39,550 nucleotides of DNA, taken from IMG/VR virus record IMGVR_UViG_3300026534_000115, positions 1-39,550 of that record; one strand, given 5' to 3'. Under the pieces are notes generated by a model that saw nothing but the letters and a program-made list of their open reading frames with translations, was not told where the DNA came from and made no database searches. The DNA comes from a virus. The position numbers and the translations under genes were made by a program. Shown here piece after piece: positions 1 through 39,550 of this stretch (positions are counted from its first letter, which is position 1; every line of letters starts with the position of its first letter).

Positions 1-168
1 TACGAACTGGAAGCCAAGTTCCGCTACCGCATCCACGACGGCATCCTCAAGCTCTGGTACAAGCTCATGCGTCCCGACAAAGCATTCCGGGCCGCCATCA
101 TCGACGTCCACCAGACCATCGAGGAGCAACTGGGCGACCAGACCCTCATCATCATGAGAACTCCGTAA
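1..168 (+). CDS. C-terminal end of an unidentified protein (partial)
   Basis: An open frame enters from the left edge and ends at TAA 166-168, giving the last 55 residues of a protein. The fragment is rich in aromatic and charged residues, starts YELEAKFRYR and ends LIIMRTP. It has no motif I recognise and no membrane segment. A GC-rich hairpin follows within 10 bases. It lies outside the probable phage left end, so it most likely belongs to the host or to an island carrying the integrase downstream. The function is unknown. That it is coding is inferred from the uninterrupted frame and GC-rich third positions. Confidence 0.55.
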   Translation, partial: YELEAKFRYRIHDGILKLWYKLMRPDKAFRAAIIDVHQTIEEQLGDQTLIIMRTP

Positions 169-176
169 ACCGACCT

Positions 177-196
177 GCCCCGCCTGCGGGCGGGGC
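177..196 (+). terminator. GC-rich hairpin after the partial gene
   Basis: GCCCCGCC and GGCGGGGC form a perfect 8-bp stem around the 4-base loop TGCG, nine bases after the stop codon of the first gene. No T-run follows, so it may be a weak intrinsic terminator or only an mRNA 3' stabilising hairpin. Confidence 0.45.
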
Positions 197-252
197 GCTA
201 TCGAACGATCGTAAGACCTGGAAGGACAAGGATAACGACATTCCATTCTGAC

Positions 253-696
253 ATGACCGAGTTGCACCCCATCGCCGTCACCTACGCCACCGCCGCCGAA
301 ATGCTGGAGGTCTCCAAGCTCACCATGGAGCGCCTGGTCCGGAGCGGTGAAATTCCAGTGGTTCGCATCGGCCGCCTGGTCCGGATTCCGGTGGCTGCCA
401 TCGAGGAATGGGTGGCGAACAACGCCGTGATCGTCAACAATAACCGCGTGCACGCGGGGCATTGCCGACAAGAGGAGGATACGCAATGCCACGAAAAGAC
501 CGCGATGGACTCTACCGGAGAGGCGATTCGCCATACTGGTGGGCCAGCTACACCGACGTCAGCGGCCGCAGAATTAGGCGCTCGACTGGCCAAAGGGACA
601 AGAGGGAAGCGGCCAAGGTCCTGGCCAAATGGAAGCTCGAAGCCGAAACCGCCTGGAAACGGGAACAGCAACAGGACTGGACGTTCGACGAACTGA
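253..696 (+). CDS. Excisionase-like helix-turn-helix protein (overlaps integrase)
   Basis: Residues 8-55 match the small winged-HTH excisionase/MerR-like family (helix_turn_helix type 17): a Tyr-Ala-Thr-Ala-Ala-Glu-Met-Leu start, a recognition helix, then the typical GEIPVVRIGRLVRIP wing and a final EEWV helix. Such proteins bend DNA at attachment sites and steer a neighbouring tyrosine integrase towards excision. The frame does not stop after the domain. It runs on for some 80 residues, overlapping the integrase gene by 211 bases in another frame, and this tail is low-complexity and probably non-functional. Family members usually end at 60-75 residues. The start at 253 keeps the whole domain, but its ribosome-binding site is weak. 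Confidence 0.7.
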   Translation: MTELHPIAVTYATAAEMLEVSKLTMERLVRSGEIPVVRIGRLVRIPVAAIEEWVANNAVIVNNNRVHAGHCRQEEDTQCHEKTAMDSTGEAIRHTGGPATPTSAAAELGARLAKGTRGKRPRSWPNGSSKPKPPGNGNSNRTGRSTN

Positions 697-1559
697 TGCT
701 CGCCTATCTGGACGCCACCCAGGACAGCAAACGCTCTCACGGACGGGATCTGACCAGCTGCCGACACCTGTACCCGGCGTTTTCCGGGCGCAAGCTGCGC
801 GACATCCTGACCCACGACGTGCGGGCTTACATCACACAGCGGCGTAAGGAAGGGGCGGCGGCCAGCACCATCAACAAAGAGGTGGGCCTGCTGTCGTCGG
901 CCATCAACTACGCCCGCCGGGAATGGGGCTGGGACATCCACAACCCGGCGCAGGGATGCCGGCAACGGGAGCCGGAAGGCAGGCTCAGATGGCTGACGAA
1001 GGCCGAGGCGGCGGCGCTTGTCGAGGCGGCTAGGCAGTCGGAGAAAGCCCCGCATCTGGCCGATTTCATCATCCTGGCGCTGAACACCGGGATGCGTTCA
1101 GGGGAAATCCTGGGGCTGGAATGGCGCCGGGTTGACCTGAGCAATGGACTGATCTGGCTGGAAGCCGAGCATACCAAAACGGCCCGGCGGCGGACGATCC
1201 CCATCAACGCCGGCGCCAAGACCGCCCTACTCTCCCGCCTGAACTGGCGGGCCCGCCATTGCCAGGACAGCCCGTGGGTGTTCTGCGACCAGACCGGCCG
1301 GCGCATCGCCAGTGTCAAGAAATCGTTCGAGACCGCCTGCAAACGCGCCGGCATCGAGGATTTCAGGATCCACGACCTGCGGCACACCTGCGCCGCCTGG
1401 CTGGTGACTGCCGGCGTACCGCTGGCCGAGGTGCGGGATCTGCTCGGGCATCGCTCGATCCAGATGACCGAGCGCTATGCCCATCTGGCCCCCGAAAATG
1501 TCCGGTCAGCGGTGCAGCGCCTGGATGGCGATTTTGGTGTGGAGGGACAGATGGTTTGA
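486..1559 (+). CDS. int: Tyrosine site-specific recombinase (integrase)
   Basis: This 357-residue protein has the phage-integrase layout: an N-terminal arm-binding region, a SAM-like core-binding domain (about residues 66-155) and a catalytic domain (about 170-345). The catalytic set is visible: Arg204 in TGMRSGEILGL, a Lys near 231, His296 and Arg299 in IHDLRHTCAAW, His322 in LLGHRSIQMTERY and the nucleophile Tyr331. The start at 486 is chosen because AGGAGG lies 8 bases upstream; an in-frame ATG at 462 lacks this. It is paired with the excisionase-like gene. It probably belongs to flanking island DNA, since the phage downstream uses a DDE transposase, but this is inferred. Confidence 0.9.
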   Translation: MPRKDRDGLYRRGDSPYWWASYTDVSGRRIRRSTGQRDKREAAKVLAKWKLEAETAWKREQQQDWTFDELMLAYLDATQDSKRSHGRDLTSCRHLYPAFSGRKLRDILTHDVRAYITQRRKEGAAASTINKEVGLLSSAINYARREWGWDIHNPAQGCRQREPEGRLRWLTKAEAAALVEAARQSEKAPHLADFIILALNTGMRSGEILGLEWRRVDLSNGLIWLEAEHTKTARRRTIPINAGAKTALLSRLNWRARHCQDSPWVFCDQTGRRIASVKKSFETACKRAGIEDFRIHDLRHTCAAWLVTAGVPLAEVRDLLGHRSIQMTERYAHLAPENVRSAVQRLDGDFGVEGQMV

Positions 1560-1702
1560 GATTATGGGAATTTATGGGCGTAGGCGGATTTTTTTGGGAA
1601 TGTATTGATTTGGTTGGATTTTTGACAATGGTTATGTATGGCGCGCAATTTTCGATGGACAGATGGATTTGGGCGAAAATTGCGCGTTGGACACATGGTT
1701 TG
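1545..1702 (+). repeat. Three direct copies of a 14-bp motif GGACASATGGTTTG
   Basis: Copies are at 1545-1558 (GGACAGATGGTTTG, the last codons and stop of the integrase), 1657-1671 (GGACAGATGGATTTG, one inserted base) and 1689-1702 (GGACACATGGTTTG). A fourth, poorer match is TGACAATGGTTATG at 1623. Their spacing and position suit binding sites for a recombinase or transposase at an element end, but the first copy lies inside the integrase gene, so the assignment is unsettled. Confidence 0.5.
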
Positions 1703-1740
1703 CGACGCCGAATGGTTGCCACTTCGCGCTGCGAATCTGA
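1601..1740. other. Candidate left end of the Mu-like prophage
   Basis: The stretch opens with TGTATTGATT, the same ten bases with which phage Mu's left end begins, and it is much more AT-rich than its surroundings. It lies just outside the repressor gene, where Mu-type phages keep their transposase-binding sites. It contains a perfect 13-bp inverted repeat and two copies of a 14-bp motif. If correct, GGGAA (1596-1600) would be the 5-bp target duplication, expected again beyond the right end. The right end is outside the window, so this is inferred. Confidence 0.5.
1642..1686. repeat. Perfect 13-bp inverted repeat
   Basis: CGCGCAATTTTCG (1642-1654) and CGAAAATTGCGCG (1674-1686) are exact reverse complements with 19 bases between them. 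There is no T-run, so it is not a terminator. A protein-binding dyad at the phage end is the simpler reading. Confidence 0.75.
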
Positions 1741-1782
1741 CGATTCGCGGCGCTCAGCGGCTTCGATAAGGCATACCCTATA

Positions 1783-2511
1783 TCAAACCCTCCTCCCAAA
1801 CCACACCACCTTACCAACGACCTGCAAATCCTTGATCCGCTCGCCTGGGACGTGGATTTCCTTGTAGGCGGGGTTGTCGCTGCGGATGAACACGCCGCCT
1901 TGGAAGTCGTTTTGAAGACGCTTTACGATCAGTTCGCCGTCCATCCTTATTATATAGATGCCGTCGGCCAGTCTTGATGGCTGGAGGCGGCGGCCGTCGG
2001 GCGTGATCCAGGTATCGACCAGGAGCACATCGCCTTCCCAAATGGTGGGCATCATCGAGTCGCCGCGGGCGGTGACGACGGTGAGATGGCGCCCCAGCAG
2101 TCCTTCCTCGGCCAGCCAGTCCTTGCGGAACGCCAGCTTGCCGATGATGCGTTCCTCATCCACAACGGCGCCATAGCCGGCGCTGACCTCCACATCGAAC
2201 AGCGGCACCAGGGCGAATTCGTCTTCGTTGAATTCGGGCCCAGCCTGCTCGCCTGGGCGCATGGGGCCTTCGCCGGTGGCGAGCCAATCAATCGAGACGC
2301 CTGCCACTTTTGCGATCATCGCAATCGTTTCTATTTTCGCCTGGCTTTCACCAGAAATTATCCGATAGAGCTGTGCCTCAGAAATGCCAATCCTTGTGGC
2401 AAGCTCCCTTTTCCCGCCAACTCGATCTGCTATCTCGTTTATGCGAGTTCCGATTCCTGAAGTCAGAATCGGAACTTGGTTCCGTTTTTCATCTTTCAGT
2501 TCTGATTCCAT
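1783..2511 (-). CDS. c: CI/LexA-like phage repressor (HTH plus S24 peptidase)
   Basis: The 242-residue protein joins an N-terminal Cro/CI-type helix-turn-helix (about residues 20-78, with KRELATRIGISEAQLYRIISG) to a C-terminal S24 self-cleaving peptidase domain. The catalytic Ser152 lies in RGDSMMPTI and Lys197 in ELIVKRL. The expected cleavage bond is Ala111-Gly112 in VSAGYGA. It should hold the prophage silent and be removed through RecA-stimulated autocleavage. It is divergent from ner, the standard switch of B3/D3112-type phages. Four copies of an operator-like motif lie in its first codons and in the intergenic gap, suggesting autoregulation. The start at 2511 is the outermost ATG; a later start is possible. 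Confidence 0.92.
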   Translation of the reverse strand: MESELKDEKRNQVPILTSGIGTRINEIADRVGGKRELATRIGISEAQLYRIISGESQAKIETIAMIAKVAGVSIDWLATGEGPMRPGEQAGPEFNEDEFALVPLFDVEVSAGYGAVVDEERIIGKLAFRKDWLAEEGLLGRHLTVVTARGDSMMPTIWEGDVLLVDTWITPDGRRLQPSRLADGIYIIRMDGELIVKRLQNDFQGGVFIRSDNPAYKEIHVPGERIKDLQVVGKVVWFGRRV

Positions 2512-2579
2512 TCTTTGCCTTATAAATCAATTATTTGCATACATGGTCCATATCTATCTGATATGAAAGAATCGGAACT
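2446..2579. promoter_or_regulatory. Operator-like array, four copies of GAATCGGAACT
   Basis: The 11-mer GAATCGGAACT occurs exactly at 2466-2476 and 2569-2579. It occurs inverted (AGTTCCGATTC) exactly at 2446-2456, and inverted with one mismatch (AGTTCTGATTC) at 2498-2508. The first two copies form an inverted pair with a 9-base gap inside the repressor's N-terminal codons. The last lies 12 bases upstream of the ner promoter. Binding by the repressor or Ner is inferred. Confidence 0.65.
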
Positions 2580-2590
2580 AGCATTTATGC

Positions 2591-2619
2591 TTGACTTGTC
2601 TCTCATATATGAGTATGTT
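2591..2619 (+). promoter_or_regulatory. Early promoter with a palindrome in its spacer
   Basis: TTGACT (2591-2596), a 17-base spacer and TATGTT (2614-2619) make a good sigma-70 promoter pointing at ner. A perfect 12-bp palindrome, CTCATATATGAG (2602-2613), fills most of the spacer, as expected of an operator for the repressor or Ner. The predicted start of transcription falls at about 2626, directly at the ATG of ner. Confidence 0.6.
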
Positions 2620-2626
2620 TATCACC

Positions 2627-2926
2627 ATGACGAAGATAAACATCACGGACATCCCCACCGATCCGGTCGTTCGCCGGGAGTGGATCAAATACCAGCTCCG
2701 GCTGCGGGGCTGGACTCTGTCCAAGCTCGGCCGGGCCTACGGCGCGAGTCGGCACTGCGCCATCCTGGCGCTGCGCAAGCCCTATCCGAAATGGGAGCGC
2801 ATCATCGCCGCCCAACTGGACCTGCCGCCGGAGGCGCTATGGCCGGAACGTTACGGGAAGTCCGCCAAGTTCAACGGTAACAAGGAAACCGTTGCAGGGC
2901 AACGGAAAAAGACAGAGGCCGCCTAG
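2627..2926 (+). CDS. ner: Ner-like DNA-binding regulator
   Basis: A 99-residue protein of the Ner/SfsB winged-HTH family. Residues 10-75 hold the conserved pattern: DPVVRREWIKYQLRLRGWTL, a recognition helix around SRHCAILALRKPYP, then KWERIIAAQLDLPPEALWPERY. In Mu, Ner represses both the early and the repressor promoter and so favours lytic growth. Its place, divergent from the repressor, fits that role. In-frame starts also exist at 2591 (TTG), 2609 and 2615. I prefer 2627 because a promoter overlaps the earlier ones, although no Shine-Dalgarno is visible, so translation may be leaderless. The C-terminal 25 residues are basic and low-complexity. Confidence 0.85.
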   Translation: MTKINITDIPTDPVVRREWIKYQLRLRGWTLSKLGRAYGASRHCAILALRKPYPKWERIIAAQLDLPPEALWPERYGKSAKFNGNKETVAGQRKKTEAA

Positions 2927-2928
2927 AC

Positions 2929-3366
2929 ATGACCCGCCGCCGTGACGACGCCACCTTGGACCTGTTCCAGATCCCGGCCGCTCCGGCGCCGGCGCCGGCC
3001 AGCATGGACTACAACCGCGAGGTGGCCCACCTAGTGGCCAAGGTATTGAAGGAAGCCGGCTGCGACCGCTACGAGATCGCCGCCCGGATGAGCCGACTGA
3101 CGGGCAAGGAGGTTTCCAAGTTCATGATCGACGCCTGGGCGGCGGAAAGCCGGGACCATCACAACATTCCCTTCTATCTGGTTCCGGTGCTGGAGGCGGC
3201 CTGCGAGACCCATGCCCTGTCGGCCTGGCTGGCGGAGAAACGGGGCGGGCGGCTGATGGTGGGCAAGGAAGTGCTGGCGGCCGAACTGGGCAAGCTGGAA
3301 CGGATCAAGGACGAGGCGGCGCAGAAGATTAGAGAGTTGAAGAAGCTGATGGGGGAATTGGAATGA
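2929..3366 (+). CDS. Early phage protein of unknown function
   Basis: The 145-residue protein follows ner by two bases. It has an Ala/Pro-rich linker near residues 18-26, a helical middle that looks like a small HTH-type module (about 30-75, including YEIAARMSRLTGKEVSKFMIDAW), and a charged C-terminal helix (about 115-145) likely to form a coiled coil. I do not recognise a named family, though genes of this size between ner and the transposase are usual in B3-like phages. It shares ATGA with the next gene (stop over start), pointing to translational coupling. Confidence 0.75.
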   Translation: MTRRRDDATLDLFQIPAAPAPAPASMDYNREVAHLVAKVLKEAGCDRYEIAARMSRLTGKEVSKFMIDAWAAESRDHHNIPFYLVPVLEAACETHALSAWLAEKRGGRLMVGKEVLAAELGKLERIKDEAAQKIRELKKLMGELE

Positions 3367-3662
3367 CGCACGAAAACGACTTTGGACGGTTGCAAATCGT
3401 CCGCTACCCGGAAATCGGCCTGGCGGAGTTGGTCGTCGAACTGCCAGAGCGCGAGGAAGAATCCTTTTGGCTGACGATCGCCAACGAACGGCTCAACCGG
3501 CCGGCATTTCAGATCCGCTTCAAACGAATTGGCCCAGGAGTGTACCGAGCTGCTGAAGTGCGCCCGGGGCTTGGGCCAATCCTGAGTCAAGCATTTTTAG
3601 AACGACTTGCTGCAGGGCTTCGGCCGGCAGAGAGCGCAGCTTCTGACGAAGAGTGCTTTTGA
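3363..3662 (+). CDS. Small early phage protein, unknown function
   Basis: A 99-residue acidic protein whose ATG overlaps the previous stop codon (ATGA), a sign of coupling in the early operon. The first 60 residues look like a small beta-rich fold (LQIVRYPEIGLAELVVELPE, then ESFWLTIANERL). No motif identifies it. Its last 143 bases overlap the 3' end of the leftward gene at 3520-4014. The C-terminal part may therefore be constrained by the other strand, or one of the two genes may be mis-called. I see support for both. Confidence 0.6.
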   Translation: MTHENDFGRLQIVRYPEIGLAELVVELPEREEESFWLTIANERLNRPAFQIRFKRIGPGVYRAAEVRPGLGPILSQAFLERLAAGLRPAESAASDEECF

Positions 3663-4014
3663 CCGACTGGTCCAGGTTGGAGGCATCCAAATGACGCTCG
3701 AAGACATCACGCAGAGAGTCGGCCTCGAAGCGAACGGTGACGGTGCGCAGGATGGCGTCCAGGCCGCCGTCGTCCTCGAGGAAATCCAGGCCCCTGGCGG
3801 TGATTCGTGCATCGAGCGCCTCGACCGGCATCATCAGATTTTCCCGAATGCTGGATTCGATCAGGCCGTGCTCCTGGAGGTAATACAAGTTGGCGGTGAA
3901 TTGCTCTGGGTCGAGCGCCCGGATCGCCTCCATTTCACGGATCTCCAGCCGCTCCGGATATGCCTCGCGCAAGCGTTCCAACGTCTGTCTTTGCAGTCTG
4001 CGATTCAGTTTCAT
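3520..4014 (-). CDS. Leftward accessory gene in the early operon, unknown function
   Basis: The 164-residue protein runs against the early operon. It looks mostly helical, with a winged-helix-like stretch (FTANLYYLQEHGLIESSI, then ITARGLDFLEDDGG near 75-90) and a C-terminal bundle rich in Leu and Gln. The start at 4014 is chosen because AGGAGG lies 8 bases upstream; an ATG at 4083 is further out and not needed. A good promoter is present at 4055-4083, so it can be read in the lysogen when early genes are silent. This arrangement is typical of a moron. No family is assigned; regulation or superinfection control is possible but unsupported. Confidence 0.75.
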   Translation of the reverse strand: MKLNRRLQRQTLERLREAYPERLEIREMEAIRALDPEQFTANLYYLQEHGLIESSIRENLMMPVEALDARITARGLDFLEDDGGLDAILRTVTVRFEADSLRDVFERHLDASNLDQSVKSTLRQKLRSLPAEALQQVVLKMLDSGLAQAPGALQQLGTLLGQFV

Positions 4015-4054
4015 GGGAACCCTCCTGTCGGTTCTGGTTGTGTGTGGCAGCCCC

Positions 4055-4083
4055 AGGATAGCCGAGGGACGGGTTCCCGCCAA
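4055..4083 (-). promoter_or_regulatory. Promoter for the leftward gene at 3520-4014
   Basis: On the minus strand TTGGCG (4083-4078), a 17-base spacer and TATCCT (4060-4055) match a sigma-70 promoter 41 bases before the ATG. An 8-bp inverted repeat, GGGAACCC (4015-4022) and GGGTTCCC (4071-4078), brackets the leader and touches the -35 box, so it could be an operator or a leader stem. Confidence 0.5.
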
Positions 4084-4100
4084 TTACCGGAGGGCCGGGC

Positions 4101-6188
4101 ATGAAGGAATGGTTCACGGCCCGCGAACTGGCCGGGTTGCCGGGGATGCCTGGGACGGAGCGTGGCGTGTTGAAGGCCGCCAAACGTGAAAACTGGCGCT
4201 CCCGCAAGCGCCCCAAAGGCAAAGGGCGTGAATACCACATTCAAAGCCTCCCCGAAACCACCCGCACCCATCTGGCCCTGCAATGCCTGCCCCAGCCGGT
4301 GGCGGTGGAGGAAACCAGGGAGGCCGCCCTCGAGGCCCGCCGCCGGCGCAAGGAACAAGGTCTGGCCCAGTTCAACGCGCTGCCTTCCGGCCACCCCAAG
4401 CGCCTGCGGGCCAAGGCGCGGCAGTGGGTCCTGCAAGCCTGCGACGCTTTCCAGCAGCAGGCCGGGATGCCGGGGCGGCGCGGGGTGGAGTTGTTCTGCC
4501 AGGCGCTGATTTCCGGCGAGGTCACCATTCCAGAGCCCCACCGGCTATGGCTGCCCCAGCGCCACGGCGTCTCCAGCCTGGACGCGGCCACGATCTACCG
4601 CTGGCGCAAGCGGTTCGACGAGCAGGGCCTGTGGGGATTGACCGACGGCTACGGCAACCGCAAGGGGCAATCCATCATCGAACGCCACGAGCCTCTCAAG
4701 CGGCTGGTGATCGGGGCGATGCTCGACCAGCCTCACATCACCCCGGCCAAGCTCAAACAGTACATCGCCATCCGCCACCCCGAGCTGGATCTGGCCAGCG
4801 TCAAGTCCATCGAGCGCTACATGAAGCGCTGGCAGCAGGAAAACGCCCAAATATGGGAGTTCCTGACCCACCCGGATCGGTGGAAGAACGTGCGTATGGC
4901 GGCCTTCGGCAGCCACCACGAACACATCGAACGCCTGAATCAGCTTTGGGAGATGGACTCCACCCCCGCCGACTGGATGCTCAAAGACGGCCGCCACGTG
5001 GTGGTCGGCGTCATCGACCTGTATTCCCGCCGGCTCAAGTTCCGGGTTTCCAAGACCTCCAAGGCCGAGGCGGTGTGCCTGGCCTTCCGGGATGCGGTGC
5101 TGGCCTGGGGCGTGCCGGAGGCGGTGCGCACCGACAACGGGATGGAATACGTTTCCGAACGCTTCGCGGGGCTCCTGCGCGACCTGGACATCGAGCAGAT
5201 CCTCTGCCTGCCCTTCGCCTCGGAGCAGAAGGGCACCATCGAGCGCCACATGCGCACGATGAGCCACGGCATCCTGGATCTTCTGCCCGGCTTCATCGGC
5301 CACAACGTGTCCGATCGAAAGCGCATCGAAGCCAGGAAATCATTTGCCGAACGCGTCATGAATCCGGACGAAGTCATCGAGGCCGAGCTGGAAGCCAAGG
5401 ATCTGCAGAAGATTCTCGACGACTGGTGCGAATACGTCTACGGCCGCAGCCCCCACCAGGGCCTCGACGGCCGCAGCCCCTGGGACGTGGCCGCCAGCTA
5501 CACCGGCCCCATCCGCCGCATCGAAGACGAACGGGCCCTCGATTGCCTGCTGATGGAACCGGCCGGCACCCGAACCATCGGGAAAAAGGGCATCCGCTAC
5601 GAGCACTACGACTACATCGCCCCGGAGCTGGCCCCGCGCATCGGCGAGACCGTCTCCTTGCGCCTGGACCCGGACGACGCCGGCACCCTGTACGTCTACA
5701 GCCTGGACGGCGAGTTCCTTTGCAAGGCGAAGGCCCCGGAGCTGACCGGCATCTCCCGCGCCGAGATCGCCGCCGCCGCCCACGCCGAGCAGAAGGCGTT
5801 CACGAAGCGGCAGAGCCGGGAATACAGCGCCTTCAAGCGCGAGATCAAGGAAAACCTGGCCGAGGTGGTCCTCCGCCACGCCATCGAACAGGGAGAGAAC
5901 GTCACCGTGCTGCCGAAACCGGCCGAAACGCACACCACCCCGGCGCTGGAACAGGCCGGCCAGGCCGCCCGCGCGGAAACCACCGCCCCGGCCCGGGTGG
6001 TTTCCATGAGCGACGATCCCGGCGAACGGTACGAATACTGGGTGCGCATCGGCCGGCGCATCGAACGGGGCGAACGGGTGAGCGAGCAGGAACGGCGGGG
6101 CTGGGAGGCGTACCGGAACAGCCCTGACTACAAGGCGATGAAACGGCTTTACGAGGATTTCGGCCCCGGCGTGGCCGAGGCCGAATAG
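4101..6188 (+). CDS. A: Mu-type DDE transposase A
   Basis: The 695-residue protein matches MuA in plan. An N-terminal Mu DNA-binding winged helix (residues 1-60, MKEWFTARELAGLPG) is followed by end-binding HTH domains (about 75-245), an RNase H-like integrase core and a C-terminal beta-barrel (about 450-560). The catalytic residues are Asp286 (LWEMDSTPADW), Asp345 (VRTDNGMEYV) and Glu381 (EQKGTIERHM). Only 35 residues separate the last two, against 55 in Mu. The last 60 residues are helical and basic, where MuA contacts MuB and ClpX. It catalyses insertion and replicative transposition. GGAGG sits 9 bases before the ATG. Confidence 0.97.
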   Translation: MKEWFTARELAGLPGMPGTERGVLKAAKRENWRSRKRPKGKGREYHIQSLPETTRTHLALQCLPQPVAVEETREAALEARRRRKEQGLAQFNALPSGHPKRLRAKARQWVLQACDAFQQQAGMPGRRGVELFCQALISGEVTIPEPHRLWLPQRHGVSSLDAATIYRWRKRFDEQGLWGLTDGYGNRKGQSIIERHEPLKRLVIGAMLDQPHITPAKLKQYIAIRHPELDLASVKSIERYMKRWQQENAQIWEFLTHPDRWKNVRMAAFGSHHEHIERLNQLWEMDSTPADWMLKDGRHVVVGVIDLYSRRLKFRVSKTSKAEAVCLAFRDAVLAWGVPEAVRTDNGMEYVSERFAGLLRDLDIEQILCLPFASEQKGTIERHMRTMSHGILDLLPGFIGHNVSDRKRIEARKSFAERVMNPDEVIEAELEAKDLQKILDDWCEYVYGRSPHQGLDGRSPWDVAASYTGPIRRIEDERALDCLLMEPAGTRTIGKKGIRYEHYDYIAPELAPRIGETVSLRLDPDDAGTLYVYSLDGEFLCKAKAPELTGISRAEIAAAAHAEQKAFTKRQSREYSAFKREIKENLAEVVLRHAIEQGENVTVLPKPAETHTTPALEQAGQAARAETTAPARVVSMSDDPGERYEYWVRIGRRIERGERVSEQERRGWEAYRNSPDYKAMKRLYEDFGPGVAEAE

Positions 6189-6225
6189 ACGGGAATCAAA
6201 CCACAAAGACGAAGGAGACGACATT

Positions 6226-6981
6226 ATGAACGAGAATGCAAACGTCATCAATTTCGATTCGATGCCGCAATCGGGCACCGCCATGCTGCGCAACGTGCGC
6301 CTGTGCGCGGTGCTGCTGGAACGGGCCATCGAGCGCCCCGCCCACCTGCCCGGCATGGTCTGTTTCTATGGCCCGTCGGGCTGGGGCAAATCGTTCTCGG
6401 CCGCCTACTGCGCCAACAAGCACCGTGCCTACTACGTCGAGTGCAAAAGCTCCTGGACCAAGAAGGCCCTTCTGGGGGCGATCCTCAACGAGATGGGTCT
6501 GCCCCAGACCGGCACGTTGTACGAGATGACCGACCAGATCGCCGAGCAGCTGGTGCTGTCCCAGCGCCCGCTCATCATCGACGAGATGGACCACATCGTC
6601 GAGAAGAAGGCGGTCGAGATCATCCGCGACATCTACGAAGGCAGTAACGCCCCGATCCTGATGATCGGCGAGGAAATGCTGCCGGCGAAACTCCGCCGCT
6701 GGGAGCGCTTCCACAACCGCATGCTCGCCTGGCAACCGGCCCAGCCCGCAGACCTCAACGATGCCCGCCAGTTGGCCCGGATCTACTGCCACAAGGTCCA
6801 GGTGGCCGACGACCTGCTGGAACTGTTCGTCCAGGCCACCCGCGGCTGCACCCGTCGGGTGTGCGTCAACCTCTACCAGGCCGAAACCCTGGGGATTTCC
6901 CTGGGGCTCGACAAGGTGGACCTGAAGACCTGGGGCGATCGGCCCATCTACACCGGCGACGCGCCGAAAAGGAGGGTCTGA
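6226..6981 (+). CDS. B: MuB-like AAA+ ATPase, transposition target activator
   Basis: A 251-residue AAA+ ATPase. Walker A is GPSGWGKS (residues 49-56) and Walker B is LIIDEMD with Asp119-Glu120. A sensor/arginine region follows (GEEMLPAKLRRWERFHNR), then a C-terminal helical domain. In Mu, B polymerises on target DNA, activates the A transpososome and gives target immunity. It lacks the long N-terminal HTH region of MuB (312 residues), as in the shorter B proteins of B3-like phages. It follows A by 37 bases and shares TGATG with the next gene. Confidence 0.95.
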   Translation: MNENANVINFDSMPQSGTAMLRNVRLCAVLLERAIERPAHLPGMVCFYGPSGWGKSFSAAYCANKHRAYYVECKSSWTKKALLGAILNEMGLPQTGTLYEMTDQIAEQLVLSQRPLIIDEMDHIVEKKAVEIIRDIYEGSNAPILMIGEEMLPAKLRRWERFHNRMLAWQPAQPADLNDARQLARIYCHKVQVADDLLELFVQATRGCTRRVCVNLYQAETLGISLGLDKVDLKTWGDRPIYTGDAPKRRV

Positions 6982-7586
6982 TGGCTGGACGGCCCATCGA
7001 CCAAAACCCCGGCGGCATCACCCCCAGGGAGCGCATCTGGGCGGCGATCCGCGATCTCAAGACGTTCACCGCCGGCGATCTGTGGGGCGAGATGCCGATC
7101 GGAGCCAGCATCTCCAAGGATCTGATCCGCGACTACCTCAAAGGGTTGGAGAACGCCGGCTACCTGCAGCGCTGCGGCCGCGACGGCCGTCAGGTCCGCT
7201 ACCGGCTGGCCAAGGACGTGGGCGTCGAAGCGCCCCGGGTGCGCAAGGACGGCACCCCGGTGACCCAAGGCCGGGGGCGGGAGGCGTTGTGGCGCACCAT
7301 CAAGATTCTGAGCGAGTTCGACGCCCGGGAGCTGGCCGCGGCCGCCAGCACCGAACAGACCCCCGTCTCCCTGGCCGAGGCCAAGGAATACTGCGCCTAT
7401 CTCCACAAGGCGGGTTACCTGATCCTCGCGCGCGCCGGCGGCCCCGGCCTGCCCGCCCGCTACCGCTTCAACCCCAGGAGGAACACAGGCCCCAAGCCCC
7501 CGGCGATCCAGCGGGTCAAGCGGCTCTACGACCCCAACCTGGGCAAAGTCGTCTGGCAGAAGGAGGACAATCATGGACTGGATTGA
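6981..7586 (+). CDS. Winged-helix early phage protein
   Basis: The 201-residue protein appears to hold two winged-helix modules. The first is at about residues 14-75 (RERIWAAIRDLKTFTAGDLW, then LRDYL-type helix and a VRYRLAKD wing). The second is at about 95-165 (REALWRTIKILSEFDARELA, wing ending PARYRFNPRR). It starts at an ATG that overlaps the B stop codon, with AAGGAGG 4 bases upstream. Proteins of this type are common just after B in Mu-like phages and have no assigned role. A DNA-binding or transposition accessory function is an inference. Confidence 0.8.
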   Translation: MAGRPIDQNPGGITPRERIWAAIRDLKTFTAGDLWGEMPIGASISKDLIRDYLKGLENAGYLQRCGRDGRQVRYRLAKDVGVEAPRVRKDGTPVTQGRGREALWRTIKILSEFDARELAAAASTEQTPVSLAEAKEYCAYLHKAGYLILARAGGPGLPARYRFNPRRNTGPKPPAIQRVKRLYDPNLGKVVWQKEDNHGLD

Positions 7587-7896
7587 GGTGCTGCGCGCCG
7601 AATGCCAACGCACCAGCCAGCGCCGCGTCGCCGAGCTCATCGGCTACTCCCCGGCGGTGGTGTCCCAGGTGCTCAAAGGCACCTACAAGGGCGATTTGGG
7701 CGCCGTTGAAACCGCGGTGAAAGGGGCGTTCATGGGCCGCACGGTGCCGTGTCCGGTGCTCGGTGAGCTGCCGGCCAACCGCTGCCTGGCCTACCAGCGC
7801 CAGCCCTTCGCCGCCACCAACCCCCAACGGGTCAAGCTGTACCGCGCCTGTCGCGCGGGCTGTCCACACTCACAACTGAAAGGAGGTGAATCATGA
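7573..7896 (+). CDS. Small HTH protein with four conserved-looking cysteines
   Basis: This 107-residue protein overlaps the previous gene by 14 bases. Residues 1-50 form an XRE-like helix-turn-helix (TSQRRVAELIGYSPAVVSQVLKG). The C-terminal half has four cysteines (C-x10-C ... C-x3-C) that could bind zinc. It is probably a DNA-binding protein of the early operon. AAGGAGG-like sequence precedes its ATG, and it shares ATGA with the next gene. I do not know a studied homologue. Confidence 0.78.
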   Translation: MDWIEVLRAECQRTSQRRVAELIGYSPAVVSQVLKGTYKGDLGAVETAVKGAFMGRTVPCPVLGELPANRCLAYQRQPFAATNPQRVKLYRACRAGCPHSQLKGGES

Positions 7897-8150
7897 GCAT
7901 CGACCACGAAACCCTCTGGTTGGCCCAGGAACGCTTCCGGGACAAGCAACGCAATCTGGACGTCCAGCGGCTCATGGTCCTGCTGATCCGGCTGGACGAA
8001 GACGATCTCGAGGCCCTGGTGAGCTGCTACCGCCGGGGCGACGAGAAAGGGATGGGCGGCCTCCTGCGGGACCATATCGATCTCGCCCTGTGGGAAGCCG
8101 CTCTTTCAGAAACCCGCGCCCGGGTGGCCGCCGAGGCGCGGAGTGCCTAA
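7893..8150 (+). CDS. Small helical early protein, unknown function
   Basis: The 85-residue protein is acidic and fully helical by eye, with heptad-like runs (VQRLMVLLIRLDEDDLEALV). It has no cysteine cluster and no signal sequence. The start is supported by a perfect AAGGAGGTGA Shine-Dalgarno and the ATGA overlap with the previous stop codon. I cannot assign a family; it is one of the string of small early genes between B and gemA that vary among transposable phages. Confidence 0.72.
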   Translation: MSIDHETLWLAQERFRDKQRNLDVQRLMVLLIRLDEDDLEALVSCYRRGDEKGMGGLLRDHIDLALWEAALSETRARVAAEARSA

Positions 8151-8171
8151 GAAGCAAGAGGAGTATAGCCC

Positions 8172-8417
8172 ATGTGCAAGCAGAACTTCCATAAAGCCAA
8201 CCACTGCATCCGCAGACTGTACAAGAAGGGGTTCGACGTGCTCAGCGTGCGGCTCGACGGCCGCCGCCCCCGCATCGAGATCGCCCACCAGCGCAAGTGC
8301 GCCCGGCTCGGCGGCGTCTGGTTCCAGCGCCGCGCCGATGGGGCCGGCGTGATCTACCGCTACGCCTGCCTGCTGCACGGCTGCCAGATCGAATGGGAAG
8401 AGAGGAGGTTCGTATGA
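8172..8417 (+). CDS. Small basic early protein, unknown function
   Basis: An 81-residue, strongly basic protein (many Arg) with five scattered cysteines (positions 2, 12, 43, 66, 71), consistent with a small nucleic-acid or metal-binding fold, but with no recognisable zinc-finger spacing. AGAGGAG precedes the ATG. Its stop codon overlaps the start of the 36-residue membrane protein that follows. Its role is unknown. Confidence 0.68.
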   Translation: MCKQNFHKANHCIRRLYKKGFDVLSVRLDGRRPRIEIAHQRKCARLGGVWFQRRADGAGVIYRYACLLHGCQIEWEERRFV

Positions 8418-8524
8418 GCGCCATCGTCGCCTTCGCCCTCGGTATCCAGCTCGGCGTCGTCCTGGGTATCGGCATCATGTGTCTGTTGATCGTCAACCGG
8501 GAGAAAACCTATGAGCGTGACTGA
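8414..8524 (+). CDS. 36-residue single-span membrane protein
   Basis: The predicted peptide is almost all one hydrophobic helix (residues 2-26, IVAFALGIQLGVVLGIGIMC) followed by a short charged tail (NREKTYERD). GAGGAGG lies 6 bases before the ATG. The gene overlaps both neighbours (ATGA with the one before, 14 bases with the one after), so it is part of the coupled early operon. A small inner-membrane protein is likely. Its timing argues against a late holin, and its function is unknown. Confidence 0.65.
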   Translation: MSAIVAFALGIQLGVVLGIGIMCLLIVNREKTYERD

Positions 8525-8951
8525 ACTCAAACCCAAACCCGCCGGCCGCCTGATCGCCGGCCGCACCGAAACCCGAGCCCCGGCCCGGCTGGTGAAGCTG
8601 GCCCTGGACGCCTGGGAAGTGAAGAAGGAACTGGACCGGCTCAAGGACGAGCTGGCCGCCTGCAACGAAAAGTTGGCCCAGGCCATCGAGCCGGGCACGG
8701 CGCTGGAGATCGCCGGGGTGTGCCGGGTGACGGTGGCCGAGCGTCAGACCGTCAAGGTCACCGACGCCGCCGCCCTGGAGCAGATCCTGGGGCCCAGGTT
8801 CGAGGACCTGGTGGACATCCGCGTCAGCCACCGCCCCCTGCCCAAACTGGTGCGGCTGGCCACCGACGGCGACAACCCGCTCGGCCAGGCCGTGGCCCAG
8901 GCGCTTTCGATCGAGCGCAGCGTGACCGTTTCCTACCGACCCGCGAAATAG
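8511..8951 (+). CDS. Early protein with coiled coil; possible Gam-like role
   Basis: The 146-residue protein has a coiled-coil stretch at about 28-60 (VKKELDRLKDELAACNEKLA) followed by a beta/alpha domain with VCRVTVAERQTVKV. The order of coiled coil then a small domain, and the position between B and gemA, recall Mu Gam, the Ku-like DNA-end binder. I see no diagnostic sequence match, so this is only a hypothesis. It overlaps the upstream membrane peptide gene by 14 bases. Confidence 0.72.
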   Translation: MSVTELKPKPAGRLIAGRTETRAPARLVKLALDAWEVKKELDRLKDELAACNEKLAQAIEPGTALEIAGVCRVTVAERQTVKVTDAAALEQILGPRFEDLVDIRVSHRPLPKLVRLATDGDNPLGQAVAQALSIERSVTVSYRPAK

Positions 8952-8962
8952 AGGAGAGCGAC

Positions 8963-9241
8963 ATGACCAAGTTCGAACTGATCCGATACATCCGAAACAC
9001 CGCCGGCGAGGCGCTGACCCTTGACCAGATCGACGCGGTACTGAGGGCGCTGCCAGGTGCCGCCGCTCACAGCCTGCGCCGTGACGGGGAATTCGCCTTA
9101 CATGGCCTGGGCAAACTCAAGCTTGTCGAGCGTGCCGCCAGAGTCGGCCGCAATCCCCGGACCGGCGAGGTCATCGAGATTCCGGCGAAAAAGGCGGTCA
9201 AGTTCGTCCCCGCCAAGCCCCTCGAGGAGGCTCTGCGATGA
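8963..9241 (+). CDS. HU/IHF-family DNA-binding protein
   Basis: The 92-residue protein matches the HU fold. Two N-terminal helices (MTKFELIRYIRNTAGEALTL) are followed by the FALHGLGKLKLVERAAR strand pair. The signature GRNPRTGEVIEIPAKK carries the Pro-tipped DNA-intercalating arm, and VKFVPAKPLEEAL closes it. Host HU is needed for the Mu transpososome, so a phage copy in the transposition operon may supply the same DNA bending; that is an inference. The start at 8963 is preceded by GAGGAGAG. Its stop codon overlaps the next ATG. Confidence 0.92.
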   Translation: MTKFELIRYIRNTAGEALTLDQIDAVLRALPGAAAHSLRRDGEFALHGLGKLKLVERAARVGRNPRTGEVIEIPAKKAVKFVPAKPLEEALR

Positions 9242-9471
9242 CCGACTTCGACCGCGTCCGCAAGCTGATCGACTCGATCGAGGCCGATCACAACGGCCTG
9301 CGCGAGGATCACGACGTGCTGACGGAGGATTGCCTGACGTTGCAGCAGGCGGTCGATCGCCTCGACCGAGAGGCGGAAGCCCTGCGCCGGCGCTGCCGTT
9401 TGCATCGGGCCGCCGCCCTGCTCGGCTGGACCGTCGCCATCGTCGCCGTGGCCAACGCCGTGATGACCTGA
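9238..9471 (+). CDS. Small coiled-coil protein with C-terminal membrane helix
   Basis: A 77-residue protein with about 50 residues of acidic coiled coil (LIDSIEADHNGLREDHDVL, then LQQAVDRLDREAEAL). A basic hinge (RRRCRLHR) and a C-terminal hydrophobic helix (AAALLGWTVAIVAVANAV) suggest a tail-anchored inner-membrane protein facing the cytoplasm. It is translationally coupled to the HU gene (ATGA). Its function is unknown. The 170 bases after it hold no gene I can support. Confidence 0.7.
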   Translation: MTDFDRVRKLIDSIEADHNGLREDHDVLTEDCLTLQQAVDRLDREAEALRRRCRLHRAAALLGWTVAIVAVANAVMT

Positions 9472-9641
9472 CATCCCCACCGGCCCGCAATGGGCCCGCC
9501 CAGCCGGCGGTGGCGCAAAACACCGGCAGCGGGAGTCTGGACCTCCTCGGATGATCCCGCCGTCCGCCCCACGTCACGGGGCCTCTTCCCAGACCGTCCT
9601 CGAGGAGGGCGGCCCGGAAAGAGCGGAGAGGAAAACACGCA

Positions 9642-9845
9642 ATGATCGACTGGGAACAGGCCGTGAAACTGGCCACCGAAACCGACCTGACCTGCGGCGA
9701 GATCGCCGACCGCTGCGGCTGGCCGGAAAACCGCTCGCTGGCGAAATTCGCCGAGATGCTGGAGCGCCGGCTGCCGAAAAAGCGCCGCCGGGCGCTGGTG
9801 ACGCCTGGACCGGCCTACCGGGTGCGCAACGTGGAGGTGGCCTGA
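9642..9845 (+). CDS. Small HTH-like early protein
   Basis: This 67-residue basic protein looks like a short helix-turn-helix (VKLATETDLTCGEIADRCGW) with an Arg/Lys-rich tail. AGAGGAAAA lies upstream of the ATG. The stop codon is shared as TGATG with gemA, so the two are coupled. Proteins of this size and place are common before gemA in Mu-like phages. A DNA-binding role is inferred from shape only. Confidence 0.7.
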   Translation: MIDWEQAVKLATETDLTCGEIADRCGWPENRSLAKFAEMLERRLPKKRRRALVTPGPAYRVRNVEVA

Positions 9846-10246
9846 TGGACGCCTACCGCCGCCAGCTGGCCCGTATCCACTGCCTGAAGAAAGAACTCGG
9901 GCTGGACGACGACACCTACCGGCACATGCTCCGGGAAATCGGCGGGGGCGATTCCGCCCGCGATCTGACGCCGGACGGCCGCGCCAAGGTGATCCGCCAC
10001 CTGGCGAGACTGGCCGGCGGCCGCCGGCAATATCCCGGCCGCCCCCACAACGCCGATATTCAGCCTCAGATCGGCAAGATCGAGGCGCTATTGGCCGAAG
10101 CGGGGCGCCCCTGGGGGTACGCGATTGCCCTGTGCAAACGGATCGCCAAGAAGGACCGGCTGGAGTTCTGCTCGGTGGAGGAGCTGCGCAAGATCATCGC
10201 GGCGTTGGAGTACGACCGGAATCGGAGGGAGTGCCGTGCCGATTGA
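9845..10246 (+). CDS. gemA: GemA (Mu gp16-like) regulatory protein
   Basis: The 133-residue protein is of the GemA/DUF1018 family. It shows the typical opening RRQLARIHCLKKELGLDDDTYRHMLREI, a DLTPDGRAKVIRHLARL helix, a middle linker and the C-terminal stretch QIGKIEALLAEAGRPWGYAIA and CKRIAKKDRLEFCS. In Mu, gemA affects host gene expression and replication and lies just before mor, as here. Its ATG overlaps the previous stop codon. The next gene begins inside its 3' end with a GTG. Confidence 0.93.
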   Translation: MDAYRRQLARIHCLKKELGLDDDTYRHMLREIGGGDSARDLTPDGRAKVIRHLARLAGGRRQYPGRPHNADIQPQIGKIEALLAEAGRPWGYAIALCKRIAKKDRLEFCSVEELRKIIAALEYDRNRRECRAD

Positions 10247-10781
10247 AGGCGTCTGCCCCACCTGCGGCGCCAAGTTCGATCTGGCCCACGCCCTCCAGGA
10301 CGGCGAAGCCCGCCAGGCCCTGGCCGCCGCCCTGTCCCTGCCGGCCCCGTTGGCCCGCCTGGTGGTGCCGTACCTGTCCCTCCACGCCCCCGGCAAAAAG
10401 CGCATCGCCTGGCGCAAGCTGGCCCGCCTCCTGCGCGAGCTGGTCGCCCTGATCGAGGCCGGCCAGGTCACGAGCGGCGGCCAGTCTCACGCCGCCCCGC
10501 TGGAACTGTGGCGGGAAGGGCTGGAGAAAGTGCTGGCCGCCGCCGAGGCCGGGCAACTGACCCTCCCCCTCGAGGGCCACGGCTATCTCACCAAAGTGGT
10601 CTGGACCGAGGCCGCCCGGCGCGCCGGCAGACAGGCCGCCGCGCAAAAGCCAATGCACCCAAGTCACCGCCCGGTGGCGCCCCCCACCCAACCCTCCCCC
10701 CGGCGGGGGGAGGGCCAGGGAGGGGGGGAATCCATCGCCGAGCACCTGGAACGGATGAAACGGAGCGTCGGCAAGCGATGA
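10236..10781 (+). CDS. Early protein with N-terminal zinc-ribbon-like knuckle, unknown function
   Basis: A 181-residue protein starting at GTG 10236, with GGAGGGA 6 bases upstream and an 11-base overlap with gemA. The N-terminus carries CPTCGAKF, half of a zinc ribbon. The middle is helical, with a stretch suited to DNA or protein contacts (PGKKRIAWRKLARLLRELVALI). Residues about 143-162 are encoded by an inserted palindromic repeat, giving a Pro/Gly/Arg-rich segment. The C-terminus (EHLERMKRSVGKR) resumes a normal helix. It sits between gemA and mor; I know no assigned function. Confidence 0.75.
   Translation: MPIEGVCPTCGAKFDLAHALQDGEARQALAAALSLPAPLARLVVPYLSLHAPGKKRIAWRKLARLLRELVALIEAGQVTSGGQSHAAPLELWREGLEKVLAAAEAGQLTLPLEGHGYLTKVVWTEAARRAGRQAAAQKPMHPSHRPVAPPTQPSPRRGEGQGGGESIAEHLERMKRSVGKR
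10676..10732 (+). repeat. REP-like palindromic element inside a coding sequence
   Basis: CCCTCCCCCC (10692-10701) and GGGGGGAGGG (10705-10714) form a perfect 10-bp stem with a 3-base loop, in a C-then-G-rich segment. It reads through in frame as PTQPSPRRGEGQGGG. Peptides of this kind are the usual translation of dispersed palindromic repeats in GC-rich proteobacteria. It appears to be an insertion tolerated by the host gene. Confidence 0.65.
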
Positions 10782-11185
10782 TCGATCTGTCTCTGATTCC
10801 GCCGGGATTCCGCCAGGTCGTGGAACTCGTCGGCCCGACCGCCGCCATGGCGCTGGTCGAGCGTTACGGCGGCCTCGAGCTCCACGTCCCGGCCCGTTTC
10901 AGCGCCGACATGCCCTTGTGCGCCCTGGTCGGCCCCGAGGCCGCCAGGAAGCTGGTGCAGATGTACGGCCACACCAAACTCTACATCCCCCTGTGCCAGC
11001 GCGCCCTGGTCGCCGCCAGAAACGCCGAGATCCTGGCCCGCTACCAGGCCGGCGAATCCCCCAGGGTCATCGCCCGGGACTGTCAGATGAGCGAGCGCTG
11101 GGTGTGGGAGATCATCCGCAAGACCCGGCGCGGGCGGACGGATGGCGATGGGGGGCAGGTTGAGGTATTCGATTTATGGAAATAA
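10778..11185 (+). CDS. mor: Mor-family middle transcription activator
   Basis: The 135-residue protein fits the Mor/C family of Mu. The N-terminal dimerisation domain has the repeated beta-hairpin pattern (MALVERYGGLELHVPARF and KLVQMYGHTKLYIPL). The C-terminal helix-turn-helix (residues about 93-122) includes ILARYQAGESPRVIARDCQM and SERWVWEIIRKTRR. Mor binds a dyad next to a weak -35 box and recruits RNA polymerase to the next operon. No second Mor/C copy is visible, so this one may drive all later transcription. The start overlaps the preceding TGA (ATGA). Confidence 0.93.
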   Translation: MIDLSLIPPGFRQVVELVGPTAAMALVERYGGLELHVPARFSADMPLCALVGPEAARKLVQMYGHTKLYIPLCQRALVAARNAEILARYQAGESPRVIARDCQMSERWVWEIIRKTRRGRTDGDGGQVEVFDLWK

Positions 11186-11747
11186 TCTGAAAAATTGTTT
11201 CCAAAACTCCCTTGCGGCCGGTCGCGCCTTGGCCGGGGATTCGGGCAAACCGGAGTCTGTCGCCGCCAGTTACGCCACGGAGAACCTAGGCGATGACTGC
11301 AGCCAGTGGCTGCGGGAAGCTGAGGCCCACCTTCAGGCCCGGGTCGCCGGGGCGAAGTTCGACTTCCAGGCCGCCGCCGAGGAGGCGCGGCGTCAGATCA
11401 TTGAGCGTCTGCTAGATGACGCCGAGCAGGAGCTAGGCAGCGACAGCACCATTGCCGAGCGCATTGCCCACATCCTCGGCGACGACGGCCAGAACTTCGT
11501 GGCCGTCGAGGCAGGCGATTTTGTTGACGAGATCGGCTTGACTGATCTAGCAAAGGCCGCCGGCGCCGCAATTGAGGCGGCTTACCGACAACCTGACAGC
11601 AACGATCTGATCCCATGTCCAGTCGCCAGCGTGCCCCACGGCGGTTATATCCGCTACCTGTTCAACGACGGCTCGGCAATCGTCGAGCAGGTCGGGTATG
11701 CCTGGGACATTGAGGAAAAGGAGCCGTTTTCATGGAGCACGGCGTGA
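11142..11747 (+). CDS. Accessory protein of unknown function downstream of mor
   Basis: An open frame of up to 201 residues. The region from about residue 50 on is convincing protein: an acidic helical part (LREAEAHLQARVAG, then EEARRQIIERLLDDAEQELG) and an aromatic beta-type end (VPHGGYIRYLFNDGSAIVEQ). The start is uncertain. ATG 11142 and 11148 lie inside mor and upstream of a likely promoter at 11160-11188, while TTG 11229 would give 172 residues. I do not recognise a family. The region is less GC-rich than the early operon and starts the first accessory block. Confidence 0.6.
   Translation: MAMGGRLRYSIYGNNLKNCFQNSLAAGRALAGDSGKPESVAASYATENLGDDCSQWLREAEAHLQARVAGAKFDFQAAAEEARRQIIERLLDDAEQELGSDSTIAERIAHILGDDGQNFVAVEAGDFVDEIGLTDLAKAAGAAIEAAYRQPDSNDLIPCPVASVPHGGYIRYLFNDGSAIVEQVGYAWDIEEKEPFSWSTA
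11160..11188 (+). promoter_or_regulatory. Candidate promoter at the 3' end of mor
   Basis: TTGAGG (11160-11165), 17 bases and TAATCT (11183-11188), followed by an AT-rich stretch, resemble a sigma-70 promoter. It could be the middle promoter or a constitutive promoter for the accessory genes that follow. I see no clear Mor dyad at -35. Confidence 0.4.
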
Positions 11748-11980
11748 CCAACCACCCAAACCGCAGCCGGTCCCGAAAGGGGCCGGCCGCAAATCCTGCC
11801 CCAAATGCCATTCGTGCCGCACGATTGGCGGCAGGCCTTACTCAGGCAGAAGCGGCAGCGTTGGTGTATGCGGCACAGCGCTCATGGCAGGATTGGGAGG
11901 CCGGGAGGCGGCGCATGCACCCAGCCATATTTGAGCTTTTTCTAATTAAGACCGGCGCTGGCAAGTGTTGTAGGCAGTAA
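11732..11980 (+). CDS. Small XRE-type HTH regulator
   Basis: The 82-residue protein has a basic N-terminal tail, then a Cro/CI-type helix-turn-helix at about residues 24-72: NAIRAARLAAGLTQAEAAAL, SWQDWEAGRRRMHPAIFELF. This short family, ending with FLIKTG, is widespread in proteobacterial prophages and probably binds DNA as a dimer. AAGGAG lies 8 bases before the ATG, and it overlaps the previous gene by 16 bases, so the two are co-expressed. Its target is unknown. Confidence 0.8.
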   Translation: MEHGVTNHPNRSRSRKGPAANPAPNAIRAARLAAGLTQAEAAALVYAAQRSWQDWEAGRRRMHPAIFELFLIKTGAGKCCRQ

Positions 11981-12002
11981 ACGCTCGCCAGCGCCACAGC
12001 CT

Positions 12003-12068
12003 GCGTTACACCGCCTGAAAACCGGGCTTCAGCCCAGTTTCAAGCCGCCCCTTCGGGGGTGGTTTTCC
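12003..12068 (-). repeat. 66-nt dispersed repeat, copy 1 (with terminator-like hairpins)
   Basis: Read on the minus strand, this segment aligns without gaps to 21009-21074 on the plus strand at 53 of 66 positions. It encodes the last codons (KTTPEGAA, stop) of the leftward gene and continues past it. It contains two hairpins: CCGCCCC-TTCG-GGGGTGG (12045-12062) followed by TTTT in the plus direction, and AACCGGGCT/AGCCCAGTT. It probably ends transcription from both sides. Confidence 0.65.
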
Positions 12069-13134
12069 CATCGTAATATGCCACGATGCCCTTGATCTGA
12101 TCGGCGAATTTGTATATCTCGCTCAGATCCGCAATCGGGTGCCTGGTTTCCTTTCTGTCGTCGCCGTCTGGCTCGAAGGTTCCCAGGTATTTCTGGGCGC
12201 GGTTGAAATGCAGTCGGCAAATGGGCTTGCGATTGTTGTCGTCCAGCAAAATGCCACAGTAAGATTTTCGATCCCGCATCGCCACGCGAGCCGGGTCGAT
12301 GGACTCGCGCAGGATAGCTCGGACGATATAGAAGCCTTCCAGCTCTTCCTCAGTCGTTACAATTTCATCTTGTTCGTTGTCGTTTTCCTCGCTGTGATCC
12401 GAGCTTGCTTCGATGGGATCCGTTGCGACCAAGGCGGACTTAAGACGCTCATTGATTTTCTCGTTGATGAACTGGTTGACAGCTCTCTGTACGATCGTGG
12501 AGAACTGCTCCTTGACCGCCTGAGTAATGGGCTTGGTATACACCCGCTTTACCAAAAACCGAATGAACTCGTCTGAAGGCGATGAGACTTCTTTTGCCAG
12601 AACCCGCTTTATCTCTCTGGTGTACTTCAGGTCGCTAGCAGCATTTACCGCAGATTCCAAGTCAAATCCGGATTTGGTGAATTTTTTGATCTCAGGGATC
12701 AGGGTCTCGTCTACCTCCAGAATGTTGAATTCCAGAAATGGGCGCTCATCCATCTTGTTGGGTTCATCTAGATCAGTGAAAAACCTGTAGGTGACACCGT
12801 TTGTCAGAATGCCGATCCGAGCTCTGGTGACACTGAAGTATCGATAAAGCTGGGAAGCATGTATTTCATCTAGGTTGGTTTTGCAACTTTTGCACTCGAT
12901 CAACATTATCGGTTCACCGTCTTGTGTAATGGCATAATCGACCTTTTCACCCTTTTTGATGCCTACATCGGCGTTAAATTCCGGAATGACCTCCATCGGA
13001 TTGAAGATGTCGTATCCAAGCAACTGGATGAATGGTAGGATGAATGCCGTTTTTGTCGCCTCTTCCGTTTCTATAGCCGGTAACTGTTTCTGGATTTTAG
13101 CCGCAAGCGATTGAATCTGATCGATCAAATCCAT
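12040..13134 (-). CDS. HsdR N-terminal-like PD-(D/E)XK protein (accessory)
   Basis: The 364-residue protein resembles the stand-alone family related to the N-terminal nuclease domain of type I restriction subunit HsdR. The nuclease core is at residues 20-120: acidic residues 22-25 in an N-terminal helix, Asp66 (EKVDYAI), Glu80-x-Lys82 (MLIECKSCK) and QLYRYF (95-100). There is no helicase part. The C-terminal half ends in a beta-rich domain (YCGILLDDNNRKPICRLHFN) after an acidic linker. AAGGAGG lies 8 bases before the start. It is leftward, AT-richer and flanked by a dispersed repeat, so it is phage cargo. A role in restriction or superinfection exclusion is possible but unproven. Confidence 0.8.
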   Translation of the reverse strand: MDLIDQIQSLAAKIQKQLPAIETEEATKTAFILPFIQLLGYDIFNPMEVIPEFNADVGIKKGEKVDYAITQDGEPIMLIECKSCKTNLDEIHASQLYRYFSVTRARIGILTNGVTYRFFTDLDEPNKMDERPFLEFNILEVDETLIPEIKKFTKSGFDLESAVNAASDLKYTREIKRVLAKEVSSPSDEFIRFLVKRVYTKPITQAVKEQFSTIVQRAVNQFINEKINERLKSALVATDPIEASSDHSEENDNEQDEIVTTEEELEGFYIVRAILRESIDPARVAMRDRKSYCGILLDDNNRKPICRLHFNRAQKYLGTFEPDGDDRKETRHPIADLSEIYKFADQIKGIVAYYDGKTTPEGAA

Positions 13135-13189
13135 TATTTTCCTCCTTGGTTTGGTTAAAAGAAGATGCCCGCCCTGGATGGGTTATAGG

Positions 13190-13199
13190 GTGTATACAC
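13190..13199. promoter_or_regulatory. Perfect 10-bp palindrome upstream of the lysis operon
   Basis: GTGTATACAC is self-complementary and lies 4 bases before the conserved 52-nt leader of the lysis operon. A binding site for Mor or another late activator is a reasonable guess. The second copy of the leader (22491) has no such palindrome in front. Confidence 0.35.
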
Positions 13200-13202
13200 T
13201 CC

Positions 13203-13254
13203 ACTGAACCCCATCCCCCTTCATCCCCTCTTCCGCCGCCTTTAGGCTGGCGGC
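13203..13254 (+). promoter_or_regulatory. Conserved 52-nt late-operon leader, copy A
   Basis: These 52 bases match 22491-22542 at 43 positions without gaps, and both end exactly at an ATG opening a late operon. The pyrimidine-rich part ATCCCCCTTC is identical. The last 20 bases form a hairpin, GCCGCC-TTTAGGCT-GGCGGC, whose 3' arm abuts the start codon and takes the place of a Shine-Dalgarno. It may be a late promoter/leader or a translational control element. Confidence 0.7.
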
Positions 13255-13767
13255 ATGGACGCCGATTTCATCATCGATCAAATCATCCGCCGCGAGGGCG
13301 GCTACGTCAACCACCCGGCCGACCGCGGCGGGCCGACCAAGTACGGCATCACCCAGGCCACGTTGAGCCGCTGGCGCCGGGGCGATCCGGTGTCCCCGTC
13401 GGACGTGGAGGCGCTGACCGAAGCCGAGGCCCGGCGCATCTACCGCGTCCTCTACATCACCCGCCCCGGCTTCCACATGATCGAGCACGCCCCCCTGCGC
13501 ACCCTGGTGGTCGATTGCGGTGTCCACCACGGCGTCCGGCGGGCGGCCGAGTGGCTGCAGGAGGCCGCGGGTGTGCCGGTGGACGGCATCGTGGGGCCGG
13601 TGACCCTGAAGGCGGTCAACGCCGCAGACGGCCACCTGCTGTACCGCAAGGTGCTGGCCACGCGGGCCAGATTCTACGGCTGGATCATCGCCCGCGACCA
13701 CGCCCAGGCGGTGTTCGCCCGCGGCTGGATGAAGCGTCTTGCCGAATTCATCGAAAACTGCCCATAA
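13255..13767 (+). CDS. Endolysin (GH108 N-acetylmuramidase, Mu gp22-like)
   Basis: The 170-residue protein matches the glycoside hydrolase 108 family with a C-terminal peptidoglycan-binding domain (PG_binding_3). The catalytic Glu14 lies in REGGYVNHPADRGGPTKYGI. The GTDGIVGP-like DGIVGPVTLKAVNA segment marks the binding domain near residue 105. It cleaves the glycan strands of the cell wall at lysis. There is no signal peptide or SAR helix, so it needs a holin, which I cannot identify. It opens the first late operon behind the conserved leader, as lys does in Mu. Confidence 0.93.
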   Translation: MDADFIIDQIIRREGGYVNHPADRGGPTKYGITQATLSRWRRGDPVSPSDVEALTEAEARRIYRVLYITRPGFHMIEHAPLRTLVVDCGVHHGVRRAAEWLQEAAGVPVDGIVGPVTLKAVNAADGHLLYRKVLATRARFYGWIIARDHAQAVFARGWMKRLAEFIENCP

Positions 13768-13775
13768 GGTGCCTC

Positions 13776-13997
13776 ATGAAACGATTGATCCCCCTGATCG
13801 CCCTGATTTCCCTGACCGGTTGCCAGCAGGCCCTGGTGGCCAAGAAGGCCGTCGATGCCGTGTTCGCCGAGGGCGTCAGCCTGTATTGCCGCCTCCCGGA
13901 GACGGCCCGGCTGGCCAACCGCGAGCGGATCGCCGCCCGGATCTTTCCGCACCGCATCGAGATTCATTGCTTCCAGGTCTCGCGCAGCGGGGGCTGA
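13776..13997 (+). CDS. Small lipoprotein of the lysis cassette
   Basis: A 73-residue protein with a type II signal sequence: MKRLIPLIALISLTGC, with the lipobox LTGC and Cys16 as lipidation site. The mature part is short and helical (ALVAKKAVDAVFAEGVSLYC), with two more cysteines. It follows the endolysin by 8 bases. Outer-membrane lipoproteins at this place are often o-spanins, but the usual Pro-rich segment and a partner i-spanin gene are missing, so the spanin role is only a possibility. Confidence 0.75.
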   Translation: MKRLIPLIALISLTGCQQALVAKKAVDAVFAEGVSLYCRLPETARLANRERIAARIFPHRIEIHCFQVSRSGG

Positions 13998-13998
13998 C

Positions 13999-14370
13999 AT
14001 GCGGTTTCTCACTCGACTGGTGACCGAATTCCTGCCCGAATCCGGTAGGCGGCGGCTGATACGGCCGCTGATCGCCCAGGACCCGGACAATCCCTGTCTG
14101 ACGATCGTCGTCCCCTGCCGGTTCGAGACGGATTTCGCCAGCGTACCCAAACGGTTCCGTCGCTGGATCGACAACGACGAACACTGGCTGGTGCGTCCCG
14201 CCGTCCTCCACGACTGGCTCTATAGCGAGGGCATCGGCACTCGCGCCCAGGCTGACAAAATCCTCTACCGCGCCTGTCTGTCCGAGGGTTCGCCCAGATT
14301 GGCCGCCTGGGTCGTGTGGGCGGCGGTGCGGGCCTTCGGCGGCCGTCATTACGGCAGGGAGGGCGCGTGA
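13999..14370 (+). CDS. DUF1353 family phage protein
   Basis: A 123-residue protein with the DUF1353 pattern: LTIVVPCRFETDFASVPKRF (about 35-54), then WLVRPAVLHDWLYSEG and RAQADKILYRACLSEG. The conserved His-Asp and Asp residues are present. The family is widespread in phage lysis and head regions, with no proven reaction. The ATG lies one base after the lipoprotein stop codon, and its own stop overlaps the GTG of the next gene (GTGA). Confidence 0.85.
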   Translation: MRFLTRLVTEFLPESGRRRLIRPLIAQDPDNPCLTIVVPCRFETDFASVPKRFRRWIDNDEHWLVRPAVLHDWLYSEGIGTRAQADKILYRACLSEGSPRLAAWVVWAAVRAFGGRHYGREGA

Positions 14371-14702
14371 CCCTGGAGCAGATCCAACTGATCCTGACCG
14401 CCGTCAACATGGTCGGCACCGGCGCGGTGTGGCTCTACGTCCATCTCCAGGGCCGACGCCGGGTCACCGAGGACCGCCTGCGCAAGATGGCCGACGACAT
14501 CGACGCCCGTCTCGACGGTCACGGCCAGCGCCTCGCCGCCCTGGAGCAGGCCAGGGAGAGCGAGGTCAACCACGACCACCTGGCAGAGCTGTGGCAGGCG
14601 TTCCGCCAGACCCAGTCGCTGCTGTCCGAAATCAAGGGCAAGCAGGAAACCTTCCATGACATGCTCAAGGAACTGATCCGCCGCCAATGGGAGAAACCAT
14701 GA
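14367..14702 (+). CDS. DUF2730 membrane-anchored protein (Mu gp25-like)
   Basis: A 111-residue protein with one N-terminal membrane helix (IQLILTAVNMVGTGAVWLYV) followed by about 80 residues of coiled coil (LRKMADDIDARLDGHGQRL and onwards). This is the plan of Mu gp25 (DUF2730). It starts at GTG 14367, which overlaps the previous TGA, with GGGAGG upstream. The function of the family is unknown. A lysis role has been guessed because of its position and membrane anchor. Confidence 0.85.
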   Translation: MTLEQIQLILTAVNMVGTGAVWLYVHLQGRRRVTEDRLRKMADDIDARLDGHGQRLAALEQARESEVNHDHLAELWQAFRQTQSLLSEIKGKQETFHDMLKELIRRQWEKP

Positions 14703-14986
14703 CCGATCTGGAAACGCGATTCCGCCGTCATGCCCTGTTGCGCATCCTGGCCGAGGAACCGGACCGCAAACATAACCTCCACGTGCTCCAGCGCCTGCTG
14801 GACCTGGCGGGCCTGCCGGCCTCGCTCGATTTGCTGCGGGCGGAATTGAGCTGGCTGCAGGAAATGGGCTTGTTGGAAACCGACGACGCCTGCGGCATTC
14901 TCTGCGCCCGCATCACCGCCCGCGGGGTGGACGTGGCCATGGGGCGCACGAAAGTGCCTGGTGTCGAAAGCCCGGGCCCGGCCTGA
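14699..14986 (+). CDS. Mu gp26-like small winged-helix protein
   Basis: The 95-residue protein appears to be a winged helix (FRRHALLRILAEEP, LDLLRAELSWLQEMGLLE, then ITARGVDVAMG). It lies between the DUF2730 gene and the small terminase candidate, exactly where Mu has gp26. The ATG overlaps the previous stop codon, and its own stop overlaps the next start (TGATG). It likely contributes to DNA packaging or regulation, but no direct role is known to me. Confidence 0.82.
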   Translation: MTDLETRFRRHALLRILAEEPDRKHNLHVLQRLLDLAGLPASLDLLRAELSWLQEMGLLETDDACGILCARITARGVDVAMGRTKVPGVESPGPA

Positions 14987-15546
14987 TGGGACGCAAGAGC
15001 ACCGTGGACAAACTGCCCCCCGACATCCGCCGGCAACTGGAGGCGCTGCTGGCCGATCCCCGCATGACCCAGCTCCAGGTCACCGAAGAGATCAACCAGG
15101 CGCTCGAACGCCACGACATCGAGTGGCGCCTGTCCAAATCCGCCGTCAACCGCTACGCCCAGCGCATGAGAGCCGTGCTGCAGAAGATGCACGAGCGCAA
15201 CCAGGTGGCGGAGATGTGGCTGGCCAAGTTCGGCCGTATTCCCCAAGGGAGATTGGGCCAGCTCATCATCAACATGATCCACGGGCTGGCCTTCGAGGCC
15301 GGTTTGAAACTGCACGACGGCGAGATCGACCCGGACGAGCTGCCGGAGCTGGTCCAGATGCTGCGGGGGCTGTCGGTGACCATCGAAAAGCTGGAGAAAG
15401 CCGCCAGCCTGAACGCCGAGCGGGAGGCGGAGATCCGGGAAGCCGAGCGCCGACGCGCCGCCGAAGAGTTGGCGGCGCTGGAAAACAAGCCCGGCCTGGA
15501 CGCCGAGACGATCAAAAAGGTGCGCGAGGCCCTCTATGGCGCCTGA
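14986..15546 (+). CDS. DUF3486 protein (Mu gp27-like), likely small terminase subunit
   Basis: The 186-residue protein begins GRKSTVDKLPPDIRRQLEAL, typical of DUF3486, with an HTH region (about 22-60, TQLQVTEEINQAL and SKSAVNRYAQRM) and a long C-terminal coiled coil (about 125-170). Mu gp27 is the presumed small terminase, which recognises the phage end and loads the large subunit. It lies directly before the large terminase, overlapping it by 11 bases. Confidence 0.88.
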   Translation: MGRKSTVDKLPPDIRRQLEALLADPRMTQLQVTEEINQALERHDIEWRLSKSAVNRYAQRMRAVLQKMHERNQVAEMWLAKFGRIPQGRLGQLIINMIHGLAFEAGLKLHDGEIDPDELPELVQMLRGLSVTIEKLEKAASLNAEREAEIREAERRRAAEELAALENKPGLDAETIKKVREALYGA

Positions 15547-16873
15547 CCCGGTCCTGCTGCCGTACCAGCGCAGCTACCTCAAAGACGCCAGCCGGTTCAA
15601 GGCGGGCATGTGGTCGCGTCAGACCGGCAAAACCTTTACCACCACCCTGGAGGCGGTCATCGACGTCCTCGAGGCCGAGGCCGCCGGAAAGCAGCGCCGC
15701 TGGACCATTCTCTCGGTATCGCGCGACCGGGCGCTAGATGCGATGGAAAACGGCGTGAAACTGCATCTACGCGCCTTTCAAGCCGCCTTCGAAAGCCTCG
15801 ACGTGCCGCTGGAGGCCGACGAGCTGGCGCACCTGGTCCGGCTGCCGGGCGGCTCCTATATCCGTGCCGTCGCTTCCAAGCCCGCCACCGCCCGCGGCAT
15901 GAGCGACAACCTGATCCTGGACGAATTCGCCCATCATCAGGACAACCGCGCCATCTGGACCGCCCTGTTCCCGGTGATCTCTCGCCGCGATCTGAAGCTG
16001 CGGGTGATCTCGACGCCAAACGGCAAGGGGGACAAGTTCTACGAAATCATGACCGATCCGGATTCGCCGTTCTCGCGCCACGTGGTCACCATCTACGATG
16101 CGGTGGCCGACGGCCTCGACCGCGACATCGAGGAGCTTCGGCGCGGCATCGGCGATCCGGTCGCCTGGCGGCAGGAGTTCTGCTGCGAGTTCATCGACGA
16201 GGCGTCCGCCTGGCTCCCCTACGATCTGATCGACGCCTGCGAGGAACCGAACGCGGGCGACCCGGTGCGCTACGGCGGCGGCCCGTGTTACGTCGGCATG
16301 GACATCGCCGCCCGCGGCGACCTGACCGTCATCGCGGTCCTGGAGGACACCGGCGGCCGCCTGTGGTGCCGGGAGCTCGTCGAGATGCGCGGCGCTCCGT
16401 TCGCCGAGCAATTGGCGGCCCTCGACCGGGTGATGCGTGACTACCGCGTGGTGCGTTGCGCCATGGACCAGACCGGCATGGGGGAGATGCCGGTCGAGGA
16501 AGCCAGGCGCCGCCACGGCCAATACCGCATCGAGGGCGTGCTGCTCACCGCCTCCCGCAAGCTCGATCTGGCCACCTGTCTCAAGGAAGCGATGGAGGAC
16601 CGCCGCCTGGCGATTCCGCCGTCCCAGGATCTGCGCACCGATCTGCACGCGGTTCAGCGGGTGCCCGGCGCCACCGGTGCCCCGCGCCTGGTGGCCGAGC
16701 GCGGCCCGGCCGGCCACGCCGACCGCTTTTGGGCCCTGGCGCTGGCGGTTTCCGCCGCCGCCACCGGTCACGAGCGCTTCGGCTATGTGCCGGTCCGGCT
16801 CCGCCGCGCGCCGGACGACGACCCGACGCCGCGCCCCGTGCGCGTGACCGCCGGATTCAAGGGAGGACTGTAA
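15536..16873 (+). CDS. Large terminase subunit (Mu gp28-like)
   Basis: The 445-residue protein has the packaging ATPase and nuclease of Mu gp28. Walker A is SRQTGKT (27-33), Walker B is NLILDEFAHH with Asp129-Glu130, and the coupling motif is VISTPNGKG. The RNase H-like nuclease starts at VGMDIAARGDLTVIAVLED (Asp near 256). Further acidic residues follow in AMDQTGMGEMPVEEA and GHADRFWALAL. It powers headful packaging that starts at the left phage end. The start at ATG 15536 lies inside the small terminase gene. Confidence 0.95.
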   Translation: MAPDPVLLPYQRSYLKDASRFKAGMWSRQTGKTFTTTLEAVIDVLEAEAAGKQRRWTILSVSRDRALDAMENGVKLHLRAFQAAFESLDVPLEADELAHLVRLPGGSYIRAVASKPATARGMSDNLILDEFAHHQDNRAIWTALFPVISRRDLKLRVISTPNGKGDKFYEIMTDPDSPFSRHVVTIYDAVADGLDRDIEELRRGIGDPVAWRQEFCCEFIDEASAWLPYDLIDACEEPNAGDPVRYGGGPCYVGMDIAARGDLTVIAVLEDTGGRLWCRELVEMRGAPFAEQLAALDRVMRDYRVVRCAMDQTGMGEMPVEEARRRHGQYRIEGVLLTASRKLDLATCLKEAMEDRRLAIPPSQDLRTDLHAVQRVPGATGAPRLVAERGPAGHADRFWALALAVSAAATGHERFGYVPVRLRRAPDDDPTPRPVRVTAGFKGGL

Positions 16874-18420
16874 TGCCGCCGATCAAAACGACCATGCCCA
16901 GAGGGCTGCGCCAGCAGGATCTCAAACGCGAAATCGCCGGCCCCGGCCTGACCGGCATCCGCCAGGCATGGAACGCCGCCACCGTGGCCGCGGGCCTGAC
17001 CCCGGCGCGTCTGGCGCGGATACTGCGCGGGGCCGACGCCGGCGACCTGCACGACTATCTGACCCTGGCCGAGGAGATGGAGGAGCGCGACCCCCATTAC
17101 GCCGCGGTGCTGGGGGTGCGCAAGCGGGCCGTGCTGGGACTGGCGCCGGTGGTGGAGGCTGCCACCGACGCCGCCCGCGATATCGAGATCGCCGACGCGG
17201 TGCGCGAGCTGACGGCCGATCCAGGTTTCGTCGAGCTGTGCGCCGACCTGCTCGACGCCCTGGGCAAGGGATTCGCCGTGTGCGAGATCGTCTGGACCAC
17301 CGGCAGGCGCTGGGTTCCGGCAGAATACCACTGGCGCGATCCCCGGTGGTTCCGGTTCGACCCGGTCGACGGCCGCACCCTGCGCCTGCTCGACGAACGG
17401 TCCCCGGACGGCCTGCCGCTGCCGCCCTACAAGTTCGCCGTCCACGTCCCCAGGCTCAAGTCGGGCCTGCCGATCCGCGGCGGGCTGGCCCGGCTGGCCT
17501 CGGCCGCCTTGATGTGCAAGTCCTACACCGTGGCCGACTGGATGGCCTTCGCCGAGGTGTTCGGCATGCCCCTGCGTCTGGGGCGCTACGGGCCCGGGGC
17601 CAGCGAGGCCGACATCGAGACCCTGGTGCGGGCGGTGGCCAACCTGGGGCACGACGCCGCCGCCGTCCTGCCGGACTCGATGCGCATCGAATTCCAGGAG
17701 GCCGGGCAGGGAGCCGGCGGCCACGAGCTGTTCCTGCGCCTGGCCGAATGGCTCGACCGCCAGATCTCCAAGGCGGTGCTGGGCCAGACCATGACCGCCG
17801 ATTCCGGTTCATCCTACGCCCAGGCCAAGGTCCACGACGAGGTGCGCGCCGACATCCTGGAGGCCGACGCCCGCCAGCTGGCCGCCACCCTGCAGCGCGA
17901 CCTGGTGATTCCGTTCGTCGATCTCAACTTCGGCCCCCAGCCGGTTTATCCGCGCCTGACCCTGCCGGTGCGCGAGCCGGAGGACATCACCGCCCTGGCC
18001 GACGCCCTGGCCAAACTGGTGCCGTTGGGGAACCTGGGCATCCAGGCGTCGGTGGTGCGCGACCGGCTCGGCTTCCCGGACCCGGAGGACGGCGCCGACC
18101 TGCTGGGCCAACCCGCCGCCCCGGCCCTCCAGCGCGCCGCCAACCGGCAGAGTGCGGCGGCCGCCCACCCGGCCGCCGTCATGGCCGACACCCTGGCAGG
18201 CCAGGCCGACGCCGAAATCGCCCGAATGCTCGACCGGATCCGCGTCATGCTCGACCAGGCCGGCGACCTGGAACAGTTCAAGGAAATGCTCCTGGCCGCC
18301 TACGGGGATCTGGATTCTGGCGGTTTGGTCGAGGCCATTGGGCAGGCGATGACCGCGTCCCACCTGGCCGGCCGCTACGATCTGGCCAAGGGCTCGGGGC
18401 TCCTCGATGGCGAGAATTGA
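16873..18420 (+). CDS. Portal protein (DUF935, Mu gp29-like)
   Basis: The 515-residue protein matches the DUF935 portal family: the opening segment after residue 35, EEMEERDPHYAAVLGVRKRA, the VCEIVWTTGRRWVP block, and the late VLGQTMTADSGSSYAQAKVH motif. It forms the dodecameric ring at the head vertex through which DNA enters and leaves. The C-terminal 110 residues are helical and Ala-rich. The ATG overlaps the TAA of the terminase gene (TAATG), and it overlaps gpF by 14 bases. Confidence 0.95.
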   Translation: MPPIKTTMPRGLRQQDLKREIAGPGLTGIRQAWNAATVAAGLTPARLARILRGADAGDLHDYLTLAEEMEERDPHYAAVLGVRKRAVLGLAPVVEAATDAARDIEIADAVRELTADPGFVELCADLLDALGKGFAVCEIVWTTGRRWVPAEYHWRDPRWFRFDPVDGRTLRLLDERSPDGLPLPPYKFAVHVPRLKSGLPIRGGLARLASAALMCKSYTVADWMAFAEVFGMPLRLGRYGPGASEADIETLVRAVANLGHDAAAVLPDSMRIEFQEAGQGAGGHELFLRLAEWLDRQISKAVLGQTMTADSGSSYAQAKVHDEVRADILEADARQLAATLQRDLVIPFVDLNFGPQPVYPRLTLPVREPEDITALADALAKLVPLGNLGIQASVVRDRLGFPDPEDGADLLGQPAAPALQRAANRQSAAAAHPAAVMADTLAGQADAEIARMLDRIRVMLDQAGDLEQFKEMLLAAYGDLDSGGLVEAIGQAMTASHLAGRYDLAKGSGLLDGEN

Positions 18421-19606
18421 GGTCAGCCCCGACGGGGCCAGCATCGAAAACGCCCGCCTGCCCTTCACCGAGCAGATCGCCTTCTTCCGCGGCAAGCTGG
18501 GCAATCTGATTCCCACGCGAAGGTGGGACGACATCCAGAAGTCCGCCCACGACAAAAGTTTCATGGTCGCCGGGGCGATGAAGGCGGACCTTTTGGCCGA
18601 CCTGGCCCAGGCTGTCGATCGGGCCGTCGCCGACGGCAAATCCATCCAGTGGTTCCGGGAAAATTTCTTCGAGATCGTCGCCAGGCACGGCTGGACCGGC
18701 TACACCGGCGCCGATACCAAAAAGGGCCGGGCCTGGCGTACCCGGGTGATCTACCAGACCAACCTGCTCACCAGTTACAACGCCGGGCGGCTGGCGCAAC
18801 TGAAAGAGGGCGGATTCAAATACTGGATCTACCACCACGACGACTCGGTGCGCCATCCAAGGCCCTTGCACCAGGCTTGGGACGGGCTGAGCCTGCCGGC
18901 AAGTCACGACTTCTGGAAAACCCATTACCCGCCCAACGGCTGGGGCTGCCAATGCTACCTCTCCGGCGCCCGCTCGGAACGCGGCGCCAGAAGGCTCGGC
19001 GGCGACCCGGACAAACCGATCGACCCCGAGTGGCTCAAGACCGACCCCAAGACCGGGGCGCCGGTGGGCATCGACAAGGGCTGGGACTATATGCCTGGGG
19101 CGACGGTGGTCGATACGGTGCGGGCGCTGCGGGACAAGCTCGACCGGTTGCCGCCGCGGCCCGCTATCGCTGTCATTCAGGATTGGCTGGGGACAGAGGC
19201 GTTCGCCGCCTGGCTCGACAACCCGCAAGGCAACTGGCCCCTGGTCCGGCTGCCCGACGAGGATGCCGGGCGCATCGGGGCGCAGACGACGGTGGCCGAC
19301 CTGTCGCCGGAGACGGCGGCCAAGCAGAAACGCGAGCACCCGGAGCTGACGCCGGAAGAATACCTCCTGGCTCAGCGGGTGATCGATGGGCCAGATTACA
19401 AGCAGGTCGAGAAGAATCCAAAAACCGGCACCCAAAGTCTGGTTTACATCCAGGTTATCGACGGCAACGACAGTGGTGGTTACGTGCTGGTGGTCAAAGC
19501 CACCAAGAGCGGGAAGGGATTGTTCGTGACCAGCTACCGTCGCCTGTCCCGGCAGGAAGCGGAGCGTGACCGAGAAATCCAGCGGATTTTGCGGCGACGC
19601 AAATAA
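18407..19606 (+). CDS. F: Head morphogenesis protein gpF with C-terminal nuclease-like domain
   Basis: The 399-residue protein has the Mu gp30/SPP1 gp7 minor head domain in residues 20-200: RTRVIYQTNLLTSYNAGR, the YHHDDSVRHPRPLH block and HYPPNGWGCQC. It is present in few copies near the portal. After a linker, residues about 310-399 (HPELTPEEYL, LVYIQVIDGND, VLVVKATKSGKGLFVTSYRR) look like the Barnase-EndoU-ColicinE5/D-RelE-like domain (PBECR2) that is fused to gpF in many phages. Enzyme activity in this copy is not established. Confidence 0.93.
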   Translation: MARIEVSPDGASIENARLPFTEQIAFFRGKLGNLIPTRRWDDIQKSAHDKSFMVAGAMKADLLADLAQAVDRAVADGKSIQWFRENFFEIVARHGWTGYTGADTKKGRAWRTRVIYQTNLLTSYNAGRLAQLKEGGFKYWIYHHDDSVRHPRPLHQAWDGLSLPASHDFWKTHYPPNGWGCQCYLSGARSERGARRLGGDPDKPIDPEWLKTDPKTGAPVGIDKGWDYMPGATVVDTVRALRDKLDRLPPRPAIAVIQDWLGTEAFAAWLDNPQGNWPLVRLPDEDAGRIGAQTTVADLSPETAAKQKREHPELTPEEYLLAQRVIDGPDYKQVEKNPKTGTQSLVYIQVIDGNDSGGYVLVVKATKSGKGLFVTSYRRLSRQEAERDREIQRILRRRK

Positions 19607-19767
19607 AAAATGGGGCGACACCTGGACCGCCCCGTGGGCACTGCGCGGTGGGCTCCCCTGACCACCGACGGAACCTTTGGGCCCCAGGTCTGCCCTCAGC
19701 GGATGCCGGGAGACTTTGCCGCAGCGCCTTGCAAACATTATAGACCGATAGGCGACGGAGACGTTCC
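19607..19767 (+). promoter_or_regulatory. Gap before gpG: hairpin and candidate promoter
   Basis: GGGGCG/CGCCCC (19612-19633) forms a 6-bp stem preceded by six A, so it would end leftward rather than rightward transcription. Further on, TTGCCG (19716-19721), 17 bases and TATAGA (19739-19744) form a plausible promoter 24 bases before the GTG of gpG. There is no gene in this gap. Confidence 0.4.
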
Positions 19768-20244
19768 GTGATCCGCATCCACATCGACGACCGCCAGATT
19801 CAACAGGCCCTGCGCCGCCTCCAGGAGGCCGCAGACGACCTCACCCCCGCCCTCGAGGACATCGGCGAGTATCTCGCCCGTGCCACCCGTCAGCGTTTCG
19901 CCGAGGGCAAAGACCCAAATGGCGCTCCCTGGGAACCGCTGTCGGCCAGGACAATCGCCCGAAAGGGCCACGCCAAACCCCTGATCGGCGAGACCGGTCT
20001 GTTGAGAAAGATCCGCTACCAACTGGAAGGGCCGGACACGGTGGTCGTCGGCACCGGTGCCGAATATGGCGCCACCCACCAGTTCGGGGCCAAAAAGGGC
20101 CAGTTCGGCAAGACACGGAAGGGCCGCCCCATCCCCTGGGGCGACATCCCCGCCCGGCCGTTTTTGGGTGTCTCTGACGAGAACCGGACCGCCATCCTCG
20201 ACATCCTCGCCGAGCATCTGGAAGGCGCGATTCATGGGCGCTGA
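19768..20244 (+). CDS. G: Virion morphogenesis protein gpG (Mu gp31-like)
   Basis: The 158-residue protein fits the phage virion morphogenesis/tail completion family: the opening IRIHIDDRQIQQALRRLQEA, DIGEYLARATRQRFAEGKDPNGAPW, then TGLLRKIRYQ, YGATHQFGAKKG and PARPFLGVSDE. In Mu, gpG is needed for head and tail completion. It starts with GTG and is separated from gpF by 161 bases, unusual in this tightly packed operon. It is the last gene of the first late operon before a leftward accessory gene. Confidence 0.9.
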   Translation: MIRIHIDDRQIQQALRRLQEAADDLTPALEDIGEYLARATRQRFAEGKDPNGAPWEPLSARTIARKGHAKPLIGETGLLRKIRYQLEGPDTVVVGTGAEYGATHQFGAKKGQFGKTRKGRPIPWGDIPARPFLGVSDENRTAILDILAEHLEGAIHGR

Positions 20245-20346
20245 TTTCAGCGTTTTCTTATGAGCGATTCTGAGGCGATTTCAGCGCCGTTTTCACCAAT
20301 CCCGCTACCTAGAGTCATGTGGCATTCCTTTCGCGTCTTCATGGTT

Positions 20347-20364
20347 GTTTAACCCCTGTTTAAC
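20347..20364. repeat. Tandem 11-bp-spaced motif, 3' side of the leftward gene
   Basis: GTTTAAC occurs at 20347-20353 and 20358-20364, exactly 11 bases apart, just over one DNA turn. A related pair (GTTAAT twice, 11 bases apart) lies at the other end of the gene, at 20907-20923. The second copy here overlaps the stop codon of the leftward gene. Confidence 0.5.
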
Positions 20365-20902
20365 TTTGATGTTCATCCTTGGGTCTCGGACGGAAGAATT
20401 GGTTCGGGTCGGGAAAGCCCTTCGCCGCCAGGGCCATGAACCAACGGAAGTTGGTTTCACCGCTGTATTGGCCCTTGGCGACGTTGCCGAACAGCCCGGC
20501 GGCGAAGAACACCTCCTTCTCCCACACGCCAGGTCGCAAACCGATGGCCCGCAGCCAGTCCAGGTCCAAGATGCTTTCCTCCAGCGGATAATCGGAAGCG
20601 TTGGGATTGAGATAATGCCAGTTGGGCGCATCGGTCCAAATGTGGGTGACGTCGGCGTGCATCGGCAGGCCGCCCGCGTGTTTCCAGGCCGCCTCGGCCA
20701 ACAGTCGCCGGGGCCGGGTCAGCCAATTCGGCTCCACGCCCAGCATCAATTCCAGGCCGGTCAGTTCCGACACCCCCAGCGCTTCGGCAAACGCCCCCTT
20801 GGTGCCTTTGCCGGTGTAGACCGCCCGGGCGAAGGTCTGGACGAACCGGGCCATGCGCTCGAACGGCAGGCCGGCGCAGTCGATGGCGACGAGATTCGTC
20901 AT
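20360..20902 (-). CDS. Leftward accessory gene of unknown function
   Basis: The 180-residue protein runs against the late operons. It appears helical, with many aromatic residues (WLTRPRRLLAEAAWKHAGG, HIWTDAPNWHYLNPNA, NFRWFMALAAKGFPDPNQFF). There is no signal peptide, membrane segment, nuclease motif or P-loop. I do not recognise the family. An extended -10 promoter faces it and operator-like repeats lie between that promoter and its ATG, so it is probably an independently regulated moron expressed in the lysogen. Immunity, exclusion or host fitness roles are all open. Confidence 0.75.
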   Translation of the reverse strand: MTNLVAIDCAGLPFERMARFVQTFARAVYTGKGTKGAFAEALGVSELTGLELMLGVEPNWLTRPRRLLAEAAWKHAGGLPMHADVTHIWTDAPNWHYLNPNASDYPLEESILDLDWLRAIGLRPGVWEKEVFFAAGLFGNVAKGQYSGETNFRWFMALAAKGFPDPNQFFRPRPKDEHQS

Positions 20903-20906
20903 GATG

Positions 20907-20923
20907 GTTAATACCCTGTTAAT
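20907..20923. promoter_or_regulatory. Tandem operator-like motif before the leftward gene
   Basis: GTTAAT is repeated at 20907-20912 and 20918-20923, 11 bases apart. It lies between the extended -10 box (20926-20934) and the ATG of the leftward gene, around the expected transcription start, as an operator would. The same arrangement with GTTTAAC is found at the gene's 3' end. Confidence 0.45.
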
Positions 20924-20925
20924 CC

Positions 20926-20934
20926 GTTATAACA
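20926..20934 (-). promoter_or_regulatory. Extended -10 promoter for the leftward gene
   Basis: On the minus strand TG-T-TATAAC (20934-20926) is an extended -10 element, one base from consensus in the hexamer. No good -35 hexamer lies 17 bases upstream, which extended -10 promoters can do without. The transcript would begin close to 20919, about 17 bases before the ATG. Confidence 0.45.
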
Positions 20935-21008
20935 ATAGCATTTTAAGACGGATTGGACAGGGTCTGAATCGTCACCCCTCATTTCCCCAGTCTGATTTTG
21001 GCGGGCAC

Positions 21009-21074
21009 GAAAAACCGTCCCCGAAGGGGCGGCTTGAAGGGGCCTTGAAGCCCGGTTTCCAGGCAGCGTAAAGC
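21009..21074 (+). repeat. 66-nt dispersed repeat, copy 2
   Basis: The segment aligns without gaps to the reverse complement of 12003-12068 (53 of 66 identical). The cores CCCCGAAGGGGCGGCTTGAA and TGAAGCCCGG are the same in both. In the frame that matches copy 1 it still spells KTVPEGAA and a stop, although no long gene precedes it, so it may be the relic end of a lost accessory gene or a transferable terminator module. Confidence 0.65.
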
Positions 21075-21122
21075 CGCTCTAAAGTCTCTACTGGCGCCGC
21101 AAGAAAAATAAACCAGATCAGG

Positions 21123-21150
21123 TTGAATTTTTCTCCAGTAATGGTACAAT
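21123..21150 (+). promoter_or_regulatory. Promoter of the HTH/ImmA pair
   Basis: TTGAAT (21123-21128), 16 bases and TACAAT (21145-21150) form a good sigma-70 promoter about 80 bases before the HTH gene. Being independent of late phage control, it could work in the lysogen. Confidence 0.55.
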
Positions 21151-21229
21151 TAGGGTTGAGGATGGGTTATCGATAAAGCGTACGGTTAGGTGAAGACTCT
21201 AGTGGAGATACAGAATTGGAGGTGCAGCA

Positions 21230-21598
21230 ATGAAGCTCAGCCCGTTTGGCAAGGCGGTTCGCAAACTTCGGATAAGTCGCGGGGAAACGCAGTTCGACGC
21301 TGCGAACGCGGTTGGGGTTTCAGTTGCTTTTTGGTCGGCCATCGAGACGGGCAGGAAGCACGTGCCGGAGGATTTGTTGCGGAGGATCGTGGCCCATTTC
21401 GAACTCTCAAATGAGGAGGCCAAAGAGCTGGAACGATTGGCGTGGATTTCCCGTAAGGAAGTCACCATCAACATGGAAAATCTTAGCGACCAAAACCGCG
21501 AACTGGTTGTTGGCTTTGCCAGGAAATTCAGCGAACTGAATGAGGAAACCAAACGAAAATTGCGCAACTTGTTGGAACAAAAGGGAGGGCTTTCGTAG
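21230..21598 (+). CDS. XRE-family regulator of the HTH/ImmA pair
   Basis: The 122-residue protein has a Cro/CI helix-turn-helix at residues 5-65 (FGKAVRKLRISRGETQFDAA, VSVAFWSAIETGRKHVP) and a charged helical C-terminus (FARKFSELNEETKRKLRNLL) likely to dimerise. GGAGGTG stands 6 bases before the ATG. The final A of its TAG overlaps nothing, but the next gene starts at the GTG formed by the stop codon's last base, so they are coupled. Together they resemble ImmR-ImmA of ICEBs1, where ImmA cleaves the repressor; whether that holds here is inferred. Confidence 0.85.
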   Translation: MKLSPFGKAVRKLRISRGETQFDAANAVGVSVAFWSAIETGRKHVPEDLLRRIVAHFELSNEEAKELERLAWISRKEVTINMENLSDQNRELVVGFARKFSELNEETKRKLRNLLEQKGGLS

Positions 21599-22152
21599 TG
21601 TCCGACAGTGTCGTTCTAGCCCCGCCCCTCAGCAGATACCGGATCCGTGAGGCAGCTAAGAGCGTTCGGATGATCTGGTGTGATCTGACGGGGCGGGATG
21701 ATCCGTACTTTCCCATCGTCGAATTTCTCGATGTGGTGCTGCCAGCTGCAAACGATGAATTCGTTCTTGATGTCTTGCCTATGGAAACCATGGGCGACGT
21801 CCATGGCATGACCTACCCTGATCGGAATCTGATCCAAATCCGGGAGGATGTGTATCTAGGGGCAAAGCGCGGGATAGGCCGCGACAGAATGACGATGGCT
21901 CACGAACTTGGACATTATGTTTTGCACGCCGGCCTGGGCTTGGCTCGCGCAATTCCAGCGGAAAAAGTCGCAGCGTACCGGAGCAGCGAATGGCAAGCCA
22001 ACGCTTTCGCCGGCGAATTGCTGATTTCTGCCAACCATATTTCCGTGTGTAGGAATGCTTCGGAGGCGAAACTGAAATTTGGCGTATCAGCGCAAGCTGC
22101 TGAATACCAATGGCGGATATTTGAACGTGACGGATTGGTAAGGAAAAGGTGA
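21598..22152 (+). CDS. ImmA/IrrE-type metallopeptidase
   Basis: A 184-residue protein with the zinc peptidase signature HELGH at 102-106 in MTMAHELGHYVLHAGLG and the third-ligand region around Glu131 (SSEWQANAFAGELLI). This matches the ImmA/IrrE (Peptidase_M78) family, whose members cut HTH repressors or act in stress signalling. It starts with GTG overlapping the TAG of the upstream HTH gene, its likely substrate. The pair is AT-richer than the phage structural genes and has its own promoter, so it is cargo. It could equally be an antitoxin-type or defence module. Confidence 0.88.
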   Translation: MSDSVVLAPPLSRYRIREAAKSVRMIWCDLTGRDDPYFPIVEFLDVVLPAANDEFVLDVLPMETMGDVHGMTYPDRNLIQIREDVYLGAKRGIGRDRMTMAHELGHYVLHAGLGLARAIPAEKVAAYRSSEWQANAFAGELLISANHISVCRNASEAKLKFGVSAQAAEYQWRIFERDGLVRKR

Positions 22153-22217
22153 CACCGAGTGGCCGCTCAATGTCACCTTGCTTCCAAGTGGGGTGCGCCG
22201 GGAGGACCCCACACTTG
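22146..22217 (+). terminator. Two hairpins after the ImmA-type gene
   Basis: AAGGTGACA (22146-22154, over the stop codon) pairs perfectly with TGTCACCTT (22171-22179). A second stem follows: CCAAGT-GGGGT against ACCCC-ACACTTGG (to about 22217) with a 2-base bulge. No strong T-run follows either. They may act as an mRNA end, or as a leader for the 45-residue gene downstream. Confidence 0.45.
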
Positions 22218-22310
22218 GCAGGCAGATTGCTAAAGTTTGCAATGCAATCATAGGCGAAACGGACGCCCCTGCCAAGAGCCAAAATCTCCTCCCGGAAGGA
22301 GGTGAGATAT

Positions 22311-22448
22311 GTGCAAAAGAGGCTGAAAAAGGCCCCACCGGGCTACCGTTGGGTTTTTACCCGCTTCCGCCGGGTGAAAAACTCCAACCGGTTGCTCGAC
22401 GCCCATGACTACGGTTATAAGTGTTGGGCATTCCTGGTGCGGGCCTGA
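22311..22448 (+). CDS. 45-residue basic protein with a perfect Shine-Dalgarno
   Basis: GTG 22311 opens a 45-codon frame, with AAGGAGGTGA (22296-22305), the full complement of the 16S rRNA tail, 5 bases upstream. The peptide is very basic and aromatic: QKRLKKAPPGYRWVFTRFRR, then NSNRLLDAHDYGYKCWAFLV. This composition and the conserved-looking GYRWVFTRFRR-then-YGYKCW pattern resemble small orphan phage proteins, possibly RNA- or DNA-binding. A terminator follows at once, so it may be a single-gene unit. Its function is unknown. Confidence 0.6.
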   Translation: MQKRLKKAPPGYRWVFTRFRRVKNSNRLLDAHDYGYKCWAFLVRA

Positions 22449-22456
22449 CCGGAGTA

Positions 22457-22487
22457 CGGCCGGGGCATCCGCTCCGGCCGCCTTTTC
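22457..22487 (+). terminator. Intrinsic terminator before the capsid operon
   Basis: CGGCCGG (22457-22463) pairs with CCGGCCG (22474-22480), extended by a G-T pair, around an 8-base loop. CCTTTTCTT follows. This is a good rho-independent terminator that isolates the second accessory block from the capsid operon. Confidence 0.75.
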
Positions 22488-22490
22488 TTG

Positions 22491-22542
22491 ACTGAATCCC
22501 ATCCCCCTTCGTCCGCCCGCCTGCCGCCTTTAATCTGGCGGC
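22491..22542 (+). promoter_or_regulatory. Conserved 52-nt late-operon leader, copy B
   Basis: This is the second copy of the leader seen at 13203-13254 (43 of 52 identical, no gaps). It lies between a terminator and the ATG of gpI. The end hairpin GCCGCC-TTTAATCT-GGCGGC is kept, with both arms identical and only two loop bases changed, and again touches the start codon. In Mu, separate late promoters lie before lys and before gene I, matching the two places where this leader occurs. Confidence 0.7.
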
Positions 22543-23499
22543 ATGAACGAAAGCAGTACCCCCATCCCTGCCCTGTGCCGCGCCCTGCCGGCGGGGGACG
22601 GCCCGCCCGAGTGGCTGTTGCTGGTGCCGGCGGGCCGCTTCGAGGGGCGTGACGGTCGCTTCTGGGTCAACGACCGGCCCGATGAAGTCGTCGCCGCCTT
22701 CGAAGCCGGCGGCCAGCCGCTGCCCATCGACTGGGAGCACGCCACCGAGATCAAGGCCCCGGCCGGCGATCCGGCCCCGGCCGCCGGCTGGATCACCGCC
22801 ATGGAGGTCCGCGGCGGCGAGGTCTGGGGGCGGGCGGAATGGACCGAGGCGGCGCTGGAACAGATAAAGGCCAAAGCCTACCGCTACTACAGCCCCGCCT
22901 TCCTGTTCGATCCCGATTCCCGCCGGGTGGCGGCCCTGACCTCGGTCGGGCTGACCAACCGGCCCAATCTCCACGTTCCCGCCTTGAACCAACGACAGGA
23001 GCACGCCATGCAGAAAGCGCTTCTGGCCGCCTTGGGCCTGCCCGAGACGGCCGACGACAAAGCGGTGCTGGATGCGGTGACGGCGCTGAAAGCGCGCCTG
23101 GATACCGCATTGAACGCCGCCCAAACCCCCAATCTGGAGCAGTACGTGCCCCGGGCCGATTACGACGCCGCCCTCAACCGGGCAAAGGAGGCCGAGGCGA
23201 AGTTGGCGGAAATGGAGCGGCAGCGCCTGGAGGCCGAGATCGAGGCCGAGATCGCCAAGGCCCTCGAGGCCGGCAAGATCACCCCGGCCACGGTGGACTA
23301 TCACAAGGCCCAGTGCCGCCTGGATGGCGGGCTGGAACGCTTCCGCCGATTCGTCGAGGCGGCGCCGGCCGTCGTCGACCGAAACGACCAGGCTGGCAGC
23401 CGGCCGCCCGAACAGGAACGGGCCTTGTGCGCCGAGGAACGCTACGTCTGCGCCCAGCTCGGCATCCCCGAGGATGAATTCTTGAAACTGAAGGAGTAA
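22543..23499 (+). CDS. I: Head protease and scaffold gpI (Mu gp32-like)
   Basis: The 318-residue protein matches Mu protein I (peptidase U35-like). The protease domain covers residues 1-150, with PIDWEHATE carrying a likely catalytic His and the KAKAYRYYSPAF and LTSVGLTNRPNL blocks. The C-terminal scaffold is coiled coil (RAKEAEAKLAEMERQRLEAE) and ends EDEFLKLKE. It guides capsid assembly, then digests the scaffold. It opens the capsid operon behind the conserved leader. A nested start at 23008 probably gives a separate scaffold. Confidence 0.93.
   Translation: MNESSTPIPALCRALPAGDGPPEWLLLVPAGRFEGRDGRFWVNDRPDEVVAAFEAGGQPLPIDWEHATEIKAPAGDPAPAAGWITAMEVRGGEVWGRAEWTEAALEQIKAKAYRYYSPAFLFDPDSRRVAALTSVGLTNRPNLHVPALNQRQEHAMQKALLAALGLPETADDKAVLDAVTALKARLDTALNAAQTPNLEQYVPRADYDAALNRAKEAEAKLAEMERQRLEAEIEAEIAKALEAGKITPATVDYHKAQCRLDGGLERFRRFVEAAPAVVDRNDQAGSRPPEQERALCAEERYVCAQLGIPEDEFLKLKE
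23008..23499 (+). CDS. Nested in-frame scaffold protein (gpZ-like)
   Basis: ATG 23008 lies in frame within gpI, with AGGAG 6 bases upstream, just after the end of the protease domain. Starting here gives 163 residues (MQKALLAALGLPETADDK onwards), exactly the coiled-coil scaffold. Mu makes its scaffold Z from the same kind of internal start, so this is a good candidate, though not proven from sequence. Confidence 0.6.
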   Translation: MQKALLAALGLPETADDKAVLDAVTALKARLDTALNAAQTPNLEQYVPRADYDAALNRAKEAEAKLAEMERQRLEAEIEAEIAKALEAGKITPATVDYHKAQCRLDGGLERFRRFVEAAPAVVDRNDQAGSRPPEQERALCAEERYVCAQLGIPEDEFLKLKE

Positions 23500-23503
23500 G
23501 CCC

Positions 23504-24427
23504 ATGGCCATCGTCACCCCCGCCCTGCTTTCCTCGTTGATGACCGGGTTCCGCAAGGAATTCCAGGACGGCCTCGGCATGGCCGAGACCCAGTGGAACC
23601 GGATCGCCTCCGAGGTGCCCTCGTCCAGCAAATCCAACACCTACGGCTGGCTCGGTCAGTGGCCCGGGTTCCGCGAATGGGTCGGCGCCCGCGTGGTCAA
23701 GGACATGGCCGCCCACGGTTACGAGATCGTCAACAAGCTGTGGGAGTCGACCGTCGGGGTCAAGCGCACCGACATCGAGGACGACAACCTCGGCATCTAC
23801 GCCCCCATGTTCCGGGAGATGGGGCGGGCCACCGCGGCCCACCCGGACGAGCTGGTCTTCGGGCTGCTCAAGGCCGGCGACGCCACCCTGTGCTACGACG
23901 GCCAGTTCTTCTTCGACGTCGATCACCCGGTCTATCCCAACGCCGACGGCACCGGCACCGCGACCCTGGTGAGCAACTACGATTCCGGCGGCGCCACCCC
24001 GGGGCCGGCCTGGTTCCTGCTGGACACCTCGCGGGCGATCAAGCCGATCATCTTCCAGCGCCGCCTGGCCCCCGAGTTCACCGCCATGACCAAGATGGAC
24101 GACGAGCAGGTGTTCATGGCCGACGAATACCGCTACGGGGTGCGGGCGCGCCACAACGTCGGCTTCGGCTTCTGGCAGATGGCCTACATGAGCAAGGCGC
24201 CCTTGACCGCGGCCAATTTCAACGCCGCCTACGACGCCATGTGCCAGTTCACCGCCGACGGCGGCCGGCCGCTGGGCATCAAGCCCAACCTGCTGGTGGT
24301 GCCGCCGCAGCTGCGGGTGGACGCCCTCAAGGTGGTGAAATCCGAGCTGATCGTCGACGGCGGCGCCGGGGTGACCAACATCAACCGCGACGTGGTGGAC
24401 GTGCTCGTCTCGCCCTGGCTGATCTGA
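23504..24427 (+). CDS. T: Major capsid protein gpT (Mu gp34-like)
   Basis: The 307-residue protein fits the Mu-like major head subunit family: the start MAIVTPALLSSLMTGFRKEF, then YGWLGQWPGFREW, the DDNLGIYAPMFREMGRA block and the end GAGVTNINRDVVDVLVSPWL. The HK97 fold is known for Mu gpT. Hundreds of copies form the icosahedral shell. It follows gpI by 4 bases, with AAGGAG before the ATG. Confidence 0.95.
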   Translation: MAIVTPALLSSLMTGFRKEFQDGLGMAETQWNRIASEVPSSSKSNTYGWLGQWPGFREWVGARVVKDMAAHGYEIVNKLWESTVGVKRTDIEDDNLGIYAPMFREMGRATAAHPDELVFGLLKAGDATLCYDGQFFFDVDHPVYPNADGTGTATLVSNYDSGGATPGPAWFLLDTSRAIKPIIFQRRLAPEFTAMTKMDDEQVFMADEYRYGVRARHNVGFGFWQMAYMSKAPLTAANFNAAYDAMCQFTADGGRPLGIKPNLLVVPPQLRVDALKVVKSELIVDGGAGVTNINRDVVDVLVSPWLI

Positions 24428-24437
24428 GGAGGCTGAC

Positions 24438-24659
24438 ATGGCGACGAAACGCAAGACCCAACCGGAAGCCAAACCGGAAGCCAAACCGGAAGCCGCGCCG
24501 ACCGCGCGCCGCTACCGGGTGGCCGCCGCCGTCCCCCGGCGCTACCGCGCCGGGCTCGGCCCCTTCGGCCCGGCCCCGGTGGAGGTGGCGCTCGACGGCG
24601 ACCAGTTGGCCGCCATCGAGGCCGATCCATTGCTGACGGTGACGGCGGTCGATGGCTGA
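24438..24659 (+). CDS. Mu gp35-like small head protein
   Basis: A 73-residue protein with a Lys/Pro/Glu/Ala-rich tail (residues 7-20, a threefold KPEA repeat encoded by tandem copies of CCGGAAGCCAAA at 24462-24494). It is followed by the FluMu/gp35-type domain (YRVAAAVPRRYRAGLGPFG, then LAAIEADPLLTVTAV). The family lies after the capsid gene in Mu-like phages, with no proven job; a head accessory role is likely. It overlaps the next gene by 8 bases. Confidence 0.8.
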   Translation: MATKRKTQPEAKPEAKPEAAPTARRYRVAAAVPRRYRAGLGPFGPAPVEVALDGDQLAAIEADPLLTVTAVDG

Positions 24660-25074
24660 GTATCTGGCGGCGGCGGATCTGGTGGCCGCCCTGGGGGAGC
24701 GGCGGCTGCTGCAGCGTACCGACCGCGACGGCGACGGCCGCCCGGACCCGTCGGTGCTGCTGGCCGCCATCGACCGGGCCGAGGCGGCCCTGGAGGCCGC
24801 CTGCCGGGGGCGCTACGCCCTGCCGCTGACCCGGGTGGACGCCGAGACCCGCGGCCGCCTGATCGATCTGGCGGTCTATCACCTGTTCCGCGACCGGGCC
24901 ACCGACCGGATGCGTGCCGACTACGAGGCCGCCCTGGCCTGGCTGGACAAGGTGGCGGCGGGCCGGGTCCGGCTGGCTGCCGACCCGCCGCCTTCGGGCG
25001 GCGCTCCGGCGCGGGTGGTCGCCGCCGGCGACGCCCGGGATCTGACTCGGGACGGGTTGAGGCGGCTGCTGTGA
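24652..25074 (+). CDS. DUF1320 head-completion protein (Mu gp36-like)
   Basis: The 140-residue protein matches DUF1320: AEYLAAADLVAALGERRL, the AIDRAEAALEAACRGRYALP block, and LIDLAVYHLFRDRATDRMR. The family corresponds to Mu gp36 and is related by fold to head-tail connectors such as HK97 gp6. It likely sits under the portal. It is translationally coupled on both sides (8-base and 4-base overlaps). Confidence 0.9.
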   Translation: MAEYLAAADLVAALGERRLLQRTDRDGDGRPDPSVLLAAIDRAEAALEAACRGRYALPLTRVDAETRGRLIDLAVYHLFRDRATDRMRADYEAALAWLDKVAAGRVRLAADPPPSGGAPARVVAAGDARDLTRDGLRRLL

Positions 25075-25502
25075 TCGACCTGGCCCACTGGATCGAGCGT
25101 CTGTCGATGCGGGTGCCGGCCCTGGCGGGCCGGGTCGCCGGGGCGGCGGATCTGGCGGCGGCCGCCGAAGACGCCGTGGCGCCGCCGGCGGCCTGGGTGC
25201 TGCGCGAGGACGAGCAGGCCGCCCCCAACGAGCGCCTGCAGGGTCCGGTGCGGCAGCGGCTGCGTTGCCGCGTCAGCGTTGTACTGGCGGTCGAGAACGT
25301 CGCCGACGCCCGGGGCGAGGCCGCCGACGCCGATCTTTTGGCCCTGCGCCGCGCCGTGTTCGCCGCCCTGATCGGCTGGACGCCGCCGGGGGCGGAGACG
25401 CCCGTCGAGCTGGCCGCCGGCGGCCGGCTGGGATTCGACGATCAGATCCTGTGGTGGGGCGACCTGTTCACCACCTACACCTGGATGGAGCAAACCCCAT
25501 GA
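25071..25502 (+). CDS. Gp37-like tail terminator/neck protein
   Basis: A 143-residue protein with the Mu gp37-type plan: an N-terminal helix (LAHWIERLSMRVPALAGRVA), a beta-strand core (QRLRCRVSVVLAVENVAD), a helix carrying RRAVFAALIGWTPP, and a closing LWWGDLFTTYTWM. Such proteins cap the tail tube at the neck in siphoviruses and myoviruses. ATGA overlaps couple it to the genes before and after. The assignment to the terminator role rests on order and fold impression. Confidence 0.8.
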   Translation: MIDLAHWIERLSMRVPALAGRVAGAADLAAAAEDAVAPPAAWVLREDEQAAPNERLQGPVRQRLRCRVSVVLAVENVADARGEAADADLLALRRAVFAALIGWTPPGAETPVELAAGGRLGFDDQILWWGDLFTTYTWMEQTP

Positions 25503-25831
25503 CCGATATCGCCACTCTTTCCCTGTACCGGGGCGACACCCTGAAATACACCTGGTCACGCGCCGGATCGACCCCGGATCTGGCGGGAGCGACGGCCCGG
25601 ATGCAGATCCGCGACCGCTACCGCAACCTGCTGGCGGACGCCGCGGCGGTCGGTTCGATCGCCGTCGATCCGGCCGCCGGCACCGTCACCGTGACCCTGC
25701 CGGCGGCGGTCACCGCCCAGTTCCCACCGGGCGCGCACAAGTTCGACCTGGAGCTGACCCTGGCCGACGGCACCGTGGTCACGGTGGCGGCCGGGTTCGT
25801 CCAGGTGCTCGAAGACGTCACCCACAACTAG
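25499..25831 (+). CDS. Small beta-rich tail-region protein
   Basis: The 110-residue protein is almost all beta strand by pattern (LSLYRGDTLKYTWSRAG, GTVTVTLPAAVTAQFPPGAH, FDLELTLADGTVVTVAAGF). It resembles the immunoglobulin-like N-terminal domain of baseplate protein BppU, found in many phage tails, but the match is weak. It starts at ATG 25499, overlapping the previous TGA, and lies just before the tail tube gene. A structural role in the tail is inferred from its place. Confidence 0.75.
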   Translation: MTDIATLSLYRGDTLKYTWSRAGSTPDLAGATARMQIRDRYRNLLADAAAVGSIAVDPAAGTVTVTLPAAVTAQFPPGAHKFDLELTLADGTVVTVAAGFVQVLEDVTHN

Positions 25832-25840
25832 GAGCGACCC

Positions 25841-25972
25841 ATGCGACAAGGCGGCAGTTACCGCATCGAGAAGAAGGGGCAGAAACCTAAGCTGATCGAA
25901 CGCACCAGGCCGGTGCCGGATCAGGCCAAGCCCCGATCGCAATCCAACCCCAAAACTGACGGAGGCAAGTGA
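25841..25972 (+). CDS. 43-residue basic protein before the tail tube gene
   Basis: ATG 25841 follows GGAGCGACCC and opens a 43-codon frame ending in TGA, whose last base starts the next ATG. The peptide is basic, Pro/Gln-rich and probably disordered (SYRIEKKGQKPKLIERTRPV). Tiny genes of this kind are seen at the same place in B3-like phages. The tight packing supports it being real. Its function is unknown. Confidence 0.65.
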   Translation: MRQGGSYRIEKKGQKPKLIERTRPVPDQAKPRSQSNPKTDGGK

Positions 25973-26922
25973 TGGCCCTGCTGGCGAGAAAGAAGATCCT
26001 GCTGGCCAAGATCGAGGCCACCTACGGCACCGACGCCGCCCCCGCCGGGGCCGACGCGGTGCTGGTCTCGGAACTCAACCTCTCGCCCCTGGAGGCCCAA
26101 ACGGTGCAGCGGAACAACATCCGCCCCTACCTGGGTCGCGACCTGGAGATCCACGTGGGCGAGCACGTCAAGGTCGATTTCCAGGTGGAAGTGGCCGGCT
26201 CCGGCACCTCGGGCGCATCGATCACCGCCCCGGCCTGGGGCAAGCTGATGCGCGGCTGCGGGTTCGCCGAGACGGTGGACACCGCCACCGCCGGCAGCGA
26301 GCACGTGCGCTACGAGCCGGTCTCGTCCGGCTTCGAGTCCCTGACGCTGTATTTCAACCTGGACGGCCAGCTCCACAAGATCACCGGGGCCCGGGGCACG
26401 GTGAAGGTGAACCTGGGGGTCAACCAGATCCCCCACTTCCAGTTCGAGTTCACCGGCCTGTACAACGGGCCGACGGCCACCCCGGCGGTCACCCCGAATT
26501 TCTCCGCCTTCCAGACGCCCGAGCCGGCCGGGCCCGGCAAGACCTCCGGCTTCAGCTTCCAGGGTTATGCCGGGATTCCCATTTCGGTGGAAATCGACCT
26601 GGCCAACGATGTGGTCTATCACCAGACCCTCACCACCCAGGAAGTGCTCATCACCGACCGCAAGACCTCCGGCCAGCTCACCATCGAGGCCCCCAGCGTG
26701 GCCACCAAGGATTTCTGGGCCGACACCCTGGCCAACACCGCCGGGGCGTTCGCCATCCAGCAGGGGCAGACCGCCGGCAACATCGTCCTCTTCGAGGCTC
26801 CACGGGTTCAGGCGCTCCAGCCCAAGTACGGCGAGGCCGACGGCATCGCCACCCTGGAGATGGGGCTGGCCTTCGTGCCCACCGACGCCGGTGACGACGA
26901 GCTGACGATCAGGCTGATTTAA
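25972..26922 (+). CDS. Major tail tube protein
   Basis: The 316-residue protein has the tail tube style of B3/D3112-type siphoviruses. An N-terminal arm (LARKKILLAKIEATYGTDAA) is followed by the long beta-rich body (VGEHVKVDFQVEVAGSGTSG, VNLGVNQIPHFQFEFTGLYN, ITDRKTSGQLTIEAPSVATK). It stacks to form the hollow tube. No sheath gene is present nearby, so the tail is non-contractile. ATG 25972 is preferred over GTG 25969 because GGAGG is 6 bases upstream. Confidence 0.88.
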   Translation: MALLARKKILLAKIEATYGTDAAPAGADAVLVSELNLSPLEAQTVQRNNIRPYLGRDLEIHVGEHVKVDFQVEVAGSGTSGASITAPAWGKLMRGCGFAETVDTATAGSEHVRYEPVSSGFESLTLYFNLDGQLHKITGARGTVKVNLGVNQIPHFQFEFTGLYNGPTATPAVTPNFSAFQTPEPAGPGKTSGFSFQGYAGIPISVEIDLANDVVYHQTLTTQEVLITDRKTSGQLTIEAPSVATKDFWADTLANTAGAFAIQQGQTAGNIVLFEAPRVQALQPKYGEADGIATLEMGLAFVPTDAGDDELTIRLI

Positions 26923-26933
26923 GGGGGGGATGA

Positions 26934-27239
26934 ATGGGCTTCAAAATCGCCTCGCTTCAGGATCTGACCTTCAAGCACCCGGTCAAGATCGCCGGATCGG
27001 AGATCGAGTGCGAATTCCGGGTTCTCGACGACGACAGTCTGGCGAAACTGGCCGAGCGCGGCGACACCCCGTTCATTCAGGCGGTGCTGAAAAGTTGGGA
27101 TGGGGTGGAGGACGACGACGGCAGCCCCGCGCCGTGCGGTCCGGCGCAGATCGCCGCCCTGTGCCGATACGCCATCGCCCGTCAGGCGATTCTCAAGGCG
27201 TACTGGCAGGGGCTGCAACAGGCCGCCGAGGGAAACTGA
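26934..27239 (+). CDS. Tail assembly chaperone, short form (lambda gpG analogue)
   Basis: A 101-residue protein following the tail tube gene: FKIASLQDLTFKHPVKIAGS, a beta-rich start, then helices (CGPAQIAALCRYAIARQAIL). It ends at TGA 27237 directly behind a GGGAAAC slippery site. This is the short partner of the chaperone pair that coats the tape measure before tube assembly. GGGGGGG-type Shine-Dalgarno precedes ATG 26934. Confidence 0.85.
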   Translation: MGFKIASLQDLTFKHPVKIAGSEIECEFRVLDDDSLAKLAERGDTPFIQAVLKSWDGVEDDDGSPAPCGPAQIAALCRYAIARQAILKAYWQGLQQAAEGN

Positions 27240-27556
27240 GGCAGGCCGTCCGCCACCTGATCGCGGGCGGCCGCGGCGACGAGCTGATCGAAGACGCCCG
27301 CGCCCTGGGGGCGCCCGAGTCGGTCCTGGCCGAGCTGCGCCGCCGGGCCACCTTCGCCTTGTGGCCCCGGAACGTCAGAATCCTGGAAGCCTTCGTGCTC
27401 GTGGCCGGTCAGTGGCGCCGGGACGGTAGGGGTCGGATCGTGGCGTTGGACTACGCCGCGGTCGAGGCGGGGCTCAGGATGGCCGGGATCGCCGTGGACC
27501 GGGAACTGTTCGAGGGTTTGAGAATCTGCGAGCGGGAGGTGCTGGCGCATGGCTGA
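26934..27556 (+). CDS. Tail assembly chaperone, frameshifted long form (gpGT analogue)
   Basis: A -1 slip at 27230-27236 joins the 101 codons of the short form to the next frame, which starts at 27236 and stops at 27556. The product has about 207 residues. The extension (LRQAVRHLIAGGRGDELIED, RRATFALWPRNVRILEAFVL) lacks its own good start. In lambda and most siphoviruses the long form binds the tape measure through this T domain. It overlaps the tape measure gene by 8 bases. The -1 frame happens to be open all the way from 26930, so a separate upstream start cannot be ruled out. Confidence 0.82.
27230..27272 (+). promoter_or_regulatory. Programmed -1 ribosomal frameshift signal
   Basis: The heptamer G GGA AAC (27230-27236, zero frame GAG GGA AAC) has the X XXY YYZ form and is followed at once by TGA. 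After a 7-base spacer, GGCCGTCCGC (27244-27253) pairs with GCGGGCGGCC (27263-27272) in a 10-bp stem with one G-T pair and a 9-base loop. All elements of a bacterial -1 frameshift site are present. Confidence 0.85.
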
Positions 27557-30500
27557 AATGGAATTGCGGCTGCGGCTGACGGCCACCGACCAGGGGCTGA
27601 AAGCCCAGGTCGTCGACGCCCAAGGTAAGCTCCGTGACCTTGGCCAAAGCGGCGAGCGCGCCGGCGGCCGGGTCGCCGGCGGCATGAGGCGGGCCGGCGC
27701 CGGGGTCGAGCGTCTGGCCCGGTCGATCGATTCGGTCAAGCGGCTGCTGATCGGATTCGCCTCGATCCAGTTCGCCCGGGGATTGGTCGGGCAGCTGAGC
27801 GCGACCGCCGATTCCGCCGCCAACCTGGCCGCCCGTATCCGCCTGGTCACCGATTCACAGGCCGAGTTCAATCAGGTCCAGGACGAGCTGTTCCGGATCG
27901 CCCAGCGCACCCGCGCCCCCCTCGAGGCCACCGCCGATCTCTACGCCCGCATGGGGCCGGCGCTGAAACGGATCACCGGCTCCACCGGCGAGGCGCTGCG
28001 GGTGGTCGAGACCATCAACCAGGCCCTGGCCACCTCCGGGGCGACCGCCGCCGAGTCGTCCGGGGCCCTGCTGCAACTGTCCCAGGCCCTGGCCGCCGGC
28101 GCCCTGCGCGGCGACGAGTTCAATTCGGTGATGGAGGGGGCTCCCGGCATCATGCGGGCCATCGCCGACGGCCTGGGCGTGCCCATCGGCAAGCTGCGCG
28201 AGCTGGCCAACGCGGGCAAATTGACCGCCGAGGTGGTGGTCGGCGCGCTGCAAAAATCGCGCGATTCGGTGCAACGGGCGTTTTCCGAAATGCCGCTCAC
28301 CATCGGCGGGGCGCTGCAACAGGTGGAAAACCGCTGGCTCCAGCTCATCGGCCGGATGGACAGCGCCTCGGGGGTCAGCCGCCAGGTGGCCGAGGCCATC
28401 GCCTCGGCGGCCGACTACATGGACGAGGCTCTGGCGGCGGTGGTGTTCACCGCCAACGCGGTCACCGGGGCGATCCGCGGCATCGCCGGCACCGCCAGCA
28501 TGGTGATCGGCGGGGTGCTGGATCTGCTCGACACCCTGACCCTGGGGCTGTCCGACACCCTGGGGAATCTGGTCGAATCGTTCCGGGCCGCCGCCGAGGT
28601 CAATTTCAAGGGACTGGCCCAGGACATCGACGACGCCAACGCCGCCTTCCGCCAGCTGACCGGCGCCACGGACGCCGCCTCGGTCGCCGCCGGCCGGGCG
28701 GGCGAACAGGTGGCCCGCATCGAAGACCGGGTGCGGTCCGCCTCGGCCACCGCCGCCGCCTCCGATCTGCTGCCCCAGGTGGATACTGCCAAGCTGGCCG
28801 AATTCGAGGCTGGCCTGCGGCGCCAGGCCGTGGCCCTCGAGCGCCTACGGGACGCCGCCCTGGCGGGGCAGGAGCCGCTCCGGGCGCTGCAGGTTTTGCA
28901 GCAGACCGACAACGACCTGCGCCGGACCGGCATCGACCTGACCTCGAGCCAGGCGGCCGCCTACCGCGCCGTCGCCCTGGCCCTGCAGCAGAACCGGGAC
29001 GCCCTCCAGCAGACCGCCGGATTGGTCGAGCGGGAAAACGCCGCCTACCGCACCCGGCTGGCCAATCTGAAGGCGTTTTACGACGCCGGCCTGATCGACC
29101 AGAAAACCTATCACAGCCAGGCCGAGCAGGCGGCCCGGGCCCACCAGAAGCGCCTGGCGCAAATCGAGCGGCAGGGCGCCGCCCTCCGCAAGGAGAACGA
29201 ACGCTACGCCCAGCGCCTGGCCCTGATCGAGGCCGCCTACCGACGCGAAGAGCTGAGCGCCGCCGAGCACCAGCGCCGCCTCGAGGCCCTGGAAGCCGAG
29301 CACCAGCAGCGCCTCGCCGCGATCCACGCCCAATACCGCCAGGCGGATCAGGCCGCCTACCAGCAGTACCTGGCCGGTCTCATCGCCCAGGCGGAACAGG
29401 CGTATCAGACGCGCCTGCAGGCGTTGAAGCTGGCCCTGGACCAGGGGCTGGTGAGCGAGGCCGAATACCGCCGCCAGGTGGAGGAACTGGAACAGCGCCA
29501 CGCCGCCAACCTGGCCCAGATCCGCCAAAACGCCCTGCAGCAATACCTGCAGCAGCTCGACCGCCAGGCCCAGGCCGCCGAACAGGCCGCCGGCATCCGC
29601 CGCCAGGCAGCCGAGGAAACCGCCAGGGCCGAGGTCGAGGCGGCGGTCCAGGCCGGCCAGGGGGTGTCCGACGCCGCCCGGCAGGCGGCCGACAACGTCC
29701 AGCAGGCGTTCGCCCGCGCCGCCGAGGGGGCCGGTCAAGCGCTGGTCTCCATCGCCCAGACGGCGGAAAACGCCTTCGCCCAGGTGCAGGTGAACGTGGG
29801 ACAGGCGGTCGCCGCCGTGCAGACCGGCTTGCAGTCGGTTGCCGGGCAACAGAATACCGGTAATCCGGTGTTCTCCGATAGCGTATATCAGTGGTTGGCC
29901 AAGGCCAACCCGATCGGTCAGGTGATCTCCGGTTCGTTCCGCCTGCCGGACGGGACGCAACTGGCGACCGACCCAAGCCAGCTGATGTTCGGCGGCGAAC
30001 AGGCGATTTTGCGGTGGTTGAACCAGTTCAATGCGCTGAACGATCGCCCGATGCAAGGCGGTCTCTGGCCGGGCGGTCCCGGCTGGGACCTGTTGCAGCA
30101 ATACCTGCACAAACCGCTGCCGGTATCGGTCATTTCCGGGGGCAAGACCGTCGGGGAGGTGAGCCTGACCAGCGCCGAAATCGAACGGCTGCTGGAATAC
30201 AACGACGCCCTGGACCGGGCGAAGAAGCTGCAACAGGAGATCGACCGGGCCGCGAAAAAATACCCGTCCGATATCGCCGACAAGATCCGCGCCAATCTGC
30301 AGACGCAGCTCGATGCGCTGATCGCCAAGTTTCCCGACATCAAAAAAGCGCTGCAAGACAGTCTGGGTGAGATCAAGCTGCCAAAAATCGAATTACCGAA
30401 GATCGAGCTGCCGAAGATCGAGTTGCCCAAGATCGACCCAACCGCGCCTGCCGCCCCAACAAGCCCGGCGCCGGTGATCCGGCCGGGGGCGCCGGTGAGG

Positions 30501-31370
30501 CCGCCGCCGTCTCCGAAGCCGCCGCCCACGCCCACGCCCCCAACGCCGGCGCCGGTGATCCGGCCCCACCGGCCGACGTTCATTGAGCGCCCGGACGGGT
30601 CGGTGGTGCGGCTCGACGACGCGCCGGACAAAGAACGGCTGAAGAAGGCCGAAAAGGACTATCTGGCGTATCTGAAAAAGCTGGAGGACCTGCGCCGCGG
30701 CAGCCTGATCGACCGGCGGCGGCGGGAGACCCGGGACGAACGGAAACGCCTGGATGACAGCGAGCGCCGCTATGACGACCATCTGCGCCGCCGCGCCGAC
30801 CGCTGGCGGGCGCTGCACGACGATATGACCGCCGTCGGCCGGCGCGCCGCCGCCGACTATCTGGACGCCTGGGCGGCGACCCTGGATGCATTGTTGCAGC
30901 AGGCGGGCGATTTCGCCACAACGCTGCCGCAACCGGAAACGCCTGTGTCCGGGGCGGAGACGCCGGCGCCGGAATCCGACCGTCCGCCCGCGCCGGTCGC
31001 TCCAATCCGTCCAACCCCGCCCATTCGTCCCATCTATTTCTCCGCCGCCGGGCTGCCGCGTTATCATTCCGGCGGCGTCGCCGGCCTGAAACCGGACGAG
31101 GTGCCGGCCATCCTCCAGAAGGGCGAGCTGATCCTGACGCCGCAGCAGGCCCGGATGCTGGCCCCGGCCGGCCGCACCCGGGTCGAGGTGCACGTCCACA
31201 ACCACGCCGGAGTCGCCGTCGAAACCCGGGAAACCGCCACCGCCGCCGGCACCCGCATCGACATTGATCTGCTGGCCGAACAGATCGAGGACCGCATCGG
31301 CCGCCGCCTGGCGGAAGGGCGCGGTCTGGCCCGGGCCCGGTCGCCCTACGACCTGGGGGCGTTCTCGTGA
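27549..31370 (+). CDS. Tape measure protein
   Basis: At 1273 residues this is the longest gene of the window. An N-terminal tape-measure domain (about 70-260, LYARMGPALKRITGSTGEAL, GDEFNSVMEGAPGIMRAIAD) is followed by hydrophobic helices near 295-345 that may enter the host membrane, and a very long coiled coil (about 420-760). Then come a Pro-rich hinge with four LPKIE repeats and PPTPTPPTPAPVIRP (about 943-1010). The C-terminus has the usual FSAAGLPRYHSGGVAGL block. It sets tail length and is ejected with the DNA. Confidence 0.95.
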   Translation: MAEMELRLRLTATDQGLKAQVVDAQGKLRDLGQSGERAGGRVAGGMRRAGAGVERLARSIDSVKRLLIGFASIQFARGLVGQLSATADSAANLAARIRLVTDSQAEFNQVQDELFRIAQRTRAPLEATADLYARMGPALKRITGSTGEALRVVETINQALATSGATAAESSGALLQLSQALAAGALRGDEFNSVMEGAPGIMRAIADGLGVPIGKLRELANAGKLTAEVVVGALQKSRDSVQRAFSEMPLTIGGALQQVENRWLQLIGRMDSASGVSRQVAEAIASAADYMDEALAAVVFTANAVTGAIRGIAGTASMVIGGVLDLLDTLTLGLSDTLGNLVESFRAAAEVNFKGLAQDIDDANAAFRQLTGATDAASVAAGRAGEQVARIEDRVRSASATAAASDLLPQVDTAKLAEFEAGLRRQAVALERLRDAALAGQEPLRALQVLQQTDNDLRRTGIDLTSSQAAAYRAVALALQQNRDALQQTAGLVERENAAYRTRLANLKAFYDAGLIDQKTYHSQAEQAARAHQKRLAQIERQGAALRKENERYAQRLALIEAAYRREELSAAEHQRRLEALEAEHQQRLAAIHAQYRQADQAAYQQYLAGLIAQAEQAYQTRLQALKLALDQGLVSEAEYRRQVEELEQRHAANLAQIRQNALQQYLQQLDRQAQAAEQAAGIRRQAAEETARAEVEAAVQAGQGVSDAARQAADNVQQAFARAAEGAGQALVSIAQTAENAFAQVQVNVGQAVAAVQTGLQSVAGQQNTGNPVFSDSVYQWLAKANPIGQVISGSFRLPDGTQLATDPSQLMFGGEQAILRWLNQFNALNDRPMQGGLWPGGPGWDLLQQYLHKPLPVSVISGGKTVGEVSLTSAEIERLLEYNDALDRAKKLQQEIDRAAKKYPSDIADKIRANLQTQLDALIAKFPDIKKALQDSLGEIKLPKIELPKIELPKIELPKIDPTAPAAPTSPAPVIRPGAPVRPPPSPKPPPTPTPPTPAPVIRPHRPTFIERPDGSVVRLDDAPDKERLKKAEKDYLAYLKKLEDLRRGSLIDRRRRETRDERKRLDDSERRYDDHLRRRADRWRALHDDMTAVGRRAAADYLDAWAATLDALLQQAGDFATTLPQPETPVSGAETPAPESDRPPAPVAPIRPTPPIRPIYFSAAGLPRYHSGGVAGLKPDEVPAILQKGELILTPQQARMLAPAGRTRVEVHVHNHAGVAVETRETATAAGTRIDIDLLAEQIEDRIGRRLAEGRGLARARSPYDLGAFS
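30375..30434 (+). repeat. Four tandem 15-bp repeats in the tape measure gene
   Basis: Four in-frame units, beginning with AAGCTGCCAAAAATC and varying at synonymous positions, encode [K/E]LPKI repeats. They lead into a Pro-rich segment. The drift at silent positions shows the repeat is old and kept at protein level. Confidence 0.75.
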
Positions 31371-32374
31371 CCGCCGCCTGGCCCGCCGGCCTGCCGGGAC
31401 CGGGGAAGGACGTCGAGGTGCGCCTGGGCAGCGCCCTGGCGATCGATCCGGGCCGGTTCGGCCTGCGCCACCGTCGCCGGCGCATGACGAGTCCGTGGGA
31501 CACGCTGACCGGCCGCATCGTGCTTGACGACGCCCAGCGCCAGGCGCTGGCGACCTTCTTCGCCATCGATCTGTGCTTCGGCGCGCTCTGGTTCACCGCC
31601 GACTGGCTCGCCCTGGCCGGCTACCCCAACCATCAGGCGCGATTCGTCCGCCCGCCGGCCTTCGATGCGGCGGGGCAGGGCATGTGGCGCTGCCAGGTGG
31701 AACTGGAGATCCGCGACGCCGGGTTCGCCGACGACGCCGGCCTGCCGTCGCCCCATCACGATCCGGCCGTGCAGTCCGGTCCCATATCGCCGTTCGATGG
31801 CAAGGTCTATCGATTCTACGACGATTTCAGCACCTACCAGGGCTGGACGCTGGAGGCCGGCGGCGCGCCGACGCACGATGCGGCGGCCGGGACGCTTACG
31901 TTGCCGGCCGGAACCCGGATCAGCAAGCCGCTTGGCTTTACCGCGTCGCCGATTACCGTTTTCGATGCGTTCGCGTGGGTGAGCGGCAGTGACTATTCTT
32001 ACTTTTCTCTAGGTCTCTTTGACGACGCCGGGAACGGGTACGAATTCCGTATATTCCATACCTTGGGAGTATGGCTGTTCCGTTACGATTCGGGCGTTGC
32101 CGCTCAGTTGCACTACAATGCGTCCACCCCATACGGGGGCCGCGTTTCTGTACCTATGCTGCGGGTGACCGATGCAGGGGTGCAGGGGATCGGGTGGCGC
32201 GAGTTCAGGTACACGGGTGGAATCCATGATGGGCAGCTACGCAGGTATCCCGTCAGCAATATAGCCATCACTCCCCTGATTGCCGATACCACGTACACCG
32301 CGTTCACGAAGGTTCGGCTGATGGCTACGAATCAGCCCAAGACTGTGAGTGCTGTCGAGGTGGTGGCGTCATGA
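31367..32374 (+). CDS. Tail protein with variable C-terminal domain, paralogue 1
   Basis: A 335-residue protein. Residues 1-130 form a conserved tail module with the core RIVLDDAQRQALATFFAIDL and ALWFTADWLALAGYPNH, shared with the next gene. Residues 140-335 form a beta-rich, lectin-like domain (YRFYDDFSTYQGWTLEAGGA, YFSLGLFDDAGNGYEFRIFH). From about base 31980 the DNA is clearly AT-richer than its neighbours, a sign that this half was acquired separately. It is probably displayed on the tail and may contact host surface sugars; this is inferred. Confidence 0.8.
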   Translation: MTAAWPAGLPGPGKDVEVRLGSALAIDPGRFGLRHRRRRMTSPWDTLTGRIVLDDAQRQALATFFAIDLCFGALWFTADWLALAGYPNHQARFVRPPAFDAAGQGMWRCQVELEIRDAGFADDAGLPSPHHDPAVQSGPISPFDGKVYRFYDDFSTYQGWTLEAGGAPTHDAAAGTLTLPAGTRISKPLGFTASPITVFDAFAWVSGSDYSYFSLGLFDDAGNGYEFRIFHTLGVWLFRYDSGVAAQLHYNASTPYGGRVSVPMLRVTDAGVQGIGWREFRYTGGIHDGQLRRYPVSNIAITPLIADTTYTAFTKVRLMATNQPKTVSAVEVVAS

Positions 32375-33564
32375 GCGCTCCCTGGCCGGATACCCTGCCT
32401 TCTCCTGCCTCCGACAGCCTCCGCGTCTCGCGTCCGGACGTGCGCACGGCCCTGGAAATGGACAACGGGTCCATCCGGCGCATCCGCCGCTCTCTTTCCG
32501 CCCCCTGGCACGTGGACGGGGAGATTTGGCTGACGCCTGACCAGAAGGCCGCCTTCGATCACTTCTATCGCTTCGAGCTGCGCGACGGGCTGTGGTGGTT
32601 CACCGCCACCTGGATCGACGGCCTTGGCCTGACCGGCATGGCGGCCAGATTCCGCGAGCCGCCCCGGCTGGCCCGGGCCAGCGCCACGTTGTGGAAGGCG
32701 GCGGTACGGTTCGAGGCGGTCGATGCCGCTCAGGCCGTCGATACCCAGGATTGGCCGGTGTCCAACGTGGTGTCGGCAACCGGCATTCCGACCGATCACA
32801 TCGCCTTCTGGCTCAAGCCGGACGCGCTTCCAGACCCCGTTGGCACCGATTATTTCAGTAAGCCCAGACATGCCATCCCTTCGTATCACGATCCCTCCAT
32901 AGAATCGTATTCCCGTTCGTATAGGTGCGCGGTCATGACGCAAGTCAACGGGTTCCCGGCAATCAGGACTGACGGGCTCGGGTCCAGCGGGCATCCAGCT
33001 TACGGGGCGTATGGCCCTAGTGGTTACTGGCTGTTCGACGACTGGGCAGGCGTCGATCATGCCCTGGCTATCGTTTACGGGCTGGAGTCCCCGTCGCAGT
33101 CGATGGCGTTTGGTTGGGGGGTGTCGGTCGAAAACCCTTATTCCGGGGATATAGCCGGTTCTTCGCAGGCCAATTGGTTCAGAGGCGCAGCCGTCTTGTA
33201 TTCGGACGGAATCCGAATGAAACCGACATCCGCCGCCTTTTCTACCAAAAACCCCGTCAGTTTCCCAAACCCAATCCTGCGGGTCGCCGTGTTGAACATC
33301 CCGTTCAGACACGGGTTTTGCTCCGCACACCTGAACGGGACCGTTCAGGCGCTCAACCTCAGCCCGAAGGATGCTATGCCCGCAAACAGCGGGGAAGGTG
33401 CCAACCGGTTTCCCGCTATCGTGTGCTCTTACGCTGTCGTTAGTGGGCAGCTCAAACGGTACGGGTATGTGTTGGAGGCGGTTTTGTGGCGCAGAACCTT
33501 GGCGGACACCGAGATTTCCGCCGTCACCAACCACTTCATCGACAAGTACGCCATCCCGCTATGA
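32371..33564 (+). CDS. Tail protein with variable C-terminal domain, paralogue 2
   Basis: The 397-residue protein starts with the same module as its upstream neighbour (PWPDTLPSPASDSLRVSRPD, EIWLTPDQKAAFDHFYRFEL, LWWFTATWIDGLGLTGMAAR). After residue 135 it has an unrelated beta-rich domain, with a concanavalin-like feel (YWLFDDWAGVDHALAIVYGL) and an end typical of LamG-type domains (GYVLEAVLWRRTLADTEISA). The second half is again AT-richer. The two genes are joined by ATGA overlaps. Tandem duplication followed by domain exchange is the likely history. Confidence 0.8.
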   Translation: MSAPWPDTLPSPASDSLRVSRPDVRTALEMDNGSIRRIRRSLSAPWHVDGEIWLTPDQKAAFDHFYRFELRDGLWWFTATWIDGLGLTGMAARFREPPRLARASATLWKAAVRFEAVDAAQAVDTQDWPVSNVVSATGIPTDHIAFWLKPDALPDPVGTDYFSKPRHAIPSYHDPSIESYSRSYRCAVMTQVNGFPAIRTDGLGSSGHPAYGAYGPSGYWLFDDWAGVDHALAIVYGLESPSQSMAFGWGVSVENPYSGDIAGSSQANWFRGAAVLYSDGIRMKPTSAAFSTKNPVSFPNPILRVAVLNIPFRHGFCSAHLNGTVQALNLSPKDAMPANSGEGANRFPAIVCSYAVVSGQLKRYGYVLEAVLWRRTLADTEISAVTNHFIDKYAIPL

Positions 33565-34157
33565 TCCTGTCCCTGCGCCACCGCTTCGTCTTCATCGAGA
33601 ACCCCAAGGCCGGGTCGTCGTCCCTACGCGAGGCGCTGTTGCCGTTCGCCGACTTGCACACGGACCAGCCTCCATCGGCCCGGCACCAGACCTGGCTGGA
33701 GACGCAATCGCGCCAGGCGGACGTGCTGTCCCGCGCGCGGGCCGCCGGTGTGCGGCTGTTCAAGTTCGGGGTGATCCGCGAGCCGGTCGATTGGGCCTTG
33801 AGTTGGCACGCCTTCACGTATCCGGACATGGACTTCCTGGGATGGTGGGAATCACCCCTACGGTTCCGGTTCACTGATCTGACCTGCCGGAACCAGACCT
33901 CGATGTTCGTCGGCTACGACGGGTGCCCGGCGATGGACCTGCTGATCCCGTTCGAGCGCCTGGGCGAAGCGGCGCCGGTGTTATCCCGTCGGTTGGGTCT
34001 CGACATCCGTGTGCCCCATCGCAACGCGGGCGAACATCCGAAGGCCGAGCTGGACGACGAGACGAAGCGGCGCATCCGCCGCACGCTGCAAGACGACGCC
34101 TGGTTGCACGAATACGCTTGCATCAATTGGGAGGTAACGGAAGGTGATATGGCTTGA
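33561..34157 (+). CDS. Sulfotransferase-like P-loop protein in the tail operon
   Basis: The 198-residue protein carries both signature sites of the PAPS-dependent sulfotransferase fold. The 5'-phosphosulfate loop is FIENPKAGSSSLREAL (residues 11-26) and the 3'-phosphate site is FGVIREPVDWALSWHAF (69-85) with Arg73 and Ser81. The C-terminal part (RIRRTLQDDAWLHEYACINW) matches the end of the Sulfotransfer_2 group. Known members move sulfate from PAPS to sugars or other acceptors. In a phage tail operon the acceptor is unknown. It overlaps the previous stop codon. Confidence 0.78.
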   Translation: MILSLRHRFVFIENPKAGSSSLREALLPFADLHTDQPPSARHQTWLETQSRQADVLSRARAAGVRLFKFGVIREPVDWALSWHAFTYPDMDFLGWWESPLRFRFTDLTCRNQTSMFVGYDGCPAMDLLIPFERLGEAAPVLSRRLGLDIRVPHRNAGEHPKAELDDETKRRIRRTLQDDAWLHEYACINWEVTEGDMA

Positions 34158-34464
34158 ACCGGCAGGAGTCCGGCTGCGTTGGATCGACGGCGACCCGACG
34201 GACCGGCCGCCGTACCGGACGTTCGGCACCATGGCGTTTCACCGGGACATCGCGGTTCTCGACGGTCTGCACGGCCGCGTCCGACCCAAAGAAGTCGTCG
34301 AGTTCTACCGCCTGCTGCGGGCCCGGTTCAAGATGCGCTGGCTGGTGGCAGAACGCACCGGCCGCCACCGGATTCCCTTTGCGACCCAGATCGAGTGCGG
34401 CCCGTTCGCTGGCTGGTGGGCCGTGGACCTGACCCGATTCGACAAGGAGGAAGGCCATGACTGA
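34144..34464 (+). CDS. Tail-region protein of unknown function
   Basis: A 106-residue protein starting at GTG 34144 with GGAAGG-like sequence upstream and a 14-base overlap with the sulfotransferase-like gene. It is basic and aromatic, with FKMRWLVAERTGRHRIPFAT and ECGPFAGWWAVDLTRFDKEE. The folded part looks alpha/beta. I cannot name a family. Its position between the sulfotransferase-like gene and a tail fibre-type gene suggests a role in tail modification or assembly. Confidence 0.7.
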   Translation: MIWLEPAGVRLRWIDGDPTDRPPYRTFGTMAFHRDIAVLDGLHGRVRPKEVVEFYRLLRARFKMRWLVAERTGRHRIPFATQIECGPFAGWWAVDLTRFDKEEGHD

Positions 34465-35107
34465 AATCGCACTCATCGACCCCGAAACCCTGTCCGTCAT
34501 CGAGTTCCGCAACCCGCCGCCACCCCGTTGGACCTCTCCGCAGGGGGTGGTCATCGCCGGGTTCGACAAGCTGCTGCCCGAGCAGATGGCAGCGCTGAAC
34601 TGGTATCCGGTGATCCGCGAGCCCCTGGACGAGGCCCACGAGGCGGGCTCCCCGGTGGTGGACACGACCGCCAAGACTGTCACGATCCCTGCCGTGGCCC
34701 GGGATCTGGCTCTCTTGAAACAGGAGGCGACCGCCGCCGTCAACGAGGCCGCCGGCAGAGCCCGGCTGAAATTCATCACTGCCTCCCCGGGGCAGGAGGC
34801 GACCTATCAGCTCAAGTTGCAACAGGCCAAGGCGTGCAAGGCGGCCGGCTACCCCCAGGACGACGGCACTAACTACAGCCCGGTCGGCCCTTACGGCCTG
34901 GTCGGGGCGGAGATGCTGGCCCACGGCTGGACCGATCCCCAGCAGGCGACCGATTTCATCCTGAACACCGCCGCCCTGTGGGAAACCAAGGCAGCGCAGA
35001 TCGAGGCCGAGCGGCGCAAAGGCGTCGTCGCCATCGGGGCCGCCGCCGACGGCCCTGCCGCCCTGGTGGCCCGGGATGCGGCCGTCGCGGCGCTGGAGGG
35101 GTTGTAA
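34457..35107 (+). CDS. Tail fibre-assembly-like protein
   Basis: The 216-residue protein has the plan of phage fibre-assembly/DUF4376-type proteins. An N-terminal beta part holds the residues for a short Pro-rich loop (FRNPPPPRWTSPQGVVIAGF, NWYPVIREPLDEAHEAGSPV). A long helical C-terminal domain follows (AVNEAAGRARLKFITASPGQ, EMLAHGWTDPQQATDFILNT). It probably helps build or forms part of the tail tip. It overlaps the previous gene by 8 bases. Confidence 0.7.
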   Translation: MTEIALIDPETLSVIEFRNPPPPRWTSPQGVVIAGFDKLLPEQMAALNWYPVIREPLDEAHEAGSPVVDTTAKTVTIPAVARDLALLKQEATAAVNEAAGRARLKFITASPGQEATYQLKLQQAKACKAAGYPQDDGTNYSPVGPYGLVGAEMLAHGWTDPQQATDFILNTAALWETKAAQIEAERRKGVVAIGAAADGPAALVARDAAVAALEGL

Positions 35108-35581
35108 ATGGCGGTTTCCCCGGCGTTGAAGTCGGTCTGGGCCTCGGGCGATGCGGACGTCGTCCTGCTCGACACCATCGAGCTGGCCTCGCCGGCCTGG
35201 ACCGTGCCGGTGCGCCTGGTGCGCGGCTACGAAAAACTGACCGTCGGGGCGCTGGAATTTCTGCCCTACGCCTTCGAGTTCACCCTGCCGCCCATCGAGG
35301 CCGCCGCCGGTGGGCATCTGGAGGTGATCCTCGGCAACGCCGACCGGGCTGTTCCGGACGCTGTCGACAGCGCCCTCGACGCCGACCAGCCGGTGACCCT
35401 GACCTATCGCCAGTACATCCGCGGAGCCCAGAACCTAACATTCGCCATGGACCTGGATCTGCACGTGGTCGATTTGACCGAATCGGTGGAGACCAGCCGG
35501 GTGCTGGCGGTATTCCCGAATCTCGTCAACGAGCGTTTTCCACGACTCGACTACACCACCTATCGGTTTCCGGAGCTGTGA
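35108..35581 (+). CDS. DUF1833 distal tail protein
   Basis: The 157-residue protein fits the DUF1833 tail family: LLDTIELASPAWTVPVRLVR, ALEFLPYAFEFTLPPIEAAA, and a C-terminal VVDLTESVETSRVLAVFPNL. In lambda-like phages proteins of this family lie just before the tip protein and join the tube to it. It starts directly after the previous stop codon, and its own stop is followed after one base by the J-like gene. Confidence 0.85.
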   Translation: MAVSPALKSVWASGDADVVLLDTIELASPAWTVPVRLVRGYEKLTVGALEFLPYAFEFTLPPIEAAAGGHLEVILGNADRAVPDAVDSALDADQPVTLTYRQYIRGAQNLTFAMDLDLHVVDLTESVETSRVLAVFPNLVNERFPRLDYTTYRFPEL

Positions 35582-35582
35582 G

Positions 35583-37976
35583 ATGAGTTATGTGTCAGGG
35601 ACTCTGACCGACGACGGGCTGCGCTGGCCGTTGCCGCCAGGTCGTTATGACCCGAACCCGGAGTATGGGGGGACGCCGACGTTCGTCACGTCCGACGGTG
35701 AAATGGGGTGGCTGGGTGTGTTCTACTTGCCAGGCCATCATCATTTGCCTGATGTGCATTATGAACCCAAGCCGCCCACGCCGCTGACCGCGCCGGAGCC
35801 GAGCCCGACCTACGACCAGCCGGTTCAAGCGGCCGAACCGAACCGGCCGCGCGTCGGCAAGGTGATTCCGGAGCACTTCGGCCGCCTGAAGATCTTTCCG
35901 GATCTGGCGGCCCGGGAGCGGCGCGACGGGGAGACGGTTTCGCGGCTGTACTGCATCGGCCGCGGCCATTATCAGGTCGAGCGGGTGCTGATCGACGAGG
36001 TCGACGCCGCCACCCTGGGCGACGTCAGCGTGACCGTCGCTCACGCCTCGGACCCGGCCCTGGCGCCGCAGTGGCCGTCGTATGTCGCCGACAACCGGGC
36101 CGCTTTCACGCCGGTTACCCTGACCACGGCGTTCACCGCCGCCGTCGCACCGGGCGCCCCGGGACGCGCCACGACCGCCGTCACCTTCTGGCTGCGCTTT
36201 CCCGACGGCTTGTATCAGATCGACGCCAACGGCGATTATCAGCCGGTGACGGTCGGATTTCAGATCCAGTACCGCGCCGCCGGGTCGGCCGATCCCTGGC
36301 AGGTGCTGGCGGGCGCCCACACCCTCACCGCCGTTCTCGTCGCCCGCCGCGACGCCCGCATCGACCTGACCACCCCGGCCGGGTCGTGGGAGTTCCGCAT
36401 CGCCCGCACCGCCGCCCAAAGCACCGATCCCAGGGTCCGGGACCGGGCTGAGTTGACCGGTGTGCGCGTCGTCGGTCAGGCGCCGTTGGATGGTTACGGC
36501 GACGTCACGCTGCTGGTCGTTAAATCGACCGGCCGCCGCATCGGCAAGGTCGCGTGCGTCGCCACCCGCAAGTTGCCGGTCTGGAACGGATCGTGGAGCG
36601 CGCCGCAGGCGACCCGGTCGATCCCCTGGGCCGTGGCCGAGGTCGTGCGCACCGTCACCGGTTCGGACGCGATGCTGGATCTGCCGGCCCTCCAGGCCCT
36701 GGACGTCACCCTGGCGGCACGGGGCGACCACTTCGACGGGCGCTTCGACAATCCACTATCGGCGATGGAGGCCATCGACCACATCGCCCGCGCCGGCCGC
36801 TGCAGCGCGTTCGTCCAGTTCGGCCTCCTGCGCCTGGTGCGCGACGAGGCCCAAACCGGCTATTCCGCGATGTTCACGCCGCTCAACATGCGCCGCCGGT
36901 CGTGGCAGTTGAAGCGGTTGCCGCGGCGGCCGGACGAGCCGGACCATTACATCGTCGAATACCTGGACGCGGCGGACTGGCGGGTCAAGGAGGTGGTCTG
37001 CGATCTGGGAAGCCGCACGAAACCGAAACGCCTCAAGCTGTTCGGTGTCACCGACAAGTTGCAGGCGTGGCGGGAGGGGATGTACTGGCTGCGCACCCGC
37101 CGCTACCGCCGCAAGCTCATCACGTTCACGACCGGCCTGGAGGGGCGGGCGCTGCAGCCGCTCGACCGCATCCTGGTCGGCCACGACGTGTACGGCTTCA
37201 TCCATTTCGGGGAACTGTACGCTATCTACGGCAGTTCCCTGATCCTTTCCAATCCGGTCAATTTCTACGGCCAGCCCCAGGCCGACCTCTACCTGCGCCA
37301 GCCGGACGGCTCCCCCGTCGGGCCGCTGAAGGTGACCCCGGGCGACACCGATTACCAGGTGAACCTGGTCGATCCGTTGCCGGCGGGCACCTATCGCACC
37401 GTCACCGGCGATCAGCATCCCCAGCGCACCCATTATCTGTTCGACCCGCTGGGGCGCGGCGCGGTGGCAGCCCGGGTGAGCCGGATCGTCGAGCGCGGAC
37501 CGGACGCGGTCGAGGTGACGGCGGTGGTCGAGGAGGCCCAGCTCTATCAGGAGGGCGATCCACCCTGGGATCCGGCGTCACCGGCCTACGACCCTGAGAA
37601 TCCGTCGAGCGTCGATCCGGTCACGGAGGTGAGCCCGCCGCCGTCCGACCGGTATCTGCGAGGCGGCCGCCTGACGTTCCATCCGAATCTGTTCAAGCAT
37701 GGCCTCTGGACCGTCGAGTTCGACGCCGGCGGCTACGACCAGTTCGACCTGCAAATTAAGGCGGTTCTCGACGGGCGCTGGACCACGGTGGCGGTGCTCG
37801 AGGAGCCGCACTTTACCTTCTTCGTCAGCGGCATGGACAAGAGCGCCGGGGTGCGCATCGTGCCGTATCTGAATGGAGCGCGAATGGATTCGGAGGCGTT
37901 CGTGATTCCGCCGTCCGATTACGATGCCGGGCCGGCGGCGGTGACGCCCGTCAGTCCTCCCTATATCCTGTGGTGA
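35583..37976 (+). CDS. Tail tip protein, lambda J-like
   Basis: The 797-residue protein has the TipJ/phage tail hub plan. After a Pro-rich stretch (about 60-85), it shows RPRVGKVIPEHFGRLKIFPD, the region LYCIGRGHYQVERVLIDEVD, and later MRRRSWQLKRLPRRPDEPDH followed by a beta-rich end. It forms the central tip through which the tape measure and DNA leave, and is a likely host-range determinant. Its FN3 part is split off as the next gene. Confidence 0.88.
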   Translation: MSYVSGTLTDDGLRWPLPPGRYDPNPEYGGTPTFVTSDGEMGWLGVFYLPGHHHLPDVHYEPKPPTPLTAPEPSPTYDQPVQAAEPNRPRVGKVIPEHFGRLKIFPDLAARERRDGETVSRLYCIGRGHYQVERVLIDEVDAATLGDVSVTVAHASDPALAPQWPSYVADNRAAFTPVTLTTAFTAAVAPGAPGRATTAVTFWLRFPDGLYQIDANGDYQPVTVGFQIQYRAAGSADPWQVLAGAHTLTAVLVARRDARIDLTTPAGSWEFRIARTAAQSTDPRVRDRAELTGVRVVGQAPLDGYGDVTLLVVKSTGRRIGKVACVATRKLPVWNGSWSAPQATRSIPWAVAEVVRTVTGSDAMLDLPALQALDVTLAARGDHFDGRFDNPLSAMEAIDHIARAGRCSAFVQFGLLRLVRDEAQTGYSAMFTPLNMRRRSWQLKRLPRRPDEPDHYIVEYLDAADWRVKEVVCDLGSRTKPKRLKLFGVTDKLQAWREGMYWLRTRRYRRKLITFTTGLEGRALQPLDRILVGHDVYGFIHFGELYAIYGSSLILSNPVNFYGQPQADLYLRQPDGSPVGPLKVTPGDTDYQVNLVDPLPAGTYRTVTGDQHPQRTHYLFDPLGRGAVAARVSRIVERGPDAVEVTAVVEEAQLYQEGDPPWDPASPAYDPENPSSVDPVTEVSPPPSDRYLRGGRLTFHPNLFKHGLWTVEFDAGGYDQFDLQIKAVLDGRWTTVAVLEEPHFTFFVSGMDKSAGVRIVPYLNGARMDSEAFVIPPSDYDAGPAAVTPVSPPYILW

Positions 37977-37980
37977 GGCG

Positions 37981-38724
37981 ATGCTGACGTTTGTCGATCG
38001 TTATCTGTATCTGGGCTGGGACCCGGCCCCCGGGGCGGATCACTACCGCTACGAGATATTGGATACCGCCACCCTGACCCTGCGCCGCTCCGGCACCGTC
38101 CCCAGGGCGGCGCTGCTGTACAGCGCCGGTGACGCCAAGGCCGACGGCGGTCCCTGGCGTGATCTGACCGTGCGTCTGTGGGCGGTGGACGCGGCCGGAA
38201 ACGAATCGCTCACGGCGACCGAGGTTCAGTGCCACAACGATCAGGCCGGTCCAGTGACCGTCGGCCTGGCGCCGGGCCCCGGATCGTTGCGCATCACCGT
38301 ATCGCCCGTACCCGAGCCGGATCTGGCCGGTTACCGTGTCTGGCTCGACACCGCCGCCGGCTTCACCCCATCCGCCGCCAACCAGATCCACGACGGGCCC
38401 GCCAACGTCGTCACAATCACCGGCCTGACACCGGGGCAGACCTACTACGTCAAGGCGGCCGCCTACGACGTCTGGGGCGACGACGGCCTGGCCATCTCGG
38501 CGGAGGTCAGCGCCGTCCCCATCGACGTCACCGCCGGATCGGTCAGCGGCGGCACCGTGTCTGGCCTGTCCGCCCCCATCGCCATCGCCGACGGCGGCAC
38601 CGGCGCTTCCGATGCCGCGACCGCCCGCGCCAACCTGGGCATCACCGGCGCCTCCGGCACCTTCACCACCGCCGACGGCAAGACTGTCACCGTCACCGAC
38701 GGCCTGATTACCAGCATCGTTTGA
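37981..38724 (+). CDS. FN3-domain tail protein with fibre-type end
   Basis: A 247-residue protein with two fibronectin type III-like domains (about 1-85, YLGWDPAPGADHYRYEILDT; and 90-180, VPEPDLAGYRVWLDTAAGFT, TGLTPGQTYYVKAAAYDVWG). A C-terminal motif, IADGGTGASDAATARANLGI, is the short repeat often found in tail fibres. It follows the J-like gene by 4 bases and may decorate the tip or form a short fibre. It is the last tail gene; no long fibre gene or adhesin follows. Confidence 0.85.
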   Translation: MLTFVDRYLYLGWDPAPGADHYRYEILDTATLTLRRSGTVPRAALLYSAGDAKADGGPWRDLTVRLWAVDAAGNESLTATEVQCHNDQAGPVTVGLAPGPGSLRITVSPVPEPDLAGYRVWLDTAAGFTPSAANQIHDGPANVVTITGLTPGQTYYVKAAAYDVWGDDGLAISAEVSAVPIDVTAGSVSGGTVSGLSAPIAIADGGTGASDAATARANLGITGASGTFTTADGKTVTVTDGLITSIV

Positions 38725-38737
38725 CCAAAGGAGTACG

Positions 38738-39550
38738 ATGGATTGTCATGACACCAACCAACCAACCAACTGCTCGCAATGCGGCCAGCGCCTGCCGCAG
38801 GCGATACGGATGGAATCGATCGATGGCCGCGCGCGTCTCTTCCACGGCGATTTCAGAGATGCCACCCGGCTGATCGAACCGGCCATAGACGCCGTCATCA
38901 CCGACCCGCCCTACGGCTCCGGCGGCTTCGCCGCCAGCGAGCTCAAACGGCCCAGCAAGGCCAAGTACGTCAGTACCGGCGCCAAATACGCTGATCAGAT
39001 GCCCGACATTGACGGCGACAGTCTCCTACCCCAACAGTGGCAACGGCTGATGACCGAATTCCTGGATGCCGCCTGGAGCGTGCTCAAGGATCGTGGCATC
39101 CTCGTGACGTTCATCGACTGGCGCAACCTGGCCGCCTTGCATGGCCTGATTTTGGAGTCCCCATTCACGTTCCGTGGTATCGCCGTCTGGAACAAGGGTA
39201 ATGCATCAAGACCCTACAAAAACGGCTTCCGCATGCAGGCCGAATACCTGCTCTGGGCCACCAAGGGCAAACTCCCCGACCGCGACCCGCCGGTATATCT
39301 CCCTGGCGTGCTCAGTCACACAACCCGCACCAACGGCAAGCGCCACATCACCGAAAAGCCCGAAAGGCTGATGGAAGATTTGGTGGAAATCTGCCCACCC
39401 GGCGGGACGATATTCGACCCATTCATGGGCAGCGGCACAACCGGCGTGGCGGCGTTGAAAACCGGGAGAAGGTTTGTCGGCTGCGAGACGGTAGGGCAGT
39501 ATTTCGACGTGGCGTTACAGCGCTGCAAAGAAGCGGTTAACGCACCCTAA
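38738..39550 (+). CDS. Beta-class DNA methyltransferase at the phage right end
   Basis: The 270-residue protein has the S-adenosylmethionine methyltransferase motifs in circular order. The catalytic DPPYGSGGF (Asp56-Tyr59) comes first and the SAM-binding FDPFMGSGTTG (Asp227) near the end, which marks the beta group of N4-cytosine/N6-adenine enzymes. A short N-terminal extension holds three cysteines, including CSQCGQ, a zinc-ribbon-like half. AAAGGAG precedes the ATG. It probably protects phage DNA from host restriction, as Mu's right-end modification gene does. The target sequence cannot be read from the gene. Confidence 0.92.
   Translation: MDCHDTNQPTNCSQCGQRLPQAIRMESIDGRARLFHGDFRDATRLIEPAIDAVITDPPYGSGGFAASELKRPSKAKYVSTGAKYADQMPDIDGDSLLPQQWQRLMTEFLDAAWSVLKDRGILVTFIDWRNLAALHGLILESPFTFRGIAVWNKGNASRPYKNGFRMQAEYLLWATKGKLPDRDPPVYLPGVLSHTTRTNGKRHITEKPERLMEDLVEICPPGGTIFDPFMGSGTTGVAALKTGRRFVGCETVGQYFDVALQRCKEAVNAP

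Follow-up and report, generated by a model that had tools for sequence, protein, structure and literature searches.

Bacteriophage Mu is the textbook transposing phage, and late control has been mapped mainly in Mu itself. The lambda cI mRNA made from PRM is leaderless, its -10 element setting the transcription start (+1) at the A of the ATG with no Shine-Dalgarno (SD) motif. In Mu, the activator Mor binds 5-bp inverted repeats within a 16-bp element centred at -43.5, which replaces the -35 box (PMC4390567), and C is required for lys, I, P and mom (PMC4461284). At gene e of T4, the start is covered by a hairpin whose 5' strand overlaps a late promoter, and the late RNA is without the hairpin (PMC3014915).

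The window analysed here is the whole stretch of 39,550 nucleotides of the viral record IMGVR_UViG_3300026534_000115, in which related 52-base sequences precede a lysis gene (lys) and a head gene (I). We consider it likely, from sequence comparison, that these 52-mers are the late promoters Plys and PI of the phage, activated by a Mor/C-family protein and transcribed from the start codon into leaderless mRNAs. Like the C-dependent Plys and PI and the Mor-dependent Pm of Mu, they combine the same two operon heads, the same activator family, a putative activator site near -44, conserved in its left half, where a -35 box would otherwise stand, and a weak -10; the Mu leaders, however, are longer and bear SD motifs, as read from the Mu sequence, whereas here the -10 ends 6 nt before the ATG. 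As at T4 gene e, a predicted hairpin reaches over the start with its 5' strand overlapping the predicted late promoter, but T4 employs its own late sigma factor and its late RNA keeps a ribosome binding site, of which none is predicted here. As at lambda PRM, the position of the -10 would put +1 at the A of the ATG and no SD is present, although a single regulatory gene is concerned in lambda and the heads of the lysis and capsid operons here. The kind of promoter is known from Mu; what is new is a -10 lying six bases before the ATG, an arrangement common to many relatives.

A repeated leader in a Mu-like prophage

The window corresponds to a Mu-like prophage encoding a transposase, transposition ATPase, GemA, a Mor/C-family activator and an endolysin, together with Gp27, a terminase, a minor head protein, a gpI protease and a major head protein (Pfam, PHROGs). 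The activator gene is situated upstream of both copies of the 52-mer, and the following features frame them:

10778-11185, plus strand: Mor/C-family activator, the proposed trans-acting factor (ATG at 10778 inferred; Pfam Mor, E 2.8e-13; phrog_836, late transcriptional activator)
13255-13767, plus strand: endolysin (Glyco_hydro_108 and PG_binding_3; Pfam, PHROGs), first gene of the lysis/packaging unit
22457-22489, plus strand: strong intrinsic terminator immediately 5' of the I promoter (10-bp stem; 22457-22480 plus T-rich tail; z -3.5)
22543-23499, plus strand: gpI-like head maturation protease (phrog_328, E 7.5e-90), first gene of the capsid operon

Several further loci were noted in the window. 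Between the activator and the endolysin lies a type I restriction-like nuclease gene (HSDR_N, phrog_4225; 12040-13134) in the opposite orientation, on the minus strand, and the divergent intergenic region just 5' of the lys leader contains a perfect palindrome, GTGTATACAC (13190-13199). An HTH regulator followed by an M78 (ImmA-like) peptidase is found between the head genes and gpI (21230-22152), likely representing an accessory pair, while a tyrosine integrase gene (462-1559) is located near the Mu-type transposase.

Direct comparison of 13203-13254 with 22491-22542 bore out the initial annotation, which had described two gapless leaders identical at 43 of 52 positions before unrelated genes, with unchanged hairpin arms (GCCGCC/GGCGGC) and loops differing at two bases (TTTAGGCT and TTTAATCT). 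The likeness starts at ACTGAA, the edge of the putative operator, and stops at the ATGs of the endolysin and gpI-like protease genes, each copy abutting an ATG that is also the earliest possible start of its open reading frame. This is the only pair of non-overlapping, same-strand 52-mers in the window with at least 39 matches, and even with 3 mismatches allowed, either half of the motif gives exactly two hits, compared with 0.00 occurrences expected from shuffled sequence. The combined motif pattern was found at only these two places within its own genome and in 0 of 60 related genomes, and no convincing candidate for a third copy was identified in the window. Occurrence elsewhere in the host genome had been named as grounds for rejecting a late-control role; beyond the two heads, the own-genome search (BLAST) returned a single weak match, 24 bases long and within a kinase-like reading frame, that has the look of a chance hit. 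We rejected a host repeat as the source of the 52-mer, as the search found no further copy save this partial match.

Proposed promoter elements and their uncoupling in a sister phage

Each copy of the 52-mer possesses a half-conserved putative activator site, CTGAAYCCCATCC, starting at -51, followed by a candidate -10:

13204-13216, plus strand: putative Mor/C-type activator site of the lys promoter, CTGAACCCCATCC, from -51 relative to the ATG, with one base different in the I copy
13243-13248, plus strand: -10 hexamer TAGGCT of the lys promoter, last base 6 nt before the ATG (A(-11)/T(-7) enriched in relatives; TAATCT there in the sister phage)
22492-22504, plus strand: putative activator site of the I promoter, CTGAATCCCATCC, matching the lys copy; the sister phage shares CTGAANCCNATCC
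22531-22536, plus strand: -10 hexamer TAATCT of the I promoter, last base 6 nt before the ATG (A(-11)/T(-7) enriched in relatives)

The left half of the operator is well kept in the window, while the right half is degenerate, with ATCCC in place of TTCAG; TAGGCT is a weak match to a -10. No SD-like motif precedes lys or I, though many neighbouring genes have one. The GGCGGC arm of the hairpin had been described as lying exactly where an SD belongs, which did not hold: the arm occupies -6 to -1 and touches the ATG, too close to work, and SD motifs are depleted at such starts.

The sister phage G101, whose activator is 91-92% identical to that of the window, parts the promoter from the sequences around it. 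Its endolysin leader carries CTGAACCCAATCC and TAATCT at the same positions as in the window, but no inverted repeat is present before the endolysin. G101 has a second site, made up of CTGAATCCTATCC and TAAGCT with the 39-nt spacing retained. The gene that follows is a non-homologous head scaffold gene, its ATG 23 nt 3' of the predicted transcription start, and no match to gpI was found in this phage. The spacing from CTGAA to TANNNT is 39 nt at all four heads of the two phages, and a search of 8.5 Mb (both strands, all loci) for CTGAANCCNATCC-N26-TANNNT found the pattern at these heads only. Given that the operator and -10 are kept in G101 while the hairpin is missing and, at the scaffold gene, the ATG has shifted by 23 nt, the conserved unit is a promoter, with operator and -10, rather than a leader together with its gene.

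As a separate observation, the Mu I promoter region (L284:5450-5580) contains an inverted repeat, CTGCTCA/TGAGCAG, around the likely -10, CATGAT.

Late operon heads among relatives

Homologues of gpI were gathered from viral contigs and bacterial genomes, and 74 nonredundant gpI starts were compared with 397 other gene starts from the same loci. The pair A(-11)/T(-7) was found at 47% of gpI starts versus 3% of other genes (p 3e-22), expected start points being based in part on query starts hand-picked from a first survey. A [TC]AnnnT hexamer occupied -12 to -7 at 38% of gpI starts versus 1% of others, with 9% one base further upstream and background levels at displacements greater than 1 nt. 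Conversely, SD-like motifs preceded only 18% of gpI starts versus 64% of other genes (p 6e-14). A perfect 5-bp inverted repeat centred at -44.5, the place of the operator (e.g. CCTGAA-N4-TTCAGG), was detected at 20% of gpI starts and 0% of others. Taking the A of the ATG as +1, A(-11) and T(-7) would be the two key bases of a -10, and the operator of the relatives would lie within one base of the centre bound by Mor in Mu. Together, the placement of the -10, the depletion of SD motifs and a dyad at -44.5, close to the -43.5 of Mu, suggest that these late mRNAs are probably leaderless. The A(-11)/T(-7) pattern is absent from about half of gpI starts, which are partly misassigned starts and partly other arrangements.

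Of the 167 loci whose upstream sequence was long enough, 14 repeat their own gpI operator at a second place, followed in register by a -10 and an ATG and in nearly every case 7-9 kb upstream, compared with 0 for a reversed-operator control. Several of these second copies precede holin or endolysin genes, M15 endolysins included. Operators vary among phages (CCTGAA..TTCAGG, CCGGAAC..GTTCC, GTTGAACCCCTTCC) yet agree within each phage, and phage D3112 has the operator/-10/ATG layout at both heads. For Mu-like or transposable phages, literature searches returned nothing relevant on late genes lacking leaders, nor on start sites in D3112 or JBD30.

The promoter rule also bears on gene starts in D3112 and its relative LPB1. 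In D3112 (L288, 11794; about 19793 in the record) it puts the gpI start about 125 nt 5' of the annotated start, and in LPB1 gpI is annotated at the ATG that the rule predicts. An unannotated 115-aa open reading frame of LPB1 (L145:3106-3450; phrog_3648, E 5e-63), lying between mor and ORF20, is a predicted leaderless head; its ATG also exists in D3112.

The inverted repeat and the proposed mechanism

Both -10 elements of the window are enclosed by an inverted repeat:

13235-13254, plus strand: inverted repeat GCCGCC-TTTAGGCT-GGCGGC around the lys -10, abutting the ATG (6-bp RNA hairpin, -12.4 kcal/mol, z -3.0)
22523-22542, plus strand: inverted repeat GCCGCC-TTTAATCT-GGCGGC around the I -10, abutting the ATG (6-bp stem, -12.4 kcal/mol, z -3.7)

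The predicted hairpin covers the start region, its 5' strand overlapping the predicted late promoter and the -10 lying within its loop. Among relatives with A(-11)/T(-7), arm pairing outside the hexamer averages 4.39 bp, versus 3.33 +- 0.14 bp for partners swapped between phages, with no signal from the same test in control genes; complementarity of the arms also exceeds that of upstream stretches and shuffled flanks. Folding of the region in relatives with the -10 also exceeds that of composition-preserving shuffles (mean z -1.55 versus 0.07). We take the inverted repeat to be a frequent accessory in relatives.

The most attractive role for such a repeat, by analogy with T4 gene e (PMC3014915), is one in which late RNA would start inside the hairpin and escape it. 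That the promoter acts as proposed, with the repeat serving as a lock over the ATG of read-through RNA, is a serious possibility, if short of probable. Besides the T4 precedent and the excess complementarity over swapped, upstream and shuffled controls, it would accord with the placement of the arms, since the 3' arm ends at -1 in 23 of 44 good helices and at -2 in 14 more, while the 5' arm floats. Against this, reversed arms perform nearly as well (4.39 vs 4.09, p 0.036; p 0.14 without GGCGGC arms), and G-U pairs outnumber A-C by only 5 to 1 outside the masked hexamer (p 0.11); a first count of 17 to 1 was discarded, as it included T(-12).G(-6) pairs involving the -10 itself. Furthermore, the sister phage does without the repeat, and gpI is already shielded by a terminator.

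It is also quite possible, though again we would not call it probable, that the repeat is a DNA site, such as a repressor operator, or merely a GC-rich discriminator with no structural role. The 3' arms are mostly G-rich, resembling strong discriminators, and the near-equal match of reversed arms and the non-significant G-U excess with the -10 masked point the same way. However, the centre of the repeat ranges from -8.5 to -15.5 although its end keeps close to the ATG, which would be odd for a dimer site, and the advantage in folding over composition-preserving shuffles argues for structure.

An improbable alternative retains the same late promoter with a start within or upstream of the 5' arm, such that the hairpin would form in every late mRNA and switch its translation. 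The unchanged arms of the two copies, the pairing excess over swapped partners and the folding scores would suit such a switch, but the loop holds the best-placed -10, A(-11)/T(-7) keeps a constant distance to the ATG that an upstream start would not need, there is no SD to mask, and the sister phage retains operator and -10 without a hairpin. Finally, a recent duplication or chance likeness devoid of regulatory meaning, to which the presence of just two copies in the window might point, is extremely improbable, given that identity halts at the ATG and the operator edge, shuffles yield none, and independent phages show the pattern with other sequences.

The late-control element that the initial annotation proposed before lys and I is strongly supported by the Mor/C gene, the fixed operator/-10 geometry and the lysis and head operons of relatives; of its two suggested forms, the promoter is favoured over the translational switch, considering the missing SD, the -10 in the loop, a hairpin outside the predicted late mRNA and its absence in G101. 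A translational role for the hairpin is possible if limited to RNA reading through from upstream. For the leaderless promoter that we prefer, a dimer of the phage Mor/C-family protein would bind the CTGAAYCCCATCC site, which has its centre near -44.5 and would stand in for a -35 box, and host RNA polymerase with the main sigma factor would read TAGGCT or TAATCT as the -10. Transcription would start at the A of the ATG or one base before, leaving both late mRNAs leaderless. On read-through RNA, the GC-rich repeat would cover the ATG and block translation, which late RNA starting inside the repeat would escape. The support is sequence-based: the 52-base repeat, a gene for a Mor/C-family activator, a fixed geometry that relatives retain and that the sister phage uncouples from gene and ATG, and no SD before either gene; from these we infer activator binding, the start point and leaderless translation. 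Leaderlessness does not appear general to the Mu group, Mu itself having longer, SD-bearing leaders.

More tentatively, and with appreciable but less than even likelihood, many Mu-like phages may produce leaderless lysis and capsid mRNAs from an activator-dependent promoter in which a hairpin ending at the AUG holds the -10 in its loop, the same element silencing translation of read-through RNA. Strongly expressed genes in these hosts seldom have leaderless mRNAs. If the promoter reading is true, many relatives, among them the classic Pseudomonas phage D3112, would express their lysis and head operons through leaderless mRNAs, and the pattern would provide a rule by which late promoters can be located, gene starts corrected and activator sites predicted from sequence.

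What the first reader, a model, noticed from the sequence alone, without database searches (positions are those of the whole stretch)
27230..27272. Complete -1 frameshift cassette in the tail chaperone pair
GGGAAAC, an immediate TGA, a 7-nt spacer and a 10-bp GC stem occur at the junction of the two chaperone frames. Lambda uses GGGAAAG in the same gene pair. Here the slip sits directly on the stop codon, so release-factor competition may set the ratio of short to long form. The -1 frame is open through the whole upstream gene, which could mislead automatic annotation into calling a separate 208-residue gene from 26930.
Basis: partly seen in the sequence, partly recalled or inferred. Interest (0 to 1): 0.6.

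Follow-up and report, generated by a model that had tools for sequence, protein, structure and literature searches.

The report
Phage tail-chaperone frameshift on stop codon
A Mu-like prophage probably makes two versions of a tail-building helper protein because some ribosomes slip back one base just before a stop codon; this is a known trick, but in this protein family the slip site sitting right on the stop codon turns out to be kept by selection.

Summary
GGGAAAC (27230-27236) ends flush against TGA (27237-27239), the stop of a Phage_TAC_4 tail chaperone (G, 26934-27239). The -1 frame continues as a DUF1799 protein (T, to 27556). A 10-bp stem lies 7 nt downstream. It is a programmed -1 frameshift site giving G (101 aa) and G-T (207 aa), the lambda G/GT arrangement.

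Homologues settle it. In 60 DUF1799 loci, 59 have the G partner and 57 have a heptamer in register: AAAAAAC, GGGAAAC or (once) AAAAAAG. It is flush with the stop in 47 of 57 (40 of 49 non-redundant), against 3 of 17 heptamer-bearing lambda-type T loci. Synonymous codon choice shows that the adjacent stop itself is selected: the slip-site leucine makes an immediate stop in 40 of 47 cases, against 108 of 949 for other leucines. The stem region is more stable than synonymous shuffles, here and on average in the family.

Frameshifting itself is ordinary, and single phages with flush stops (KL1, Loki) are in print. I found no report of the family-wide selected stop in nine paper searches. Release-factor competition as its purpose is plausible, with a precedent in bacteria, but untested here.

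The parts
26934..27239 (+). G, short tail assembly chaperone (frame 0), 101 aa + TGA
   Evidence: Phage_TAC_4 21.3 bits against a cut-off of 21.1, marginal; PHROG 569 E 1.1e-12; family G profile E 2.1e-21; GC3 0.82
27230..27236 (+). slippery heptamer G_GGA_AAC
   Evidence: sequence; heptamer in register in 57 of 59 loci with a G
27237..27239 (+). frame-0 stop TGA flush with the heptamer
   Evidence: flush in 47 of 57 loci, 40 of 49 non-redundant; synonymous-codon test
27244..27272 (+). stem-loop, arms 27244-27253 and 27263-27272, 10 bp, 9-nt loop, 7 nt after the heptamer
   Evidence: 0.8% of synonymous shuffles as stable at 36 nt; family mean z about -0.8
27236..27556 (+). T, the -1-frame extension (DUF1799); G-T reads as join(26934..27236, 27236..27556), 207 aa
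   Evidence: PF08809 E 1.6e-12; GC3 0.91; no ATG/GTG/TTG in the first 41 T codons after the heptamer's AAA
25969..26922 (+). tail tube protein upstream (Phage_tube_2), context
   Evidence: E 3.2e-16
27549..31370 (+). tape measure protein downstream (TMP_3), overlaps the end of T, context
   Evidence: E 5.4e-66

Best explanation
It is a programmed -1 ribosomal frameshift site. Most ribosomes stop at TGA and make G. A minority re-pair at G_GGA_AAC onto GGG_AAA, miss the TGA and make G-T, helped by the stem just downstream. G and G-T then act as tail assembly chaperones on the neighbouring tape measure and tube proteins, as in lambda (inferred from family and gene order). Shown here: the coding frame switches at this point, and heptamer, register, stop adjacency and local structure are conserved or enriched. 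Inferred: that slippage happens and at what rate. Further inference, about 45%: the stop is flush because termination at the A-site stop competes with slippage and so holds the G-T share low and fixed.
For: Homology: G is Phage_TAC_4-like and T is DUF1799, between tail tube and tape measure. Of 9 other family Gs scanned, 7 match Phage_TAC_4, several over its whole length. The coding signal changes frame at the slip: GC3 0.82 in frame 0 upstream, 0.44 in -1 upstream, 0.91 in -1 downstream. Of 60 DUF1799 loci (window included), 59 have G, always with T in the -1 register, and 57 have a heptamer in register. The heptamer ends in C in 48 of 49 non-redundant loci, although T there would keep both Asn and Leu (log10 P -9.4 from own-locus Asn usage). 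Stop adjacency: 40 of 47 slip-site leucines make a stop, against 108 of 949 other leucines; resampling own-locus leucine codons with the next base held gives mean 24.6, maximum 35 in 20000 trials. CTG is never followed by G at the site; before G it is CTA in 5 of 7 loci, against 5.3% CTA usage. Stop type changes at least 13 times on the tree among flush members. Structure: mean z -0.80 (p 0.0006) in the first 48 nt, no significant effect at four later offsets.
Against: No expression data. XXXAAAC is a poor class of slip site in E. coli assays (passages in PMC4066793 and PMC5009743). Two loci (L042, L060) have no heptamer; L060 may use A_AAG (inference). Four non-redundant loci have the heptamer 9-54 nt before the stop, and five are one sense codon off, so a flush stop is not indispensable. 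Lambda-type T loci use C-ending heptamers in 12 of 17 cases, and 8 of those 12 are far (21-60 nt) from the stop, so AAC does not need a flush stop. All three stops are used, with every +4 base represented overall, which argues against tuning to one release factor or to a weak stop context. The stem signal is absent in several members (for example L009, L061, L056).
Confidence: 0.93

Rival explanations
1. The stop adjacency has no role in slippage. G simply must end there, or the T residues after the slip happen to create a stop.
For: Off-stop members exist (9 of 49 non-redundant), and lambda-type pairs are mostly spaced 15-60 nt. T residue 4 often starts with A, so a stop comes easily.
Against: With the next base held fixed, synonymous leucine choice alone still makes far more stops than expected: 40, against a maximum of 35 in 20000 resamplings. 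Rare CTA is chosen when the next base is G.
Confidence: 0.35
2. The stop in the A site is a stimulator: slow termination pauses the ribosome and raises slippage (a shifty stop) instead of lowering it.
For: Stop codons promote +1 slippage in bacterial RF2 genes (passage in PMC5009743). A flush stop would give time for E/P-site slippage on a poor AAC site.
Against: In bacteria a stop after the HIV-1 site lowered frameshifting and extra RF2 abolished it (PMC4373837). +4 bases are not restricted to weak contexts: TGAT is 12 of 26 flush TGA sites (that TGAT is a strong context is recalled).
Confidence: 0.2
3. T is a separate gene with its own start, for example the 208-codon ORF from 26930 or an internal start.
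For: The -1 ORF is open from 26930, and the G-rich stretch before it could serve either ATG.
Against: The -1 frame upstream of the slip has GC3 0.44 and no PHROG match. It is closed within 20 codons of the slip in 19 of 49 family members. No ATG/GTG/TTG occurs in the first 41 T codons here, nor in the first 20 in 30 of 49.
Confidence: 0.03
4. The frame change comes from transcriptional slippage, or from a sequencing error or decayed gene.
For: Many homologues have six A in a row.
Against: GGGAAAC has no run longer than three. Heptamer type changes at least 8 times on the tree, nearly all AAAAAAC/GGGAAAC, which fits paired tRNA slippage. The same arrangement recurs in 57 loci.
Confidence: 0.02

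Closest known systems
Phage lambda G / G-T
   Same: Same place between tail tube and tape measure; -1 shift at GGGAAA-N; short chaperone and long fusion
   Different: Lambda uses GGGAAAG 15 nt before the stop and a different G family, Phage_TAC_2; here G is Phage_TAC_4 and T is DUF1799, and the slip is flush with the stop
Burkholderia phage KL1 gp18/gp19
   Same: GGGAAAC immediately upstream of TGA, stem-loop predicted downstream, tail chaperone pair (passage in PMC3483164; sequence)
   Different: KL1 has another tail gene between T and the tape measure (same passage); whether its T is DUF1799 was not tested
Acinetobacter phage Loki gp12/gp13
   Different: Other heptamer; prediction only, in one phage plus one relative
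Rhodobacter phage RC1 and Thiobacimonas phage vB_ThpS-P1
   Same: DUF1799-like T, GGGAAAC flush on TGA, 36-43% identity over T
   Different: Their records do not join the two frames
[quoted passage not shown]
   Same: Named in PMC4373837 as natural -1 sites with a stop right after the slippery sequence
   Different: Eukaryotic viruses, unrelated genes

Membership tests
Programmed -1 frameshift of phage tail assembly chaperones (G/G-T) | Two overlapping ORFs between tail tube and tape measure genes | tested here: met
Programmed -1 frameshift of phage tail assembly chaperones (G/G-T) | X_XXY_YYZ heptamer in register near the 3' end of G, T in the -1 frame | tested here: met
Programmed -1 frameshift of phage tail assembly chaperones (G/G-T) | Heptamer conserved among homologues | tested here: met
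   57 of 59 loci with a G; misses L042 and L060
Programmed -1 frameshift of phage tail assembly chaperones (G/G-T) | Downstream stimulatory structure (not universal) | tested here: met
   A stem is present; 0.3-1.1% of synonymous shuffles as stable at 36-60 nt, not unusual at 27-33 nt. Family mean z -0.80. That it stimulates was not tested
Programmed -1 frameshift of phage tail assembly chaperones (G/G-T) | Fusion protein made in measurable amount | not testable with these tools
   needs a reporter or mass spectrometry
Phage_TAC_4 (PF08748) | G scores over the curated cut-off | tested here: met
   21.3 bits against 21.1, marginal; 7 of 9 other family Gs match, 2 do not
DUF1799 (PF08809) | T scores over the curated cut-off | tested here: met
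   47.9 bits against 26
Lambda G/T protein families (Phage_TAC_2 / Phage_tail_T) | Sequence match | tested here: not met
   no match of the window proteins to either; own genome has no PF06223 match
RF-competition (stop-governed) frameshift | Stop codon directly after the shift site | tested here: met
RF-competition (stop-governed) frameshift | Frameshift rate responds to release-factor level | not testable with these tools
   experiment needed

The most novel reading that the evidence does not exclude
In the Phage_TAC_4/DUF1799 tail-chaperone family the stop codon is itself part of the frameshift signal. Ribosomes reach the stop with the slip site in the E and P sites, and release factor and -1 slippage compete, so termination kinetics set the short:long chaperone ratio. 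Selection keeps any stop (TGA, TAA or TAG) flush with a C-ending heptamer across widely diverged phages.
Probability: 0.4. Interest if true: 0.62.

Novelty: new member of a known kind. Interest (0 to 1): 0.4.

Why it matters
The site is an ordinary member of a well-known class, and individual flush-stop cases are already in print. The homologues add a clean natural data set. The stop next to the slip is held by synonymous codon choice while its identity changes repeatedly, and a few relatives have it one codon or more away. That makes an old mechanistic question (does termination compete with -1 slippage in natural bacterial cassettes, and why do phages use AAC-ending heptamers that are weak in E. 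coli assays?) directly testable. It also gives annotators a simple rule: GN* or KN* at the end of a Phage_TAC_4-type gene, with K-L opening the -1 frame.

Tried and rejected
Wide-window RNA fold (81 nt): no excess stability (z 0.05). Only the local segment stands out.
Separate T gene: rejected. Transcriptional slippage: unlikely, no long run in GGGAAAC.
Shine-Dalgarno-like stimulator upstream of the heptamer: 4-mers in 15 of 49 loci, not a family feature.
Idea that AAC heptamers require a flush stop: rejected, because lambda-type loci use AAC far from the stop in 8 of 12 cases.
Weak stop context as in RF2 genes: not seen.
Rfam: no family in the window.
Close relatives: only 1 of 101 genomes (its own) has a T-like match at E 0.001.
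Error made and mended: I took minus-strand genome loci as already turned round; they were not. The results for 18 loci in those calls are void. One search turned them and all counts use it. The G profile was built from 31 loci with flush heptamers, so it leans to them; but only 1 of 60 loci (L045, near a contig end) was lost for lack of a G. Counting rule: heptamers with AAA as second triplet, the one nearest the stop, within 90 nt; one search lists the unfiltered ones (one extra, in L047). L049 was admitted with a weak G match (E 0.0039). Named phages were my choice from listings of 167, 158 and 33 records. The tree is poorly resolved: 9 of 46 inner branches starred.

Full report
WHAT IS THERE. 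The window is a Mu-like prophage: MuA-type transposase at 4101-6188, an AAA ATPase in the MuB position, terminase and a Mu-like protease, followed by a siphovirus-type tail with a gpJ-like tip protein. Between the tail tube gene (25969-26922) and the tape measure gene (27549-31370) lie two overlapping frames. Frame 0, 26934-27239, is a 101-aa tail assembly chaperone (Phage_TAC_4 just over its cut-off; PHROG 569 E 1.1e-12). The -1 frame downstream is DUF1799 (47.9 bits against a cut-off of 26). At their junction GGGAAAC (27230-27236) is followed at once by TGA, and a 10-bp stem begins 7 nt after the heptamer.

IS IT MORE THAN CHANCE. Of 1167 other ORFs of at least 60 aa in the window and loci, 3 end in any XXXYYYZ flush with the stop and none in XXXAAAC. 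Coding signal switches frame at the slip: GC3 is 0.82 in frame 0 and 0.44 in the -1 frame before it, and 0.91 in the -1 frame after it. The stem segment is matched by 6 of 1778 windows of the region and 1 of 164 GC-matched ones. Against synonymous shuffles of T, 0.8% (36 nt), 1.1% (48 nt) and 0.3% (60 nt) are as stable; at 27 and 33 nt it is not unusual, 72% and 7%. An 81-nt fold including the slip is not unusual.

HOMOLOGUES. After correcting the orientation of minus-strand loci, 59 have a G by profile, always with T in the -1 register. In 57 a heptamer lies in register: AAAAAAC 29, GGGAAAC 27, AAAAAAG 1. Distance from heptamer to stop: 0 nt in 47, 3 nt in 6, and 9, 18, 27 and 54 nt once each. 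In 49 clusters at 70% T identity: 0 nt in 40, 3 nt in 5, others 4. Misses: L045 has no G; L042 (T match under the Pfam cut-off) and L060 (Serratia phage Scapp, record annotated as frameshifted) have no heptamer. L060 shows A_AAG three bases before its stop, which may be a tetramer site (inference).

THE STOP IS SELECTED. After the heptamer's AAA the -1 frame reads leucine in 47 of 49 non-redundant loci. The leucine codon and the next base decide whether frame 0 has a stop. At the site 40 of 47 make one; elsewhere in the same genes 108 of 949 leucines would. Holding the next base fixed and drawing leucine codons from each locus's own usage gives a mean of 24.6 and a maximum of 35 in 20000 trials, so this is not protein constraint alone. 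When the next base is G, only CTA (of the CTN codons) makes a stop, and CTA is used in 5 of 7 loci although it is 5.3% of leucine codons (binomial 8e-6). The heptamer's last base is doubly synonymous (AAC/AAT both Asn, CTR/TTR both Leu) and is C in 48 of 49. On a tree of G+T with the junction left out, stop type changes at least 13 times among flush members, heptamer type 8 times, and flush/off 7 times; the tree is poorly resolved.

CONTROL FAMILY. Lambda-type T (PF06223) loci, same register rule: of 20 loci 17 have a heptamer, 3 flush, 1 at 3 nt, 13 at 18-60 nt; lambda itself is at 15 nt. 40/49 against 3/17 has Fisher p 4e-6 (the control was not made non-redundant, and related loci are not independent). 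The PRFect paper gives average distances of 26 nt (SEA-PHAGES set) and 36 nt (Xu set) (passages, PMC10885494).

STRUCTURE. In 49 loci the 48 nt after the slip are more stable than synonymous shuffles (mean z -0.80, sem 0.21, p 0.0006), with no significant effect at four later offsets in T. 29 of 49 are in the most stable tenth of windows of their own G and T. Several members have no such signal, so the stem is common, not required.

MECHANISM. Shown: frame switch, conserved heptamer, selected adjacent stop, enriched local structure. Inferred: tandem slippage from GGA_AAC to GGG_AAA, giving 101-aa G and 207-aa G-T (sequence). Inferred from lambda (legend in PMC5009743): G binds the tape measure and T recruits the tube protein. 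The purpose of the flush stop is open. Passages in PMC4373837 report that in bacteria a stop placed right after the HIV-1 slip site lowered frameshifting and that extra RF2 abolished it, implying slippage with the stop in the A site. Against a fine-tuned system: all three stops and all +4 bases occur, and off-stop relatives exist. C-ending heptamers are poor shifters in E. coli assays (passages in PMC4066793; PMC5009743), which fits a low G-T share; but lambda-type loci use C-ending heptamers away from stops too (8 of 12).

NOVELTY. Tail-chaperone frameshifting is long known (Xu et al. 2004, seen only as a citation). GGGAAAC flush on TGA was described for phage KL1 (PMC3483164, passages) and AAAAAAC adjacent to the stop for Loki, with the same motif in IME_AB3 (PMC5313236, passages). 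The word DUF1799 occurs in one paper of the library, without frameshift. In the nine paper searches that ran I saw no statement that the flush stop is a selected, family-wide feature. The library lacks most subscription papers, so this is weak evidence of absence.

ANNOTATION. Of 18 named phage records opened with this pair, 2 join the frames (L050, L060); the others give T a later start, a separate overlapping gene or none. The part of the 208-residue ORF from 26930 that lies upstream of the slip is an artefact.

Noticed in passing
window 4101-6188 and 6226-6981: MuA-type transposase and an AAA ATPase in the MuB position: the prophage is Mu-like and probably transposable but carries a siphovirus-type tail.
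   Followed up: partly
window 12040-13134 (-): Opposite-strand gene with an HSDR_N domain and a strong match to PHROG 4225 endonuclease (E 2.9e-129), inside the phage.
   Followed up: partly
window 16968-18509: 513-aa ORF without Pfam or PHROG match; a 654-aa ORF in another frame (16456-18420) may be the real gene.
   Followed up: no
L060 1380-1395 (Serratia phage Scapp): Annotated frameshift in a relative without heptamer; GAA AAG TAT TAA suggests an A_AAG tetramer site instead (inference).
   Followed up: partly
L066-L085 (lambda-type T loci): C-ending heptamers (AAAAAAC) in 12 of 17 loci with a heptamer, the class reported as weak in E. coli; 3 of them are flush with the stop.
   Followed up: partly
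L010, L011 (Dhillonvirus records): T is unannotated or given only a short 3' ORF; the -1 frame is closed just before AAAAAAC-TAA, so frameshifting looks like the only route to a full T.
   Followed up: partly
L086 10990-12441 (-): Flank of the same contig carries a gene whose best relatives among 80 listed loci are mostly Methylococcaceae and kin at 72-81% identity; the host name is not known.
   Followed up: partly
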